A stretch of 58,066 nucleotides of DNA from Bacteroidota bacterium (GTDB lineage Bacteria > Bacteroidota > Bacteroidia > Flavobacteriales > Crocinitomicaceae): positions 1 through 58,066 of the forward strand of contig JAKQEZ010000656.1 of assembly GCA_029558435.1 (NCBI GenBank), given 5' to 3'. The notes under the pieces were generated by a model. That model ran no database searches. It was not told where the DNA came from and saw only the letters and a list, made by a program, of their open reading frames with translations. The translations under genes were made by a program, and so were the position numbers. Of the stretch, positions 1 to 58,066 are shown piece after piece. How positions within the stretch are numbered: position 1 is the first letter of the stretch; every line of letters begins with the position of its first letter.

Positions 1-230
1 TTGCGCGGCATCTCAACCATCTTAGCCGGCAAGCCGTCGCGTTCCCAAAACTCACGGCTAATTTTGACAATGTTCTCGCGGGTATATGGCGAAATATCGT
101 TTGGCGATGAACCATAGATTGAGCGATATAACAAGTCTTCGTCGCCGTCCACGCCTGAATAAATGTTTTCAGTTACTCGTGCGGTTGCGGGCTTGACTTG
201 CTTTTTAGGTGTTTTCTTTTTTGCTGGCAT
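1..230 (-). CDS. Partial ORF of unknown function, cut by left edge
   Basis: An ORF begins with ATG at 230 and runs open off the left edge (76 codons seen). Its start is basic (MPAKKKTPKKQ) and is followed by an acidic stretch and SPNDISPYTRENIVKISREF. It overlaps the 3' end of the ORF at 205 by 26 bases, the tight packing typical of phage or other compact foreign DNA. Base composition differs from the rest of the window: 35 of the first 60 bases are G or C. I do not recognise the family. A phage structural protein such as a portal is a guess that fits the packing, not something the sequence proves. Confidence 0.5.
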   Translation of the reverse strand, partial: MPAKKKTPKKQVKPATARVTENIYSGVDGDEDLLYRSIYGSSPNDISPYTRENIVKISREFWERDGLPAKMVEMPR

Positions 231-1164
231 GGCGTTTCTTTGTAAATGGCCAAATTAAGGTGAGCCGTTCACTGTTTCTTTTCAGCCAAAATTCAGCTGC
301 TAACTTTTTCCCAGCCTCTGCCGATTCACATTCCTTTACCCCATTATCATCCCAATACGGAAAATCCCAGCCCCACTCCCACGTATTTGTATAATTCTCT
401 TCTAAAATCCTTCGAACATAAATATGCTGTCCTATCATCGGCCACGCTTCGTACATCTCAAATGCAGGATTCAATCCAGGGATTTTATCCAATTTAACGT
501 TTTTGTATTCTTCATCTTCAGCAAAAATGATTGGATCTCCTTTACGTTGAGGTACGCTCACAGGAACAACTTCATCGTTAAATTTACCAGCTTGCCATGC
601 AGCAGCCGCTTTTTGGTAAGATGCAATAGCAAAATTATCTTGGTCTTCACGCGTGATGTTGTGTTCTGTTGCACAAACTTCTGCACAGTTCCCCATCGGA
701 ATTCTGTCGTAAGCATCAATCAATCCATCGTTTGCCAATCCATCAATGATTTTAGCATCACCATATTTAACACCGTTACGAGCACTCATGTAGTGAGGAA
801 CTTGCGACATGCTTTCCATTCCACCTGCAACAACTAAATGATTGTCGCCTGCTAAAATAGATTGAGCTCCCATGATGATAGCTTTCATTCCAGATGCACA
901 TACTTTATTTACGGTTGTACAAGGAACGTGGTTGCTAATTCCAGCTCCTAATGCTGCTTGACGTGCAGGCGCTTGTCCAACACCAGCTTGTAGCACATTT
1001 CCCATAAAAACTTCGTCAATTGTAGTAGGGTCAACATTTCCTTTTTTCAATGCACCCTCAATTGCTGTTGCTCCTAATTTTGTAGCTGTAACTGTAGCTA
1101 ACGAACCTAAGAAAGAACCCATAGGCGTACGTGCAGCTGCAACGATATAAACTTTTTTACTCAT
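205..1164 (-). CDS. Chimeric ORF: acetyl-CoA acetyltransferase (thiolase) N-terminal part joined to unrelated sequence
   Basis: From the ATG at 1164, residues 1-236 are a clear thiolase N-terminal domain. The nucleophile is Cys89 in NKVCASGMK, and the segment before the domain boundary ends in LNPAFE. Thiolases continue there into the GNASGxNDGA region and the C-terminal catalytic His and Cys, and all of that is missing. From about base 456 leftwards the ORF continues in frame into 83 tryptophan-rich residues unlike any thiolase (for example WEWGWDFPYWDDNG), stopping at 205. The longer ORF start at 1191 is a TTG; the ATG at 1164 is preferred and has a TAAATTTG promoter element upstream. As written the protein cannot be an active thiolase. 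Either DNA inserted here or the contig end is chimeric. Confidence 0.7.
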   Translation of the reverse strand: MSKKVYIVAAARTPMGSFLGSLATVTATKLGATAIEGALKKGNVDPTTIDEVFMGNVLQAGVGQAPARQAALGAGISNHVPCTTVNKVCASGMKAIIMGAQSILAGDNHLVVAGGMESMSQVPHYMSARNGVKYGDAKIIDGLANDGLIDAYDRIPMGNCAEVCATEHNITREDQDNFAIASYQKAAAAWQAGKFNDEVVPVSVPQRKGDPIIFAEDEEYKNVKLDKIPGLNPAFEMYEAWPMIGQHIYVRRILEENYTNTWEWGWDFPYWDDNGVKECESAEAGKKLAAEFWLKRNSERLTLIWPFTKKRHASKKENT

Positions 1165-1203
1165 GATTTTATCTGGTTTTATTATTTTCAAAAACTAAGT
1201 TCA

Positions 1204-1211
1204 CAAATTTA
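1204..1211 (-). promoter_or_regulatory. -7 promoter element of the thiolase gene
   Basis: TAAATTTG on the minus strand matches the Bacteroidota -7 consensus TAnnTTTG. It lies 40 bases upstream of the thiolase ATG at 1164. No convincing -33 TTG at 19-base spacing was found. Confidence 0.5.
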
Positions 1212-1349
1212 AGCAAATTATCCTTTCAAAAAATATGTACTATAAATTTATCAATACCAGTGCATACATTTAACGGATTAGAACTATTTTGCAATTATTT
1301 TAATTTTTGTTCTTTCTAAAAATCCACTCTTTTTCTCTGGTTTTTTAAT

Positions 1350-1357
1350 TACTTTTG
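1350..1357 (+). promoter_or_regulatory. -7 promoter element of purM
   Basis: TACTTTTG fits TAnnTTTG and ends 18 bases before the purM ATG at 1376. A TTG that could extend the ORF to 1355 lies inside this element, which argues for the ATG at 1376 as the true start. Confidence 0.55.
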
Positions 1358-1375
1358 TGGTCAAATAGTTTAAAT

Positions 1376-2542
1376 ATGTCTGATAATCGCTACAATCTTA
1401 GAGGAGTTTCTGCAGGTAAAGAAGATGTGCACAATGCCATAAAAAATGTTGACAAAGGGTTGTTTCCACAAGCTTTTTGTAAAATCGTTCCTGATTATTT
1501 ATCCAATGATGAAGAATATTGCATCGTTATGCATGCCGATGGTGCAGGGACAAAATCTTCTTTGGCGTATGCGTATTGGAAAGAAACTGGCGATTTATCG
1601 GTTTGGAAAGGGATTGCACAAGATGCACTTATCATGAACATTGATGATTTGTTGTGTGTGGGTGCAACCAATAATATTTTACTTTCTTCAACTATTGGAC
1701 GCAACAAGAATTTAGTGCCAGGCGAAGTTATTTCTGAAATCATTAACGGAACTGAGGAATTGTTGACCGAATTGAGAAATCAAGGGGTTGGTATCCATTC
1801 CACAGGTGGAGAAACAGCTGATGTAGGTGATTTGGTGCGCACGATCATTGTAGATTCTACTGTTGTTTGTAGAATGAAACGCTCGGATGTTATTTCCAAT
1901 CATACCATTCAACCGGGAGATGTGATTGTAGGATTAGCATCATTTGGTCAGGCTTCCTACGAAACAGAATACAATGGCGGAATGGGGAGCAATGGTTTAA
2001 CATCTGCACGCCACGATGTGTTTAACAAATCAGTAGCCGAAAAATACCCAGAAACGTTTGATGCTGCTGTTCCTGCTGATTTAGTGTATTCTGGCTCCTA
2101 CAATTTAACCGATTGGCCAGGCGATTATCCTTTGTCTGTAGGTAAATTAGTGCTTTCTCCAACGAGAACCTATGCACCGATTATTAGCAAAATATTAGAA
2201 AAACACCGTTCAAACATTCATGGAATGGTACATTGTTCGGGTGGAGCGCAAACAAAAGTGTTGCATTTTGTTGGAAATGTGCACATCATTAAAGATAATT
2301 TGTTTGAAACACCGTTGTTGTTTAGAATTATCCATGAAGAATCGGGCACCGACTGGAAAGAAATGTACAAAGTGTTCAACATGGGGCACCGTATGGAAAT
2401 ATATTGCTCTCCAGAACATGCTCAAGAAATTATTGAAATTTCAAAATCATTCAATGTGGATGCACAAATTGTAGGTCGAGTAGAAGCATCAGATGCCAAA
2501 AAATTGACCATTATTTCAGAACACGGGACATTTGAATATTAA
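1376..2542 (+). CDS. purM: Phosphoribosylformylglycinamidine cyclo-ligase (AIR synthase), Bacteroidota type
   Basis: PurM converts formylglycinamidine ribotide to aminoimidazole ribotide with ATP, the fifth step of purine synthesis in the cytoplasm. The 388-aa product has the nucleotide-binding motif DGAGTK at residues 55-60 and GGETADVGD at 144-152, both hallmarks of the PurM/ThiL/SelD superfamily, and the C-terminal AIRS half follows. It is longer than the roughly 345-aa E. coli enzyme and belongs to the diverged Bacteroidota form, so an AIR-synthase-related role cannot be excluded. The ATG at 1376 was chosen over the TTG at 1355 because the latter overlaps the promoter element. The gene stands alone ahead of rpe, which has its own promoter. 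Confidence 0.85.
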   Translation: MSDNRYNLRGVSAGKEDVHNAIKNVDKGLFPQAFCKIVPDYLSNDEEYCIVMHADGAGTKSSLAYAYWKETGDLSVWKGIAQDALIMNIDDLLCVGATNNILLSSTIGRNKNLVPGEVISEIINGTEELLTELRNQGVGIHSTGGETADVGDLVRTIIVDSTVVCRMKRSDVISNHTIQPGDVIVGLASFGQASYETEYNGGMGSNGLTSARHDVFNKSVAEKYPETFDAAVPADLVYSGSYNLTDWPGDYPLSVGKLVLSPTRTYAPIISKILEKHRSNIHGMVHCSGGAQTKVLHFVGNVHIIKDNLFETPLLFRIIHEESGTDWKEMYKVFNMGHRMEIYCSPEHAQEIIEISKSFNVDAQIVGRVEASDAKKLTIISEHGTFEY

Positions 2543-2696
2543 ATTATACGATAGCATAATTTTGAATTGTTAAAAATAAGGGCGAACAAGCAACTATTAA
2601 GTAGCCTACACGATTTCAATTGAGTAAAATAGAGTTGAAGTAAGTTCTTTTTTTTAAGTTCAATCCTTTTATTGTGGCATTTTCTTATTTCCTTTT

Positions 2697-2704
2697 TATC
2701 TTTG
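2697..2704 (+). promoter_or_regulatory. -7 promoter element of rpe
   Basis: TATCTTTG matches TAnnTTTG and ends 17 bases before the rpe ATG. A possible -33 ATTG lies at 2671-2674, but with 22-base spacing, longer than the usual 19. Confidence 0.5.
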
Positions 2705-2721
2705 CAGAAAAAAATTAAGAT

Positions 2722-3372
2722 ATGTCGCAAATTATTTCTCCTTCTGTTTTATCCTGTGATTTTGCCAACATTCAACGCGATGTTGAAATGATTAACAACT
2801 CATCTGCTGATTGGTTTCATGTGGATGTGATGGATGGTGTTTTTGTGCCTAACATATCGTTTGGATTTCCTGTTGTTGAAGCCATTAAAAAACATGCAAC
2901 AAAACCGTTGGATGTGCATTTGATGATTGTAAATCCCGATCAATACATTGAAACGTTTAAAAAAGCAGGAGCTGATTTGTTGACCGTTCATTATGAAGCG
3001 TGCACCCACCTACACCGCACCATTCAAGTTATCAAAGCCAATGGAATGAAAGCCGGTGTGGCACTTAACCCTCATACGCCCGTGTCTGTGCTTGAAGATG
3101 TTATCGAAGAATTGGATTTGGTGTTGATTATGTCTGTCAACCCAGGTTTTGGCGGACAAAAATTTATTCCTCATGCGTGTAAAAAAGTAGCGCAACTCAA
3201 AAAAATGATTCAAGAACACAATGCATCTACGTTAATTGAAGTGGATGGCGGTGTCAACTTAGAAACAGGTAAATTGTTGTTGGATGCAGGTGCTGATGCT
3301 TTAGTGGCAGGAAGTTTTGTGTTCAATTCAGCCAATCCAACACAAACTATTCAGGATTTGAAAGATTTGTAA
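2722..3372 (+). CDS. rpe: Ribulose-phosphate 3-epimerase
   Basis: The enzyme interconverts ribulose 5-phosphate and xylulose 5-phosphate in the pentose phosphate pathway. The 216-aa TIM barrel has the usual family length. Metal and catalytic residues are present: SCDF near the start, His33 and Asp35 in HVDVMDG, His66 in DVHLM, the NPGFGGQ phosphate-binding loop at 140-146 and Asp175 in EVDGG. The gene starts with ATG 17 bases after a TAnnTTTG element and is followed by about 140 bases without a gene. That stretch contains a small hairpin near 3443-3460 but no strong terminator, and then the restriction-modification locus begins. Confidence 0.95.
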   Translation: MSQIISPSVLSCDFANIQRDVEMINNSSADWFHVDVMDGVFVPNISFGFPVVEAIKKHATKPLDVHLMIVNPDQYIETFKKAGADLLTVHYEACTHLHRTIQVIKANGMKAGVALNPHTPVSVLEDVIEELDLVLIMSVNPGFGGQKFIPHACKKVAQLKKMIQEHNASTLIEVDGGVNLETGKLLLDAGADALVAGSFVFNSANPTQTIQDLKDL

Positions 3373-3516
3373 ATCATTGGTGTGCATCATCGTTAGGTTT
3401 TGTTCTAATCCAATTGGTATAGATATAAAATTCGAATTTGAAGAACTATTTTTTATAAATAGTAACAAACGAAATTTTATCTTAACTTAGTTGGCTGTAA
3501 AAAGAATAACTTAATA

Positions 3517-5403
3517 ATGACCTTAGAGCAATACATCAACAACATCAATCAACGCTACAAGCAAGGAAATGCAACCGAACATACTTTCCGTGGTGATTTA
3601 CAACAATTGTTAGAAAGTTTGGTTTCGGACATCAGAGCAACCAATGAACCCAAACGCCAATCTTGTGGAGCTCCCGATTACATTCTTACCAAAAAAGATA
3701 TTCCTGTTGGGTTTATTGAAGCCAAAGATATTGGCGATAAAGACCTAGAAGGAGCAAAGAAAACTGGCAATAAAGAACAGTTTGACCGATATAAAGCATC
3801 GCTCAATAATTTAATTTTTACCGATTATTTAGACTTCCATTTGTATCGTGATGGTGAATTTGTAACCAAAATAGCCATTGCCGAACTGCAAAACGGAGCT
3901 ATCGTTGCGTTGCCAAATAATTTTTCAACGTTTACCAACCTTATTCAAGATTTTTGTACACATATTGGACAAACCATTAAAAGTCCAAAAAAATTAGCAG
4001 AAATGATGGCTGGAAAAGCCCGCCTACTTTCTGATGTGATTGAAAAAGCGTTGACAAGTGATGAAAACAACCACGAAAACTCAACCCTAAAAGACCAAAT
4101 GAATGCCTTTCGGGAAATTTTAATTCATGATATTACTCCCAAAGCATTTGCAGATGTTTATGCACAAACCATCGCTTACGGAATGTTTGCAGCACGTTTG
4201 CACGACCCTACGTTACCCACTTTTAGCCGACAAGAAGCCGCAGAATTGATTCCAAAATCCAATCCGTTTTTGCGTAAATTGTTTGGCTACATTGCTGGTC
4301 CTGACATTGACGACCGCATCAAATGGATAGTTGATAATTTAGTAGAAATATTTTTGGCGTGCAACGTAGAGGAAATATTAAAAAATTACGGAAAAGCAAC
4401 AAAAATGGAAAACCCGATTATCCATTTTTATGAAACTTTCCTAAGCGAATACGACCCAAAATTGCGTAAGGCTCGTGGTGTATGGTACACGCCACAACCT
4501 GTTGTTAACTTCATTGTTCGTGCGGTAGATGATATTCTGAAAACTGAATTTAACTTGCCACAAGGATTAGCCGATACCAGTAAAACCAAAATAAAAGTAG
4601 ATGTTCAAGGTAAAAAAGCAGAAAAAGAAGTGCATAAAGTGCAAATTCTGGATCCAGCAACCGGAACAGGTACTTTTTTAGCAGAAGTAGTAAAACACAT
4701 TTACAAAAAGTTTGAAGGACAACAAGGCATTTGGAGCAATTATGTAGAAAATCATTTATTGCCACGCCTCAATGGTTTTGAGTTGCTCATGGCAAGTTAT
4801 GCGATGGCACATTTGCAATTGGATTTGCTTTTAACCGAAACAGGTTACAAGCCCTCAAGCGACCAACGTTTTAGGGTGTATCTGACCAATAGTTTAGAAG
4901 AAAGCCACCCAGATACAGGTACTTTATTTGCCAATTGGTTAAGTTCCGAAGCCAACGAAGCCAATCACATTAAACGCGATACGCCTGTGATGTGTATCAT
5001 TGGGAATCCGCCGTATAGTGGCGAATCTGCCAACAAAGGCGAATGGATTATGAACTTGATGGAAGATTACAAAAAAGAACCTGGCGGAAAAGAAAAACTC
5101 AAAGAGCGAAATCCCAAATGGATTAATGATGATTATGTGAAATTTATCCGTTTCAGCTCTCATCTAATAGAAAAGAATGGCGAAGGAATTTTGGCATTCA
5201 TCAACCCTCATGGGTATTTAGATAACCCTACATTTAGAGGAATGCGCTGGCATTTGATGAAAACTTTTGATAAAATTTACACCATAGATTTGCACGGAAA
5301 TGCCAAGAAAAAAGAAACCGCACCCGATGGAAGTATCGATCAAAATGTGTTCGACATAATGCAAGGCGTAAGCATCAATATTTTTGTAAAGAAGAAAAAC
5401 TAA
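3517..5403 (+). CDS. N-terminal half of a split type IIG/ISP-like restriction-modification enzyme (nuclease + N6-adenine methylase)
   Basis: The 628-aa ORF carries an N-terminal PD-(D/E)XK-type nuclease signature (Asp54 in GAPDY, Glu68 and Lys70 in FIEAK). A helical linker follows, then a gamma-type N6-adenine methylase with AdoMet motif I DPATGTGTF at 379-387 and catalytic NPPY at 497-500. It stops right after QNVFDIMQGVSINIFVK, a position inside the family's methylase-coupler region. Full-length relatives of about 1050 aa continue directly into the segment now encoded at 6405-7673 (628+422=1050). By itself it lacks the target-recognition half. It may work in trans with that half, or the locus may be inactive. 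The stop is 4 bases before the YhcG nuclease ATG. Confidence 0.85.
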   Translation: MTLEQYINNINQRYKQGNATEHTFRGDLQQLLESLVSDIRATNEPKRQSCGAPDYILTKKDIPVGFIEAKDIGDKDLEGAKKTGNKEQFDRYKASLNNLIFTDYLDFHLYRDGEFVTKIAIAELQNGAIVALPNNFSTFTNLIQDFCTHIGQTIKSPKKLAEMMAGKARLLSDVIEKALTSDENNHENSTLKDQMNAFREILIHDITPKAFADVYAQTIAYGMFAARLHDPTLPTFSRQEAAELIPKSNPFLRKLFGYIAGPDIDDRIKWIVDNLVEIFLACNVEEILKNYGKATKMENPIIHFYETFLSEYDPKLRKARGVWYTPQPVVNFIVRAVDDILKTEFNLPQGLADTSKTKIKVDVQGKKAEKEVHKVQILDPATGTGTFLAEVVKHIYKKFEGQQGIWSNYVENHLLPRLNGFELLMASYAMAHLQLDLLLTETGYKPSSDQRFRVYLTNSLEESHPDTGTLFANWLSSEANEANHIKRDTPVMCIIGNPPYSGESANKGEWIMNLMEDYKKEPGGKEKLKERNPKWINDDYVKFIRFSSHLIEKNGEGILAFINPHGYLDNPTFRGMRWHLMKTFDKIYTIDLHGNAKKKETAPDGSIDQNVFDIMQGVSINIFVKKKN

Positions 5404-5407
5404 CTCG

Positions 5408-6415
5408 ATGAATTACCTACACGACATAAAATCCATTCTAGCCTCTGCTCGGCAAAAAGCTTATGTTGCTATTAATTCGGCAATGGTTGAAGCTTATTGG
5501 AAAATTGGTGAACGCATTGTACTAGAAGAACAAAATGGAAAAGACAGAGCAGAATATGGAAAAGAATTGATTAAATCAATTTCAAAAGAACTAACCGCAG
5601 AATTTGGAAAAGGATTTAGTCCAAGAACCATTTGGGAAATTCGTCAATTTCATCTGCTTTTCCCTGATTTTCAAATTGTGCGAACACTGTCCGCACAATT
5701 GACATGGTCGCATTTTCAGCGTGTTTTTAAAGTAAGCAACGAAAAAGCTCGAATGTATTACTTGCAAGAAGCTGCAGCACAAACTTGGTCTATTAGAACT
5801 TTGGATAGAAATATTTCTACCTTGTATTACGACAGAATGTTGGCATCTGACGATAAACAATTGGTGCAAGACGAAATGCATACAAAAACAAAAGCCTTGC
5901 AGGCAGAAGATTTCATTAAAAATCCAATGGTGTTAGAATTTTTGAACCTTCCTGCAGGTAAAGCCTATACCGAAGCAGAATTGGAAAAAGCATTGATAGA
6001 TAATCTGCAAGCTTTTATCTTGGAATTGGGGAAAGGTTTTGCTTTTGTGAGCCGACAAGAACACATCCGTACAGAAAATTCTGATTTTTATATCGATTTG
6101 GTTTTTTACAATTACATCTTGAAATGCTTTGTAATTGTAGAACTAAAAACCGACAAACTCACGCACCAAGACATTGGGCAATTAGATATGTATGTGCGTA
6201 TGTATGACGATCTAAAACGACAAGCCGATGACAATCCTACCATTGGACTTTTGCTCTGTACCGACACCGACAAAGTAGTGGCTAAATACTCTGTATTGAA
6301 CGAAAACAAACAGCTTTTTGCCAGTAAATACATACACTATTTGCCAAGCGAAGAAGAATTAATCCGCGAAATAGAATTACAAAAACAACTTTTTGAACAA
6401 CAACATGAAAAATAA
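5408..6415 (+). CDS. YhcG-family PDDEXK nuclease (DUF1016), lying between the halves of the split enzyme
   Basis: This is a complete 335-aa YhcG/DUF1016 protein. The N-terminal DUF1016_N helical domain spans roughly residues 5-150. The C-terminal PD-(D/E)XK domain has Asp230 (FYIDLVF), Glu245 and Lys247 (VELKT), and the Q258xxxY262 motif that typifies this nuclease family. Family members are often found with type I restriction systems, but their exact role is not settled. Here the gene starts 4 bases after the stop of the methylase half, and its own last 11 bases overlap the ATG (6405) of the recognition half. The three ORFs therefore look translationally coupled. A decayed second copy lies at 7683-8066. 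Catalytic residues appear intact, so this copy is probably functional. Confidence 0.88.
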   Translation: MNYLHDIKSILASARQKAYVAINSAMVEAYWKIGERIVLEEQNGKDRAEYGKELIKSISKELTAEFGKGFSPRTIWEIRQFHLLFPDFQIVRTLSAQLTWSHFQRVFKVSNEKARMYYLQEAAAQTWSIRTLDRNISTLYYDRMLASDDKQLVQDEMHTKTKALQAEDFIKNPMVLEFLNLPAGKAYTEAELEKALIDNLQAFILELGKGFAFVSRQEHIRTENSDFYIDLVFYNYILKCFVIVELKTDKLTHQDIGQLDMYVRMYDDLKRQADDNPTIGLLLCTDTDKVVAKYSVLNENKQLFASKYIHYLPSEEELIREIELQKQLFEQQHEK

Positions 6416-7673
6416 AAAAGCACAAGTTTTTCACTTTGACCTCTACGGAAAACGAGAAGATAAATATGATTTTCTGAACGAAAATTCTGTGAAAAGCATA
6501 GCTTGGACAGAACTTGACCCAAAAGAGCCAGAACTTTTTTTTGTACAAAAAGATTACGGTGCAAAAAGCAGTTATGATGAAGGATTTTCTGTAGCTGAAT
6601 TGTTTTTGGTGAATAGTGTTGGAATTGTTACAGCAAGAGATAATTTTACTATTCATTTCACACCAAAAGAAGTTGAAAATACTATTAGAGATTTTTTATT
6701 ATTAGATGTAGAAGAAGCAAGAATAAAATATGATTTAGGTAAAGACGTAAGAGACTGGTCGATAAGTGGAGCAAAGAAAGATTTACAAAATACTGATTTT
6801 TCAAATATCCAAAAAATACTTTATCGTCCATTTGAAGAAAGATTTACTTATTATACAGGGACAACAAAAGGGTTTCATTGTATGCCTCGAAGTGAAACAA
6901 TGCAACATCTATTTAAACAAAATAACGTTGCATTAATTTGTCCAAAACAAGTTCCTGACAAAGAAGAATCTGGAGTATTTATCACAAAATATATTGCAGG
7001 ACACAAAACAAGTAGTGCATACAACATAAACAATGTATTCCCTCTCTACCTTTATCCCGAGCCAACATTAGGAGCAGAGTCGGAGCGAGTTCCTAATTTG
7101 AATATGGAGATTGTGGAGAAAATAGAAAAAGACCTCAATCATAGTTTTCTCCATGATGATAATATCGTATGTGACCTAGCAGCTGGTTGGGATGGCACAT
7201 TCTCTCCGTTAGATATTTTAGACTATATCTATGCCGTTTTACATTCGCCAACTTACAGAGAAACCTACAAAGAATTTCTGAAAATAGATTTTCCGAGAGT
7301 GCCTTATCCAAAAAACCAAGAATCGTTTTGGAAATTGGTGGAGTTAGGTGCAGAAATACGCCAAATTCATTTGCTGGAAAGCTCAAAAGTTGAAAAATAT
7401 ATTACTCAATATCCAGTTGATGGAGACAATGTAGTTGGTAAACCAAAATACGAAAACGGAAAAGTATTTATCAACGAAACCCAATATTTTGACAATGTTC
7501 CGCAAGTGGCTTGGGAGTTTTACATTGGTGGCTACCAACCGGCACAAAAATGGCTTAAAGACCGCAAAGACCGAACTTTAGATTTTGAAGATATTTTGCA
7601 TTATCAAAAAATTATTGTGGCATTGACAGAAACCGATAGATTGATGAAGGAGATTGATAAAATCATATTGTAG
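6405..7673 (+). CDS. C-terminal half of the split type IIG/ISP-like enzyme (coupler and target recognition)
   Basis: The 422-aa ORF begins MKNKKAQVFHFDLYGKR. In intact family members this sequence follows the methylase domain within the same protein, so this is the missing continuation of the ORF at 3517. It should contain the end of the methylase, the coupler and the target-recognition domain; aromatic clusters such as LYRPFEERFTYY and VAWEFYIGGYQPAQKWLKDR are typical of that region. The ATG at 6405 lies inside the last 11 bases of the YhcG gene; the TTG at 6393 is a weaker alternative. Whether it assembles with the first half into one enzyme is not known. No frameshifts were seen inside it, which argues for selection or a recent split. 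Confidence 0.8.
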   Translation: MKNKKAQVFHFDLYGKREDKYDFLNENSVKSIAWTELDPKEPELFFVQKDYGAKSSYDEGFSVAELFLVNSVGIVTARDNFTIHFTPKEVENTIRDFLLLDVEEARIKYDLGKDVRDWSISGAKKDLQNTDFSNIQKILYRPFEERFTYYTGTTKGFHCMPRSETMQHLFKQNNVALICPKQVPDKEESGVFITKYIAGHKTSSAYNINNVFPLYLYPEPTLGAESERVPNLNMEIVEKIEKDLNHSFLHDDNIVCDLAAGWDGTFSPLDILDYIYAVLHSPTYRETYKEFLKIDFPRVPYPKNQESFWKLVELGAEIRQIHLLESSKVEKYITQYPVDGDNVVGKPKYENGKVFINETQYFDNVPQVAWEFYIGGYQPAQKWLKDRKDRTLDFEDILHYQKIIVALTETDRLMKEIDKIIL

Positions 7674-7682
7674 ATTTACACT

Positions 7683-8066
7683 GCAATGGTTGAAGCTTAT
7701 TGGAAAATTAGTGAACGCATTGTGCTAGAAGAACAAAACGGAAAAGACAGAGCAGAATATGGAAAAGAATTGATTTAATCAATTTCAAAAGAACTAACCT
7801 CAGAATTTGGGAAAGGATTTGGAGAGAGAGTTGTCTTTTTAATGAGACAGTTTTATTTAACCTTTCCAGATTTTCAAATTGTGCGAACACTGTGTGCACA
7901 ATTGACATGGTCACATTTTAAAAGAGTTTTAAGCGTTACAAACGAAAAAGCTCAAATGTATTACTTGCAAGAAGCTGCCGCACAAACTTGGTCTATTAGA
8001 ACATTGGATAGAAATATTTCTACCTTATATTTCAACAAAATATTGCATCTGGTAATAAAAAGTTGG
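7683..8066 (+). pseudogene. Decayed second copy of the YhcG nuclease N-terminal domain
   Basis: This stretch aligns along its length with 5480-5864 of the intact YhcG gene, with long identical runs. It is dead: the codon AAA of the intact copy is TAA at 7776-7778. A one-base deletion near 8044 (TTGGCATCT becomes TTGCATCT) shifts the frame. The nuclease domain is missing entirely. The first 20 codons are also missing, so homology begins 10 bases after the stop of the recognition-half gene. An apparent ORF at 7842-8111 is only the surviving middle of this pseudogene. The copies have diverged noticeably, so the duplication is old or the copies arrived separately. Confidence 0.85.
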
Positions 8067-8142
8067 CGTAATTTCTGTTCTGCTCTAAAAAATTGGTTGG
8101 TAGTTGTGTAACAATTCACCGTTCTATCCGTTTTAAAGAAGT

Positions 8143-9204
8143 ATGAAAAGAGCTGTTTTATTTTTGGTTATTTTATTTTTTGGAGTGTTCACCTCTGTGT
8201 GGACGCAAGATTTAGCACAACAAGAACAAGAGTTGGCTGAGTTATTATCCAACCTGCGTGCAGCAAAAAATAATGCTGAAAAACAAAAAGCAAATACAGT
8301 TTTTAAAGCAAAGATGGAAGCAACCATCCAATTAAAAGGTGCTTTTGAATATCCTTTTTCTCAGTTAAAAACAGTGGGTACCATCAAAAGCCCCGATAAT
8401 GTTTTTCGTTTCTTTAATTGGAATGTGGAGCAAGACGATATGACCCAAAAATACTATTGCTACATTCTAAAATTCAATGATAGAACCGAGCAATACGATG
8501 TTATTGAGCTGAAAGATAAAAGTTTTATGTTGCCACGTCGACCGCAAGACATTTTAGAAAGCGATATGTGGTATGGTGCTTTGTACTATAAAATCATCCC
8601 GTTCAAAAAAGGTTCAAAAGAGGTGTACACCATTTTGGGATGGATGGGCAACAATTCATCCAGCACCATGAAAGTTATTGACGTACTTTCTTTTAGCGGA
8701 AAAGTGGCACGCTTGGGTAGTCCGGTTTTTAAAAATGGCAAAGAACTGCAAAAACGTGTATTTTTTGAATTTGCCGAAAAAACATCCATGTATTTGAATT
8801 ACGAAGAAAAATACAACCGCATTATTTTTGATCACCTATCGCCCGAAACACCCGAATTAAAAGGAATGTATTCTATGTATTTGCCCGATTTATCGTATGA
8901 TGCCTATCAATTTGAAAACGGTAAATGGGTTTTGAAAGAAGACGTAATTGGCGTTAACAACAAAGAAGCAGATGCCATAAAAGTGCAGGTGAAAGACGAA
9001 AAAACAGGGAAAATAAAAGAAATTCAAGTTAAAAACAAGTGGGAAGGACCATCCACATCGCATGTTGCTACAACTCCTGAAGAACAGATGAAAGGCGTTG
9101 AAAACAAAGAAAATACGCCAAAAACAAAAGAAAAAAAGCAAAAAGGAAAAACCCCTCAAAGCTACAATCCTGTTGACAACATTAAGCACAAGAAAAAAAG
9201 ATAG
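8143..9204 (+). CDS. Conserved secreted protein of unknown function
   Basis: The 353-aa product begins with a signal peptide (hydrophobic residues 4-20, cleavage likely after VWTQ). A coiled, Gln/Glu/Lys-rich stretch at about 22-60 is followed by a mixed alpha/beta core rich in aromatic residues. The tail, from about 290, is very basic and low-complexity, ending KHKKKR. I recognise it only as a type of protein common in Flavobacteriales and cannot assign a function. It starts downstream of the YhcG pseudogene and is followed after 3 bases by a small membrane-protein gene, so the two probably form an operon. No TAnnTTTG element is obvious in the short upstream gap. Confidence 0.75.
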   Translation: MKRAVLFLVILFFGVFTSVWTQDLAQQEQELAELLSNLRAAKNNAEKQKANTVFKAKMEATIQLKGAFEYPFSQLKTVGTIKSPDNVFRFFNWNVEQDDMTQKYYCYILKFNDRTEQYDVIELKDKSFMLPRRPQDILESDMWYGALYYKIIPFKKGSKEVYTILGWMGNNSSSTMKVIDVLSFSGKVARLGSPVFKNGKELQKRVFFEFAEKTSMYLNYEEKYNRIIFDHLSPETPELKGMYSMYLPDLSYDAYQFENGKWVLKEDVIGVNNKEADAIKVQVKDEKTGKIKEIQVKNKWEGPSTSHVATTPEEQMKGVENKENTPKTKEKKQKGKTPQSYNPVDNIKHKKKR

Positions 9205-9207
9205 GCA

Positions 9208-9546
9208 ATGAAATCCATAAAATTCATTTCGGGTTTATCGTTTAGCATCGCCATCTTGCTGATGATTTTAATGCTTTTAGAATTGCCTTTTACGGTTAAT
9301 GCGCAACTTAATCTGTCTTATGCTTCAATGGCTTTTGGATTTATTGGTATTGTTTTAAACCTTATCAACGTAAAAGATAGCAAGCACCGCGTGAGTTTTA
9401 GCATCGTATTTTGGATAGCAACAGCATTGCTTACTGTTGGTATTTGGTGGTGGGCAATTGATTCTACCTCTGTTCTTGCAAAAATTATTTTGTTCACTGG
9501 AATTGCCAGCATGCTTATCGCTTTGGCATTACCTAAAAAACGATAA
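9208..9546 (+). CDS. Small integral membrane protein, unknown function
   Basis: This 112-aa, very hydrophobic protein has about four predicted membrane helices (roughly residues 6-28, 38-54, 62-82 and 88-107) and short loops. The second loop holds NVKDSKHR and the C-terminus is LPKKR, so both are probably cytoplasmic by the positive-inside rule. No family was recognised. It begins 3 bases after the preceding secreted-protein gene, so the two are very likely cotranscribed. An inverted repeat (AATTCGTT at 9560-9567 with AACGAATT at 9579-9586) follows the stop and could help end transcription, though it has no U-run. Confidence 0.65.
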   Translation: MKSIKFISGLSFSIAILLMILMLLELPFTVNAQLNLSYASMAFGFIGIVLNLINVKDSKHRVSFSIVFWIATALLTVGIWWWAIDSTSVLAKIILFTGIASMLIALALPKKR

Positions 9547-9635
9547 ATAACAGAAATCCAATTCGTTTGAATGGATAGAACGAATTTCAACAATTCAATG
9601 TTTGTTTTTAAAACCAAAAAAAGTCATTTCAATGG

Positions 9636-9665
9636 TTGCAAATAACAATTAAAACACTACTTTTG
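9636..9665 (+). promoter_or_regulatory. Consensus promoter for the 34-aa peptide gene
   Basis: A -33 TTG at 9636-9638 is followed, with exactly 19 bases between, by TACTTTTG at 9658-9665. This is a full match to the Bacteroidota primary-sigma promoter. The ATG of the small ORF lies 20 bases beyond the -7 element. Confidence 0.7.
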
Positions 9666-9684
9666 AAAAAAAATAATATTCAAA

Positions 9685-9789
9685 ATGGCAAATAAAGATA
9701 ATTTCTTCGAAGGATCAACAGTAGCTTTAGGAACTATTTATACAATCATTTGTTTAGCAATTGTAGGATACATCGTATTCTTCGGTTAA
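9685..9789 (+). CDS. 34-residue single-pass membrane peptide
   Basis: A short ORF starts with ATG at 9685 and ends with TAA at 9787-9789. The product begins with a charged head (MANKDNFFEG) followed by one hydrophobic helix of about 22 residues (ALGTIYTIICLAIVGYIVFF) and ends in Gly. It has its own consensus promoter 20 bases upstream and is not overlapped by any other plausible gene. Length and layout resemble small subunits of respiratory complexes (CydX- or CcoQ-like), but there is no sequence match I can name. Whether it is translated is inferred from promoter, start and composition only. Confidence 0.6.
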   Translation: MANKDNFFEGSTVALGTIYTIICLAIVGYIVFFG

Positions 9790-9881
9790 TCAATAAATAG
9801 TTTGTTTTTGTCTAAATTGTTGGCGTTTGTAATATTTTTATTACATTAGTTAAACATATTGCAACAAATTAGACTAACTTT

Positions 9882-11399
9882 ATGCCGTTTAATTCAATAT
9901 TTTCTTGGATTGTAAAAAAGCGTATTCACCAAATAGAGCTTTTTAAAAAATTTCCGTTGGAAGTTCAAAACGAGCTTTTTCAACACCTTATTTCTTTTGC
10001 AGCATCAACAGAATATGGAAAAAAATATCAGTTTGATAGCATCTCTTCCTATGCTGATTTTAAAGAAAAAGTTCCGCTCACCAATTACGACGATTTAAAA
10101 CCTTATATCGACCGTGTGATGGAGGGCGAGCAAGGCTTGTTGTGGCCAACATCTACTAAATGGTTTGCAAAATCAAGTGGCACCACCTCTACAAAAAGTA
10201 AGTTGATTCCCGTAACCCGTGAATCTTTGGAAGATTGCCACTACAAAGGTGGTAAAGATTTGTTGTCTATTTATTACAACAACTACGAAAATCGGAAATT
10301 ATACAACGGAAAACATTTAATTGTTGGCGGAAGTGCACAAGTTAACCATCTTTCGGATGATTCGTATTTTGGTGATTTGAGTGCCATCATTGTGAAAAAT
10401 TTACCTTGGTGGGCAGAAATTCGTCGTACACCAGCCAAAGAAATAACATTGATGAACGAATGGGAAGAAAAATTAGAAAAAATGGCCCATTCAACCCTAG
10501 ATGAAGATGTGTATATTATTGCAGGAGTGCCAAGTTGGACCATGGTTTTGATAAAACGGGTGCTTCAACTATCGGGTAAAAAAACGTTGAAAGAAGTTTG
10601 GCCCAACCTGGAATTGTACATGCACGGAGGCGTGAGTTTTGAACCCTATCGTCATGAATTTGAGAAACTAATTGGCTTTGACGACATGCATTATGTAGAA
10701 ACCTACAACGCATCCGAAGGTTTTTTTGGTATTCAAGATAAACCCGACAATCAAGGCTTACTTTTGATGTTGGATTATGGTGTTTTTTATGAGTTTATCC
10801 CAATGAAATCTTTTGAAGGAACGGCTTCTAAAAACATTGTTTCGTTGGACGAAGTAGAAATTGGCGAAAACTATGCGTTGGTGATTTCTACCAATGGTGG
10901 CTTGTGGCGCTATATTGTTGGAGATACCATTGCATTTACAGAGTTGAAACCATATCGTTTTAAAATTACAGGTAGAACAAAATCCTATATCAACACTTTT
11001 GGCGAAGAAGTGGTAGTAGAAAATGCAGAAAAAGCCATTGCAGCAGCTTCAAAAGCAACAGGTGCTCAAGTGCGCGATTTTCATGCTTGCCCTGTGTATA
11101 TGAACGATACGACAAAAGGAGCGCACCAATGGTTGATTGAATTCATAAACCATCCCAACGATTTGCGAAATTTTCAACGATTGTTGGATCATACCCTCAA
11201 AGATTTGAACTCGGATTACGAAGCAAAACGCTACAAAGATCTAATTTTGCAAGAACCACAATTAAAAATATTGCCCACAGGAGCTTTTGATGTGTGGTTG
11301 AAATCAAACAATAAATTGGGCGGACAAAACAAAGTGCCTCGTTTGGCAAATAACCGTGAAATTGCGGAACAAATTTTGGAAAGCAACCAATTGCAATGA
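9882..11399 (+). CDS. GH3 family (auxin-responsive GH3-like) acyl-adenylating enzyme
   Basis: The 505-aa protein matches the bacterial branch of the GH3 family, adenylate-forming enzymes that in plants conjugate amino acids to acyl substrates such as auxin or jasmonate. The conserved nucleotide-binding stretch AKSSGTTSTKSKLIPV lies near residue 98. TYNASEGFFGIQ (about 279-290) and TNGGLWRYIVGDTI follow in the usual order, and the C-terminal subdomain with KITGRTKSYINTFGEEV is complete. The substrate in Bacteroidota is not established. The stop overlaps the next ATG by four bases (ATGA), and thiL follows that, so GH3, the secreted protein and thiL probably form one operon. Confidence 0.85.
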   Translation: MPFNSIFSWIVKKRIHQIELFKKFPLEVQNELFQHLISFAASTEYGKKYQFDSISSYADFKEKVPLTNYDDLKPYIDRVMEGEQGLLWPTSTKWFAKSSGTTSTKSKLIPVTRESLEDCHYKGGKDLLSIYYNNYENRKLYNGKHLIVGGSAQVNHLSDDSYFGDLSAIIVKNLPWWAEIRRTPAKEITLMNEWEEKLEKMAHSTLDEDVYIIAGVPSWTMVLIKRVLQLSGKKTLKEVWPNLELYMHGGVSFEPYRHEFEKLIGFDDMHYVETYNASEGFFGIQDKPDNQGLLLMLDYGVFYEFIPMKSFEGTASKNIVSLDEVEIGENYALVISTNGGLWRYIVGDTIAFTELKPYRFKITGRTKSYINTFGEEVVVENAEKAIAAASKATGAQVRDFHACPVYMNDTTKGAHQWLIEFINHPNDLRNFQRLLDHTLKDLNSDYEAKRYKDLILQEPQLKILPTGAFDVWLKSNNKLGGQNKVPRLANNREIAEQILESNQLQ

Positions 11400-12205
11400 A
11401 ATTCTTTTTGAAAATAGCACTTTTTGTTGGACTCATTTTGATTGGTCAGAACCTTACTGCACAAACCTTACAAGAAGTGAAGCGTTTTCCAATTACTGAA
11501 AATTCACTGTGGACCGTTGATGCATTGAATAATGTTATTGTTTCATCGCGTGATCGGCTGACAAAAGTGGATGAAAACGGAAAACTATTGTTTGACCAAA
11601 GTCAGAAATCGCTAGGTAAAATTGATAAAATAGACATTGTCAATTCGTTGAAAATAATGGGTTTTTCTGAGGCACAACAGTTAATTTGTTTTTTTGATAA
11701 TTCGCTCACTTCGTTTGATAAATGCATTGATTTAAGCGATTATGACTTGATGAGTGTAAGCAAAGTGGCCATTTCCGGTCAATCGGATAAAATTTGGGTG
11801 CTCGATCAAGTTAATTCCACCTTGCAATTGATTTCCATGAAGGGATTGTTGCAAAGTCAAGAAGTAAAAAATTTGAATGGCATTCTTTCCATCGATCAAA
11901 TTGTGCAAATGAATGAATGGAACAATCGTTTGTTTCTGTTAGATAGCACCAAAGGCATTTATGTGTTTGATATTTATGGCACGTTAACACGTTTTATTGA
12001 AATGCCTGGAGCAAAGTGGGTGCAGTTTTACAATAACTATCTAATTTGCCTAATAGAAAATGAATTAAAATTTATTTCATTGGAAGATGCATCAGTTAAC
12101 GTATCTTTGCCGTTGAATTATCAAAATTGTATTGATTTTTTTGCAAACGAACAATACATTTATTTCAAAACACCAACAGAAATTATTAAAACAAAATTAA
12201 ATTAA
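11396..12205 (+). CDS. Secreted protein with beta-propeller-like repeats
   Basis: The 269-aa product has a signal peptide (residues 1-22, ending NLTAQ) and a mature part of short beta strands in WD/NHL-like repeats, for example KIWVLDQVNSTLQLI and RLFLLDSTKGIYVFD. This suggests a periplasmic or surface propeller. No enzyme motif is visible. The start overlaps the GH3 gene stop by four bases, and thiL begins one base after its stop, so translation is probably coupled through all three. Function unknown. Confidence 0.7.
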   Translation: MKFFLKIALFVGLILIGQNLTAQTLQEVKRFPITENSLWTVDALNNVIVSSRDRLTKVDENGKLLFDQSQKSLGKIDKIDIVNSLKIMGFSEAQQLICFFDNSLTSFDKCIDLSDYDLMSVSKVAISGQSDKIWVLDQVNSTLQLISMKGLLQSQEVKNLNGILSIDQIVQMNEWNNRLFLLDSTKGIYVFDIYGTLTRFIEMPGAKWVQFYNNYLICLIENELKFISLEDASVNVSLPLNYQNCIDFFANEQYIYFKTPTEIIKTKLN

Positions 12206-12206
12206 C

Positions 12207-13244
12207 ATGTCAGAAAATAAAAGCCTTGACCAATTAGGTGAATTCGGATTAATTGATCATTTGAGCAGTCAGTTTACACCTCAAAATGCATCCACAATCA
12301 AAGGAATTGGTGATGATTGTGCGGTAATATCCATTTCGGATGAAGAGGCAATGGTAGTTTCTACCGACATGTTGGTTGAAGGCGTTCATTTTAATTTAAT
12401 GTACACTCCCTTGAAACATTTGGGTTACAAAGCGGTGGTTGTAAATTTATCTGACGTGTGTGCAATGAATGCAGTGCCAGAGCAGGTTACTGTTTCCATT
12501 GCGTTTTCGTCTAAATTTCCTGTAGAGGCAATTGATGAATTATACAAAGGAATTAAAGCAGCTTGCGATTTTTACAACGTTGATTTGGTTGGTGGTGATA
12601 CCAGCACTTCTTATTCTGGGTTAACCATTAGTATTACAGCAATGGGGCGTGCTAAAAAAGACAAAATTGTTTACAGAAGTGGTGCCAAAGATTTTGACTT
12701 GGTAGTTGTAACAGGAGATTTGGGTGCAGCCTACATGGGCTTGCAAGTGTTGGAGCGCGAAAAAGAAGTTTTTAAAGCCAATCCGTCCATACAACCCGAA
12801 TTGGATGGATATGATTATGTCATTCAACGCCAACTTAAACCCGAAGCGCGTAAAGATGTTGTTGGATTTTTAGCAGAATTGGATGTGTTGCCAACTTCTA
12901 TGATTGATATTTCTGACGGTTTGGCATCAGAGATACTACACATTTGCAAAAGCAGCAAGGTGGGATGCCATATTTACGATGAAAAAATTCCGATTGATGG
13001 TTCCACCTCTTTGGCAGCAATAGAATTTAATTTAGATCCTGCTACTTGTGCGTTGAATGGAGGAGAAGACTATGAATTGTTATTCACCATAAAACAAGCA
13101 GATTACGATAAAATTAAAGGCAATCCACACATGACAGTTATTGGTCATATCACCGACGAACGAGATGGTTGTTATTTCATTGATAAAAACGGAAGTGCCA
13201 TTACCATAAAAGCCCAAGGTTGGAATCATTTTGGAGTGGAATAA
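12207..13244 (+). CDS. thiL: Thiamine-monophosphate kinase
   Basis: ThiL phosphorylates thiamine monophosphate to thiamine diphosphate with ATP, the last step of cofactor synthesis. The 345-aa protein has the family motifs GIGDDCAV at residues 33-40, STDMLVEGVHF near 52, LSDVCAMNAVP, LVGGDTS and MIDISDGLASEI, all in order and with the Mg/ATP-binding aspartates intact. Length is normal for the family. It is the last gene of the GH3 operon, one base after the previous stop. No other thiamine genes lie in the window. Confidence 0.95.
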   Translation: MSENKSLDQLGEFGLIDHLSSQFTPQNASTIKGIGDDCAVISISDEEAMVVSTDMLVEGVHFNLMYTPLKHLGYKAVVVNLSDVCAMNAVPEQVTVSIAFSSKFPVEAIDELYKGIKAACDFYNVDLVGGDTSTSYSGLTISITAMGRAKKDKIVYRSGAKDFDLVVVTGDLGAAYMGLQVLEREKEVFKANPSIQPELDGYDYVIQRQLKPEARKDVVGFLAELDVLPTSMIDISDGLASEILHICKSSKVGCHIYDEKIPIDGSTSLAAIEFNLDPATCALNGGEDYELLFTIKQADYDKIKGNPHMTVIGHITDERDGCYFIDKNGSAITIKAQGWNHFGVE

Positions 13245-13291
13245 ATTTCTTGAAATAGTTAGCAAAATCAACTTGTTTCAGCTTGATTTGT

Positions 13292-13299
13292 TATCTTTG
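13292..13299 (+). promoter_or_regulatory. -7 promoter element of the small lipoprotein gene
   Basis: TATCTTTG ends 14 bases before the ATG at 13314. A TTG at 13273-13275 could be the -33 element but the spacing is 16 rather than 19. Confidence 0.5.
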
Positions 13300-13313
13300 C
13301 TAAAACTAAAAAT

Positions 13314-13670
13314 ATGAACAATTTCGTTAAATTTTCGCTAATACTTTTGATTGGTTTTTCGTGCAATTCAAAGCAAGAGGAAACAACTACTGAAACAGTA
13401 AAAAATGAAGAAATAAGCTTAGTGCAAGAGCCCAATATATTGAAAAGTGATAAAGGCGATAGCATATCGATTACCTATTTTGCAAAAGGGGATATGGCTG
13501 CAATGAAATTGAAAATCAATAACAAAGAATACGAATTGTTGCCAACAAAAAATGCTCCCAACGGAAATCCTTGTTTTGGAAACGAAGAATATATCTGGGA
13601 AATTTTCAACGATGGAAAATCTGGTCGTTTAGTTGATTTACAAAAAAACGAAACAATTTACCGTCAATAA
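13314..13670 (+). CDS. Small lipoprotein, possibly MliC-like (lysozyme inhibitor fold)
   Basis: The 118-aa product has a lipoprotein signal peptide with lipobox IGFSC (Cys17), then an acidic linker and a small beta domain. The pattern ITYFAKGDMAAMKLKINNKEYEL, then NG(N)PCFGNEEYIWE and GRLVDLQKNETIY, resembles the MliC barrel (SxYxxGD, then a Y/W-rich turn). The resemblance is weak and the family's disulfide is not clear. Its stop codon is directly adjacent to the stop of nosY on the other strand, with no gap and no terminator between the convergent genes. Confidence 0.6.
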   Translation: MNNFVKFSLILLIGFSCNSKQEETTTETVKNEEISLVQEPNILKSDKGDSISITYFAKGDMAAMKLKINNKEYELLPTKNAPNGNPCFGNEEYIWEIFNDGKSGRLVDLQKNETIYRQ

Positions 13671-14438
13671 TTAAAGGTCTTTTCGTTTAAATTTTACCAA
13701 AGAATAAACAAAAGGAACAATCACCCAAAAAAGTAGCACAACAAAGGATAACACAATTCCTTTTGTTGAGCCAAACAACGAGGTGAAAATTGCCCCCGTA
13801 TAACCCAACATGGCAGAAACGTCAAGTTGTAACAATACAAAAATTCGCGATAAATCAATAGGGTTGAGCGCTGCAACTATTGCTACTAATTTTTCAATGG
13901 GGTAATCGGAGAATTGAAAAATAGCCAACAGCATGATACCATCATAAATAATGGTGAAAAATAGCCAACAAAAAATTGCTAAACCAATGCCTTTTGCCTT
14001 GTCTTTACTCAAAATGGCAGCTAACATAGCTATTGCGGTAAATATGATGGATAAAAAAACGCCCGAAATCACCAAAGAAAAACCTATTTCAATAGAACTG
14101 TAAATTAAAATAGGTAGTCCACAACCAATAATAAAAGCAAAAGATAGGGCAGAAGATAAGCCCAAAAACATACTCAACCAAATTTTTGAACGCGGAACAG
14201 GCTGACTTAAAAGCAACTCTATAAATTGATTGCTATTGTAAACATAGATAGTTGAAAACACAACACTAACCAGCGGCACAACAAGCAAAACAACGTTGAG
14301 TAAGCTTAATATGGATTTGGTGTAATTGGTTTCTATTCCAAGCACCGACCATGAAATGATGAATAATAAAATCGTATAAAAAAGTACAATTTTATTTTTG
14401 ATGATATCAAATACGATAAAACGAATGATTCTATTCAT
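13671..14438 (-). CDS. nosY: ABC transporter permease of nitrous oxide reductase maturation
   Basis: NosY is the membrane part of the NosDFY complex that supports assembly of the copper centre CuZ of NosZ. The 255-aa protein has about six membrane helices, typical of ABC-2-type permeases, including long hydrophobic stretches near residues 18-34, 41-62, 98-120, 124-143, 149-170 and 225-247. Its start overlaps the nosF stop by eight bases, indicating coupling. It is the last gene of the nos cluster. No nosR, nosX or cytochrome gene follows; the next gene lies convergently on the other strand. Confidence 0.9.
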   Translation of the reverse strand: MNRIIRFIVFDIIKNKIVLFYTILLFIISWSVLGIETNYTKSILSLLNVVLLVVPLVSVVFSTIYVYNSNQFIELLLSQPVPRSKIWLSMFLGLSSALSFAFIIGCGLPILIYSSIEIGFSLVISGVFLSIIFTAIAMLAAILSKDKAKGIGLAIFCWLFFTIIYDGIMLLAIFQFSDYPIEKLVAIVAALNPIDLSRIFVLLQLDVSAMLGYTGAIFTSLFGSTKGIVLSFVVLLFWVIVPFVYSLVKFKRKDL

Positions 14439-15147
14439 GATTGTTGCTTTTTAATACATTAATAATTGCTTCCGATATTTTTGAACTTGCTGTATTTTTT
14501 TTCAAATCATCAACAGATTGATGGAAAATTACCGTTCCTTCTTTAATAAAAACAACTTGGCTGATTATATCATCAAGTTCACTAAGCAAATGTGAGGTAA
14601 TGATGATGAGTTTACCGTTGTTTTTTTCTTTGATGATTTTATTCTTTAAAATTTCTGCTGCCAATGGGTCCAATCCTGCCGTTGGTTCGTCCAAAATAAT
14701 AATTTTAGGATGAAACAAAAAAGCCAGTACAGCACTCACTTTCTGAGTTGTACCACCAGATAAGGTGCTCATTTTTTTAGAATAAATACTTTCCAATTGA
14801 TAGGCTTCCAACAGTTCTAAATCCAACTGATTTTTAGGAACGTTGCGTGCTTCAATAATCATGTTGATGGTTTGCTCAATAGTCATGTTTTCTGGGTAGC
14901 GACCAATTTGAGGCATGTAACCAATGTTTTCTCTATAGGTGTAGTTGTTACTGATATCGTTGTTGAGCACTTCAATTGTACCCGATTTCACAACATTCAG
15001 CCCCAAAATACTCTTAATCAACGTTGTCTTTCCGCAACCATTTGGACCAATTAATGCAATTGCTTCACCTTGACTAAAGGATAAATTTACATTGTTTAGA
15101 GCAATGAATTTATTGAATTTTTTTGTGAGATTTTTAATTGTTATCAT
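14431..15147 (-). CDS. nosF: ABC transporter ATPase of nitrous oxide reductase maturation
   Basis: The 238-aa ATPase has Walker A GPNGCGKTT at residues 34-42, the Q-loop in GYMPQ (77-81), signature LSGGTTQK at 129-136 and Walker B IIILDEPTAGLDP at 149-161. The GGT in place of the common GGQ or GGM in the signature is seen in NosF-like proteins. It powers the NosDFY complex. It sits between nosD (6-base gap) and nosY (8-base overlap) in the usual D-F-Y order, which fixes its identity better than the sequence alone would. Confidence 0.92.
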   Translation of the reverse strand: MITIKNLTKKFNKFIALNNVNLSFSQGEAIALIGPNGCGKTTLIKSILGLNVVKSGTIEVLNNDISNNYTYRENIGYMPQIGRYPENMTIEQTINMIIEARNVPKNQLDLELLEAYQLESIYSKKMSTLSGGTTQKVSAVLAFLFHPKIIILDEPTAGLDPLAAEILKNKIIKEKNNGKLIIITSHLLSELDDIISQVVFIKEGTVIFHQSVDDLKKNTASSKISEAIINVLKSNNHE

Positions 15148-15153
15148 GGCGCA

Positions 15154-16392
15154 TTAATCTTTGATTGGCGATTTCATCAAGGGAAATTTATCGATAAAAT
15201 TATCGGGAGTAAAACTTGGAATCATTTTCTCAATTCTATCTAATAAATCAACAATAAACGAACGATAGAGCAACATAATCGTTGGATTTTTATCGGATAA
15301 AACTGAATACAAACTGAGTGGGTGATAGGGAATATCGCCAATTTTGTTTTTGTTTAAATCGTATCCTTGGTATTTGTCCCAATAATTCTTGTTAAAGGTA
15401 TTCATTACCAAAGACCCGTTGGTGCTCATATCAAAAGTGTTGTTTTCAAAATGGTTGTAGGCAAATTTATTTTCCATGCAATTGGCATTGATTTTTACGC
15501 CCCATCCGTTGTTGGCAAACTTATTTTTAAAAAAATCAATTTTTGTAGCTCCATCCATATAAACAGCAGCTGTGTTGTTATCAAAAATGTTTCCTTCAAT
15601 TTTACTAAAAGAAATTTCTTTCAATAAAACGCCATAGGCACCATCTCCCCAATTGTTGATGAATTTGTTTTTATACATATCCACATGCATGCTATACATT
15701 ACAGCAACACCTGCATAATTGTTATTGAATGTATTGTTAGAATAGCTGTTGTCGTTTGAAAACATGAAATGAAGGCCGTATCTCAAATTTCGAGTAGAAT
15801 AATTGCCATCAACAATAACATGCGATGCTTTTTCTAGGTAAATACCATCCTTAGTTCCTTCAATATAATTGTTAAGGATTTTAAGGTGAGAACTGTTCCA
15901 GATGTGAATGCCATCACCAATTTTTTCTTGCGAACGTTTGAAGCGATATACAATTTTATTATTTCTGACAACACATTTGTAGCCCCGTTGAATGGTGATT
16001 CCAAAATAATTATTGTCAAAAATATTGTCTTCAATTATGGAGTAATGGCTGTCGTAAAGGCGGACAGCACCAACGTTTTTCACTTCATCTTCACCAGAAT
16101 TAATGATTTTAAATCCTTTGAGTACGATTTTGTTTGCTTTAAAAGAAATGTTCTCGTATTTGTGTTCACCATCAATCACAGGAAAGTCTTTGCCAATCAA
16201 TGCGATAGATTTGGTTACATTGATATTTCCTTCTTTGTAAATTCCTGAAAAAACGAGCACAGTATCACCATTGACAGCATTATTAATGGCTTGAACAATA
16301 GTTTTGTATTTTTCATTTTTTCCAACTTTCAGTGTTTTTCCAAAAGAAATCAAAGGGAAAAAACAGATAAAAGCTAACAAAAATCGCAACAT
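15154..16392 (-). CDS. nosD: Periplasmic copper-centre assembly protein with beta-helix repeats
   Basis: NosD is the periplasmic partner of NosFY and is needed for copper insertion into NosZ. The 412-aa product has a signal peptide (1-18) and then parallel beta-helix (PbH1/CASH) repeats: many copies of the pattern N-x-(F/I)-x-N-N-x-x-G-(I/V), such as IIEDNIFDNNYFGITI and YSNNTFNNNYAGVAV. The C-terminal region contains NKNYWDKYQGYDLNKNKIGD, a conserved NosD ending. Gene order L-D-F-Y supports the call. The start is the ATG at 16392, ten bases after the nosL stop. Confidence 0.92.
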   Translation of the reverse strand: MLRFLLAFICFFPLISFGKTLKVGKNEKYKTIVQAINNAVNGDTVLVFSGIYKEGNINVTKSIALIGKDFPVIDGEHKYENISFKANKIVLKGFKIINSGEDEVKNVGAVRLYDSHYSIIEDNIFDNNYFGITIQRGYKCVVRNNKIVYRFKRSQEKIGDGIHIWNSSHLKILNNYIEGTKDGIYLEKASHVIVDGNYSTRNLRYGLHFMFSNDNSYSNNTFNNNYAGVAVMYSMHVDMYKNKFINNWGDGAYGVLLKEISFSKIEGNIFDNNTAAVYMDGATKIDFFKNKFANNGWGVKINANCMENKFAYNHFENNTFDMSTNGSLVMNTFNKNYWDKYQGYDLNKNKIGDIPYHPLSLYSVLSDKNPTIMLLYRSFIVDLLDRIEKMIPSFTPDNFIDKFPLMKSPIKD

Positions 16393-16401
16393 TGCATTTA
16401 A

Positions 16402-16818
16402 TTATAGAGGTTGTGCATTCAATTTCTGAGCAGCATTTTGTGCATCTTCTTTGTTTTTAAATGCTTGAATATTACCGTTCATTGGACTTTTAATAGCGCC
16501 ACCTTGGATTAAAAACGCTTCGTTTTTCTTTACAAATTCGAGTGTGTTAAAATCAATAACATAGCTAATTGCATTCTTAATGGCTTCGTCTTCATGATTG
16601 TTCTGAAAATAATCCATGCATTTAATATCGTCAAAAGCAAAAGTCTTACCTTTTGATGTCACCAATTCCGAAGCATAATTAAGCTCAGTAATCGTCATTT
16701 TACAATTAGCACATTGGTCTTTATTTACACGAATTTCCACAGGTTCGGTTGAAGTGCAACTACTTACCAATACCAATACAGTTGCAATAATTGCATAACG
16801 ACTAACAAATGAATTCAT
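16402..16818 (-). CDS. nosL: NosL copper-binding lipoprotein
   Basis: NosL binds Cu(I) and delivers it to the NosDFY/NosZ assembly route. The 138-aa product has lipobox VSSC (Cys21) and the defining motif CANCKM (Cys36, Cys39, Met41). Conserved blocks follow: FAFDDIKCMDYF and the C-terminal region with GGAIKSPMNGNIQAFKNKEDA. It would be anchored to a membrane in the periplasm. The gene starts 5 bases after the stop of the NosB-like membrane-protein gene and ends 9 bases before nosD. Confidence 0.93.
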   Translation of the reverse strand: MNSFVSRYAIIATVLVLVSSCTSTEPVEIRVNKDQCANCKMTITELNYASELVTSKGKTFAFDDIKCMDYFQNNHEDEAIKNAISYVIDFNTLEFVKKNEAFLIQGGAIKSPMNGNIQAFKNKEDAQNAAQKLNAQPL

Positions 16819-16823
16819 ACTTT

Positions 16824-17414
16824 TTATTTTTTTGATAATTTATATTCTCTAAAGCTAAGAAAAATTAGCACAATAGCAATGGAAAACATAATCCATCCAC
16901 CTATGTTAGGGTATGAAAAAGCAGTGAAGTTGAGTAAAACTTTTTTACCAAACAAAGGTGGTTGATAAGACATTCCTGGGATAATAATTGCTGCTGATGG
17001 ATCTAAATTGTGACCGTATTGGTATTCCCACCACCAAAAATCAACCATAAAAGCAATTCCAAACAATGCATAGAAAATTGTAAACGCATAAAGGAATTTT
17101 TTCTTTTTAAGGAATGCTACAAGAAGTGTAATAAAACTTAGTACACCAAGGATTGTTGGGAGGTAAGTAAATTCCCAGAAATCGTCTGCGTGCAATTCTT
17201 TCATTCCTATATAATGATTTAAACCATTAATAATCTCAACATCACCTGCTAATTTGTTGGCGTGTAAATACATACTTAAACCTTCAGGATATTGGGGAGC
17301 AAGTAGGTAAATAGACCAAATTGGCGTAATGATACTAACGATAAAACCAATGGCACAAACGATTAATAGATAAAAGGTTAATTTGCTTGTTTGGGATAAA
17401 TTATTGGTATTCAT
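16824..17414 (-). CDS. NosB-like integral membrane protein of the nos cluster
   Basis: The 196-aa protein has four likely membrane helices (about 13-36, 85-103, 108-128 and 170-190). A large second segment contains LAPQYPEGLSMYL and GLNHYIGM, and it ends with a WWWEYQYGHNLDP loop. Clade II nos clusters (for example Wolinella) carry a membrane protein called NosB right after nosZ, and position and type fit that. The name rests on context, so no symbol is given. The conserved His and Met residues in the loops would suit copper or haem contact, which is inference. A hairpin terminator lies between it and nosZ. Confidence 0.75.
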   Translation of the reverse strand: MNTNNLSQTSKLTFYLLIVCAIGFIVSIITPIWSIYLLAPQYPEGLSMYLHANKLAGDVEIINGLNHYIGMKELHADDFWEFTYLPTILGVLSFITLLVAFLKKKKFLYAFTIFYALFGIAFMVDFWWWEYQYGHNLDPSAAIIIPGMSYQPPLFGKKVLLNFTAFSYPNIGGWIMFSIAIVLIFLSFREYKLSKK

Positions 17415-17430
17415 GATAAAAGGATTAATA

Positions 17431-17459
17431 AAAAGGGGCTATTTTTCAAGCCCCTTTTT
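17431..17459 (-). terminator. Hairpin terminator between nosZ and the downstream nos genes
   Basis: A 10-bp stem, AAAAGGGGCT at 17431-17440 with its complement at 17449-17458, has an 8-base loop. In the minus-strand direction it is followed by a T-rich run. It sits directly after the nosZ stop and 16 bases before the next nos gene. Confidence 0.75.
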
Positions 17460-17466
17460 GTGATTT

Positions 17467-19467
17467 TTATTTTGTTTCACCTTGTTTAACAGGGCTGCTT
17501 GCATTGTCTTTTTTGTTATTAAGACTGTAGATTAACGGTGTGTTGCTACCTGCTGGAGAAACACGAACATAACCTTGCATTTCTTGGTGTAGTGCAGAAC
17601 AGAAGTCTGTACAATACATTGGGAACATTCCCGCTTTGTTTGGAACCCATTTCAATGTACTTGTTTCACCAGGCATAATTAATAACTCTGCATTTTGGTT
17701 ACCTTTGATTGCGAAACCATGCGGTAAATCCCAGTCTTGCTCTAAGTTAGTAACGTGGAAGTAAACTTCGTCTCCAACTCTAATTCCTTCAATATTATCC
17801 GGTGCAAAGTGAGAACGAATTGATGTCATGTAAACGTGTACTTTATTTCCTTCTCTTACAACTTTAGTTTTAGCCTCACCCATAGACACATAAGGATGTT
17901 TGTTGTGGTCTATTTTATACATTTTAATTTGATTTTTGCTAATCAAATCAGCTGGAGCTGCTTGTGCATAGTGAGGTTCTCCGATAGTTGGGAAGTCTAA
18001 CAATAACTCCATTTTTTCTCCGCTAATATCAAATAATTGAGCAGATTGTGTCAACTCTGGACCAGTTGGTAAATAACGGTCTTTTGTGATTTTGTTGTAT
18101 GCAACCAAGTATTTACCATAAGGTTTAGCTGTGTTACCACCACAAACCATTAAGTGACCAGTAGAGTAGAATGTTGGTTGTCTATCAACAATTTTCAATG
18201 ATTTCAAATTCCACTTAACCACTTCAGAAGATAAGAACATGGATGTATATGCATTTCCATTCGCATCAAACTCTGTGTGCAAAGGCCCTAAACCAGGTTT
18301 TTGAACTTCACCATACAATGCAGATTCATATTTAATAATTGGAATACCACCATAATTTCCTGCAAAGTCTTTTGAGCTAATACTTTTTTGAATTTTGTCA
18401 AAGCTAAATACAGGAATTAATGCAGCTAATTTTCCAGAACCAATGATGTATTCTCCTGTAGGGTTAACATCACATCCGTGTGGAGATTTTGGACAAGGAA
18501 TCATGTAAATTGCATCTTTCAAATCATCGATAGTCAACACCGTCACATCTTCCTTCATTGTAGAAGTTGCAGTATGCGTTTCTTCGCTTAATTTATTATG
18601 TGCATATTTTGTTTTGATTTTTTTTCCTTTACCAGCTTTAACTAATGCTTCTGCTTTTTTCCAGTTTAAAGCCATGATAAAGTCTTTGTCAAATTGAGAA
18701 GCATTTACTTCTAACAATGTATTTGCTTGCTCAGAATTATAACAAGTAAAGAAGAACCAATCTTTTGAAACACCTTTACCAGCACGAGATAAGTCGAAGT
18801 TAACACCTGGAGCTTCAACTTGGAAACTTAAATTCATGTCTCCAGTTTCTTTATCAACGCTGATAAAAGAAACTACGCCCTTAAAGTTTTGCTTGTAACT
18901 ATCAATTGGAACGTCTCCATTTGAATCATCTGTAGGTACTGAGAAACGTGTTCCTGCAACGATGTATTCTGTGTTTTCAGTTGCAAACGGAGAAGAGTGG
19001 TTTCCAGCAGAATTTGGAATTTCTAAAATCTCTACTGTTTTAAACGATTTTAAGTCAACACGAGCAACACGTGGGGTGTTATTTGCATTGGCAAAAATCC
19101 ATTTTCCATCATGCACACCGTTTGTCATAGAAAGTTCTAGGTGGTGCTGATCATCCCACGGAATAAAACCATAAGATGTTTCTAACATAGGCTTGGTTTC
19201 TTCACTGTAACCATAACCATTTTCAGGGTTAACGGAGAATATTGGTATAACTTTCAACAAACGTCCGCTTGGAAGTCCATAAACTCCCATCTGACCGCTA
19301 AATCCACCACTTACAAAGTTGTAGAATTCATCGTATTTTCCAGGGGCAACATAAACTTTTTGAGCCGCATTACCGCTCACTACCGTTTCTACTCCCTTAG
19401 GTTTACAGCCTACTGCAACTGCTGCAACAGCTAAGACTGATAATTTAAGTAGATTCAAATTTCTCAT
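17467..19467 (-). CDS. nosZ: Nitrous oxide reductase, clade II, lipoprotein/Sec type
   Basis: NosZ reduces N2O to N2 in the periplasm. From the ATG at 19467 the product is 666 aa. It has a Sec/lipoprotein signal (lipobox AVGC, Cys21) rather than the Tat signal of clade I, and the longer ORF start adds 21 implausible residues. All seven CuZ histidines are present: His108 and His109 (DDQHH), His157, His330 (SPHG), His397 (GPLHT), His438 and His499 (GEPHY). The C-terminal cupredoxin holds the CuA ligands His583, Cys619, Cys623, His627 and Met630 in CTDFCSALHQEM. The enzyme therefore looks fully competent. A Crp/Fnr-like box and a TATATTTG promoter lie upstream. Confidence 0.97.
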   Translation of the reverse strand: MRNLNLLKLSVLAVAAVAVGCKPKGVETVVSGNAAQKVYVAPGKYDEFYNFVSGGFSGQMGVYGLPSGRLLKVIPIFSVNPENGYGYSEETKPMLETSYGFIPWDDQHHLELSMTNGVHDGKWIFANANNTPRVARVDLKSFKTVEILEIPNSAGNHSSPFATENTEYIVAGTRFSVPTDDSNGDVPIDSYKQNFKGVVSFISVDKETGDMNLSFQVEAPGVNFDLSRAGKGVSKDWFFFTCYNSEQANTLLEVNASQFDKDFIMALNWKKAEALVKAGKGKKIKTKYAHNKLSEETHTATSTMKEDVTVLTIDDLKDAIYMIPCPKSPHGCDVNPTGEYIIGSGKLAALIPVFSFDKIQKSISSKDFAGNYGGIPIIKYESALYGEVQKPGLGPLHTEFDANGNAYTSMFLSSEVVKWNLKSLKIVDRQPTFYSTGHLMVCGGNTAKPYGKYLVAYNKITKDRYLPTGPELTQSAQLFDISGEKMELLLDFPTIGEPHYAQAAPADLISKNQIKMYKIDHNKHPYVSMGEAKTKVVREGNKVHVYMTSIRSHFAPDNIEGIRVGDEVYFHVTNLEQDWDLPHGFAIKGNQNAELLIMPGETSTLKWVPNKAGMFPMYCTDFCSALHQEMQGYVRVSPAGSNTPLIYSLNNKKDNASSPVKQGETK

Positions 19468-19527
19468 TTGATTTTGTTTTAAATGATTAAATCGTTTATT
19501 TACATTTATTCGATACAAATTTATTCT

Positions 19528-19559
19528 CAAATATAAATTAAAAATATGATTTTAGTCAT
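19528..19559 (-). promoter_or_regulatory. nosZ promoter with a candidate Crp/Fnr-type operator
   Basis: On the minus strand TATATTTG (19528-19535) matches the -7 consensus. Just upstream is ATGACTAAAATCAT (19546-19559), which has the TGA-N6-TCA spacing of Crp/Fnr-family sites such as the FNR box TTGAT-N4-ATCAA. An oxygen- or NO-responsive regulator controlling nosZ is a reasonable inference. The centre of the box is only about 30 bases from the expected transcription start. Confidence 0.45.
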
Positions 19560-19580
19560 GTTTTTTAAAAATAAGGATAA

Positions 19581-19614
19581 AAAAATCCCGAATTATTTCT
19601 AACTCGGGATTTTT
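19581..19614 (-). terminator. Terminator of the thioredoxin/rhodanese operon
   Basis: An 11-bp perfect stem, AAAAATCCCGA at 19581-19591 with TCGGGATTTTT at 19604-19614, has a 12-base loop. On the minus strand the downstream arm runs into a T tract. It separates the thioredoxin genes from nosZ. Confidence 0.8.
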
Positions 19615-19632
19615 AATTTTTAGACTATCTTT

Positions 19633-20376
19633 TTAATAATTCTTTTGAAAAACTTTTAGCAAGTCTGCTTCGCTAACAAAACCTACGTTTTCCCAAACGA
19701 TTGCATTGTTTTTATACAATTTCATTGTTGGAAGTGCCGTCACATTTAATTGTGTGCATAAGTCTGCATATTCATCGGCATCAATGCGAATAATTTCTAA
19801 TTTTTCTTTTTCGCTTTCAGCAAATTTATTGATGTAGGGTTCCATACGCTTGCAAGGTCCACACCATTCAGCATAAAAATCTACCAAAACAAGTTTATCT
19901 GGATTGTTAACTAACGCTTTATATTTTTCAAGTGTCAAAGCTGTATTTTTCGTAGTGCTGGAAGTGTTTTTTGTTTCAGGAAGTTTGTTTTTGCGCCAAT
20001 CCAACATTCCACCTTCCATTTCTATAATGTTGTTAAACCCAAGTTGTTGCATTTCATGAACAGCTTTTCCACTTCTACCACCACTTAAACAATATACCAA
20101 AATAGGTTGGGTTTTGTCTAATTTCTGAATCTCTTCATTGAAGTTATTACCATTCCAATCGATGTTGATAGCGTTTTCAATATGTCCACCTGCATATTCA
20201 TCAGGAGTTCTGACATCAACTATTTGAGGTTCTTTTAATTCATCAATTTTCTTTTGAAAATCCAAAGCAGATATTTCAATTAAAGATGGAGATTGATTAT
20301 CTTCTAGGTTGTTTGTGTTTTCAGAACAGCTAAACAAAAGCATGCTCAAAGTAAGTGAGAAAAGGATTTTTTTCAT
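19633..20376 (-). CDS. Rhodanese-thioredoxin fusion lipoprotein
   Basis: The 247-aa product has a lipobox (LLFSC, Cys17). A rhodanese domain spans about residues 35-130, with active-site Cys96 in the loop CLSGGRSG. A thioredoxin domain from about 150 has WCGPC at 171-175 and the cis-proline region ALPTM. It should be anchored at a membrane facing the periplasm, handling thiol redox or sulfane sulfur. Its ATG shares one base with the stop of the cytoplasmic thioredoxin gene (TAATG), so the two are coupled. Position directly upstream of nosZ suggests a link to copper-protein or cytochrome maturation, but this is context only. Confidence 0.88.
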   Translation of the reverse strand: MKKILFSLTLSMLLFSCSENTNNLEDNQSPSLIEISALDFQKKIDELKEPQIVDVRTPDEYAGGHIENAINIDWNGNNFNEEIQKLDKTQPILVYCLSGGRSGKAVHEMQQLGFNNIIEMEGGMLDWRKNKLPETKNTSSTTKNTALTLEKYKALVNNPDKLVLVDFYAEWCGPCKRMEPYINKFAESEKEKLEIIRIDADEYADLCTQLNVTALPTMKLYKNNAIVWENVGFVSEADLLKVFQKNY

Positions 20377-20669
20377 TATTTATTTGCGTTAATTAAAGTT
20401 GCTAAATCAGAAGCTTGCACAACACCAGATTGTCGCCAAGCAATTTCACCTTCTTTGTATAAAATTAAAGTAGGTACACCTTTTATTTGGAGTTGAGAAG
20501 CTAATTGTGGGTTTTTGTCAACGTCAATCTTAATGATTGAAGCATCTTCGCCCACACGTTTTTTTACATCTTCTAAAATAGGTTTCATCATTTTGCAAGG
20601 TCCACACCATTCTGCTGAAAAGTCAACCAACACCAATTTGTTTTGTCTGATAATTTCGTTAAATGTCAT
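20376..20669 (-). CDS. Thioredoxin
   Basis: This is a compact 97-aa thioredoxin without a signal peptide. The redox motif WCGPC lies at residues 21-25, the buried Asp at 16 (VDFSAEW) and the cis-proline in GVPTLILY. It would act in the cytoplasm. It is the first gene of a two-gene unit with the rhodanese-thioredoxin lipoprotein (1-base TAATG overlap). A TATATTTG element lies upstream at 20712-20719. Several thioredoxins are usual in these bacteria, so the symbol trxA is not assigned. Confidence 0.93.
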   Translation of the reverse strand: MTFNEIIRQNKLVLVDFSAEWCGPCKMMKPILEDVKKRVGEDASIIKIDVDKNPQLASQLQIKGVPTLILYKEGEIAWRQSGVVQASDLATLINANK

Positions 20670-20711
20670 AAATGAATTGTTTTAATTTAATTATATGCTA
20701 CAAAACTAGAG

Positions 20712-20719
20712 CAAATATA
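20712..20719 (-). promoter_or_regulatory. -7 promoter element of the thioredoxin operon
   Basis: TATATTTG on the minus strand, 43 bases upstream of the thioredoxin ATG. No TTG with the usual spacing was found. Confidence 0.45.
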
Positions 20720-20825
20720 AGGATTATTTTGTGACTATTGTTACAAAATTAAAAAGTACAAAACGGTAAATTTCAATGAGATACATATTTTAGATAAAAA
20801 TTATCCATTTTTTTTCCAAAAAGTA

Positions 20826-20855
20826 TTGCTAATATCAATCAAATTACTAATTTTG
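20826..20855 (+). promoter_or_regulatory. Consensus promoter of tRNA-Ser
   Basis: TTG at 20826-20828, 19 bases, then TAATTTTG at 20848-20855. The tRNA begins 22 bases beyond the -7 element. Confidence 0.7.
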
Positions 20856-20876
20856 CCGTCCGTTCATTGAACAATT

Positions 20877-20963
<87 letters not shown>

Positions 20964-21131
20964 CAATGAAATGAAGGTGAAGAGGGATGAGAACCAAAGG
21001 GTTCGAGCCGAAACGAAGCTAGCTTCTCTATCATCTTAACAAAAGTGAAATTAGTGATGAATTAAACGACACAAATTGAACACTTTGTTAAAATAAAATA
21101 ATTATTTTTAAAAAAAAAAGTAAAATAATTG

Positions 21132-21169
21132 TTGCAAAAAAGTTAGAAATAACATACTTTTGCACTCGC
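21132..21169 (+). promoter_or_regulatory. Promoter of tRNA-Pro/tRNA-Arg with stable-RNA-type start region
   Basis: TTG at 21132-21134 and TACTTTTG at 21155-21162 are 20 bases apart. The element runs into TTTGCACTCGC (21159-21169), 11 bases found identically at the tRNA-His promoter (56787-56797). Confidence 0.65.
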
Positions 21170-21235
21170 TTTTAAGAAAACGTTCTTAGTGAGCAATTGA
21201 AATAAGAAACTTTTTGGAAGTACATTCCAAGGTTA

Positions 21236-21310
21236 CGGGGCGTAGCGTAGTCCGGTCATCGCGCCTGGTTTGGGACCAGGAGGTCGCAGGTTCGAATCCT
21301 GCCGCCCCGA
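21236..21310 (+). tRNA. tRNA-Pro (TGG)
   Basis: The 75-base cloverleaf has acceptor CGGGGCG/CGCCCCG, anticodon stem CCTGG/CCAGG with anticodon TGG at 21271-21273, and discriminator A. It is followed at once by a hairpin terminator. Confidence 0.95.
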
Positions 21311-21313
21311 CTA

Positions 21314-21343
21314 GGGAGGTGTAATACATCTCCCTTTTTTTTT
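21314..21343 (+). terminator. Terminator after tRNA-Pro
   Basis: GGGAGGTGTA pairs with TACATCTCCC (21314-21334, one G-T pair) and is followed by nine T residues. tRNA-Arg beyond it may be reached by read-through or a weak promoter at 21350-21360. Confidence 0.8.
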
Positions 21344-21359
21344 ATTTATTTTAAATTTC

Positions 21360-21433
21360 GGTTCCGTAGCTCAGCTGGATAGAGCAACTGCCTTCTAAGC
21401 AGTAGGTCACAGGTTCGAATCCTGTCGGAATCA
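21360..21433 (+). tRNA. tRNA-Arg (TCT)
   Basis: The 74-base cloverleaf has acceptor GGTTCCG/CGGAATC (one G-T pair), anticodon stem ACTGC/GCAGT with loop CTTCTAA, so anticodon TCT, and a standard T-loop. Confidence 0.95.
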
Positions 21434-21439
21434 CAATCA

Positions 21440-21470
21440 AAGCATCTTGAATCATCGAGGTGCTTTTTTT
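21440..21470 (+). terminator. Terminator after tRNA-Arg
   Basis: AAGCATCTTGA (21440-21450) pairs with TCGAGGTGCTT (21455-21465) across a 4-base loop, then a T-run to 21470. Confidence 0.75.
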
Positions 21471-21572
21471 GTTTAAATTCCTATCATAACACTAATGTTG
21501 AACAAATAAAGAATCATAACCAGAAGAACATCGAATTATGCCTTGAAGATGTTGGGTCAATTAGTTGTAAAT

Positions 21573-22256
21573 TTATTTCTCGGCAACGCCATAAGCAATG
21601 TATTTCCAATTATTTGGGCAGACTTTGTTTAATATTAACTCATCAACAGTGGATAGTAAATTTCTCTGGATTTCATTTCTTCCAAATGTACCAAGAACTC
21701 CTGTTGTTTGCATTTTAATACTTGAAAAATCTTTTAAAAAATCTTTCATCTCCTCAATTGAAACATATCGCCAAGAGCTTCCCCAGTTCACAAAACGCTT
21801 TCTTAATTGTTGATGAAAAGGAGAGGCAATTAGATTCTCAGCAAACAAAAGTTTTCCACCAGGCTTAAGTGCTTTGTATATTTCTTTGAAAACCTGTTGT
21901 TGATTTTCATGTTTGTCATTTCTTCCAATTCCGCCTATAATAGATTTAAATACAATGATGTCAAAATAATTTTCGTATGGAATATTTGTTGCGTCAATGT
22001 CTTGGTATATAATACGCGAAGTAACGTTGTGTCGGATGTGTAGTTTTTCAGCTGACTTTTGAACGTCTTTCAAGTCAGAACAAACCACATCTTTCTCTTT
22101 TAAAGCAAGCCAAAGTGAAAGTCCACCTTCTCGTCCTCCTAGTTCAAGCCCATTTTTTATTTTACCCCAATCAATTTGGCTTTCCCAATACCTAAGTGCT
22201 TTAGACCAAGATTTTATGTCCCATTGTATAATGTCCTTTGCTAATTCTCTTTTCAT
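21573..22256 (-). CDS. Class I SAM-dependent methyltransferase
   Basis: The 227-aa protein has a Rossmann methyltransferase core: AdoMet motif I LELGGREGG (about residues 37-45), acidic motif II CSDLKD, DIDATNIPYENYFDIIVFKSII (motif IV), and the post-motif LKPGGKLLFAENL. The motif I glycine pattern GGREGG is unusual. The C-terminal part, with NWKYIAYGVAEK, may bind substrate. Substrate unknown; no partner genes adjoin it. It lies alone on the minus strand between the tRNA group and a divergent small gene, and the upstream 213-base gap shows no TAnnTTTG element for it. Confidence 0.82.
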   Translation of the reverse strand: MKRELAKDIIQWDIKSWSKALRYWESQIDWGKIKNGLELGGREGGLSLWLALKEKDVVCSDLKDVQKSAEKLHIRHNVTSRIIYQDIDATNIPYENYFDIIVFKSIIGGIGRNDKHENQQQVFKEIYKALKPGGKLLFAENLIASPFHQQLRKRFVNWGSSWRYVSIEEMKDFLKDFSSIKMQTTGVLGTFGRNEIQRNLLSTVDELILNKVCPNNWKYIAYGVAEK

Positions 22257-22454
22257 TGTAGTGTTTATTTTAGTTTTCTATATCGGTTTTAAGTTTAGAA
22301 TAAATAGGTTGCCAACTCTTTACCTCTAATCTCACCAAATATACTAATTATCCTTAAACATCCAAATCGATTATAATACCCTATTTTTCAGCCTTTTTTA
22401 ATGTTTGCAGCAATATTTGAGTTGCTAATTTTTAGGTAAAATTCTTCGTTTTTA

Positions 22455-22462
22455 TAAATTTG
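22455..22462 (+). promoter_or_regulatory. -7 promoter element of the DUF3820 gene
   Basis: TAAATTTG ends 20 bases before the ATG at 22482. The GTG at 22470 would leave almost no leader, favouring the ATG. Confidence 0.5.
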
Positions 22463-22481
22463 TAGAAAAGTGGAACCACCA

Positions 22482-22706
22482 ATGGGAGAAATATCAGCAA
22501 ATGAACAGTTAATTCAATTAGCAAATACCAAAATGCCTTTTGGCAAATACCAAGGCTATTATTTAATTGATCTACCGGAGTATTACATAGTGTGGTATCG
22601 CAATAAAGGTTTCCCGAAAGGTAAAATTGGAGAGCAATTACAGCTAATTTACGAAATTAAACTCAATGGCTTAGAATCCCTAATTCGACCTTTGATTCAA
22701 CGCTAA
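22482..22706 (+). CDS. DUF3820 family small protein
   Basis: This 74-aa protein contains the DUF3820 core: MPFGKYQGYYLIDLPEYYI, then WYRNKGFPKGKIGEQLQLIYEIKLNGLE. The family is widespread in proteobacteria and Bacteroidota. Some members are annotated as quorum-sensing-regulated virulence factors, but the biochemical role is not established. The GTG at 22470 would add four residues; the ATG at 22482 is preferred because of the promoter position. It is monocistronic. Confidence 0.8.
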   Translation: MGEISANEQLIQLANTKMPFGKYQGYYLIDLPEYYIVWYRNKGFPKGKIGEQLQLIYEIKLNGLESLIRPLIQR

Positions 22707-22815
22707 TTTGGTTAAAAAAATCCAAAAATATGTAGAAATATGATAAAAATTAAGTCCTCAAAAACTTTGGTGCAATAATTGTGTTAATTTCGAAAACAAA
22801 TTTAAAACGAATAAA

Positions 22816-23478
22816 ATGAAAAAACTATTGACTTTATTTTTAGGATTGACCGTTGCGGTTGGTTCATTTGCACAAACAACAGAAGGAGTTGTTAAGTACA
22901 CCACAGAATTTAAAAGCTCAGATCCTCAAATCCAATCACAATTGGCAATGTTGAACGGTTCTACAATGACCACTTATTTTACACCTGAATTTACACGTGT
23001 TGAATCAAACATGGGAATGTTTATGAAAACGTCAACTATCATTGATTTGAAATCTAAACAATCGTTGATGTTAATGGACGGAATGGGTTCTAAAAAAGCA
23101 ATTAAAACAAATTTGGACGAACTAGACAAAGAAGATGGTGAAGAAGCTAAAGTAGAAGTTGAAAAAACGTCAAAAACTAAGAAAATTGCAGGTTATAAAT
23201 GTACACAATACATTTTAACTACGGAAGATGGCACAACAATGAATTATTGGACAACAACAGAATTGTCGGGTTCTAAAGCCGGAAATAAATTCATGAACGA
23301 AAAAGTTGAAGGTTACCCATTGGAATTTGAATTGGCTAACAATGGTGTAGTTATGAAATTCACTGCAACAGAAGTGGCAAAAGGAATTAAAGAAGATAAA
23401 GCTAAATTGTTTAATATGGATATTCCTGAAGGTTTCCAAGAAGCATCAATGGATGATTTGAAAAACATGGGAATGTAA
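22816..23478 (+). CDS. Secreted DUF4412-like protein
   Basis: The 220-aa protein has a signal peptide (1-19, cleavage after SFAQ). The mature part resembles DUF4412: an N-terminal EGVVKYTTEF strand, Met-rich GSTMTTYFTPEFTRVE and the hallmark KTKKIAGYKCTQYIL, followed by a YWTTTEL block. These proteins are periplasmic or outer-membrane-associated in Bacteroidota, with no known activity. Met- and acid-rich segments (MLMDGMGSKK, DKEDGEEAK) stand out. The gene is monocistronic and ends at a strong hairpin terminator 20 bases downstream. Confidence 0.75.
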   Translation: MKKLLTLFLGLTVAVGSFAQTTEGVVKYTTEFKSSDPQIQSQLAMLNGSTMTTYFTPEFTRVESNMGMFMKTSTIIDLKSKQSLMLMDGMGSKKAIKTNLDELDKEDGEEAKVEVEKTSKTKKIAGYKCTQYILTTEDGTTMNYWTTTELSGSKAGNKFMNEKVEGYPLEFELANNGVVMKFTATEVAKGIKEDKAKLFNMDIPEGFQEASMDDLKNMGM

Positions 23479-23498
23479 TATTACTCTAATAAAATAGT

Positions 23499-23527
23499 AA
23501 AAGGCTACTTTTTTAAGTAGCCTTTTT
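23499..23527 (+). terminator. Terminator after the DUF4412-like gene
   Basis: AAAAGGCTACTT (23499-23510) pairs with AAGTAGCCTTTT (23515-23526) with a T4 loop and continues into T residues. Confidence 0.85.
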
Positions 23528-23644
23528 TTGTGCCTTGGTATTCTTTTTTTTACTTCTCTATACAAAAAAGGATGAAATAATTTTAAAGCAACAAAAAAGT
23601 GGAAAGAAAATCTCTCCACTTTTCCAATAAAATAGATGATTTTA

Positions 23645-24544
23645 TTACTCTTTAGTAGATTTAGATCCAACTTTAAAAGTAATACCAAAATTAAATCCAA
23701 ATTGATTAAAGCTTGTTTTGCGCGCCAATTCATCTTTGGGTTTTGTTACATCAAAATTTGGATTGTATTTATCGTTGTTGGAGTTAGACGATAAATTATC
23801 CACATAATTGGTTTCTGTATAATAAGTTGGTGCCGGATCATTTTCCACAACCACACCGTCAACTTTAGCTGTTTCAACCACTTTTCTTGTTTTCGCTTTT
23901 ACCTGCAATGCCGTGCAAAAAACTTCTAAATTCAACCCAATATTAGGTGTGAAATTATAACCAATTCCCAATGAACCTTTAAATCCTAATGAAAAACTTC
24001 CGTTCACAGTTGCCTTAAACTCGTTAGAATAAACTTGTTTAACGTGGTTTATTGGATCCACCAAAACACTAAAAGATGCCGAACGAACAGCTTCTGTGCT
24101 TCCAGCTATTGGTAAAACTAAACCAGCTTTGGCATATCCATACAATTTACTTCCTCCTGTGTTAATTACTACTGCCGGAATGATGCGCAATTGATTGGAT
24201 TTTGCCTTGGTAACGTCATATAAATTAGGGTCAGAAGTGGTTTTATTGGTATCCAACATGGATTCTGCTCCAATAAAATAATTGATGCCCAATTCCACAC
24301 CAATGTGCTTGGTAATCATATAGCCAGGGTTAACAGAAACATTAAAACCTCTACCAAGCGTACCGTAAACATTGCGTTGATAGGATAAATCTGGATTGTC
24401 TAAGTTTTTATACAAATCAACTGCTATAACAGAATTTGGAATGCACACGCCATATCCAAAGTTAATGTCTGTATAAAATCCTTTTTGTGCATTTGCTGTA
24501 GTTCCCAACAATAAAAGTGAACAAGCGATAATTAGTTTTCTCAT
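23645..24544 (-). CDS. Outer-membrane beta-barrel protein
   Basis: The 299-aa product has a signal peptide (1-19, TANAQ) followed by amphipathic strands of an 8- to 10-strand OmpA/OmpW-like barrel, such as GYGVCIPN, HIGVELGINYFIG and GSLGIGYNFTPNIGLNLEVF. It ends in GFNFGITFKVG, the aromatic pattern of a barrel's last strand. A long variable segment (about 215-275) rich in Asn, Tyr and Asp is probably a surface loop. Role unknown. A TATGTTTG promoter element lies at 24564-24571 in the gap shared with the divergent mutS2. Confidence 0.8.
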   Translation of the reverse strand: MRKLIIACSLLLLGTTANAQKGFYTDINFGYGVCIPNSVIAVDLYKNLDNPDLSYQRNVYGTLGRGFNVSVNPGYMITKHIGVELGINYFIGAESMLDTNKTTSDPNLYDVTKAKSNQLRIIPAVVINTGGSKLYGYAKAGLVLPIAGSTEAVRSASFSVLVDPINHVKQVYSNEFKATVNGSFSLGFKGSLGIGYNFTPNIGLNLEVFCTALQVKAKTRKVVETAKVDGVVVENDPAPTYYTETNYVDNLSSNSNNDKYNPNFDVTKPKDELARKTSFNQFGFNFGITFKVGSKSTKE

Positions 24545-24563
24545 AATTGTTTATTAAGTTATA

Positions 24564-24571
24564 CAAACATA
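24564..24571 (-). promoter_or_regulatory. -7 promoter element of the barrel-protein gene
   Basis: TATGTTTG on the minus strand, 19 bases upstream of the ATG at 24544; fits TAnnTTTG. Confidence 0.5.
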
Positions 24572-24641
24572 CAAATTTCATTGAATTATTTGCTGTTTCA
24601 TACATTTTTATCTGAATTTATTTTTTAACACTTAAAGTGCT

Positions 24642-24649
24642 TAAATTTG
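24642..24649 (+). promoter_or_regulatory. -7 promoter element touching the mutS2 start codon
   Basis: TAAATTTG ends only 4 bases before the ATG at 24654. With the usual start site a few bases downstream, the mRNA would be leaderless or nearly so. Confidence 0.5.
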
Positions 24650-24653
24650 CGCA

Positions 24654-26777
24654 ATGAATTCTTCGTTCGATAAGCAAACACTAAAAGATTTGGAGTTTCC
24701 AACTATTCAGCAATGGTTGGAGAAATATGCTGTCGGCCCTACTGCAAAAGCTAGAATCAATCAACTAGAGCCGAGTAATGATTTTAAAGCGGTTGAAACA
24801 GAGTTGCTTAAATCTAATGAGTTACTTGCCATTCGCAAAACGGGTGAACAATTTCCATCGTTGGATTTTGAAGAATTAACACAAGAAATTAAACTGCTGG
24901 CAATAAAAAATGCGGTTCTTTCGCATGAGGGATTTTACACTATTCGTCTTGCTTCCAACGTTGCCAATCAGTTGGTTTATTTTTTTAATAAACGCGAAAA
25001 AGATTATCCACTTTTGGCTGCAACAGTAGAGCAGGTGGAATATACCAAAGATATTATTGAAAAAATTGATGCCATTTTCGATAAAAGTTGGAAGGTGGTG
25101 GATGCCGCTTCGCCATTATTGGCCGAAATACGCTCGGAAATTAAATTGCTGCGCCAACAAATCAATAAAAATTTCGATAAAGAAATGCGTCGCTTGGCAA
25201 AAGACAACATATTGGGCGATACCCACGAAGCTTTTTATAATGAACGCAGGGTGTTGACCGTGCTTGCTTCGCACAAACGTTCGGTTGCTGGAAACATTGT
25301 AGGCTCCAGTAAAACAGGGAGTTTGGTGTATGTGGAGCCGCAAATCAATGTGGAACTCAACAATGAATTGGAATTGCAAATTGATGAAGAACGCAAAGAA
25401 ATTTACCGCATTCTTAAAGTGCTCACAGCCGAAATTGCTGTTTACCTTCCGCTCATTGAAGCCTATCAACAAGTATTGACAGAATTTGATTTCATCAACG
25501 CAAAAACACGTTTGGCACTCGAATTAAATTGTCATTTGCCGGGCATCAACCGTTCCATGCATATTGATTTGATGGAGGCGTTTCATCCAATTTTGTGGAA
25601 ATCCAATAAATTGGTGGGCAAAAAAACCTTTCCTCAACACATTCAATTGCACAACAAAGCCCGTATGTTGGTTATTTCTGGACCCAATGCTGGCGGAAAA
25701 AGTATTACACTCAAAACCATCGGATTGTTGCAAGTGATGTTGCAGGCAGGAATTTTAATTCCCGTTCATCCCAACAGTAAAATCTGCTTCTTTCAGCAAG
25801 TGTTGTCGGATATTGGGGATAATCAATCTATTGAAAATGAATTGAGTACCTATTCTTACCGTTTGCGAAGAATGAAGTACTTTTTAAAAGTAACCAACCG
25901 CCGCACGTTGTTGTTGCTCGATGAATTTGGAACAGGTTCCGACCCTGAATTGGGAGGCGCATTGGCCGAAGTATTTTTTGAAGAATTGTATAAAAAAGAG
26001 TGTTTTGCGGTTATCACAACGCATTACGCCAACATTAAACTAAAAGCCGATGCCTTGCCGCAAGCTGTCAACGGGTGCATGCTGTTTGATACAGATACCT
26101 TGGAGCCACTTTATCAATTTAGCGTAGGGCAACCAGGAAGTTCTTTCACCTTTGAAGTGGCGCAAAACAATGGTATTTCGCAACGCATTATCGACGAAGC
26201 AAAAAAGCGATTAGACGATAAACGGGTGAAAATGGATCATTTGCTAGGCGAATTGCAAAAAGAGAAAAACTATTTTCAAAAACTTAACCAAGAACACCGC
26301 GAGGCGCAAGAAGCTGCCGATGAAGCACGACAATTTTTCTTAGAAAAAAACGAACACTTAAAACAACGCCTCAAACAACAACAAGAATTGAGCGATAAAA
26401 ACAACAAATGGCTCAATTATGGTAAGAAAATTCAAAGTTTTATTGATCGTTTCAATACGGTAAGTCGCAAAAAAGATGTCAATCAAGCGTTGTTAGACGA
26501 ACTTCGACAGTTCATTGCCCTCGAAAAAGGAAAAACAGAGGATAGTAAACGCATTGAAAAACTCAAAGCAGCTGTTGCAAAACCCAAAAAGAAAAAGAAA
26601 CCAGCTGTAGAAAAAGACGATTATCAACAGGCCAAAATTGTTGTTGGTTCAACCGTTAAACTCATCTCTACCAAACAATCAGGAACGGTAGAAGAAGTCA
26701 ATGGTAATCAAATTACCGTTGAATTTGGTTTTATGCGTATGAAAGTAGAACGCGAAAAATTGATGTGGATAAAGTAA
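24654..26777 (+). CDS. mutS2: MutS2 family DNA-binding ATPase lacking the Smr domain
   Basis: MutS2 proteins bind branched or stalled nucleic acids, and some act in ribosome rescue. The 707-aa product has the family core: N-terminal clamp region, Walker A GPNAGGKS (about residues 343-350) and Walker B LLLLDEFGTGSDPELGG. A long coiled coil follows at roughly 510-600 and ends in a Lys-rich stretch. The C-terminus is a KOW-like module (VGSTVKLISTKQSGTVEEV). The Smr endonuclease domain found at the end of most MutS2 proteins of about 780 aa is absent. The ATG lies just downstream of a promoter element. Confidence 0.9.
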   Translation: MNSSFDKQTLKDLEFPTIQQWLEKYAVGPTAKARINQLEPSNDFKAVETELLKSNELLAIRKTGEQFPSLDFEELTQEIKLLAIKNAVLSHEGFYTIRLASNVANQLVYFFNKREKDYPLLAATVEQVEYTKDIIEKIDAIFDKSWKVVDAASPLLAEIRSEIKLLRQQINKNFDKEMRRLAKDNILGDTHEAFYNERRVLTVLASHKRSVAGNIVGSSKTGSLVYVEPQINVELNNELELQIDEERKEIYRILKVLTAEIAVYLPLIEAYQQVLTEFDFINAKTRLALELNCHLPGINRSMHIDLMEAFHPILWKSNKLVGKKTFPQHIQLHNKARMLVISGPNAGGKSITLKTIGLLQVMLQAGILIPVHPNSKICFFQQVLSDIGDNQSIENELSTYSYRLRRMKYFLKVTNRRTLLLLDEFGTGSDPELGGALAEVFFEELYKKECFAVITTHYANIKLKADALPQAVNGCMLFDTDTLEPLYQFSVGQPGSSFTFEVAQNNGISQRIIDEAKKRLDDKRVKMDHLLGELQKEKNYFQKLNQEHREAQEAADEARQFFLEKNEHLKQRLKQQQELSDKNNKWLNYGKKIQSFIDRFNTVSRKKDVNQALLDELRQFIALEKGKTEDSKRIEKLKAAVAKPKKKKKPAVEKDDYQQAKIVVGSTVKLISTKQSGTVEEVNGNQITVEFGFMRMKVEREKLMWIK

Positions 26778-26832
26778 TGTAAACTTTTTTAGGACGATAC
26801 ACACCTCAATAACCAAAATCACCAATCACTTT

Positions 26833-27543
26833 CTACAAATTCATCGTCTCAAACGGATTGAAGCGATTCATTGAATTTACTTCTTTCAATAAACCATCTT
26901 CAACTTTGATAACACGACCAGGGAATTTTTCTACAATAGTCATGTCGTGTGTGGCCATCAAAACAGCCGATTTTTCTTCTTTTGCAACGGCAATCAATAA
27001 TTGCATAATTTCTTCCGACGTTTCAGGATCCAAATTTCCTGTTGGTTCATCGGCTAAAATTAAATTAGGTTTGTTTAATAAAGCACGTGCAATGGCAATG
27101 CGTTGTTGCTCACCACCCGATAGCGTGTGTGGCTTGTTGTTGATTTTCTTTTCCAATCCAACTAATTGCAACACCTCCATGGCACGTTTATCCATCAAAT
27201 GTTTTTCGGTCCAACCTGTAGCTCCCATCACAAAACGTAAATTGTCGCCAACGGTGCGGTCAGATAGCAATTGAAAATCTTGAAAAACAATGCCCAAATG
27301 TCTTCTCAACAGCGGAACTTGTTTCTTTTTTAACGATGAAAGATCAAAGCCAGCAACTTCGCCTTCGCCTTCGTGCAACGGCAATTCACCATACAAAACT
27401 TTGAGTAAACTACTTTTTCCAGAACCTGTTTTACCAATGAGGTACACGAGTTCGTCGCCCTTCATTTCAAAATTAATGTTTCTGATAACTTGGTTTTCTC
27501 CTTGAAGAATTCTACCGTATTTAATGCGAATTACTTGTTCCAC
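26833..27543 (-). CDS. ftsE: Cell-division ABC transporter ATPase FtsE
   Basis: FtsE with FtsX links septum formation to cell-wall hydrolysis. The 236-aa ATPase has Walker A GKTGSGKSS (about 37-45), the Q-loop in VFQDFQLL, signature LSGGEQQR and Walker B LILADEPTGNLDP, all in order. Close agreement with the FtsE group (TVGDNLRFVMGATGW) distinguishes it from LolD-type ATPases. The start is GTG at 27543, with no better codon nearby. ftsX is not adjacent, as is common in Bacteroidota. Confidence 0.9.
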   Translation of the reverse strand: MEQVIRIKYGRILQGENQVIRNINFEMKGDELVYLIGKTGSGKSSLLKVLYGELPLHEGEGEVAGFDLSSLKKKQVPLLRRHLGIVFQDFQLLSDRTVGDNLRFVMGATGWTEKHLMDKRAMEVLQLVGLEKKINNKPHTLSGGEQQRIAIARALLNKPNLILADEPTGNLDPETSEEIMQLLIAVAKEEKSAVLMATHDMTIVEKFPGRVIKVEDGLLKEVNSMNRFNPFETMNL

Positions 27544-27702
27544 GATTGCTTTTTTTCTTTTTGTAAAATTGGTAATAATTCAACAAAGAATCAAAAACGA
27601 GTAAGAAATAATCTTAACATAACTTCGTTTAAAACTTTTAAAATTAGCGCCCCATCCTGCCAAGTTGTGGGTTAATTTTACAAATTAAATTAAAATTTAA
27701 GT

Positions 27703-30700
27703 ATGCGTCGATTATTGATTTTTTGTGCTGTTGCAGTGAGTTTGACGGTGAACGGACAAACAACTGAAAAATACAACAGTGTTTACGCTGGTTTTTACAA
27801 AGCAGAAGAATTGTTTCAAAAACAACAATACGGCTCGGCACGCAAAGAATTTCGCGATTTTATCAACTCGTTTCAATCTACCAATGATCCGCTTTACATC
27901 AAAGCGTTGTATTACGAAGGTGTTTCGGCAATTGAATTATTTAACAACGATGGCGAACGTTTATTGAAACAGTTTTTGCTCAATTATCCTGAAACAATCT
28001 ATGCAACGGCTATCCATTTTAAATTAGGAAATTATTATTACCGTGCAAAAGATTACAAAGAAGCATTGGCCTATTACGATAAAATACAAGTAAAAGATTT
28101 ACAAGCTTCTGAAAAAGACGAATACCATTTTAAAGTGGGTTATGCCTATTTTCAATTGGATAATTTAAAGCAAGCACGCAATAATTTTGCAGAAGTTAAA
28201 GATGGCGATTCGCAATACGCAGTGCCGGCATTGTATTATTTCTCGCACATTTCCTACACCGAAAAAAGTTACCAAACTGCTTTAGATGGCTTTTTAAAAT
28301 TGGAAAACGACCCGGGATTTGGAAAAGTGGTGCCGTATTACATTCTTCAAATTTATTACTTGCAAGGAAAATATGAGCAAGTGGCAGAATATGCACCAAA
28401 ATTGGAGAATGCAACCATTGTGAATGAAAAAGATATCAATCACCTGGTTGGAGATGCTTATTACCGCGTAGGGAAATTCGATGAAGCTGTTCCTTATCTT
28501 CAAAAATACGATAAGCTTGCCAACACCACCCGCGATGAAGATTACCAATTGGGGTATGCTTTGTACAAAACACGTAGTTTCGACAATGCTGTTAAATTGT
28601 TTGACAGAGCAGCCAAAGATACAACCGATGGATTAGCGCAAGCATCCTATTACCATATAGGTGAATGTTACTTAGGATTGAAAAACAACTTATCGGCACG
28701 TGCGGCATTTCAAAAAGCGTCAGAAATTGCTAGCGACCCACAATTGCAAGAAGATGCCTTGTATCAATTTGCTGTTTTGTCGTATAAATTAGATGTGAAT
28801 CCCTACAACGAAGCTATTCGTGCATTTGAAACGTATTTGAACAATTATCCTAACTCAAAACGCAAAGAGGATATTTACCAGTATTTGGTGAATGTTTACA
28901 CGTCAACCAACAATTATCAAAAAGCCATTGAAAGTTTGGATCGTGTCAATAACAAAGACATTACCTTGCAAAAAGCCTATCAGTTGATTGCCTATAATTA
29001 TGGTGTTGAGTTATCGCAAAAAGAACAATACCAAGCGGCGGTAGATGCTTTTGAACTTGTTAAAAAATACCCTATCAATCCTCAATTGTCTGCAAAAGCT
29101 GTTTTTTGGACAGGTGATGCAAATTATGAATTGAAAAAATACGGTCCTTCTTTGGCAAACTATCGAAATTATTTAGGAATGATAGGCGCCAATTCCGAAG
29201 AAATGAAATCCGATGCGTATTACAACATGGGTTATGCGAATTTGTATTTGGGTGATACGGTTTCTGCAATAGAAAACTTTAGAACCTATGAGCAACGCAA
29301 ACCGATGAATAAACAAAAATTGGGCGATGTGTACATGCGTTTAGCCGATAGTTACTTTATGCGTAGAGAAAATCAAATAGCTATTAAATACTATGATTTG
29401 GCCATTCAATCAAACGTATCTAACCAAGACCAAGCCTTGTATTACAAAGCATTAACCTTGGGGGTGGAAAACGATAAAAATGGAAAAATCAAAGCCTTGT
29501 TGGATATTGTGAACAATTATCCCAAATCAAAATATTTGCAAGATGCGTTGTATGAAATTGCATTCTCTTACAAATTATTGCCAGATTATGATAAAGCGTT
29601 GAAATATTTCAATCAATTGTTAACCGATTATCCAAATCCTAAAAAAGATGCGGATATTCATATTGAAATTGCCGATATTTATTATAAACAAAACAATTAC
29701 AAAAAATCGGAGCAAGAATATTTGTTGGTGCTTGAAAAATACAACTACGAATCGGTTTGTGGTGCAGTAGGAGATGGTTTGCAAAACGTTTTTGCGGCAA
29801 CCAAACAAGTGGCAAAATTGGAAGAGTATGCCAAAAAATATCCGTGTTTGAACATCAACGCGATGACTTTGGAAAACTTGGTGTATAATCCAGCAGAAAA
29901 TCTTTATACAGCTAAAAATTACTCCGAAGCCATTCCTAAATTTGAAGAATATTTAGCAAAATATCCTCAAGGATACCACCGTAAAAAAGCGGTTTATTAC
30001 TTGGCCGATGCTTATTATGAAATTGACAGCACCGCAAAATCAATTGCGTTGTATGAGCAAATTTTAACCGAACCAACGTCTAATTATACCGAATTGGCAG
30101 CCATTCGCGCAGCAAGGTATTTTTACAACAATGGCAATTATGCAAAAGCAATTCCGTATTACGAAAGAACGGTGCAAGCAACCAGCGACCCAGAAGTTAT
30201 TTTCAATGCAGAAACAGGCTTAATGCGTAGTTATTTCCAAACTAAAGATTATGTTCCGGCAGCTGCATCGGCTAAAAATGTGTTGAAAAGTGGCTTGTTG
30301 AAAACAGAAAATAAATTAGAAGCTCAATATGTTTTAGGAGTTTCTTGCTACCAAAACAAAGAATATGCAGATGCGTTAACAGCCCTCTCATTTGTAAGCA
30401 GAAACACTACAAAAGCAATTGCTTCTGAAGCTCAATTCTTAATTGCAAGTTGCTATTTTGAACAAGATAAATTGAAAGATGCCGACAAGCAAGCACAACA
30501 AGTGTTGAAAATGAAACCAACCTATGATTATTGGATTGCAAAAGCATTGATCTTGCAAACAAAAATTCAAATGAAAAACAACGATTTGTTCCAAGCAGAA
30601 CAAACAATTTTGTCGGTTATTCAACAATATCCAGAAGAAAATGATGGTATCAAACAAGAGGCGCAAGTAGTTTACGATGAATTGATGCAAATTAAAAATA

Positions 30701-30762
30701 TGCCTAAAAGTACAGTTGTTCCAACAGAAGCAACAGAAGTAGAAATTAACGGAGGAAAGTAA
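27703..30762 (+). CDS. Large tetratricopeptide-repeat secreted protein
   Basis: The 1019-aa product has a signal peptide (about 1-18) and TPR units along nearly its whole length, many with the W/Y-G-Y and A/P signature positions (for example YQLGYALYKTRSFDNAVKLFDRA). A superhelical scaffold facing the periplasm is expected. Its last codon shares one base with the next ATG (TAATG), and the next gene encodes an outer-membrane barrel, so the two likely act together. Large TPR/barrel pairs of this type are common in Bacteroidota genomes, but their job is not clear to me. The upstream region has only an imperfect -7 element (TAATTTTA). Confidence 0.85.
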   Translation: MRRLLIFCAVAVSLTVNGQTTEKYNSVYAGFYKAEELFQKQQYGSARKEFRDFINSFQSTNDPLYIKALYYEGVSAIELFNNDGERLLKQFLLNYPETIYATAIHFKLGNYYYRAKDYKEALAYYDKIQVKDLQASEKDEYHFKVGYAYFQLDNLKQARNNFAEVKDGDSQYAVPALYYFSHISYTEKSYQTALDGFLKLENDPGFGKVVPYYILQIYYLQGKYEQVAEYAPKLENATIVNEKDINHLVGDAYYRVGKFDEAVPYLQKYDKLANTTRDEDYQLGYALYKTRSFDNAVKLFDRAAKDTTDGLAQASYYHIGECYLGLKNNLSARAAFQKASEIASDPQLQEDALYQFAVLSYKLDVNPYNEAIRAFETYLNNYPNSKRKEDIYQYLVNVYTSTNNYQKAIESLDRVNNKDITLQKAYQLIAYNYGVELSQKEQYQAAVDAFELVKKYPINPQLSAKAVFWTGDANYELKKYGPSLANYRNYLGMIGANSEEMKSDAYYNMGYANLYLGDTVSAIENFRTYEQRKPMNKQKLGDVYMRLADSYFMRRENQIAIKYYDLAIQSNVSNQDQALYYKALTLGVENDKNGKIKALLDIVNNYPKSKYLQDALYEIAFSYKLLPDYDKALKYFNQLLTDYPNPKKDADIHIEIADIYYKQNNYKKSEQEYLLVLEKYNYESVCGAVGDGLQNVFAATKQVAKLEEYAKKYPCLNINAMTLENLVYNPAENLYTAKNYSEAIPKFEEYLAKYPQGYHRKKAVYYLADAYYEIDSTAKSIALYEQILTEPTSNYTELAAIRAARYFYNNGNYAKAIPYYERTVQATSDPEVIFNAETGLMRSYFQTKDYVPAAASAKNVLKSGLLKTENKLEAQYVLGVSCYQNKEYADALTALSFVSRNTTKAIASEAQFLIASCYFEQDKLKDADKQAQQVLKMKPTYDYWIAKALILQTKIQMKNNDLFQAEQTILSVIQQYPEENDGIKQEAQVVYDELMQIKNMPKSTVVPTEATEVEINGGK

Positions 30763-32468
30763 TGAGTATGAAAAAGTTAGTAACCTTATTATTGATTGGC
30801 GGTAGTTGCACTGCTTTTGGTCAAGATGTTATTTTACAAGGTCAAACACGTAGAGAAATTGAAAAAGCACAACGCATTGCTGCTCGTCCGGTATTTGATG
30901 ATACGGTGGTTCAACAAAAAGTGGTTGATTACCCGTTGCTTGTAACGCAATACAAAACGCAAACAGAGGTAGATCGCATTGAACCAGCTTCTATAAAAAT
31001 CAAAGAACAATTGGATCAATTGTATACCACTTATGTTAAATTAGGATTCGGAACGCAATTGATGCCTTTGGGCGAAGTGTATTTTAACAACCGCCGTTCG
31101 CGCAAGTTTATTTATGGTGCCAACGTAAAACACTTGAGTGCGTGGAGCAATATTCCAAAATACGAACGCAATACGTTTGACCGTACTTCTGTTAATTTAT
31201 ACGGTGGCATCAATGAAAAACGTTACCAATTGTTTGGTGATATGCATTACCGCAATCAAGGCTTGCATTATTATGCCATTCAAGCACCAAAAGATTCGTT
31301 GGGAAAAGCAAATACTCGCCAACGTTACAACGATTTTGGGTTTCAACTCAACTACAACGGCAAAGCAAAAATTGATACCTTGGGATTAGATTATCGTGTT
31401 GGTGGACAATACAATTATTTCAATACTTTAAAAATGCCTGTTGATTCGGTGACTAAATGGAATGCCTCTGAAAATTTCTTTGCATTGAACGGGGGAGTGG
31501 ATTACCGTTTGAAAGGTAACGTAATTTCAGTTGAACTAGGAGTAAAACACAATGGCTATAAATATGGTAACGATTCCATCAGCCCAATTGATACAGCAAT
31601 CACGCGCTCCAACACCATTATTAATTTGTATCCAAGCTACAATTTGTTTTTGCTCAACAATCGTTTTAAAGCATCTATGGGGGTAGATTTAACGGTGGAT
31701 GTGGACAAGAAAACAAAATTCTATGCTTATCCTATGATTGAGGTGAGCTATTCCTTGTTCAACAACATGTTTATTCCCTATGTAGGTGTGCGCGGAAACT
31801 TGAAACAAAATACATTGCGTAGCCTAACACTTGAAAACGAATTTTTACGCCCCAACCTTGCCATGAGTAATGAAAATACAGTAATTGATGTTTACGGTGG
31901 TTTTAAAGGAAGTTTTAGTAAAAGCGTTACTTTCAACATTGGTGGTGGATATGCCATGGTGAAAAATTTAGCACTTTTTGTAAACGACACTACCTATTCT
32001 CCGGGCAACCGATTTAATGTGGTGTACGATAACTCAAAAATCTTCACTTTAGAAGGTTCTATTTCATACCAATTACTTGAAAAATGGAAGGTAGATGTTA
32101 TTGCCAGATACCGTTCGTATGAAATGAAAACATTTGCCAAAGCATGGAACAAACCTAATTTTGAATTGATAACTCGCGGAAGCTACAATTTGTTTGATAA
32201 AGTATATTTCAACTTGGATTTTAAATTAGAATTGGGCAGAAAAGCATTGGTTTATGCCCCTGGCGATAAAGTAAAAGAAGAAAATTTACAATACTTCAAA
32301 GCATTGGATCCAATTTACGACATCAATTTAGGAGTAGAATACCGTTACACCAAACGCATGTCTGTTTTTGTTCAATTCAATAACATTGCTGCACAGCGAT
32401 ACCAACGTTGGATGAAGGCTCCTGTGCACAGCTTCCAATTTTTGGGTGGTTTAACCTTTAGATTTTAA
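30762..32468 (+). CDS. Outer-membrane beta-barrel protein paired with the TPR protein
   Basis: The 568-aa product has a signal peptide (1-21, AFGQ). A short N-terminal region contains LQGQTRREIEKAQRI, and a long run of antiparallel strands follows that looks like the barrel of a TonB-dependent receptor (for example GLDYRVGGQYNYF and SVFVQFNNIAAQRYQRW). The final strand ends in TFRF, a normal outer-membrane C-terminal aromatic. The plug domain and TonB box are not evident, so it may be a barrel-only relative. The ATG at 30762 overlaps the TPR stop; the ATG at 30768 is an alternative. A strong terminator follows. Confidence 0.8.
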   Translation: MSMKKLVTLLLIGGSCTAFGQDVILQGQTRREIEKAQRIAARPVFDDTVVQQKVVDYPLLVTQYKTQTEVDRIEPASIKIKEQLDQLYTTYVKLGFGTQLMPLGEVYFNNRRSRKFIYGANVKHLSAWSNIPKYERNTFDRTSVNLYGGINEKRYQLFGDMHYRNQGLHYYAIQAPKDSLGKANTRQRYNDFGFQLNYNGKAKIDTLGLDYRVGGQYNYFNTLKMPVDSVTKWNASENFFALNGGVDYRLKGNVISVELGVKHNGYKYGNDSISPIDTAITRSNTIINLYPSYNLFLLNNRFKASMGVDLTVDVDKKTKFYAYPMIEVSYSLFNNMFIPYVGVRGNLKQNTLRSLTLENEFLRPNLAMSNENTVIDVYGGFKGSFSKSVTFNIGGGYAMVKNLALFVNDTTYSPGNRFNVVYDNSKIFTLEGSISYQLLEKWKVDVIARYRSYEMKTFAKAWNKPNFELITRGSYNLFDKVYFNLDFKLELGRKALVYAPGDKVKEENLQYFKALDPIYDINLGVEYRYTKRMSVFVQFNNIAAQRYQRWMKAPVHSFQFLGGLTFRF

Positions 32469-32491
32469 ATAGTAATTTAACTAGTAAATTC

Positions 32492-32525
32492 AACTCCGTA
32501 GTGGTTTTCTGCTACGGAGTTTTTT
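32492..32525 (+). terminator. Terminator of the TPR/barrel operon
   Basis: AACTCCGTAG (32492-32501) pairs with CTACGGAGTT (32512-32521), loop of 10 bases, followed by T4. Confidence 0.85.
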
Positions 32526-32600
32526 ATGCACTAACTTCTTTTCTGTTGCATTTCTTTTCATTCTCAATCATTTCATTAAATTTGTGTAAAAATCAAATTT

Positions 32601-34055
32601 ATGTCAGTGCGTAACTTAGAACCGAAAGAATTGTGGAACCATTTTGCAGATATCAACGCTGTTCCTCGTCCATCAAAAAGAGAAGAAAGAATTGTTCAAT
32701 ACATGGTAAATTTTGGTAATTCATTGGGATTGGAAACAAAAACCGATGCCATTCAAAATGTGATTATCAAAAAACCTGCAACACCAGGGATGGAAAACCG
32801 TAAAACAGTCATTTTGCAGTCGCACTTGGACATGGTGCACCAAAAAAATGCTGATACCCAGTTCGATTTTGAAACACAAGGAATTGAAATGTATGTGGAT
32901 GGTGATTGGGTGAAAGCAAAAGGTACAACGTTAGGTGCCGACAATGGGATTGGTGTAGCGTCTATTATGGCGATTTTGGCATCAAAAAATATTCCTCATC
33001 CTGCTATCGAAGCCATGTTTACAATTGATGAAGAAACAGGTATGACGGGAGCTTTGAAGTTGGATGGTTCTAATTTCCAAGGACAAATTTTATTGAATTT
33101 AGATTCTGAAGACGACGACGAATTAGCCATTGGTTGTGCTGGTGGAATTGATACCAATACCAAATATTATTACCAAGAAGAAAGCGTGAAACCAGATGCT
33201 GTTTTCCTTACAATTGCCATCAGAGGGTTGTTGGGTGGACATTCTGGAATGGACATCGATAAAGGACGTGGAAACGCCAATAAATTGATGAACAGAATTT
33301 TATACCATTTGATTTCTTTACACGAATTTCAATTGATTTCCATTGATGGTGGAAGTTTAAGAAACGCTATTCCACGTGAATCAACTGCTGTGATTGCCAT
33401 TAATAAAAGCATTTTGGCAGATGTTAAAGAAGCAATTTCATCCATTTCTGCAATTTTATTGCATGAATTTAAAACCATTGAAAAAGGGTTAACCATCAAT
33501 GTTGAAGAAAAAGGTGAGGGCGACAAAGCGGTAACTCATGAAGATATATTAAAGATTTTAAACGTTATTTACACCATGCCCAACGGTGTTTTCAGAATGA
33601 GTCCGGATATTGAAGGATTAGTTGAAACTTCATCAAGTTTGGCACGTGTGATTGTCAACGATGGAACTTTCATCACGCAGTCGTTACAACGCAGTAGTGT
33701 TGATTCATCTAAAGCAGATATTGCCAACGCCATTCGTTCTGGTTTTGAATTGGCTGGTATGGCTGTTGTTCAAAATGGAGATTACCCAGGATGGCAACCC
33801 AATATGGATTCGCCTATTTTGAAATTGATGCATAAAATGTATGTAGAACGTTTTAACGAAGAACCGCATGTACGTGCTTGCCACGCGGGATTGGAATGTG
33901 GTATTTTGGGAATTCATTTACCAGGAGTGGATATGATTTCGTTTGGACCAAACATCCGTGCGCCACATTCACCAGACGAGAAAGTACAAATTTCATCCGT
34001 TCAAAAATTCTGGGGCTTTTTGTTGCAAGTGTTGAACGAAATTCCTCAAAAATAA
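32601..34055 (+). CDS. pepD: Aminoacyl-histidine dipeptidase (M20 family, PepD-like)
   Basis: PepD hydrolyses Xaa-His dipeptides such as carnosine with two zinc ions. The 484-aa cytoplasmic enzyme shows the M20 metal and catalytic residues in order: His75 in SHLDMVH, Asp114 in GADNGIG, Glu144/Glu145 in DEETG, Asp in LNLDSED, Glu in HAGLECG and His in APHSPDE. Length is normal for the family (about 480). It has no signal peptide. It is monocistronic and ends at a bidirectional hairpin terminator. Confidence 0.92.
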   Translation: MSVRNLEPKELWNHFADINAVPRPSKREERIVQYMVNFGNSLGLETKTDAIQNVIIKKPATPGMENRKTVILQSHLDMVHQKNADTQFDFETQGIEMYVDGDWVKAKGTTLGADNGIGVASIMAILASKNIPHPAIEAMFTIDEETGMTGALKLDGSNFQGQILLNLDSEDDDELAIGCAGGIDTNTKYYYQEESVKPDAVFLTIAIRGLLGGHSGMDIDKGRGNANKLMNRILYHLISLHEFQLISIDGGSLRNAIPRESTAVIAINKSILADVKEAISSISAILLHEFKTIEKGLTINVEEKGEGDKAVTHEDILKILNVIYTMPNGVFRMSPDIEGLVETSSSLARVIVNDGTFITQSLQRSSVDSSKADIANAIRSGFELAGMAVVQNGDYPGWQPNMDSPILKLMHKMYVERFNEEPHVRACHAGLECGILGIHLPGVDMISFGPNIRAPHSPDEKVQISSVQKFWGFLLQVLNEIPQK

Positions 34056-34089
34056 ACTAATGTATTTTCACCTTTAGGTGGATTTGAAT

Positions 34090-34123
34090 AATAATGCGTA
34101 AATGTGAAAGTTTACGCATTATT
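34090..34123. terminator. Bidirectional terminator between convergent genes
   Basis: A perfect 13-bp stem, AATAATGCGTAAA (34090-34102) with its complement at 34111-34123, has an 8-base loop. A/T runs on both sides can serve pepD (+) and the gene at 34138 (-). Confidence 0.8.
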
Positions 34124-34137
34124 TGTTTGTTAATGAT

Positions 34138-34704
34138 TTAATTTAATCGGTTCTCAACAATTTTTGAAATAAATCGAAAAACTTGATGAGGTTGAAACGT
34201 GCGCCATTCTACATCGTCTAACTGACCGCCAGAAAGAAAATAATGATCAATATTAGCGCTGTTCATTTCTCTGCTCACGTGGTCGTGGAAATTGACCATC
34301 GCCACCCAACCGTCTTCAATGTCTTCTATCCATTCTTCGTAATAACTATCGTCTGAAGCATGAAAATTCAATACGTTTTCGCCAATGAGAATAAATTTTG
34401 TGATGCCTTCGTGAATTAAACTATCAATAAAATCACGTTTTAATACCATGATGTCATTTTCAATGGCATCGTTCCATTCACCAATAAATTCAATGATTGC
34501 ATAGCCATCGTCGTAGTCCGCAAACAATAATTTGAGGTACAAAGTTTCTGAACCAAAATGATCCCATTGCGGATGTATGCAATAGTTGTAAACGCTGTTT
34601 TCAAATTCAAATTCACTGTACTGGCGACCATAAAACGGAGATAACTGATCGTCTTCTGCAGTATAGTAACCGCGCCATCCAAAATGAGGTTCAACAAAAT
34701 GCAT
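34138..34704 (-). CDS. Conserved protein of unknown function, acidic and aromatic-rich
   Basis: From the ATG at 34704 the product is 188 aa; the longer ORF starts with a TTG at 34734 and adds ten unlikely residues. It has no signal peptide or membrane segment. It is strongly acidic and rich in Trp, Tyr and Asp (for example YYEEWIEDIEDGWVAM and FADYDDGYAIIEFIGEWND). Together with an N-terminal HFVEPHFGWRGYY block this suggests a globular cytoplasmic domain. I do not recognise a family with known function. It lies downstream of the flavoprotein gene on the same strand, 47 bases away. Confidence 0.65.
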   Translation of the reverse strand: MHFVEPHFGWRGYYTAEDDQLSPFYGRQYSEFEFENSVYNYCIHPQWDHFGSETLYLKLLFADYDDGYAIIEFIGEWNDAIENDIMVLKRDFIDSLIHEGITKFILIGENVLNFHASDDSYYEEWIEDIEDGWVAMVNFHDHVSREMNSANIDHYFLSGGQLDDVEWRTFQPHQVFRFISKIVENRLN

Positions 34705-34751
34705 AATGCAAATCAACGAAAAAATACGATTCAAATTTCATACGACACCAA

Positions 34752-35978
34752 TTAATTGATTTTGGCATTTATTCCTGCAATGTAACCTGTTGTCCAAGCA
34801 GCTTGAAAATTGAAACCTCCCGTTATTCCATCAATATCCAAAACCTCGCCAGCAAAATAAAGTCCTTTAATTTTTTTTGCTTCCATGGTTTGAAAATCAA
34901 TTTCGTTTAGTTGAACACCGCCACAGGTTACAAATTCTTCTTTAAAAGTTGTTTTTCCGGCTACATCGTATTTGTCAAACAACAAAGCCTGAATCAGTTT
35001 ATTGCAATTTTTCCCTTCCAATTCTTTCCACCGAAGTTGAGATGAAATTCCATATTTATTCAATAAGAAATGCCAAATTTTAGTTGAAATAGCGTAAGGA
35101 TTGGCGTTGATAAGTAATTTTTCTGCATTTGCTTTTTTTTGTTGGTTGAATTGATGGCGCAATTCATCTTCGGTTGTTGTATGGAGCCAATTTACAAAAA
35201 TCGAAAAGAGATAGTTTTTTTCAGCCAAGGTGCGTGCTCCCCAAGCGGATAGTTGTAGAATTGCCGGACCGCTCATTCCCCAGTGGGTAATCAACAACGG
35301 ACCGCTAGAGCTGAGTTTGGTGCCTTCAATTTTTACGGTGGTTGCTGCCACACTGTTGCCCATCAATTCGCATATTGGATTTTTAGGCATGTTGAACGTA
35401 AACAAAGAGGGGACAGGCGTGGCGATACGGAAACCGAGGTTTTTTAGCCAATCAAAACCACTTTCTTTTGCGCTGCCACCAGTTGCAACAATTACCTTGG
35501 AGGCTATAAATGTTTGTGTGGGAGTGTTTAACCAAAATAAATCGTCCTTTTTTTGGATGGATTCAATATTAGAGCTTAAGAAAAGTTCAATCCCCAATGT
35601 TTTGCATTCGCTCATCAAGCAATCAATGATTGTTTGAGAATTGTTGCTTGTTGGAAACATACGGTTGTCGGGTTGCGCATAAAGTTGCACTCCTTTGCTT
35701 GCAAACCAATCGATAGTTGATTGTTGGTTGAATTGATAAAATGCTCGTTTTAGCTGTCGTTCGCCACGAGGGTAAAATTTTGAAAACGCTTCTATATCAT
35801 CGCAAGCATTGGTAACATTACATCTTCCACCACCAGATACCTTTACTTTTGAAAGTAATTTGGATGATTTTTCAAGAATGGCAACTTTATTGTTGGGCAA
35901 TTTGGCATGAATAGCTGAAAAAAAACCAGCAGCACCACCGCCAATTACAACAATGTCAAACGATAAAGGAGCGGTCAT
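34752..35978 (-). CDS. HI0933-family flavoprotein (FAD-dependent oxidoreductase)
   Basis: The 408-aa protein belongs to the HI0933/YhiN family. Its N-terminal FAD-binding motif is VIGGGAAGFFSA (about residues 11-22), followed by KVSGGGRCNVTN. The middle contains VIVATGGSAKESG and the C-terminus FAGEVLDIDGITGGFNFQAAWTTGYIAG, the family's second FAD contact. BaiN, a relative, has been linked to bile-acid reduction in clostridia, but most members have no proven substrate, so no symbol is assigned. It is followed on the same strand by the acidic unknown protein. Confidence 0.88.
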   Translation of the reverse strand: MTAPLSFDIVVIGGGAAGFFSAIHAKLPNNKVAILEKSSKLLSKVKVSGGGRCNVTNACDDIEAFSKFYPRGERQLKRAFYQFNQQSTIDWFASKGVQLYAQPDNRMFPTSNNSQTIIDCLMSECKTLGIELFLSSNIESIQKKDDLFWLNTPTQTFIASKVIVATGGSAKESGFDWLKNLGFRIATPVPSLFTFNMPKNPICELMGNSVAATTVKIEGTKLSSSGPLLITHWGMSGPAILQLSAWGARTLAEKNYLFSIFVNWLHTTTEDELRHQFNQQKKANAEKLLINANPYAISTKIWHFLLNKYGISSQLRWKELEGKNCNKLIQALLFDKYDVAGKTTFKEEFVTCGGVQLNEIDFQTMEAKKIKGLYFAGEVLDIDGITGGFNFQAAWTTGYIAGINAKIN

Positions 35979-35981
35979 AAA

Positions 35982-37013
35982 TTACTTTTTCTTACCATTA
36001 TTTTTTTTAATGGCATCATCTTCCATTGTAGATTGAGTAGGAGCTCCAAACGAATAGGTTTCATTACCATGCTCATCAAAACGGTGTTCTTCTGTCAATA
36101 CATCTTTGAGATAAACAGCACTGCGTTTCAATTTTTGGTCGGGATAATATTCTTCAAATTTTCCATTTTTCTGACCTTTTTCGTTGTATGTTTCTAACGT
36201 TTGCACGTTTCCTTGGTAGTAAAACATTTTAAATTCACCCGATTTAACGCCGTTGAGCCAATTTTCTGTACGCAACAAAACACCATCGTCGTAATAGTAT
36301 TTTTGAGCACCATTTTTCTTGTTGGCTTTGTAATTTGATTCTTCAATAACTACTCCTTGTTGGTTATACACTTTAAAAACGCCATCCAACAAACCATTGG
36401 CATAGTTCACTTCTTTGTAAATTTTTGAACCTTTGTAATATTGTTTTTTAACACCATTTAAAACCCCGTCCTTGTAGTGTTCGATGCGTGTTGTGTCTCC
36501 ATTGGCTTTAAAATAAACTTGTTTTCCGTTTTTTTGTCCCAAATAATAATTCATTTCCCAAGCCAAAACTTGTGTTGAATCGTAGTAATAATACCACGTT
36601 CCAGATTCAGCACCTTGAATGTGTGAGCGAATTGCTTGGATGCAGCCATCTTGATAATAAGAAGTATCGATTCCATTTTCACGGCCATCCACAAAGGTAA
36701 TTCGACGTTCCAAAAGCCCGTTCATAAAACATGATTCACAGGAACCTGAGTAGGGTTTTCCAACCCCCATCATGTTGACGTTGTCTTTTGCTTTTTTCAA
36801 AAACAAACCGCTTTCGTGGTCAAACTCCAATTCTTCGTTGCAATCAATCACACCGGCCAATTTCCCACATTCCCATAAATCGATGCCTTGTGCACGTTTG
36901 GTTTTTGCTTTTTCGTAGCAAGGGACTTCTTGGGTGTCTTTTTTTAGCGAAGAAATCTGTGCAACGCTTGAAAACAAGAGGGATATAAACAGGAAAGAAA
37001 CAATTAATTTCAT
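35982..37013 (-). CDS. Secreted MORN-repeat/YwqK-like protein
   Basis: From the ATG at 37013 the 343-aa product has a signal peptide (1-18). From about residue 100 it has eight or more MORN_2/YwqK-type repeats, each roughly 22 residues with a G-x-x-x-G-x-x-x-x-Y/F-Y core (for example DGVLNGVKKQYYKG and NGLLDGVFKVYNQ). An N-terminal Cys-containing segment has CYEKAK, WECGK and SCESCFMNG. Family members have been annotated as antitoxins, but a secreted form like this one is more likely structural or surface-associated. It ends three bases before the flavoprotein start on the same strand. Confidence 0.78.
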   Translation of the reverse strand: MKLIVSFLFISLLFSSVAQISSLKKDTQEVPCYEKAKTKRAQGIDLWECGKLAGVIDCNEELEFDHESGLFLKKAKDNVNMMGVGKPYSGSCESCFMNGLLERRITFVDGRENGIDTSYYQDGCIQAIRSHIQGAESGTWYYYYDSTQVLAWEMNYYLGQKNGKQVYFKANGDTTRIEHYKDGVLNGVKKQYYKGSKIYKEVNYANGLLDGVFKVYNQQGVVIEESNYKANKKNGAQKYYYDDGVLLRTENWLNGVKSGEFKMFYYQGNVQTLETYNEKGQKNGKFEEYYPDQKLKRSAVYLKDVLTEEHRFDEHGNETYSFGAPTQSTMEDDAIKKNNGKKK

Positions 37014-37068
37014 AGTTATCAATTTATTTTTTTTGGTGGGCAATAATCGTACCTTTTTGTTGGATAAC

Positions 37069-37674
37069 TTACAATTCGTTCATTTTTACACGCCACATTC
37101 CTCTTAAATCTCCTTCTTTGTAATTGGTAGCTTTATCTTGAGGATATTTTTTCACAATTGTTTGCAATGTTTCTGGAGCAATATCTTTATTAGGTTCGCC
37201 ATGACATTTTAAGCATGTAGGCATTGCAATTTTGATTGGTTTGTAATAAAAAACGTCTTTTCCTTCTTGAACAATGAAGTGTTTTTCTTTAATAGTGCTA
37301 TCTTTTAAACGAGAAGCTAAGGTTGTCCAAGCGTTTTTATCCAAAGTTGTTGTAATTGCATTGGTTGGATTTCTATTTTTATCAGAAAAACGATGAATAG
37401 ACGAAAGTGTAGTTTTTGAAATTGAGTCTGTAAGCGGAATTGCTTTTAAGTTACAAAACTCTACGGCACCAGCAACCCCTTTTTGAGCTATTGCTTCTGC
37501 CACATTTTTCATTAAAATACCTTGTGCAATACTTGTGATGCTGTCTCCTTTTTGGAGGTAGGCAGTTTCGTTAAATGGTGTAGTGCTTTCTGCAATTTGA
37601 TCTGGTTGTTCGTTGTTTGAATTAGAACAAGCGATTAATAATACAGAACTAAGGGCAAACATTAATTTTTTCAT
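37069..37674 (-). CDS. DUF3365 haem-binding lipoprotein
   Basis: The 201-aa product has a lipobox (LLIAC, Cys16). A DUF3365 (Tll0287-like) sensor domain includes NVAEAI, AVEFCNLKA and a single c-type haem motif CLKCHGEP, with FYYKPIKIAMPTC just before it. Members bind haem at the periplasmic face and are thought to sense redox state or gas. The C-terminal GDLRGMWRVKM is also conserved in the family. It follows the 78-aa membrane-protein gene by 11 bases on the same strand, so the SMR, DUF2892-like and DUF3365 genes form a likely operon. Confidence 0.85.
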   Translation of the reverse strand: MKKLMFALSSVLLIACSNSNNEQPDQIAESTTPFNETAYLQKGDSITSIAQGILMKNVAEAIAQKGVAGAVEFCNLKAIPLTDSISKTTLSSIHRFSDKNRNPTNAITTTLDKNAWTTLASRLKDSTIKEKHFIVQEGKDVFYYKPIKIAMPTCLKCHGEPNKDIAPETLQTIVKKYPQDKATNYKEGDLRGMWRVKMNEL

Positions 37675-37685
37675 GAGAATAAATT

Positions 37686-37922
37686 TTATTTAATTTCTTC
37701 AAATACAACATCTTCTTGGTATGATGAGGATGTGTTATTTATTGGTGTAGAACAACTGTTGTTAGCACAGCAACCAATATTTAATAGTGGCATTATTGTA
37801 AACATTGCTCCAATAACGATAAATCCCCACTGTCCAGAATTGATTCCTTCGCCAATAATAAAAACTCCTAATGCAATACGTGCAATGCGGAGAATGTTCC
37901 AATTTGAAAATAGTTGTTTCAT
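37686..37922 (-). CDS. Small DUF2892-like membrane protein with Cys-rich tail
   Basis: The 78-aa protein resembles the DUF2892 (YgaP-type membrane) module: two helices, NILRIARIALGVFIIGEGI and QWGFIVIGAMFTIMPLL, then a cysteine cluster IGCCANNSCS where the family usually has GxCPL. Family members are often near rhodanese or sulfur genes. The extra cysteines could bind metal, which is inference. The ATG at 37922 follows the SMR-gene stop with no bases between (TAAATG). Confidence 0.72.
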   Translation of the reverse strand: MKQLFSNWNILRIARIALGVFIIGEGINSGQWGFIVIGAMFTIMPLLNIGCCANNSCSTPINNTSSSYQEDVVFEEIK

Positions 37923-38252
37923 TTAATGTGTTGATACAGCTTTTAATCCTATGATTGATGCAATAAGTGTAAAGATAAAAAATAATCGCCAAATAGTAGC
38001 GGGTTCGTTAAAAACAAAAATTCCCACCAAAACGGTTCCAACAGCTCCAATGCCTGTCCAAACAGCATAAGCAGTCCCTAAAGGTAACGTTTGCGTAGCT
38101 TTCATTAATAAAAGCATGCTTGCAACTAAACAAAATCCAAAAACTGCATACCAAAGTAGGGAAGCATTTCCATCCGTTTCTTTAGCTTTGCCTAGTGAAA
38201 AAGTGAAGCCAACTTCAAACAATCCACCAATAATTAATAATAACCAATTCAT
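37923..38252 (-). CDS. Small multidrug resistance (SMR) family transporter
   Basis: From the ATG at 38252 the product is 109 aa with four membrane helices, the normal SMR length. The essential Glu is in GLFEVGFTFSLGKA (Glu12), the active-site region AYAVWTGIGAVGTVLVG is conserved, and the dimer helix FFIFTLIASIIGLK closes the protein. SMR proteins work as dimers exporting cations. Whether this one exports guanidinium (Gdx/SugE) or quaternary compounds (EmrE) cannot be decided here. No guanidine riboswitch was seen upstream. It leads a three-gene operon with the DUF2892-like and DUF3365 genes. Confidence 0.88.
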   Translation of the reverse strand: MNWLLLIIGGLFEVGFTFSLGKAKETDGNASLLWYAVFGFCLVASMLLLMKATQTLPLGTAYAVWTGIGAVGTVLVGIFVFNEPATIWRLFFIFTLIASIIGLKAVSTH

Positions 38253-38293
38253 TACAAGCAAAATTACGGTTTATATTCGATTATATCTCAAAA

Positions 38294-38324
38294 AAAAACG
38301 AGAACCCAAAGAGTCCTCGTTTTT
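38294..38324 (-). terminator. Terminator of the T9SS protein gene
   Basis: AAAAACGAG (38294-38302) pairs with CTCGTTTTT (38316-38324), 13-base loop; T-run on the minus strand. Confidence 0.75.
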
Positions 38325-38343
38325 CAAAATCTAAGTTTGAACT

Positions 38344-39072
38344 TTAATTTTTTGTGAATTTATGAATGCTTGTTGTGTTTCCTTTCTTTAAATGAATAAA
38401 GTAAACACCTGATTGCAATGCAGATACGTTGATTTCTTCGTCAGTTTTTGAAATTTCTTGAGAAGCCACCATTTGTCCGTTAATTCCATAAATTTCTGCC
38501 GACTCAAAGTTGTGGGCATTCAAAATTGTTACAACTGTTGATGCAGGATTCGGGTAAATATACACTTCATCAGGATTGATTAATACCGTGCTTGCTTCCT
38601 CATCTTTGATTACTAAACGATAACCTGTAAACTCACGTGGAATTGGAGTTGGAAATGGCCCAATCATAATGGTTGCAGAGATTTTAATTACAATGTTGTA
38701 AGTTCCAATTTGTGCTGCTGTTGCTGTACCTGTAAGTTCTGCACAACCTGCCACACCTCCGTTGTATTGACAATTGGCAGCAGAACAAGTGTATGTAAAT
38801 CCAGAAGGTAAACCTGTTACATCTGTTACTTTATACGATTGGATTGTTGCACCAGAATAAGTAGGGTCAATATCTCCAGCATCAGAAGGCGCTTTAAAGT
38901 TTAAAACTTGAAGATAAGGCGTATTTACAAACGCAGTATCAAAGTTGGTGGTTGTATCAGGCCAAGCACCATAGGTTGAATCTTGGTATTGTGGATTGCA
39001 TGTCATTTTTAATTGTGCAGTAACCGAACCAGCAATTAAAATTGTTAAAAAAGTTAGTAATTGTTTTTTCAT
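38344..39072 (-). CDS. T9SS-exported protein of unknown function
   Basis: The 242-aa product has a signal peptide (1-19, SVTAQ). A beta-rich domain contains two CxxxxC-type cysteine pairs (TYTCSAANC, GGVAGC) and an Ig-like GTATAAQIGTYNIVIKI strand. A C-terminal type IX sorting domain begins at about residue 165 with VYIYPNPAS and ends SGVYFIHLKKGNTTSIHKF. It is therefore probably carried across the outer membrane and attached to the cell surface or released. Function unknown. It is monocistronic and ends at a terminator. Confidence 0.82.
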   Translation of the reverse strand: MKKQLLTFLTILIAGSVTAQLKMTCNPQYQDSTYGAWPDTTTNFDTAFVNTPYLQVLNFKAPSDAGDIDPTYSGATIQSYKVTDVTGLPSGFTYTCSAANCQYNGGVAGCAELTGTATAAQIGTYNIVIKISATIMIGPFPTPIPREFTGYRLVIKDEEASTVLINPDEVYIYPNPASTVVTILNAHNFESAEIYGINGQMVASQEISKTDEEINVSALQSGVYFIHLKKGNTTSIHKFTKN

Positions 39073-39117
39073 AGACTTTAATTTTAAGTTAATACGAAGA
39101 TAGCAAAAGAAAATAAA

Positions 39118-39633
39118 TTATTGATTTTCTTTCGTTTTTTTTAAATTAACAATCAAAGCAGTTATGTAAAGCAATGAAGATACACTTAGTAAAATCAGCA
39201 ATAAACTAAAAATAAAATTGCTGTTGAGTTTGAAAAGAACAATTATTCCAAACAAAACTAACGTGATTTTCATGGATATTAAGGCAATTAATTTAATGAA
39301 GGATTTTGAACTTTCAATAGCTTCAATTGTTTTATCGACCAAAAAACCAATCAACAAAATATGAAGCACCAACACATAATTCCAAAACAATTCAAATTGT
39401 GCCGGGTTGATTAGGATGAACAACATTGCTCCAAAGGAGAGGATGGAAAGTCCACTAAAAAGTTTACTGTATTTTGCTTTGTGTATGGCAAAAGAACAAA
39501 TAAAACCAGATAATGAAAGCAACGTGATTTTGAACATCAGAGAAAAACTGTAATTTGAAGTGATGGTTAATGTGCCGCAAACAAGGGCTGTAAGCAGAAA
39601 AACCAACGCAACAGTTTTCATCCAATGTTTCAT
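39118..39633 (-). CDS. Integral membrane protein of unknown function
   Basis: The true start is the ATG at 39633, sharing one base with the ureohydrolase stop (TAATG). The longer ORF only reads into the neighbouring gene in another frame. The product is 171 aa with five or six membrane helices, Lys-rich connections (HKAKYSK, NLKKTKENQ) and no recognised domain. Coupling to the ureohydrolase gene suggests the two are made together, but no functional link can be inferred from the sequence. Confidence 0.7.
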   Translation of the reverse strand: MKHWMKTVALVFLLTALVCGTLTITSNYSFSLMFKITLLSLSGFICSFAIHKAKYSKLFSGLSILSFGAMLFILINPAQFELFWNYVLVLHILLIGFLVDKTIEAIESSKSFIKLIALISMKITLVLFGIIVLFKLNSNFIFSLLLILLSVSSLLYITALIVNLKKTKENQ

Positions 39634-40673
39634 TATTTTGCCTTTTGACGGTTGAGTTCTGTTGCGCACACCAAGTTCCACAATGCACGTGCACCAACGT
39701 TTGCATCCCAATCAGAATCTTCACTTGTTCCAACTTCGTTTAAGTCAAAACCAATAATTGTTCGGTTCGATTTTGCCAATTCAAACAACAAATAGGTGAT
39801 TTGCTCCAATTTGAATCCGCCCACAACTGGCGTTCCGGTATTAGGACACAATTCTGGACTCAACCCATCAATGTCAAACGAGATGTACACACGTTCTGGT
39901 AATGTTGCCAAAATGGTTTGCACTTGTTCTGCCCACGTTTTTCCGTTGAATTGCTCTTCTTTCAAATCCCAATCAAAAAAGGTAGTTACGCGTCCATTGC
40001 TATTGTTGATTAACTCTACTTCTGACTCGGCAATATCGCGAATTCCAACTTGAGTTAAACGCACTAAATTCTTGCATTTTAAAGCGTTGAACATAATACT
40101 TGCGTGCGATTGTTCAAACCCTTCGTAGGCATTTCTTAAGTCGGCATGGGCATCAATGTGTAAAATTCCAAACGGTTGATTTTGCTCATCAAAAGCTTCA
40201 ATTAATCCCAGTGGGGTAGAGTGCTCACCTCCAAGCAAGCAAGCAATTTTACCTTGTTCTAAAACCGACTTTGCTTTGGATTTAATTCCGTTTTTTAAAG
40301 CATCAGATGCTGCATTAATTTCTTCTAAAAATTGTTGGTAATAGGTGTTGTCTTCAATTTTTCCACCATCTTCCAAAAACGCAATGTAATCACAACCTTC
40401 TTTGCACAAACGATCGTTTACTTTTAACCATTCTTTAGAAATTTCAATCATGAAAACTTTTGTGTTGTAGGCTTTGTCTAATTTAGGATGGTAAAAATCC
40501 AATTGAGTGGAAGCATCCAACACGGCTTGTGGTCCTCTACTTGTTCCTTTTCCATACGAAGCAGTTGCATCCCAAGGAACGGGAATAATCACAATGTTTG
40601 CTTCATCTTCTGTTACTGGAAATCCAAAAATATTTCCGTTGGCAATTCCTACGCCGTTTGGATCAAATGTCAT
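39633..40673 (-). CDS. Ureohydrolase (agmatinase/arginase/formimidoylglutamase family)
   Basis: The 346-aa enzyme contains the dinuclear manganese ligands of the family: His in GGEHS (about residue 150), DAHADLR (about 174-180) and SFDIDGLSPELCPNTGTP (about 255-272). The family cleaves guanidino or formimino groups from agmatine, arginine or N-formimidoylglutamate. Annotation pipelines tend to call such Bacteroidota proteins agmatinase or formimidoylglutamase, and substrate cannot be read from these motifs. No histidine-degradation or polyamine genes adjoin it. It is cotranscribed with the membrane protein at 39118. Confidence 0.9.
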   Translation of the reverse strand: MTFDPNGVGIANGNIFGFPVTEDEANIVIIPVPWDATASYGKGTSRGPQAVLDASTQLDFYHPKLDKAYNTKVFMIEISKEWLKVNDRLCKEGCDYIAFLEDGGKIEDNTYYQQFLEEINAASDALKNGIKSKAKSVLEQGKIACLLGGEHSTPLGLIEAFDEQNQPFGILHIDAHADLRNAYEGFEQSHASIMFNALKCKNLVRLTQVGIRDIAESEVELINNSNGRVTTFFDWDLKEEQFNGKTWAEQVQTILATLPERVYISFDIDGLSPELCPNTGTPVVGGFKLEQITYLLFELAKSNRTIIGFDLNEVGTSEDSDWDANVGARALWNLVCATELNRQKAK

Positions 40674-40714
40674 ATTCTAATTTTAAAGCTACAAATTTAG
40701 TTTTTCCGATGAAT

Positions 40715-42889
40715 TTAGAGGTTTTGTTTTACAAAATTGAGCATCATGGTGTATAAATGCAAACGTGTATTGCCCCCATAAATTCCATGGTTTCTATTGG
40801 GATAAATGAAAGAATTAAATTGTTTGTTGGCTGCCACTAAAGCATTAATCATTTCCATTGTGTTTTGTACATGCACGTTGTCATCGCCTGAACCGTGAAT
40901 GAGCAAGTAGTTACCTTTTAGGTTTTTTGCAAAATTTATAGGTGAATTATCAGCATAACCATCCGGATTTTCTTGAGGTGTGCGCATGAAACGCTCGGTG
41001 TAAATATTGTCGTAATATTTCCAATTGGTTACCGGAGCAACAGCAATTCCCATTTTAAAAACTCCTTCGCCTTTGGTCATAGCAAGTGTTGACATAAATC
41101 CACCATAGCTCCAACCTTGAATACCAATGCGGTTGGCATCAATGTAGTTGTAGGTTTGCAATTGTTTGGCAACGTTTACAAAATCTTCGGTTTCAAATTT
41201 TCCCAATTGTAAATAGGTAATGTCTTTAAATGCTTTTCCACGATACATGGTGCCTCTTGGGTCAACAGAAATTACGATGTAACCTTCTTGCGCCAATAAT
41301 TGGTGCCAAGCAATGCTGTAATCCCAACCGTCGTAAACCATGTTAGAGCCCGGACCTCCATAAATATTGATGTAAACAGGATATTTTTTAGACGCGTCAA
41401 AGTTGCTTGGTTTAATTATCCATCCGTTCAAAGTATAGGCACCCATATCAAAGGTTACAAATTCTTTTTTTGCAAAATGGTGTTGTTGAATTTTTTCTAC
41501 TAGTTCATTGTTGTCTTCCATGACAGTCAATTCCTTGCCTTTGTTATCGCAAAGTGTATAGATTGGTGGCGTATTGGCGTTGCTGTAGCTTTTAATGAAA
41601 TAGTTCATGCCTGGTGTAAAATCGGCACTGTTTTGTCCTAGTTCTAAGCTAATAGCAAGGTCTTTTTTACTTTTTAAATCCACTTTGTAAATTCCTTGGT
41701 GAATTGCCCCTTTTTTAGCCGCGGTGTAGTACACAAATTTGTTTTTGGTATCGATGCCACAAAAATCAATCACATCCCAATTTCCTTTAGTGATTTGGGT
41801 TTCTTTTCCATCAAAACCTAATTGATAAATGTGTTTGTACCCGTCTTTTTCACTTGTGCGCAAAATTGCTGTTCCACTGTTGAGGAAAATCAAATTGTCA
41901 TCAATGTCAATGTAGGTGTTGTTTTGCTCGGTATAAAAAGATGTTGCCACCCATGTGTTTGCTTGTTGCTCCACTTTGTAATAATCAACCTTGTTTTGGT
42001 GACGATTTAATGTCTGCAAAATCAATGTGTTGTTGATGTTGGACCAAGAAATACGTGGAATGTATTCGTAAGCACCCAATTGCACTCCAACTGTTTGTTT
42101 GTTGTTCAACGAAAAAATGTGGGCGGTAACTTTGGAGTTATCTTCGCCTGCTTTGGGATATTTAAAAGTGTACAATTCTGGATACAATTCACCAATGTTG
42201 TATTCCATTGTAAATTCTTTAACATTTGACTCGTCAAAACGCAAGAAAGCAATGTTTTTACTGTCGGGCGACCAACCAAAGGCTTGAGTAATGCCAAATT
42301 CTTCTTCATATACCCAATCCGTTGTTCCATTTATGATGCGATTGAATTTTCCATCCGTTGTAATTGTCTCAATTTGTTGAGTTTTTAAATCTTTGTAATA
42401 CAAATTATTGTCACTAATGTAGGCGATTTTACTTCCGTCTGGTGAGAATGTAGCCAAGGTTTGCGGCTGATGTTGGGTATCTAGAATTTCTAATTTTTTA
42501 GTTGTTAAATCATAAATATAAAAAACCGCCGTATAGCTTCTTCTGTAAATGCTTGTTGTTTGAGTTGCCAATAATAATTTGGTTTCATCGTCGTTAAACG
42601 AGTAATTATCAACTTCAATTGCTTCACCGTTGTATTTTAAATCGCTTAACGAAAGCAACACTTCGCCTTTATCTTGGTATGCTGTGATTTTATGTTTGGT
42701 TATGGCATCTCCTTGATCGGTTTCAGAAATTTGAGTAAACGACATACCGTCTTTCATTCCATTAAAACCTTGAACTCCTTTAGGATAAAATTGGTAGGTT
42801 TTGTAAATAGATTCTACAGAAATGTCTTTTTGGCTAAAGCAAGAAAATGCAAGAGCTATTGTAGCTAGAACAAGGTTGAAAATACGCAT
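40715..42889 (-). CDS. Dipeptidyl peptidase IV-type serine peptidase (S9)
   Basis: The 724-aa exported peptidase removes Xaa-Pro dipeptides from peptide N-termini. It has a signal peptide (1-19), an eight-bladed DPP4 propeller domain at about 40-470 and a C-terminal alpha/beta-hydrolase. Catalytic Ser lies in GWSYGG (about 595), Asp in HGSGDDNVH and His in NRNHGIYG. The Glu pair of the DPP4 substrate pocket is plausibly WVYEEEFG. It would act in the periplasm on peptides. It lies 41 bases upstream of the ureohydrolase gene on the same strand without a clear terminator. Confidence 0.92.
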   Translation of the reverse strand: MRIFNLVLATIALAFSCFSQKDISVESIYKTYQFYPKGVQGFNGMKDGMSFTQISETDQGDAITKHKITAYQDKGEVLLSLSDLKYNGEAIEVDNYSFNDDETKLLLATQTTSIYRRSYTAVFYIYDLTTKKLEILDTQHQPQTLATFSPDGSKIAYISDNNLYYKDLKTQQIETITTDGKFNRIINGTTDWVYEEEFGITQAFGWSPDSKNIAFLRFDESNVKEFTMEYNIGELYPELYTFKYPKAGEDNSKVTAHIFSLNNKQTVGVQLGAYEYIPRISWSNINNTLILQTLNRHQNKVDYYKVEQQANTWVATSFYTEQNNTYIDIDDNLIFLNSGTAILRTSEKDGYKHIYQLGFDGKETQITKGNWDVIDFCGIDTKNKFVYYTAAKKGAIHQGIYKVDLKSKKDLAISLELGQNSADFTPGMNYFIKSYSNANTPPIYTLCDNKGKELTVMEDNNELVEKIQQHHFAKKEFVTFDMGAYTLNGWIIKPSNFDASKKYPVYINIYGGPGSNMVYDGWDYSIAWHQLLAQEGYIVISVDPRGTMYRGKAFKDITYLQLGKFETEDFVNVAKQLQTYNYIDANRIGIQGWSYGGFMSTLAMTKGEGVFKMGIAVAPVTNWKYYDNIYTERFMRTPQENPDGYADNSPINFAKNLKGNYLLIHGSGDDNVHVQNTMEMINALVAANKQFNSFIYPNRNHGIYGGNTRLHLYTMMLNFVKQNL

Positions 42890-42920
42890 ACATTAAAAAT
42901 TTGATGAGCTAAAAATACAA

Positions 42921-43718
42921 TTAATATTTTACAACAAGGAATTTAAGCACGTTGTTTTGTTGCGCCAAATTAACAGATGTTGCAACGCTTTTATTTTGAG
43001 CACGTTTTGTAGAAATTACTTGAATGTCTTGAACAGATGTTGCAGGTGTGCTAAAAGTTGGATGTGCTTTTTCGCTAACAGGAGGAGGCATTTCTGCTTT
43101 TGCTTTTTGGGTGTTTGCATCCATTTTGTCATTATCCATTGAACTAATTGCATCTTGGGACAATCGTGTTAGTGATTCTTCGTTGATGGAAGATTCCATT
43201 AATTGGACAGGTGACGCAGCAGTTGCAGGAGCGATTAATTGTTTGTCCTCGGGTGTTTTTTTTGTTGCAGTGGATTTTTCTGTGGCAGTAGATGAATCTG
43301 TTGTTGCTTTAATTGCTTTTGTTGGAGGAGCTATTTCATTTTTTTCCTGAGCTGGTGTTTCTTTTTGTGTATTTTCTGCTAATTGCACTTTTTGAGGAGT
43401 AGAATTGATGTAATAAAATCCAATTCCAACGCCAATTAGCAATAGGAGAGAAGCTGCAATTTTAAAAATTGGTGTTTGGTAAAACAAGATGCCTTTTGGT
43501 GCGTGTGTGCTTGCAAACAAATCATCCAATTTATCTTTTGTTGCTGCAAGCGGAGTAATTTTGGGTGCATTTGCAAGTGTGCGTGTGTGTTGCAATACTT
43601 TTTTGAATGCATCAAATTCTGTTGCAGTTTGGCAATAATCGTTCAGCTCAGTTAATTCTTGAGGTGTTAACTGGTGAAATTCTTTTTCCAAAATACTATC
43701 AAAAATATCTTTAGCCAT
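42921..43718 (-). CDS. Putative anti-sigma factor, single membrane segment
   Basis: The 265-aa product has a cytoplasmic N-terminal part with a helical anti-sigma-like region (residues 1-75). One membrane helix follows (about 86-104, IFKIAASLLLLIGVGIGFYYI), then a long Ala/Lys/Thr/Pro-rich outer segment. No zinc-binding HxxxCxxC motif is present. Identity as an anti-sigma factor rests on its membrane layout and on overlapping the ECF sigma gene by eight bases. The outer segment ends NNVLKFLVVKY and looks unstructured. Confidence 0.75.
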   Translation of the reverse strand: MAKDIFDSILEKEFHQLTPQELTELNDYCQTATEFDAFKKVLQHTRTLANAPKITPLAATKDKLDDLFASTHAPKGILFYQTPIFKIAASLLLLIGVGIGFYYINSTPQKVQLAENTQKETPAQEKNEIAPPTKAIKATTDSSTATEKSTATKKTPEDKQLIAPATAASPVQLMESSINEESLTRLSQDAISSMDNDKMDANTQKAKAEMPPPVSEKAHPTFSTPATSVQDIQVISTKRAQNKSVATSVNLAQQNNVLKFLVVKY

Positions 43719-44310
43719 GATGCTTTGATTTTTCAGGTTGATAATGTGCTAATTCTTCTGCCAATTGTTTGGTAGCATAAAAAATGCGCGATTTGATGGT
43801 TCCCTCGTTGATTTGCAATAAATCAGCAATTTCTTTGATGGACAATCCCTCGATGTGCCTAAAAATAAATGCTTCGCGATGTTTATCGTCCAGTTGATTT
43901 AATTTTTCCTCAAATTCATTTTTAAACAATGTAAAATGCGTTTGTTTGAACACGCCATCCGTTTCTTCGGGCACAGCCATATAGTCTTCCAAACCGTTTT
44001 TGGTTCCCGCTCTTACTGCTTGCTTTTTATATTCATTTTTACACATGTTGTTGGCTACCGAATAAATCCAAGTTTTAAAATTGCGTGTTGTATCAAATGA
44101 GGTGGGGTTTTGAATAATTTTTGCAAACAAATCGTGTACAAAATCTTCGGCTTTTTCACGGTCTTTCCACAACATTCGAAAGAAATAATTGAGCAACAAT
44201 GTGGCATAACGGGTGTATAAAACATCAAATGCTTGTTTTTCTCCAGAAGTTAATCGTTTCATTAATTCTTCATCAGAACATTTGTCGTATGCCTTTTTGA
44301 AAAGCCTCAT
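43711..44310 (-). CDS. ECF-type RNA polymerase sigma factor
   Basis: The 199-aa sigma factor has region 2 (YFFRMLWKDREKAEDFVHDLFAKII, then TWIYSVANNMCKNEYKK) and region 4 with a helix-turn-helix (FIFRHIEGLSIKEIADLLQINEGTIKSRIFYATKQL), in the usual order and length. It begins 4 bases inside the end of the upstream secreted-protein gene (ATGA overlap) and ends 8 bases inside the anti-sigma gene. All three should be translated together. The regulon is unknown and no consensus target site was seen in the window. Confidence 0.92.
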   Translation of the reverse strand: MRLFKKAYDKCSDEELMKRLTSGEKQAFDVLYTRYATLLLNYFFRMLWKDREKAEDFVHDLFAKIIQNPTSFDTTRNFKTWIYSVANNMCKNEYKKQAVRAGTKNGLEDYMAVPEETDGVFKQTHFTLFKNEFEEKLNQLDDKHREAFIFRHIEGLSIKEIADLLQINEGTIKSRIFYATKQLAEELAHYQPEKSKHHG

Positions 44311-45380
44311 TCTTCGATTCCTAAATCATTGATTAGGTGATTGTTTTTGATTAAAGTTCCAACAAATTTGATTCCGTTTTTTATTTCTGTAGCCATTTTT
44401 TTGTTATTGGAAGTGGTGTAAAATTCATGCAAGTTCAATAACAATGGCAAGTAATTAGCTGCAAGTTTTTTGCCTTCTTCGTCATTTAATTGGTAAAGAC
44501 TATTTTTTAAGTGAGCTTTCCACAACTGTTCGTTTTTACTTGAATTTTGATAAGGAATTTTTGAAAAATGATAGCTCAAACCAACAGGATATAAATTGGC
44601 TTCCAAGGGTTTTAAATAGGAAGTTGAAAGCGTTAATGCTAAGAAAATAGGTTTGTTATCATTGAGCGCACACATTTTTTGGATGTATGCAACGTTGATT
44701 AAATCGTTTGGGGGCAACTGAAAAGCACTTTCTTCTAACCGGTTGCGGTATTGTTTACTCACTAACAAATGCATGGGAATGACCACCACATCTTTGCGTC
44801 TATTTTTCACATATTGTTGGTACAAAATAGGGTAACTATCGTTTACACCGTGAGTTATTAAAACACTATTTTGGGGTAAACTCTCCAAGGTCATAGCGGC
44901 ATAATTGAGTTCATCTGTGGTCCATTTTTTTTGATTTACCAATGTTGTTAGGTCTTTTTTTATCCCATTTTGGTTAGACAAAATAACGTTAACACCAATG
45001 GCTTGAGTGAGTACAAAATAGTTGGTAGAATCAATGGCGCGTGCCTTATCGAGCAAGTATTTTTTTGATAAATCAAAGGAGGAAGCCATAAAAGCGCTCA
45101 AGTTGTAATCCAATCCTTTTTCGTTGATGGATTTGCTGTATGCTACAAATTCATTGAGCTGACGTTGTTGCAATTGCGTTGGATATTTTTGTCCAGGTAG
45201 TGAAGTGGAATTGGTATAAACTTCAAAAAACTCGTTGAGGGTTTTTATTGTTAAATTTTGAGTCGTGGGTGTTTGAATTATGTGAAGAGTGTCAGTGACA
45301 ACTTCTTCTAAAACAATCGTTTTTTGCGCATTTAATGGAAAAAGCACAACCCAAAATAGTATAAAAAAAACGTATTTCAT
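44307..45380 (-). CDS. Secreted protein resembling the DUF2723 soluble region
   Basis: From the ATG at 45380 the product is 357 aa. It has a signal peptide (1-18, LNAQ) and no other membrane helix. The motif SLPQNSVLITHGVNDSYPI, followed by YVKNRRKDVVVIPMHLL, recalls the nucleotide/glycan-site pattern (LPxNAVLFTxGDNDTxPLWY) in the soluble part of DUF2723 membrane glycosyltransferases, but the membrane part is missing. It is the first gene of the sigma/anti-sigma operon and could be an input or target of that system, which is inference. The 45425 start uses a non-ATG codon and is unlikely. Confidence 0.65.
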   Translation of the reverse strand: MKYVFFILFWVVLFPLNAQKTIVLEEVVTDTLHIIQTPTTQNLTIKTLNEFFEVYTNSTSLPGQKYPTQLQQRQLNEFVAYSKSINEKGLDYNLSAFMASSFDLSKKYLLDKARAIDSTNYFVLTQAIGVNVILSNQNGIKKDLTTLVNQKKWTTDELNYAAMTLESLPQNSVLITHGVNDSYPILYQQYVKNRRKDVVVIPMHLLVSKQYRNRLEESAFQLPPNDLINVAYIQKMCALNDNKPIFLALTLSTSYLKPLEANLYPVGLSYHFSKIPYQNSSKNEQLWKAHLKNSLYQLNDEEGKKLAANYLPLLLNLHEFYTTSNNKKMATEIKNGIKFVGTLIKNNHLINDLGIEE

Positions 45381-45426
45381 TTGATTTTTTTTTAAGCTGT
45401 ACAAATAACAAATGAAATGGTTCAAA

Positions 45427-46164
45427 TTAAACCATACGAGGTGTGTTATTTAATTTATCAAGGGCCACTCTCACCTCTGTAAGAATGCGGTTGACACGTT
45501 CTTCGTCAATTGCTAAAAACGTTTCAGAAAAATTAGAATCTTCGTCCACAACAGTTTTGACTGTTCCAGAGAAATGAATAGCTTCGGGTTGCACCAATTT
45601 GATTAGTTGTCCCACATTTCCAGCACTTATTCCGCCACCGGGCATGATTTGAATTTTATCACCTGCATAGACTTTCATTTCTTTTAGCACTTCCATTCCA
45701 GCAGAAACATTGCGAGCAATTCCAGATGTTAAAACACGAGTTACACCAGCATTTATCAATACATCCAAACGTTTTTTCCAGTCAAAAACACCATCGTCAA
45801 AAGCACGGTGAAAAGTAAATTCTATTCCTTCCGCAGCATCGATAAACATTTTCAAGGCCTCTTCATTGACAGTATTGTTGTTGTTCAACGCACCAACTAC
45901 AACGCCGTGTACGCCCATTTTTTTAGCATTTTTAATATCGGATACCATGATTTTTAACTCATCCTCAGAGTAGTTGAACCCACCCGGACGAGGGCGCACC
46001 AACAAATGCGTTTCTAACCCTAAATTCAACGCAAATTCTATTCTGCCAGCAGAGGGTGTAATTCCGCCTTGCATCAGGTTTTCACATAATTCTATACGAT
46101 CCAGTTGAAGATCTTTTGCTAAATGAAGTGCTCTAACAGAAGCAGCGCACAATTCAAGTTTCAT
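45427..46164 (-). CDS. cutC: CutC family protein
   Basis: The 245-aa TIM barrel matches CutC throughout: ELCAASVRALHLAKD, RIELCENLMQGGITPS, LVRPRPGGFNYSEDEL, GVVVGALN, FHRAFDD, VLTSGIARN, MPGGGISAGN and IHFSGT. CutC has been called a copper homeostasis protein, though its biochemical function remains disputed. The ATG at 46164 is preferred over a start at 46194 that runs into the neighbouring hexosaminidase gene. It ends 46 bases before the start of the secreted protein at 45380 on the same strand. Copper-dependent NosZ is also encoded in the window but far away. Confidence 0.92.
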   Translation of the reverse strand: MKLELCAASVRALHLAKDLQLDRIELCENLMQGGITPSAGRIEFALNLGLETHLLVRPRPGGFNYSEDELKIMVSDIKNAKKMGVHGVVVGALNNNNTVNEEALKMFIDAAEGIEFTFHRAFDDGVFDWKKRLDVLINAGVTRVLTSGIARNVSAGMEVLKEMKVYAGDKIQIMPGGGISAGNVGQLIKLVQPEAIHFSGTVKTVVDEDSNFSETFLAIDEERVNRILTEVRVALDKLNNTPRMV

Positions 46165-46186
46165 ATTCTTTTGTTTTAGCGAGTTA

Positions 46187-48430
46187 TTATTCAAAAATCA
46201 ATTCGTCTAAAAAAGTAAATGGTTGGTATCCTGCACCACCAAAACCTTCAGGAATTACGTCCATTGGAATGATTTCAAATTTTAATTGCTTGATTTTCCC
46301 TCCCAATTCAACGGTTGTTGCTTCTGAATTAATTTTAGTGTTGGCAATTTCTTTCCATTTTTTACCATTTTTTGATGCAAAAACTTTCATTTCTTTAGGT
46401 AAATGAATCCACGAAGAAACGTCGGTTAGCATACCAACGGTTACTTTTTTATAGTTAATTTTTTTGTCTAAGTTAACAATAAATTTGACAATTCCCTCAT
46501 TAAATCCCAACCAATCGTTGTTGCTAAATTGATGAATACCTTTGAAACCATCCACCAACATAGCTTTTGCATTTTTAGCATAGCTAGGGTGGGGCTGTGT
46601 GATAAATTCAATAGGCAATCCCAATCCTTTGTGTTTGTAGAATTGAGTTTTTGAATTGGTATTTAAACGATTTTCAAATGCAGTGATTGTATAGGATTGC
46701 AAAGCATCGTTGCTGCGTTTAAAATCTACCGAATCTTTGTAAACGGGTAAAATGGTGTTGATATTTCCATTGGGCATTACCGAAATTTCAATGCCTTTTT
46801 TGTTGGGAGAAGTTCCATATAAACGCACCCCGTTTTCAATAAGTGATGGTTGCAAAGTTGGACGTGCAAACGATTGCGAATAATTGATCTTAAACGCTTT
46901 TAAAACAGAACTTTGTTTTTCAACTATTGCTTTAACAAAATCTTCATAACTACCTTTGTCTAAGCTCCATAGGTTTTGACTCATTGCCAAAGCACGAGGG
47001 TATTCCATGTATTCAACTTTGTCATAAGTTGGAATGTATTCTGTCCACAAATTGGCTTGTGCACCAAGAATATGTTTTCTGTTTTCGGGGCTAATTTCAC
47101 TTGGGATAACGCCAAAACTATACACCTTTTCTAAATTTACTAAACCACCAATAGCTAGTGGTTCGTATCTGCTTTCGGCTTGGTAATAATCAAAATAGCA
47201 AAAATTAACAGGTGTCATAATAACATCGTGACCTTGAGCAGCAGCTAAAATTCCACCTTCGTTTCCTTGCCAGCTCATTACAGTGGCGTTTGGACTTAAA
47301 CCACCTTGTAAAATTTCATCCCAACCAATGATTTTTTTCCCTTTTTTGGTCATAAAAGCATCAATTTCACGGATAAACCAGCTTTGCAATTCGTGTTCGT
47401 CTTTCAAATTGTTTTTTTTGATGTTATTTTGGCAAACTTCACATGCTTTCCAACGTGTTTTAGGTGCTTCATCGCCACCAATGTGAATGTATTCTGATGG
47501 AAACAAGGCTGCTACTTCTGTCAAAACATCTTTTAAAAAGTTGACCGTTTTTTCATCCGAACAAAAAATATCGTCAAAAACACCCCACAAACCTTCAACG
47601 GGCATTTGTTGTTTGGTGCAAGAAAGCTCAGGATAGGCTGCAATTGCCGCACGTGCATGTCCAGGCATTTCAATTTCTGGAACAACAGTAACACTTCGTG
47701 CTGCTGCATATTGAATTACTTCTTTTATTTGTTCTTGGGTGTAAAAACCTCCGTAACGTTCTTTTTTATAAGTGCGTGGCACATCGCTGTAATGGCCGTT
47801 TACTGTTGAATCTCTAAATGCTCCAATTTCTGTAAGTTTTGGATATTTTTTGATTTCAATTCTCCAACCTTGATCATCGGTTAAGTGCCAATGAAATTTG
47901 TTGTATTTGTAAAACGCCATGATGTCAATAAAACGCTTTAGTTCATCAACATTAAAAAAATGACGAGCAACATCTAAATGCAACCCTCTCCAACTAAATT
48001 TTGCTTTGTCTTGAATTTTAAATGGAGTGATGAATAGTTCGTCATTTTTTTGGTCAATTAACTGCAAAATGGAGCTCACTGCATACAATTTACTAGCATT
48101 GGATGTATAACGAACAATCACTTTGTTGTTGACAAAAGACGCTTCGTAGAAATCAGCATTTGATTGAGGTGTTTTGAAGGGATCAAAACTGATGTTTAAA
48201 ACAGTTGCTTGCTTGCCCGAGTTTGGGGGAGTAAATTTAGCTGCCCACGATTGCATTACAGCAAGTTCTTCTTGGTTTAAATTTTCTTGTTCAAATGCAA
48301 TGGTATGGAAACGATATGCAGCTGCTTTTGTTGATAGAAAGCGTTCTGGCGTTGGGATAATGTTGCTTTGTGCAAAAACTCCATTGCTCAATGATAACAA
48401 TGCAGTTAAAACTAAAACTTGTACTTTCAT
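46187..48430 (-). CDS. Beta-N-acetylhexosaminidase (GH20), secreted
   Basis: The enzyme releases terminal N-acetylhexosamine from chitin or glycan oligomers. The 747-aa product has a signal peptide (1-20), the GH20b N-terminal domain and the GH20 barrel from about 145. Catalytic Asp-Glu is in HIGGDEAPKTRW (about residues 318-329), with WHLTDDQGWRIEIKKYP and VVPEIEMPGHARAAI as expected. A carbohydrate-binding, discoidin-like (F5/8) domain ends the protein. The C-terminal domain resembles the one encoded at the right edge (57265 onward). Confidence 0.93.
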   Translation of the reverse strand: MKVQVLVLTALLSLSNGVFAQSNIIPTPERFLSTKAAAYRFHTIAFEQENLNQEELAVMQSWAAKFTPPNSGKQATVLNISFDPFKTPQSNADFYEASFVNNKVIVRYTSNASKLYAVSSILQLIDQKNDELFITPFKIQDKAKFSWRGLHLDVARHFFNVDELKRFIDIMAFYKYNKFHWHLTDDQGWRIEIKKYPKLTEIGAFRDSTVNGHYSDVPRTYKKERYGGFYTQEQIKEVIQYAAARSVTVVPEIEMPGHARAAIAAYPELSCTKQQMPVEGLWGVFDDIFCSDEKTVNFLKDVLTEVAALFPSEYIHIGGDEAPKTRWKACEVCQNNIKKNNLKDEHELQSWFIREIDAFMTKKGKKIIGWDEILQGGLSPNATVMSWQGNEGGILAAAQGHDVIMTPVNFCYFDYYQAESRYEPLAIGGLVNLEKVYSFGVIPSEISPENRKHILGAQANLWTEYIPTYDKVEYMEYPRALAMSQNLWSLDKGSYEDFVKAIVEKQSSVLKAFKINYSQSFARPTLQPSLIENGVRLYGTSPNKKGIEISVMPNGNINTILPVYKDSVDFKRSNDALQSYTITAFENRLNTNSKTQFYKHKGLGLPIEFITQPHPSYAKNAKAMLVDGFKGIHQFSNNDWLGFNEGIVKFIVNLDKKINYKKVTVGMLTDVSSWIHLPKEMKVFASKNGKKWKEIANTKINSEATTVELGGKIKQLKFEIIPMDVIPEGFGGAGYQPFTFLDELIFE

Positions 48431-48483
48431 GTGTTTTGTTTTACAATTAAAATTTGTTTCTTTTTAAGTGAAAGTGATTGGTT

Positions 48484-51321
48484 TTAATGGGCTTCTAACC
48501 AATTTTGTCCGACACCAACTTCGGCTTTCATTGGTACCACTAAGTTAACCGCTTTTTCCATTGCGTTGTGAATTAAATCCGACATTTTTTCAATTTCATC
48601 TTTGTGAACATCAAAAATTAATTCGTCGTGCACTTGCAACAGCATTTTGGATTTTACTTTGGCTTTTTGGAGGTCGTTGAAAACCGCAACCATTGCCAAT
48701 TTGATGATATCGGCAGCCGAACCTTGAATTGGAGCATTGATAGCATTTCGTTCGGCAAAACCACGCACAACGGCATTGGCAGAATTGATATCGGGCAAAT
48801 AACGGCGGCGTTTAAAAATAGTTTCTACAAATCCTTTTTCACGTGCTTGTGCAATTTGTTTGTCCATGTAGGCACGAATGGTTGGATATTGCTCAAAATA
48901 GCTGTCGATTATTTGTTTTGCTTCGGTGCGCGAAATGCCTAAATTTTGTGACAAACCAAAGGCAGATTGACCGTAAATAATTCCAAAATTGACCGCTTTT
49001 GCAGAGCTACGTTGTTCTTTTGTAACTTCTTCCAACGGAATTCCATACACTTTTGCAGCGGTTGCAGCGTGAATATCTTGTCCAGCTTTAAAAGCATTAA
49101 TCATATTTTCATCCTCACTTAAAGCGGCAATAATGCGCAATTCAATTTGCGAATAATCGGCAGAAATGATCACATAATCTTCATTTTTAGGGATGAACGA
49201 CTTACGAATTTCACGACCTGCTGTTGTGCGTACAGGAATGTTTTGCAAGTTGGGATTGTTAGAACTCAAACGCCCTGTAGCGGTTACTGTTTGCATAAAT
49301 TGTGTGTGTACGCGACCATCTACTTCGTCTGCCAACGTTGGAAGCGGATCTACATAAGTGCTTTTCAACTTGCGGTATTCGCGGTATTCTAATATTTTTG
49401 GAACAATAGGGTGGGCATCTTTCAATCCATCCAACACATCTTCGGAAGTGGCATATTGTCCTGTTTTTGTTTTCTTGGCTTTGGAGGTAATTTTTAAATG
49501 TTCAAACAACACATCGCCCAATTGTTTAGGCGAATCTACATTGAAATCCATTCCAGCCAAGGTTTTGATTTCTTTTTCCAAATTATCCAACAATCCGCCC
49601 AATGTTTTGGAGTAATCGTTCAAAAAAGATTGATCAATATTGATTCCTTCGATTTCCATGGCAGCCAAAATTTCAACAAGTGGCATTTCCATGTCGTAAA
49701 ACAACGATTTGAGGTGTTCTTTTTCAATTTCTGGTGCAAAAATTTGCTTTAATTGAAAGGTGATATCGGCATCCTCGCAAGCGTAATTGTACACTTCTTC
49801 TGGTAATAAATCGCCCATATTTCCTTGGTTTTTACCTTTTTTACCTATTAATTCTTCAATAGAAATGGGTTTGTATCCTAAGTAAAATTCTGCTAAAAAG
49901 TCCATGTTTTGTTTGGATTCTGGACTAATTAAATAATGCGCCAACATGGTATCAAACATCGGATAGGCAACCTTAATTCCGTAGCGATTTAAAACCTTAA
50001 TGTCGTATTTGGCATTGTGGGCAATTTTCACAATTGAAGAGGAAGTGAAAAAAGGTGCAAATTCTTCAACAATCGATTTAGCTTCCTCAAAATGGAGTGG
50101 GAGCGCCACATAAAACGCTTCTTTCGCCTTAAAACTAAACGACATTCCAACAATATCAGCATGCAATGCATCCAAACCTGTTGTTTCGGTGTCAAAACAT
50201 ACTTCGGTTTGTTGAAGCAATAAATCCAACAATTCTTTACGGTCGTTTGCCGTTTGAATAAGTTGGTAGTTGGGCTTTTCTGTTTCTATTGTTTTAAACG
50301 TTGTTGGCGTACTTTCTGGCTCATCAACAGGTTTGCTTGGTGTTGTTTGTTGAGGAGTTGCAACTGCATTGACACCAAATAAATCCAACTGACCGTTGTC
50401 AGCGGTTGATTCGGCAACTGTTACCACCAATTCCTCGCCCAATACGCGTTTGGTAAACCCTTTGAATTCTAAATCGGCAAAAACAGTTCTAATTTTATCG
50501 GCATCAGGTGCGTTTAATTCCAATGCATGCTCATCAAAATCAACATCTACGTCGGTTATGATGGTTGCTAATTCTTTAGAAAGACGACCTAAATCTTGTT
50601 GCGTTTCAAAAATTTCTTTTTGCTTGCCTTTTAATTTATCGGTATTTGCAAAAATATTTTCCATTGTTCCATATTCTTGCAACAATTTAGAAGCAGTTTT
50701 TGGTCCAACACCCGGCATTCCAGGAATGTTATCAGATGCATCGCCCATCAAACCAAGGTAGTCGATTACTTGTTCAACTGAATTGAGTTCAAATTTTTTG
50801 CAAACTTCTGCTGGTCCCCAAATTTGTGCAGGTTCGCCACCACGACCGGGTCTAAACATCATTGATTTTTCGGTCACCAATTGCCCATAATCCTTATCAG
50901 GAGTAACCATGTAGGTGGTAAACCCATTTTTTTCGGCAATTTTTGAAAGTGTTCCAATCACATCATCGGCTTCATATCCCGGAATTTCAATAATTGGAAT
51001 GTTGAATGCATCAATAATTTGTTTGATGGGTTCTATGTTGGATAAAATATCCTCGGGCGTTTCATTGCGATTTGCCTTGTATTCTTCAAAAGATTCTTTT
51101 CTGACAGTAGAACCGCCTGGAGGATCAAACACTACGGCAATGTGTGTTGGTTGCTCGTTTTTTAATACATCCAACAAATGGTTGGTAAAACCAAATGCAG
51201 CAGAAGTGTTTAACCCTTTTGAATTGATGCGCGGATTTTTTACAAACGCAAAAAACGAACGAAAAATAATTGCATAAGCATCAATTAGAAATAACTTTTT
51301 GTCGATTTGAGGTGTAAGCAT
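48484..51321 (-). CDS. polA: DNA polymerase I
   Basis: PolA fills gaps and removes RNA primers. The 945-aa protein has the 5'-3' exonuclease at about 1-290 (DAYAIIFRSFFAF, EADDVIGTL), with helix-hairpin GVGPKTASKLL. The 3'-5' exonuclease starts near 375 with the active DTETTGLD motif, so proofreading should work. The polymerase domain follows with motif A ADYSQIELRI, motif B RSSAKAVNFGIIYGQS and motif C LLQVHDELIFDV. Length is typical for Bacteroidota PolA. It is monocistronic, next to the B12 operon on the same strand. Confidence 0.96.
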   Translation of the reverse strand: MLTPQIDKKLFLIDAYAIIFRSFFAFVKNPRINSKGLNTSAAFGFTNHLLDVLKNEQPTHIAVVFDPPGGSTVRKESFEEYKANRNETPEDILSNIEPIKQIIDAFNIPIIEIPGYEADDVIGTLSKIAEKNGFTTYMVTPDKDYGQLVTEKSMMFRPGRGGEPAQIWGPAEVCKKFELNSVEQVIDYLGLMGDASDNIPGMPGVGPKTASKLLQEYGTMENIFANTDKLKGKQKEIFETQQDLGRLSKELATIITDVDVDFDEHALELNAPDADKIRTVFADLEFKGFTKRVLGEELVVTVAESTADNGQLDLFGVNAVATPQQTTPSKPVDEPESTPTTFKTIETEKPNYQLIQTANDRKELLDLLLQQTEVCFDTETTGLDALHADIVGMSFSFKAKEAFYVALPLHFEEAKSIVEEFAPFFTSSSIVKIAHNAKYDIKVLNRYGIKVAYPMFDTMLAHYLISPESKQNMDFLAEFYLGYKPISIEELIGKKGKNQGNMGDLLPEEVYNYACEDADITFQLKQIFAPEIEKEHLKSLFYDMEMPLVEILAAMEIEGINIDQSFLNDYSKTLGGLLDNLEKEIKTLAGMDFNVDSPKQLGDVLFEHLKITSKAKKTKTGQYATSEDVLDGLKDAHPIVPKILEYREYRKLKSTYVDPLPTLADEVDGRVHTQFMQTVTATGRLSSNNPNLQNIPVRTTAGREIRKSFIPKNEDYVIISADYSQIELRIIAALSEDENMINAFKAGQDIHAATAAKVYGIPLEEVTKEQRSSAKAVNFGIIYGQSAFGLSQNLGISRTEAKQIIDSYFEQYPTIRAYMDKQIAQAREKGFVETIFKRRRYLPDINSANAVVRGFAERNAINAPIQGSAADIIKLAMVAVFNDLQKAKVKSKMLLQVHDELIFDVHKDEIEKMSDLIHNAMEKAVNLVVPMKAEVGVGQNWLEAH

Positions 51322-51387
51322 TGAACAAATTTAGACTCCAAATATACAGATTCTGCTTGGTTTATTGTCTAAAAAAATGTGCAACAA

Positions 51388-52350
51388 CTATTCTTTAACC
51401 ACTTTTAAAGTTTTGCCTTGAAGAGTTTGAACAAAATAAATTCCTGCTGGAAGTGAAGAAACATCCAACTGATTGGCGCCAACTTTTAAGGTTCCAGAAA
51501 TTACGGTTTGACCATAGGTGTTTGTTACCCAAAAATCATCGCTTACTTGCACGTTGATTTGCAAATTTCCTTTTGTAGGGTTGGGATAGGCAACCAATTG
51601 GTGGTACAATTTTTCAATTCCTGCTTCTTGGCTGGTATGGATAATTCCAACGGCATCCAAATCAAAACCACCCGATTCAAAAGGGGTAGGGTGCAAATTG
51701 TTGACAATAGTTCCTTGACTGTCGTAAGTTCCAAATGCTGGGTCGATGCTGCCCACTACATCCACAATACGAACGTGTGTGATGTTGTCTAAATCTAAGT
51801 TGGGAGAACCTACTAAATCGTCCAAATCAAACGGAGTTCCATATCCTACACGGTATTTTCCTGCAAAATTGTGAATGTATCGGCAATCTACATTTCCAAA
51901 TCCTCCAATTTGTGTATCGGTTTGAATTTCTGAAATAGCTGGAAAACGAACGAAATTGGTTCCATCACTACTGACTTCTACAAATCCAAGTTCTAAAAAG
52001 CTATCGTTAAGTCCATTTTCAAAAACAGCAAAATCTGGTCCTGGACCATTGCCAATTGGAATATCAAAGGTTAATGTTGCTTTGCCATTATCGCCTAATG
52101 AAACAGTTGATGTAGTAACACCATTTGCAACTCCCAATGCCTCTGCTGTTGTACCAAAAGATGCATATCCCAAGGATTGATCTTCTACGTTCATATAACC
52201 TCGTTCAACGACACAACCAGTTGCCCAACCAATAAAAATTGAACTGTCTTTGTGAATAGCTGTTGAACCTACTTGCCCGGCTGCTGGAGCATAACTTTGT
52301 GCTAATGTACCAAAAGGTAAAAGGGTTAAAATTGTAAAAAATTTATTCAT
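51388..52350 (-). CDS. T9SS-exported protein of the cobalamin operon
   Basis: The 320-aa product has a signal peptide (1-17, TLAQ) and a beta-sandwich of the kind found in cell-surface proteins near cobalamin receptors (GPGPDFAVFENGLND, VEVSSDGTNFVRFP, NLDLDNITHVRIVDVVG). A type IX sorting domain begins near 245 (VAYPNPTKGNLQI) and ends AGIYFVQTLQGKTLKVVK. It is the last gene of the riboswitch operon and overlaps the preceding lipoprotein gene by 8 bases. A surface role in B12 capture is inference from the operon; the fold itself has no proven function that I know of. Confidence 0.8.
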   Translation of the reverse strand: MNKFFTILTLLPFGTLAQSYAPAAGQVGSTAIHKDSSIFIGWATGCVVERGYMNVEDQSLGYASFGTTAEALGVANGVTTSTVSLGDNGKATLTFDIPIGNGPGPDFAVFENGLNDSFLELGFVEVSSDGTNFVRFPAISEIQTDTQIGGFGNVDCRYIHNFAGKYRVGYGTPFDLDDLVGSPNLDLDNITHVRIVDVVGSIDPAFGTYDSQGTIVNNLHPTPFESGGFDLDAVGIIHTSQEAGIEKLYHQLVAYPNPTKGNLQINVQVSDDFWVTNTYGQTVISGTLKVGANQLDVSSLPAGIYFVQTLQGKTLKVVKE

Positions 52351-53395
52351 AAATAATTAATTTTGAAGGATTTAATTGAGTTTTGTAATTTTTTAAATGA
52401 ACGCCATTGCTGGAGAATACGCGCACATATCCTGTGTTGACATACGACATGGCATCAAAACAATAAATTTGATTGCGTTGTGCATCGTATTGAGCACCAT
52501 AAAATGTGGTAAATAAGCTGGCATCAATGAAGTTGGTGTTGGTTATGGTTTGTGTTGTAGGATTGAACAGCTGAATGGCAGCTTGATTGGAACCGGTTAG
52601 AGTGTACAACATAAAGTTAGAACCTATTTTGGTCATCAAATTTACAGGCCAATTGTAAATGGTATCAATTTCAAGGGTTGGTTTTACTTTTACCCATTGT
52701 GTATTGGTGGTGTTAAAGCCTGTTTGAGTCACAATATAAAGATTGCCATTGTCATCCGAAGAAATGCGGTATGGGTTTTTTCCAACAACTATTTTATTGG
52801 TTTCAACTAACGCCACAGGGTCAATTACAGAAAGGGTTGAATCAACATTTGGATAGCTTAAACCACCTGAATTTACAACATAAATTTTATTGTTGGCCGC
52901 ATGAATTTCATTAGGATTTGCACCCACCTTAATGCGTGTTGTAATTTCCAACGAAGTTGTATCTAACACATCAACATAGCCGTCAAAACAACTGATAAAT
53001 GCTTTTCCGTTTGAAAATGTAATAAAACGTGGTTGTTTAGGTGTTCCATTGTCTACCATATTGATTTGTTTGAGTGAGTTTCCGTTTTTGGCATCAATAA
53101 TTTCAAGCGTGCTGGAGGTGGTAACGGCAATGTAGATTTTGTTGCCATAACGCGCAATATCGTTTCCAGTGTCGCCCAATTGACGACCAGTTTTTTGTTC
53201 AAAAACTTCGCTATTGGAGTTGCCAGAAGTGAAATCAATCCACGTGAGAGAGGAGTTGTTTTGTTGAAACAATCCTTCGTTGACCACTAAAATTCCGTTG
53301 TTAAAAAAATCAACAGGAATATTTTCATCTGGTGTTTGTTCTTTTTTACAAGCAACCAGAACAAGTGCGATTACTATAATTTTAAATAAATTCAT
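52343..53395 (-). CDS. Beta-propeller lipoprotein, BtuG-like
   Basis: From the ATG at 53395 the product is 350 aa with lipobox LVACK (Cys16). The rest forms YncE/YVTN-type propeller blades: GNDIARYGNKIYIAVTTSSTLEIID, GKAFISCFDGYVDVLDT and NKIYVVNSGG are typical blade strands. In Bacteroides, BtuG is a surface propeller lipoprotein that binds cobalamin very tightly and sits on BtuB. Position right after a TonB receptor under a cobalamin riboswitch supports a BtuG role, but sequence alone shows only the propeller. Its first 14 bases overlap the receptor gene. The upstream ORF extension to 53452 is not credible. Confidence 0.82.
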   Translation of the reverse strand: MNLFKIIVIALVLVACKKEQTPDENIPVDFFNNGILVVNEGLFQQNNSSLTWIDFTSGNSNSEVFEQKTGRQLGDTGNDIARYGNKIYIAVTTSSTLEIIDAKNGNSLKQINMVDNGTPKQPRFITFSNGKAFISCFDGYVDVLDTTSLEITTRIKVGANPNEIHAANNKIYVVNSGGLSYPNVDSTLSVIDPVALVETNKIVVGKNPYRISSDDNGNLYIVTQTGFNTTNTQWVKVKPTLEIDTIYNWPVNLMTKIGSNFMLYTLTGSNQAAIQLFNPTTQTITNTNFIDASLFTTFYGAQYDAQRNQIYCFDAMSYVNTGYVRVFSSNGVHLKNYKTQLNPSKLIIYE

Positions 53396-55361
53396 AAACG
53401 AAAGTAAATAAGAAATGGCGACCAGGCATGATAAAACTTTTAACGTATGCATACGATTGGTCGGTAATGTTTTTTAAAGTAAATTGTAAGCGAACACTGT
53501 TGTGTTTATCAATTTGAAAGCGACTAAAAAATGTGAAGTCGGAAATTAAAAAACCTTCAATTCGATTGGCTGGAATGTTTTCATTGAGGGCATAACGAGC
53601 TGATGAATAGAAGTTGGAATAACGCACTCCAACACCTTTCCATTGCAATGAAACATCGCCGTTTAAAATATGTTTTGGAGCATAAGCAATTTGGTTTCCA
53701 TAAGTTGGACTGTTTTTATTGCTTCTGTCCAACGATTGCTGAAACGTATAATTGGCAGTAAGTTGGGTGGTCCAATGTTTTCCAAAAGCCCAACTAAACG
53801 AAAGGATGGCATCGGCACCACGTATTTCGTTTTTACCAATGTTTTGAATAGACCAAACAAATAAGTTTTTAGTTGGAATGGCTAAAATCATGTTGTCAAT
53901 TTGATGGTAATAGCCACTTGCTTGAATGCCTAAATAAATGCGGTTTCTGTCTAGAATTGTAAAAGCTGTAGTTAAGTTAACTTGTTGTGCATCTTCTGGT
54001 TTGAGGTCGTTATTGCCGATGTTGTTGTAATACAATTCACTAAAATTGGGCATTCTAAAAGAATTGCGGTAATAGGCAATTAACGAAATATTTTTGTGTA
54101 CACGATAGCGCACATCCACGTAAGGGTTAACGCGTGTGCGGTTGCGAGCTTTATCTCCATTTCTGTTGATTTCATTAACTTGTTGAACACCAACTTGTGC
54201 CACTGCCGACCATTTATTGGCATTAAAAGTAGATTTCACAAAAGAAAGAAAATGAAAACGTTGAGGAGAAGCGGTTAATGACTCAATGGAATGTAAATGA
54301 CTGATTATTTCTTGAGCACCAGCGTTGAGTTTAAAATATTTTCCAAGTGGTAGTCCAACCGAAACACCAAAATCGTGAGCTTTGTTGCGATAACTGGCAA
54401 TTAATTCACCAGCAGCATTCAAATAATCAGGATCTTTGTAATACAAACTATCGTTCATAAATGAATAATAAAAGCGATAGCCCACTGATTTTACTTTTCC
54501 TACATAATCAAATTTAATTTGAAGGTTGTTTGTATTGAGGCGTTGTTTTGCAAGGTCGTTGTATAACACAACAGCACCCGGAACGCCTTGTTTGCTTTCC
54601 AGGTACTGAATGTGAAAATTAAGTTTATGATTATCAACTGGTTGGTAAGACAGATTGAACCCACCATTGATGTCTGAGTAATCATTGTTTTTACGAACGC
54701 CAGTTAATTGCGTTTTGTAATTCATGTATTTGAAAGGATATTCACCGTGTGTGTTTCTGTATTTAAAGTAAATACCTCCAAATAGTTTTTTGCTTCCTGT
54801 TTTTCCGATATAGTTGTAATCGTTTTGTCCAAAAGCGCCAAATTTGGCCATTAATTTTTGTTGAAAAGGGATGGTTGGAGATTGGGATTGAAAGGTTTCA
54901 AGTACAATTGCATTTCCACTTAATTGTGCAATTGCAGGAACAATTAATTCGGATGCTCCACCACGTTGCACTACCACAGATTCAATATTATCTAATTGAA
55001 TTTGCCCCATGTTGATTTGTCCCGTTTGTGCATTGGTTTGCGAAAAACCATCTACAACAAAACTGGTATGTTGTCCGCTCAATCCTCTGATGGAAACGGT
55101 TTTAAATCCGCCTAATCCACCATACGATTTAACGTTTACACCGGGCAATTTTTTCAATAATTCGCCCAAGTCATCGGGTTGCAAAGCTTCAATTTCATGG
55201 CGCGAAATATACACTTGCGATGAGTCAACAAAATATTTGTTCAATTTGGTAGCAATGACGTTGATTTCTTGCAATTGTGTTTCTTCCTTTTCTTTTTCCT
55301 TTTGAGAAAGAGTAGGGAAGGCCATCAACCAACAAATCACTACTACCAAATAGAATTTCAT
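53382..55361 (-). CDS. TonB-dependent receptor, BtuB-like
   Basis: The 659-aa outer-membrane receptor has a signal peptide (1-19) and a short N-terminal region with the TonB-box-like EINVIATK. The plug domain contains LPGVNVKSYGG, TVSIRGLSGQHTSFVVDG and IESVVVQRGGAS. A 22-strand barrel ends in FTFVYEFI with a terminal aromatic pattern. No carboxypeptidase-like extension is present, so it is BtuB-type rather than SusC-type. The cobalamin riboswitch upstream of the operon makes vitamin B12 the likely cargo. It follows the DUF4465 gene after 7 bases and overlaps the propeller gene by 14. Confidence 0.9.
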   Translation of the reverse strand: MKFYLVVVICWLMAFPTLSQKEKEKEETQLQEINVIATKLNKYFVDSSQVYISRHEIEALQPDDLGELLKKLPGVNVKSYGGLGGFKTVSIRGLSGQHTSFVVDGFSQTNAQTGQINMGQIQLDNIESVVVQRGGASELIVPAIAQLSGNAIVLETFQSQSPTIPFQQKLMAKFGAFGQNDYNYIGKTGSKKLFGGIYFKYRNTHGEYPFKYMNYKTQLTGVRKNNDYSDINGGFNLSYQPVDNHKLNFHIQYLESKQGVPGAVVLYNDLAKQRLNTNNLQIKFDYVGKVKSVGYRFYYSFMNDSLYYKDPDYLNAAGELIASYRNKAHDFGVSVGLPLGKYFKLNAGAQEIISHLHSIESLTASPQRFHFLSFVKSTFNANKWSAVAQVGVQQVNEINRNGDKARNRTRVNPYVDVRYRVHKNISLIAYYRNSFRMPNFSELYYNNIGNNDLKPEDAQQVNLTTAFTILDRNRIYLGIQASGYYHQIDNMILAIPTKNLFVWSIQNIGKNEIRGADAILSFSWAFGKHWTTQLTANYTFQQSLDRSNKNSPTYGNQIAYAPKHILNGDVSLQWKGVGVRYSNFYSSARYALNENIPANRIEGFLISDFTFFSRFQIDKHNSVRLQFTLKNITDQSYAYVKSFIMPGRHFLFTFVYEFI

Positions 55362-55368
55362 TTGAATC

Positions 55369-56340
55369 TTATTTAATTACAACTTTTTGAATTGATTTTC
55401 CAGCAGTTGAATTCATTGAAACATAGTAAACACCTGTTGGAAGTTCACTTACATTCAATGTAGTTTTACCGTTAACAGATGCAGTTTTAACCACTTTTCC
55501 AACCGCATTTAACACTTCAATTGAAGTAGCTTCGTTGGTAACAATGTTTAATACATCGTTAGCTGGATTAGGATAAATACTAACTGCCGCATTAGCTACT
55601 GACTTAACAGATGCATCGTTTGGTGCTGTAACCAAATTATCCAATGCAAAATAAGCTGGAGTATTCATACCATATTGACCAACGTCAGAAGAAGACAATT
55701 TGAAAGTCAATTTTTTAGCAAGCACATCGTTCATTTGCACTGTTTCCCAAGTGTTTAGGATGTAATCTTGGTTGTTGTCAGCAAAACGGAAATCTGCTAA
55801 ATAAAAATCAACGGTATCTCCAACTACTTGATTGTTTTCATCAAGAGGGATGATTTGCAATAAAAACCAGTCTTCGCCATTGGTACCATCTGGAGTTCCA
55901 GCAGCATTGTTTGGTGAACCAAATTGTTTTCCAAAGCTATCCCCATCGCGCATTGATAAACCAGCGTAGGTAGTGTTGGTTACCATCAAGCTTTTGATTT
56001 TACGAAGTGATGAAAAAGTAATTTCACCACTGTAACATACACCGTATTTTTCAGAGTTATTTGCTCCTCCATTAGCGTAAGAAGCGTATTGGTTGGTGAA
56101 ACCAGCAGTTGTGATGTCTTGTACTTTTGAAATAGCAAACCCATTTTCCATATAACCATATTGGGTGTTGTAGTTATTGGACAATGTGTAGTTACCAATG
56201 GTAATATTACCTGCACCATCGGCACCATTGTAATACGTGTTTGAACCTAAATCATACTGTTCAAATGTAAGTGTGTCGTTTTGCGCGAAAACTGTAGATG
56301 TTGCCAAAAGAGCAACTGCGAAAAAATAAACTTTCTTCAT
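55369..56340 (-). CDS. DUF4465 protein with T9SS sorting domain
   Basis: From the ATG at 56340 the product is 323 aa with a signal peptide (1-19, VFAQ). A DUF4465 domain follows at about 25-240 (pattern GFAISKVQDITTAGFTNQY, then EKYGVCYSG and FGKQFG...GEDWFLLQII). A C-terminal type IX sorting domain begins near 250 with SIYPNPANDVLNI. DUF4465 proteins often occur near B12 receptors in Bacteroidota. This is the first gene after the cobalamin riboswitch. The 56406 start is a non-ATG codon in the riboswitch region and is rejected. Direct B12 binding has not been shown by anything seen here. Confidence 0.85.
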   Translation of the reverse strand: MKKVYFFAVALLATSTVFAQNDTLTFEQYDLGSNTYYNGADGAGNITIGNYTLSNNYNTQYGYMENGFAISKVQDITTAGFTNQYASYANGGANNSEKYGVCYSGEITFSSLRKIKSLMVTNTTYAGLSMRDGDSFGKQFGSPNNAAGTPDGTNGEDWFLLQIIPLDENNQVVGDTVDFYLADFRFADNNQDYILNTWETVQMNDVLAKKLTFKLSSSDVGQYGMNTPAYFALDNLVTAPNDASVKSVANAAVSIYPNPANDVLNIVTNEATSIEVLNAVGKVVKTASVNGKTTLNVSELPTGVYYVSMNSTAGKSIQKVVIK

Positions 56341-56403
56341 GCTTTTAAATTTTAAAAAGTTAATAAATAAAAGTGAAGAATCAGTTAAATGGAGGAAATC
56401 AAA

Positions 56404-56425
56404 CAATAACGGAAGCGAGTTATTG
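56404..56425 (-). other. Hairpin in the riboswitch expression region
   Basis: CAATAAC (56404-56410) pairs perfectly with GTTATTG (56419-56425) around an 8-base loop. On the minus strand it is followed by a T-rich stretch, so it may act as a weak terminator. It lies 64 bases before the first ATG of the operon. Confidence 0.5.
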
Positions 56426-56477
56426 AGTAACGCCCGACTTTAATCTGAAGCCTTCGTTAAATTAAGCTATATAGTAT

Positions 56478-56612
56478 AGTATTCTGACTTGTGCTAACCA
56501 ATTTCGCCTTCCCATTCAAAGTATGAACAGTGGCTTTTGTTGAAATTGTTTCACAGCACTTACAGCTGCAGTTACAGTTTTGGATTTTCACCAAATTCCT
56601 TTACTAAAAGCG
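56478..56612 (-). promoter_or_regulatory. Cobalamin riboswitch
   Basis: On the minus strand the conserved cobalamin-element blocks appear in order: GGTGAAAATCC (complement of 56582-56592), ACTGTAACTGCAGCTGTAAG with the B12-box core, GCCACTG, GGGAAGGC and AAGTCAGAATACT (56478-56490). This matches the consensus GGTGxxAATCC ... GCCACTG ... GGGAAGGC ... AAGTCAGxAGAC. It lies directly after a promoter element and before the DUF4465/BtuB/BtuG operon, which it should switch off when B12 is plentiful. Confidence 0.9.
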
Positions 56613-56615
56613 TTG

Positions 56616-56623
56616 CAAAGATA
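56616..56623 (-). promoter_or_regulatory. -7 promoter element of the cobalamin operon
   Basis: TATCTTTG on the minus strand fits TAnnTTTG; transcription would begin just before the riboswitch. No TTG at 19-base spacing was found. Confidence 0.55.
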
Positions 56624-56782
56624 ATAAATTAATAGGAGATAGTTGTCGATTTTAAATGTTAAATACGAGAGTGATTTAGCTAAACGATTAAAATTCAATG
56701 TTAATGGTTGCTTTGTGATGATTAATCGAAAAAAAAAGTTGAAATTTTTTGATGTAGGTGTATTTTTTTTCTAAAGTTTAGC

Positions 56783-56797
56783 TATATTTGCACTCGC
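56783..56797 (+). promoter_or_regulatory. Promoter element and start region of tRNA-His
   Basis: TATATTTG (56783-56790) fits TAnnTTTG. It continues as TTTGCACTCGC, identical to the sequence at the tRNA-Pro promoter, which suggests a shared GC-rich start region for stable RNAs. Confidence 0.6.
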
Positions 56798-56820
56798 AAT
56801 TGGTTTTACAGTTGTTTTAT

Positions 56821-56896
<76 letters not shown>

Positions 56897-56899
56897 CAA

Positions 56900-56932
56900 A
56901 AGAGGTTGTCTTTATAGGCAGCCTCTTTTTTT
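56900..56932 (+). terminator. Terminator after tRNA-His
   Basis: AAGAGGTTGTC pairs with GGCAGCCTCTT (G-T pairs allowed) across a TTTATA loop, followed by a T-run. Confidence 0.75.
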
Positions 56933-56933
56933 A

Positions 56934-57079
56934 TGGTCCCAGCTGGGCTCACCGTTCTTATTTTCTACGTCGTACCTCCTTGAAAATTACGACGGTATAA
57001 ACTTCTCGCCGTAATGCTACTATCAAAAAAAAGAGTAAGAAACTAATCTTACTCTTTACTTGTGGTCCCAGCTGGGCTC
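56934..57079. repeat. 17-bp direct repeat of a tRNA 3' end
   Basis: TGGTCCCAGCTGGGCTC occurs at 56934-56950 and again at 57063-57079, where it forms the acceptor and T-arm end of the CAT tRNA on the minus strand. The copies lie 129 bases apart. Duplicated tRNA 3' ends are typical of integrase attachment sites or tRNA loss. The DNA between holds a terminator and two short inverted repeats (CGTCGTA/TACGACG and TTACGACGG/CGCCGTAA, the second imperfect). Confidence 0.75.
57025..57057 (-). terminator. Terminator after the CAT-anticodon tRNA
   Basis: AAAGAGTAAGA (57030-57040) pairs with TCTTACTCTTT (57047-57057), loop of 6, with a long T-run on the minus strand. Confidence 0.85.
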
Positions 57080-57136
57080 GAACCAGCGACCACCTGATTA
57101 TGAGTCAGGTGCTCTAACCAACTGAGCTATAGGACC
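57063..57136 (-). tRNA. tRNA with CAT anticodon (Met, or Ile2 with lysidine)
   Basis: The 74-base cloverleaf has acceptor GGTCCTA/TGGGACC, anticodon CAT (complement of 57100-57102) in stem CTGA/TCAG and a standard T-loop. The C4-G69 and C5-G68 pairs are those recognised by TilS in tRNA-Ile2, so it could be isoleucine-2 rather than elongator methionine. It is not an initiator by the acceptor pairing (G1-C72). Confidence 0.9.
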
Positions 57137-57187
57137 TCGAAAAAAATTTTCGCTTTGCTAGTGGAACCGTTTATTCCATTCGGCTGG

Positions 57188-57217
57188 CAAATATAATACA
57201 TCCATTTAAAATAGCAA
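57188..57217 (-). promoter_or_regulatory. Consensus promoter of the CAT tRNA
   Basis: On the minus strand TTG (complement of 57215-57217), 19 bases, then TATATTTG (complement of 57188-57195). This is a full match to the Bacteroidota promoter pattern. Confidence 0.7.
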
Positions 57218-57264
57218 CATTATCAGAAAAAAAGTTGCCAGATTAATTAGAGTTTGCTTGCATT

Positions 57265-58066
57265 TTACTTAAAATAAATTTCATCCAAAAAGATAAAAGT
57301 AGGGTAGCCCGGACTTAAATGCCACGTTGGATTTACACCATAATTGTAGGCTGTAAATTCAACCGATTGGATTGCTTTATTTTTTGGTGTAACCTCAAAT
57401 TTAACAGGTTGCTCTGGGCTCCAATCTCCAGAAGGATGTTTTTCTAAATCAACCATTTTAGTTTCAACCTCACCATCCACATACGTGATTTTAAATTCAA
57501 CTGCTTTTGGAGGGAAAATCCATGAACGCGTACCTTGAAGTGCCGATAAACCTATTGTTTTTAAATTTTTTGTTTTGCTAAATGTTACAACTCCATTCAC
57601 ATTGTTGTTGTAAAATCCTTGCCAATCGCCACTTCTATAATCGTTAGAACCATACAAACCATCAATCAACGCATTGTTGCCCGAAGCTGAATATTGTTTG
57701 GCGTATTCAGAATTTAATTGCAAACTTAAATCGCTTGGTTTTAATCTAAATTCATTAGCAATAACTTCGCTTTTTTGTGCTGTTTTTGGATTGTACGCAA
57801 ATACTTTTACCGTTGCTGTTTTTTTAATTGAAAATGGTTTGGTGTATTTTTTTGATTTTAATGTCGGCGTAGAACCATCCAATGTGTAATAATATTTCAA
57901 ATCTTTCATCGGGCTTGCAATAGCCACCTTTGTAGATTTGTCAAACATGGATGTTGTGTTTGTAAAATAGGGAACTGCCACAAATGAAGTTGGAATAGAA
58001 TCCAAACTTGGAGCCACTTCATATGTTCTGTATTCTGTTGATGGAAAAGGCCCCATAATAAACTCC
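57265..58066 (-). CDS. C-terminal part of a secreted carbohydrate-associated protein, cut by right edge
   Basis: The reading frame is open to the window end (EFIMGPFPST upstream of the first ATG at 58056), so only the C-terminal 266 residues are seen. A chitobiase/beta-hexosaminidase C-terminal domain (YYTLDGSTPTLKSKKY, then IKKTATVKVFAYNPKT) is followed by a discoidin-like domain (LIDGLYGSNDYRSGDWQGF, ending FIFLDEIYF) similar to the end of the GH20 enzyme at 46187. The missing N-terminal part could be a GH20, another glycosidase or a cytochrome-type module, so no enzyme name is assigned. Confidence 0.75.
   Translation of the reverse strand, partial: EFIMGPFPSTEYRTYEVAPSLDSIPTSFVAVPYFTNTTSMFDKSTKVAIASPMKDLKYYYTLDGSTPTLKSKKYTKPFSIKKTATVKVFAYNPKTAQKSEVIANEFRLKPSDLSLQLNSEYAKQYSASGNNALIDGLYGSNDYRSGDWQGFYNNNVNGVVTFSKTKNLKTIGLSALQGTRSWIFPPKAVEFKITYVDGEVETKMVDLEKHPSGDWSPEQPVKFEVTPKNKAIQSVEFTAYNYGVNPTWHLSPGYPTFIFLDEIYFK

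Follow-up and report, generated by a model that had tools for sequence, protein, structure and literature searches.

Why does an intact yhcG gene lie between the two halves of a type IIG/ISP-like restriction-modification (R-M) enzyme? The locus is found in the window, the whole 58,066-nucleotide stretch of Crocinitomicaceae DNA that was analyzed here. In our view, the locus probably encodes a IIG/ISP-like R-M enzyme in a stable two-subunit form, with a cargo slot that holds YhcG.

Organization of the window locus

Three intact open reading frames (ORFs) follow one another on the forward strand, in the arrangement and with the domains that an earlier note on this DNA had claimed. The first ORF (3517..5403) encodes a 628-residue RM subunit that consists of a PD-(D/E)XK nuclease and an N6-adenine methyltransferase, ends at the strand before the split and matches the Pfam families N6_Mtase, Eco57I and MmeI_Mtase. 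The second ORF is yhcG (5408..6415), which encodes a 335-residue protein with DUF1016_N and YhcG_C domains, a PD-(D/E)XK nuclease by family. The third ORF encodes a 422-residue specificity subunit from the ATG at 6405 (6405..7673) that contains a predicted last methylase strand and a Type_ISP_C recognition domain (309.8 bits in Pfam for the ORF 6393-7673). The two halves of the enzyme sum to 1050 residues, as had been noted. In PADLOC, the model PDLC03610 matches both outer ORFs, with residues 1-497 (the best stretch) and 652-1075 of its 1096 positions, and the window YhcG matches PDC-S02.

The RM subunit retains its motifs in intact form, including the nuclease motif PDY...E-A-K at residues 53-70 (3673..3726, forward strand), the methylase motif I DPATGTGTF (4651..4677, forward strand) and the methylase motif IV NPPY (5005..5016, forward strand). 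P53, D54, Y55, E68, A69 and K70 of the nuclease motif are invariant in alignments of 11 and 50 rows. The YhcG nuclease motif D230...E245-L-K247 (6095..6148, forward strand) is likewise invariant in a 31-row alignment. The junctions are tight. The stop codon of the RM gene and a 4-nt spacer before the YhcG start make up the first junction (5401..5407, forward strand), and yhcG overlaps the start of the specificity gene by 11 nt (6405..6415, forward strand), and both distances agree with the earlier note. An assembly error at 5403 or 6405 is a practically negligible explanation for this layout, since it is contradicted by the independent assembly of another genome (locus L189), in which the N-terminal half is 90% identical as a protein and the junctions are the same as those of the window except for one spacer base.

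The break seems to lie inside the methylase fold. In the structural model of a fused relative, P0020 (pLDDT 79.6 and pTM 0.59, with pLDDT 57-66 around the split), two strands span residues 618-625 and 635-642, which we take to be strands 6 and 7 in the usual class I methylase order, and the split is placed in the loop or turn at residues 626-634, within the block of pLDDT 57-66. In the window, the strand that follows this turn is encoded by the codons for QVFHFDLY (6423..6446, forward strand). The type I M chains 2okc, 3ufb, 7vs4, 2ar0, 3lkd and 3khk align to the P0020 model up to residues 669-681, and the chains of the type IIB enzyme BsaXI align up to residue 663, in a comparison that uses end points only and sets aside 7eew (to residue 943, rmsd 20.8). 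Because these end points lie past the split, the M part of type I enzymes and BsaXI seems to retain the strand with which the specificity half begins here, and the break in the window enzyme seems to precede the point reached by the solved type I and IIB subunits. The RM subunit would provide the nuclease together with the greater part of the methylase, and the specificity subunit would provide the last methylase strand and the target recognition domain. Since the specificity subunit would supply these two elements, the fold suggests that the halves must assemble for site-specific methylation and cutting.

The R-M genes occupy a 4.77-kb island (3373..8142) that is flanked by rpe, assigned by Pfam, and by a conserved hypothetical gene at 8143. 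Three of the 21 family genomes searched were compared at this site. In one of them (G171, locus L262), the two flanking genes adjoin with no R-M genes between them and the next three genes appear in the same order; in the other two (G1925 and G1921), the site is occupied by a gene unlike the R-M genes. A partial second half that is 100% identical to that of the window is assigned to Taishania sp., a genus of Crocinitomicaceae, and the window probably stems from this genus or a near relation. The island also contains a feature that the earlier note had missed, a degraded second yhcG copy directly after the last stop codon (7674..8045, forward strand). This copy covers approximately codons 22-145, has an in-frame TAA and aligns in two segments with 93% and 84% DNA identity.

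Split and fused forms among relatives

Is the split a peculiarity of one genome? Among the 120 first-half homologues listed, 11, including the window protein, are 628-636 residues long and share the same end point and a tail rich in Lys. Another 107 are fused, with lengths of 1011-1089 residues, and two are partial. The earlier note had KAQVFHFDLYGKR following directly in intact relatives, which requires correction because the fused proteins mostly have a linker of approximately 10 residues at the junction (VK-TGKKKxNELG-KVFHxDLxGKR). In place of the linker, the split forms carry a short tail rich in Lys (VKKKN) on the first half and a new start (MKNKKAQ) on the second. Among the 120 stand-alone second-half homologues listed, approximately 61 begin with M, a few residues and (L/K)AQVFHFDLYGKR or a closely similar sequence; a pattern identified 49 of them, once three pieces of fused proteins had been removed, and 12 more were recognized by eye. 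The ratio of split to fused forms cannot be read from this second list, since the length limits of the search exclude fused proteins.

Loci were fetched for the best 80 of 334 relatives from genome contigs and for 12 viral relatives. The collection further drew on 1978 genome searches, in which some genomes were repeated, made around Bacteroidota loci with 46 stand-alone second halves, and on 25 regions taken because they looked split; in the large genome searches, up to four candidates were scored per genome, and the results are those among the matches listed. In all fetched loci, 212 N-half ORFs reach residue 600, of which 186 (from 181 loci, as some genes were fetched twice) are fused, 22 are split and 4 are cut short by the end of a contig. 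The 22 split ORFs represent 17 distinct loci, and their N halves all end 0-5 residues past query residue 625-628. The value of 22 out of 212 is not a frequency, because 11 of the 17 split loci came from the 25 regions chosen as split-looking. The other 14 of these regions comprise L244, where the second half lacks a first half, and regions that are fused, damaged or cut by the contig end. The loci of the best 80 relatives include 5 split loci, 4 that reach a contig end and 71 of other kinds, among them two in which a stop interrupts the N half. The five split loci with a named genome, besides the window, all come from metagenome-assembled genomes. Some split enzymes are damaged: L001 and L007 have a broken C half, L071 has lost most of its C half, and the N half is a remnant in L192 and L245. 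The frame breaks in L192 may be sequencing errors, given that the extra bases seem to lie in homopolymers.

These observations bear on a recent clean insertion, one of the two readings that the earlier note had offered, considered here as an inactivating insertion of yhcG in a single genome. Such an insertion would account for the clean junctions and for the excess of fused over split ORFs in the fetched set (186 versus 22, in a set that was partly chosen and in which some genes were fetched twice). However, it is contradicted by the recurrence of the same break at 17 loci, the motifs are intact in both halves of the window enzyme, the start of the second half carries a signature associated with split forms, and YhcG is under purifying selection, with a dN/dS of approximately 0.10 for the window versus both L189 and L192. 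We regard this reading as highly improbable. The split enzyme, which the same note had given as the other reading, is borne out by the 17 loci and by ten other listed proteins with the same end. Both forms, separate and fused, are common among close relatives, unlike the case that the earlier note had named as refuting, a separate form in the absence of any fused one.

A tree of N halves with 217 rows, 19 of them split, requires 9 changes between forms, compared with a mean of 18.4 and a minimum of 16 in 200 label shuffles. A subset tree of 70 rows (19 split and 51 fused) also requires 9 changes and, as a quick tree, rejects one clade with a p-AU of 0.036. A single origin of the split, as judged by the N half, was considered and rejected on the basis of the 9 changes and the p-AU value. 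The absence of one simple clade of split N halves points to N-half exchange or repeated splitting, and the word stable may conceal repeated splitting in the two-subunit variant. The tree of C-half starts (359 rows, at most 110 columns, 34 changes) is too short to resolve the question, and residue frequencies were therefore used at this end. The start signature A6/Q7/W34 of the second half is present in 63/55/63 of 70 split sequences versus 45/34/54 of 283 fused sequences, in a count that leaves out L144, L239, P0133, P0195 and P0211 as fragments of fused proteins or sequences off the contig. In L007, a split-type start is joined to a fused-type body, as judged by eye.

Slot contents and sequence exchange

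What occupies the slot between the two halves? None of the 17 split loci has an empty slot. The search for the same three-gene order in other genomes, which had been proposed earlier, located YhcG in the slot of 13 loci (the window, L001, L007, L071, L076, L189, L191, L192, L231, L234, L236, L243 and L245), and only another gene is present in the other 4. Some of the YhcG-containing slots are more elaborate: L001 has two YhcG genes, L071 has YhcG with KilA-N, L191 has two YhcG genes with RhuM between them, and L243 has YhcG, YhcG fragments and a gene that resembles RAYT by eye and has no Pfam match. The slots without YhcG contain Y1_Tnp (L033, below the cut-off), DUF3800 (L190), PIN (L232, below the cut-off) or Bro-N (L237), and in these four loci 1 to 163 nt lie between the end of the slot gene and the second half. 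The slot YhcGs fall into at least two groups that are approximately 30% alike and occupy the same place. A two-subunit IIG-like variant with a cargo slot is well supported.

YhcG was detected inside none of the 186 fused ORFs (E 1e-5). A candidate statement that YhcG never occurs near a fused gene is too strong, because a YhcG remnant lies 112 nt downstream of the fused gene in L002 (the same place as L115) and a fused gene adjoins a split system at L245/L225; only 66 of the 186 fused ORFs have at least 3 kb of downstream sequence. At L244, where no first half is visible, RhuM precedes and YhcG follows the second half. Together with the yhcG remnant at 7674-8045 of the window, the L244 YhcG indicates that genes also occupy the position downstream of the specificity gene.

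YhcG overlaps the second half by 8, 11 or 14 nt, always in the same register, in 9 of the 11 readable loci, where no other gene separates YhcG from the second half and the start is legible. The nine are the window, L001, L007, L076, L189, L231, L234, L236 and L245; the 11-nt overlap of the window and L189 is counted from the ATG, and the upstream TTG gives -23. In L191, a 54-nt gap replaces the overlap. In L243, YhcG overlaps a short duplicated start (60 residues) by 14 nt, and a distance of 149 nt separates the end of YhcG from the full-length half. The overlap of yhcG with the specificity start suggests coupled translation. It also suits YhcG as an obligate third subunit that bridges both halves, as does the presence of YhcG in 13 of the 17 split loci; however, in four split loci another gene takes the place of YhcG, and at least two unlike YhcG groups (approximately 30% identity) occupy the same place, which makes an obligate subunit very unlikely. 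As to the three coupled subunits envisaged in the earlier note, YhcG as a required component is not supported, although its gene does overlap the specificity start in 9 of 11 readable loci.

In addition to the purifying selection on YhcG noted above, the motif D...(E/D)xK is present in all 16 YhcG ORFs read, one of which (L244) lies after the second half. The predicted YhcG fold has a mean pLDDT of 67.6, too weak for a fold search, and a PDB sequence search with YhcG returned nothing up to E 1. The gap between the halves would act as a cargo slot, similar to the hsdM-hsdS gap of type I operons; here it holds YhcG, which may serve as an accessory or guard nuclease beside the enzyme.

The resemblance to type I operons extends to YhcG. 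Sixteen annotated plasmid contexts were picked from 40 listed of 461 records with a YhcG match. YhcG has hsdM and hsdS on either side in 4 of them (L253, L255, L260 and L287), follows hsdS in an hsd operon in one (L284) and lies elsewhere, outside R-M operons, in 11. In the four hsdM-YhcG-hsdS plasmids, the overlap with hsdS is 8, 4 and 11 nt, with a 24-nt gap in the fourth. The 4 of 16 contexts indicate that type I systems use the same slot.

How could the same arrangement arise in different enzymes? Compared with L189 and L192, the window has YhcG dS values of 0.48 and 0.51, versus 1.28 and 1.34 for the first half (a 96-codon remnant in L192). DNA identity to L192 is 63-71% at 5117-5316, mostly 84-98% with one window of 67% over 5317-6516, and 45-63% over 6517-7016; identity to L189 has a weaker shape, with 78-97% over 5217-6516 and 52-58% thereafter. 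These two of the six pairs thus show what looks like a single recombination block, which runs from the end of half 1 through YhcG into the start of half 2. The block is not seen in the other four pairs, in which the dS of YhcG versus the N half is 1.07 versus 1.77 (L071), 1.43 versus 2.38 (L191) and 1.49 versus 1.53 (L001), and in which the YhcG of L007 is saturated and more diverged than the N half (2.25). A block composed of the RM-gene end, yhcG and the specificity-gene start may pass between related enzymes by homologous recombination, and such a transfer would explain why the split always occurs at the same residue.

The same mobility could serve YhcG alone. As the main rival to a cargo slot, YhcG could be a self-serving cassette that occupies a tolerated break, provides the stop and the start that the break requires and is propagated by homologous recombination, with no benefit to the R-M enzyme. 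The mosaic block shared by the window, L189 and L192, with a lower dS than the flanking gene, fits this proposal, as do YhcGs at 75-78% identity in Leptotrichia, Glaesserella and Capnocytophaga among the matches listed, the decayed second yhcG in the window and the broken state of some split enzymes. However, other, unrelated genes occupy the same slot and YhcG also occurs in the type I hsdM-hsdS slot, which point to a benefit of the place and not of one cassette. We consider a self-serving cassette rather unlikely.

Relation to known R-M systems

The window enzyme has the domain set of the IIG/ISP-like class (PDLC03610), with an N-terminal PD-(D/E)XK nuclease, an N6-methylase and a C-terminal Type_ISP_C domain. 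The single-chain members of this class (PDLC03610; DrdV 7lo5, LlaBIII 4xqk and LlaGI 5ffj) are one polypeptide, whereas the window enzyme is two with a gene between them. The enzyme is not type ISP proper, because neither half has a Pfam match to an ATPase, helicase or translocase; LlaBIII, a type ISP enzyme, has 1578 residues compared with 1050 here. According to PMC3510504, BcgI-type (IIB) enzymes contain the nuclease and methylase in one subunit and recognition in another. The window resembles them in gene order and domains, with separate RM and S subunits, but differs in the gene between the subunits and in the apparent break before the last methylase strand, where the model has a pLDDT of 57-66. 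Unlike a type I operon, the M part of the window carries its own nuclease, and no hsdR is present among the eight window ORFs of at least 600 residues, seven of which, besides the RM subunit, match other families.

Accessory genes within R-M loci have a precedent. According to PMC12707154, the R-M locus ecoprrI includes the gene of an accessory nuclease, PrrC, a guardian of R-M, and YhcG is similar as an accessory nuclease gene within an R-M locus, a likeness known by position and overlap. PrrC is a tRNA anticodon nuclease, whereas YhcG is a predicted DNA nuclease (PMC1189080, which mentions a single YhcG next to a type I cluster). The EcoKI M-S fusion (type IMS) indicates that M and S work joined or separate, again according to PMC3510504. 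That fusion was made in the laboratory, in the opposite direction and at the M-S border, whereas the window contains a natural split. A literature search of titles and the beginnings of abstracts yielded no description of a split layout with a gene in the gap.

A more far-reaching, speculative proposal, which we regard as improbable, is that the window enzyme became switchable when a strand was removed from its own methylase sheet: the specificity subunit would donate the last methylase strand, and the opened site would accept guard nucleases and effectors of other kinds, which would move as recombination blocks that bring their own homology arms. Such a site would be of the same kind as the type I hsdM-hsdS slot. 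If this were true, methylation and recognition would appear only upon assembly.

For the probable two-subunit variant with its cargo slot, the biological meaning is more direct. A single-chain enzyme would occur in a natural, type I-like M/cargo/S layout next to a fused form that remains common, and this coexistence makes the link between IIG and multi-subunit R-M systems testable. The M-S junction would also be a place where YhcG, a common putative defence candidate, is kept, which hints at a partner with which YhcG may be tested.

Window edge and island site

At the edge of the window, the thiolase ORF at 205-1191 on the reverse strand contains the N-terminal domain only (Thiolase_N at residues 14-245 in a domain search), and the same search returned no further match in its final ~75 aa. 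This ORF may reflect a chimeric join close to the window end. In two family members (L282, at 4821-5300, and L283), the site that the restriction-modification island occupies in the window, between rpe and the hypothetical gene, holds a gene of ~150 aa that appears DinB-like by eye.

Variation in the enzyme halves

By-eye inspection revealed short repeats that overlap the second half in three split loci with YhcG between the halves, and these are HAERSEAS/VQDD-like in L076, SSPPLEG-like in L234 and AFASSEGF in L243, where the RAYT-like gene also carries them. Some stand-alone specificity halves (P0123, P0140, P0162 and L189:5501-7294) harbor a DUF559 domain as an insertion that separates the recognition part from the C-terminal part. 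One Cytophagales MAG (L046, L056 and L057) arrays two or three fused IIG-like enzymes head to tail, with first halves that are alike and recognition parts that are unlike.

A possible second cargo place

In the turned locus L244 (1947-5060), in which the first half is not in view, a RhuM-like gene lies 5' of the second half and YhcG lies 3'. This YhcG position, likewise that of the window's yhcG remnant (7674-8045), suggests a second cargo place 3' of the specificity gene.
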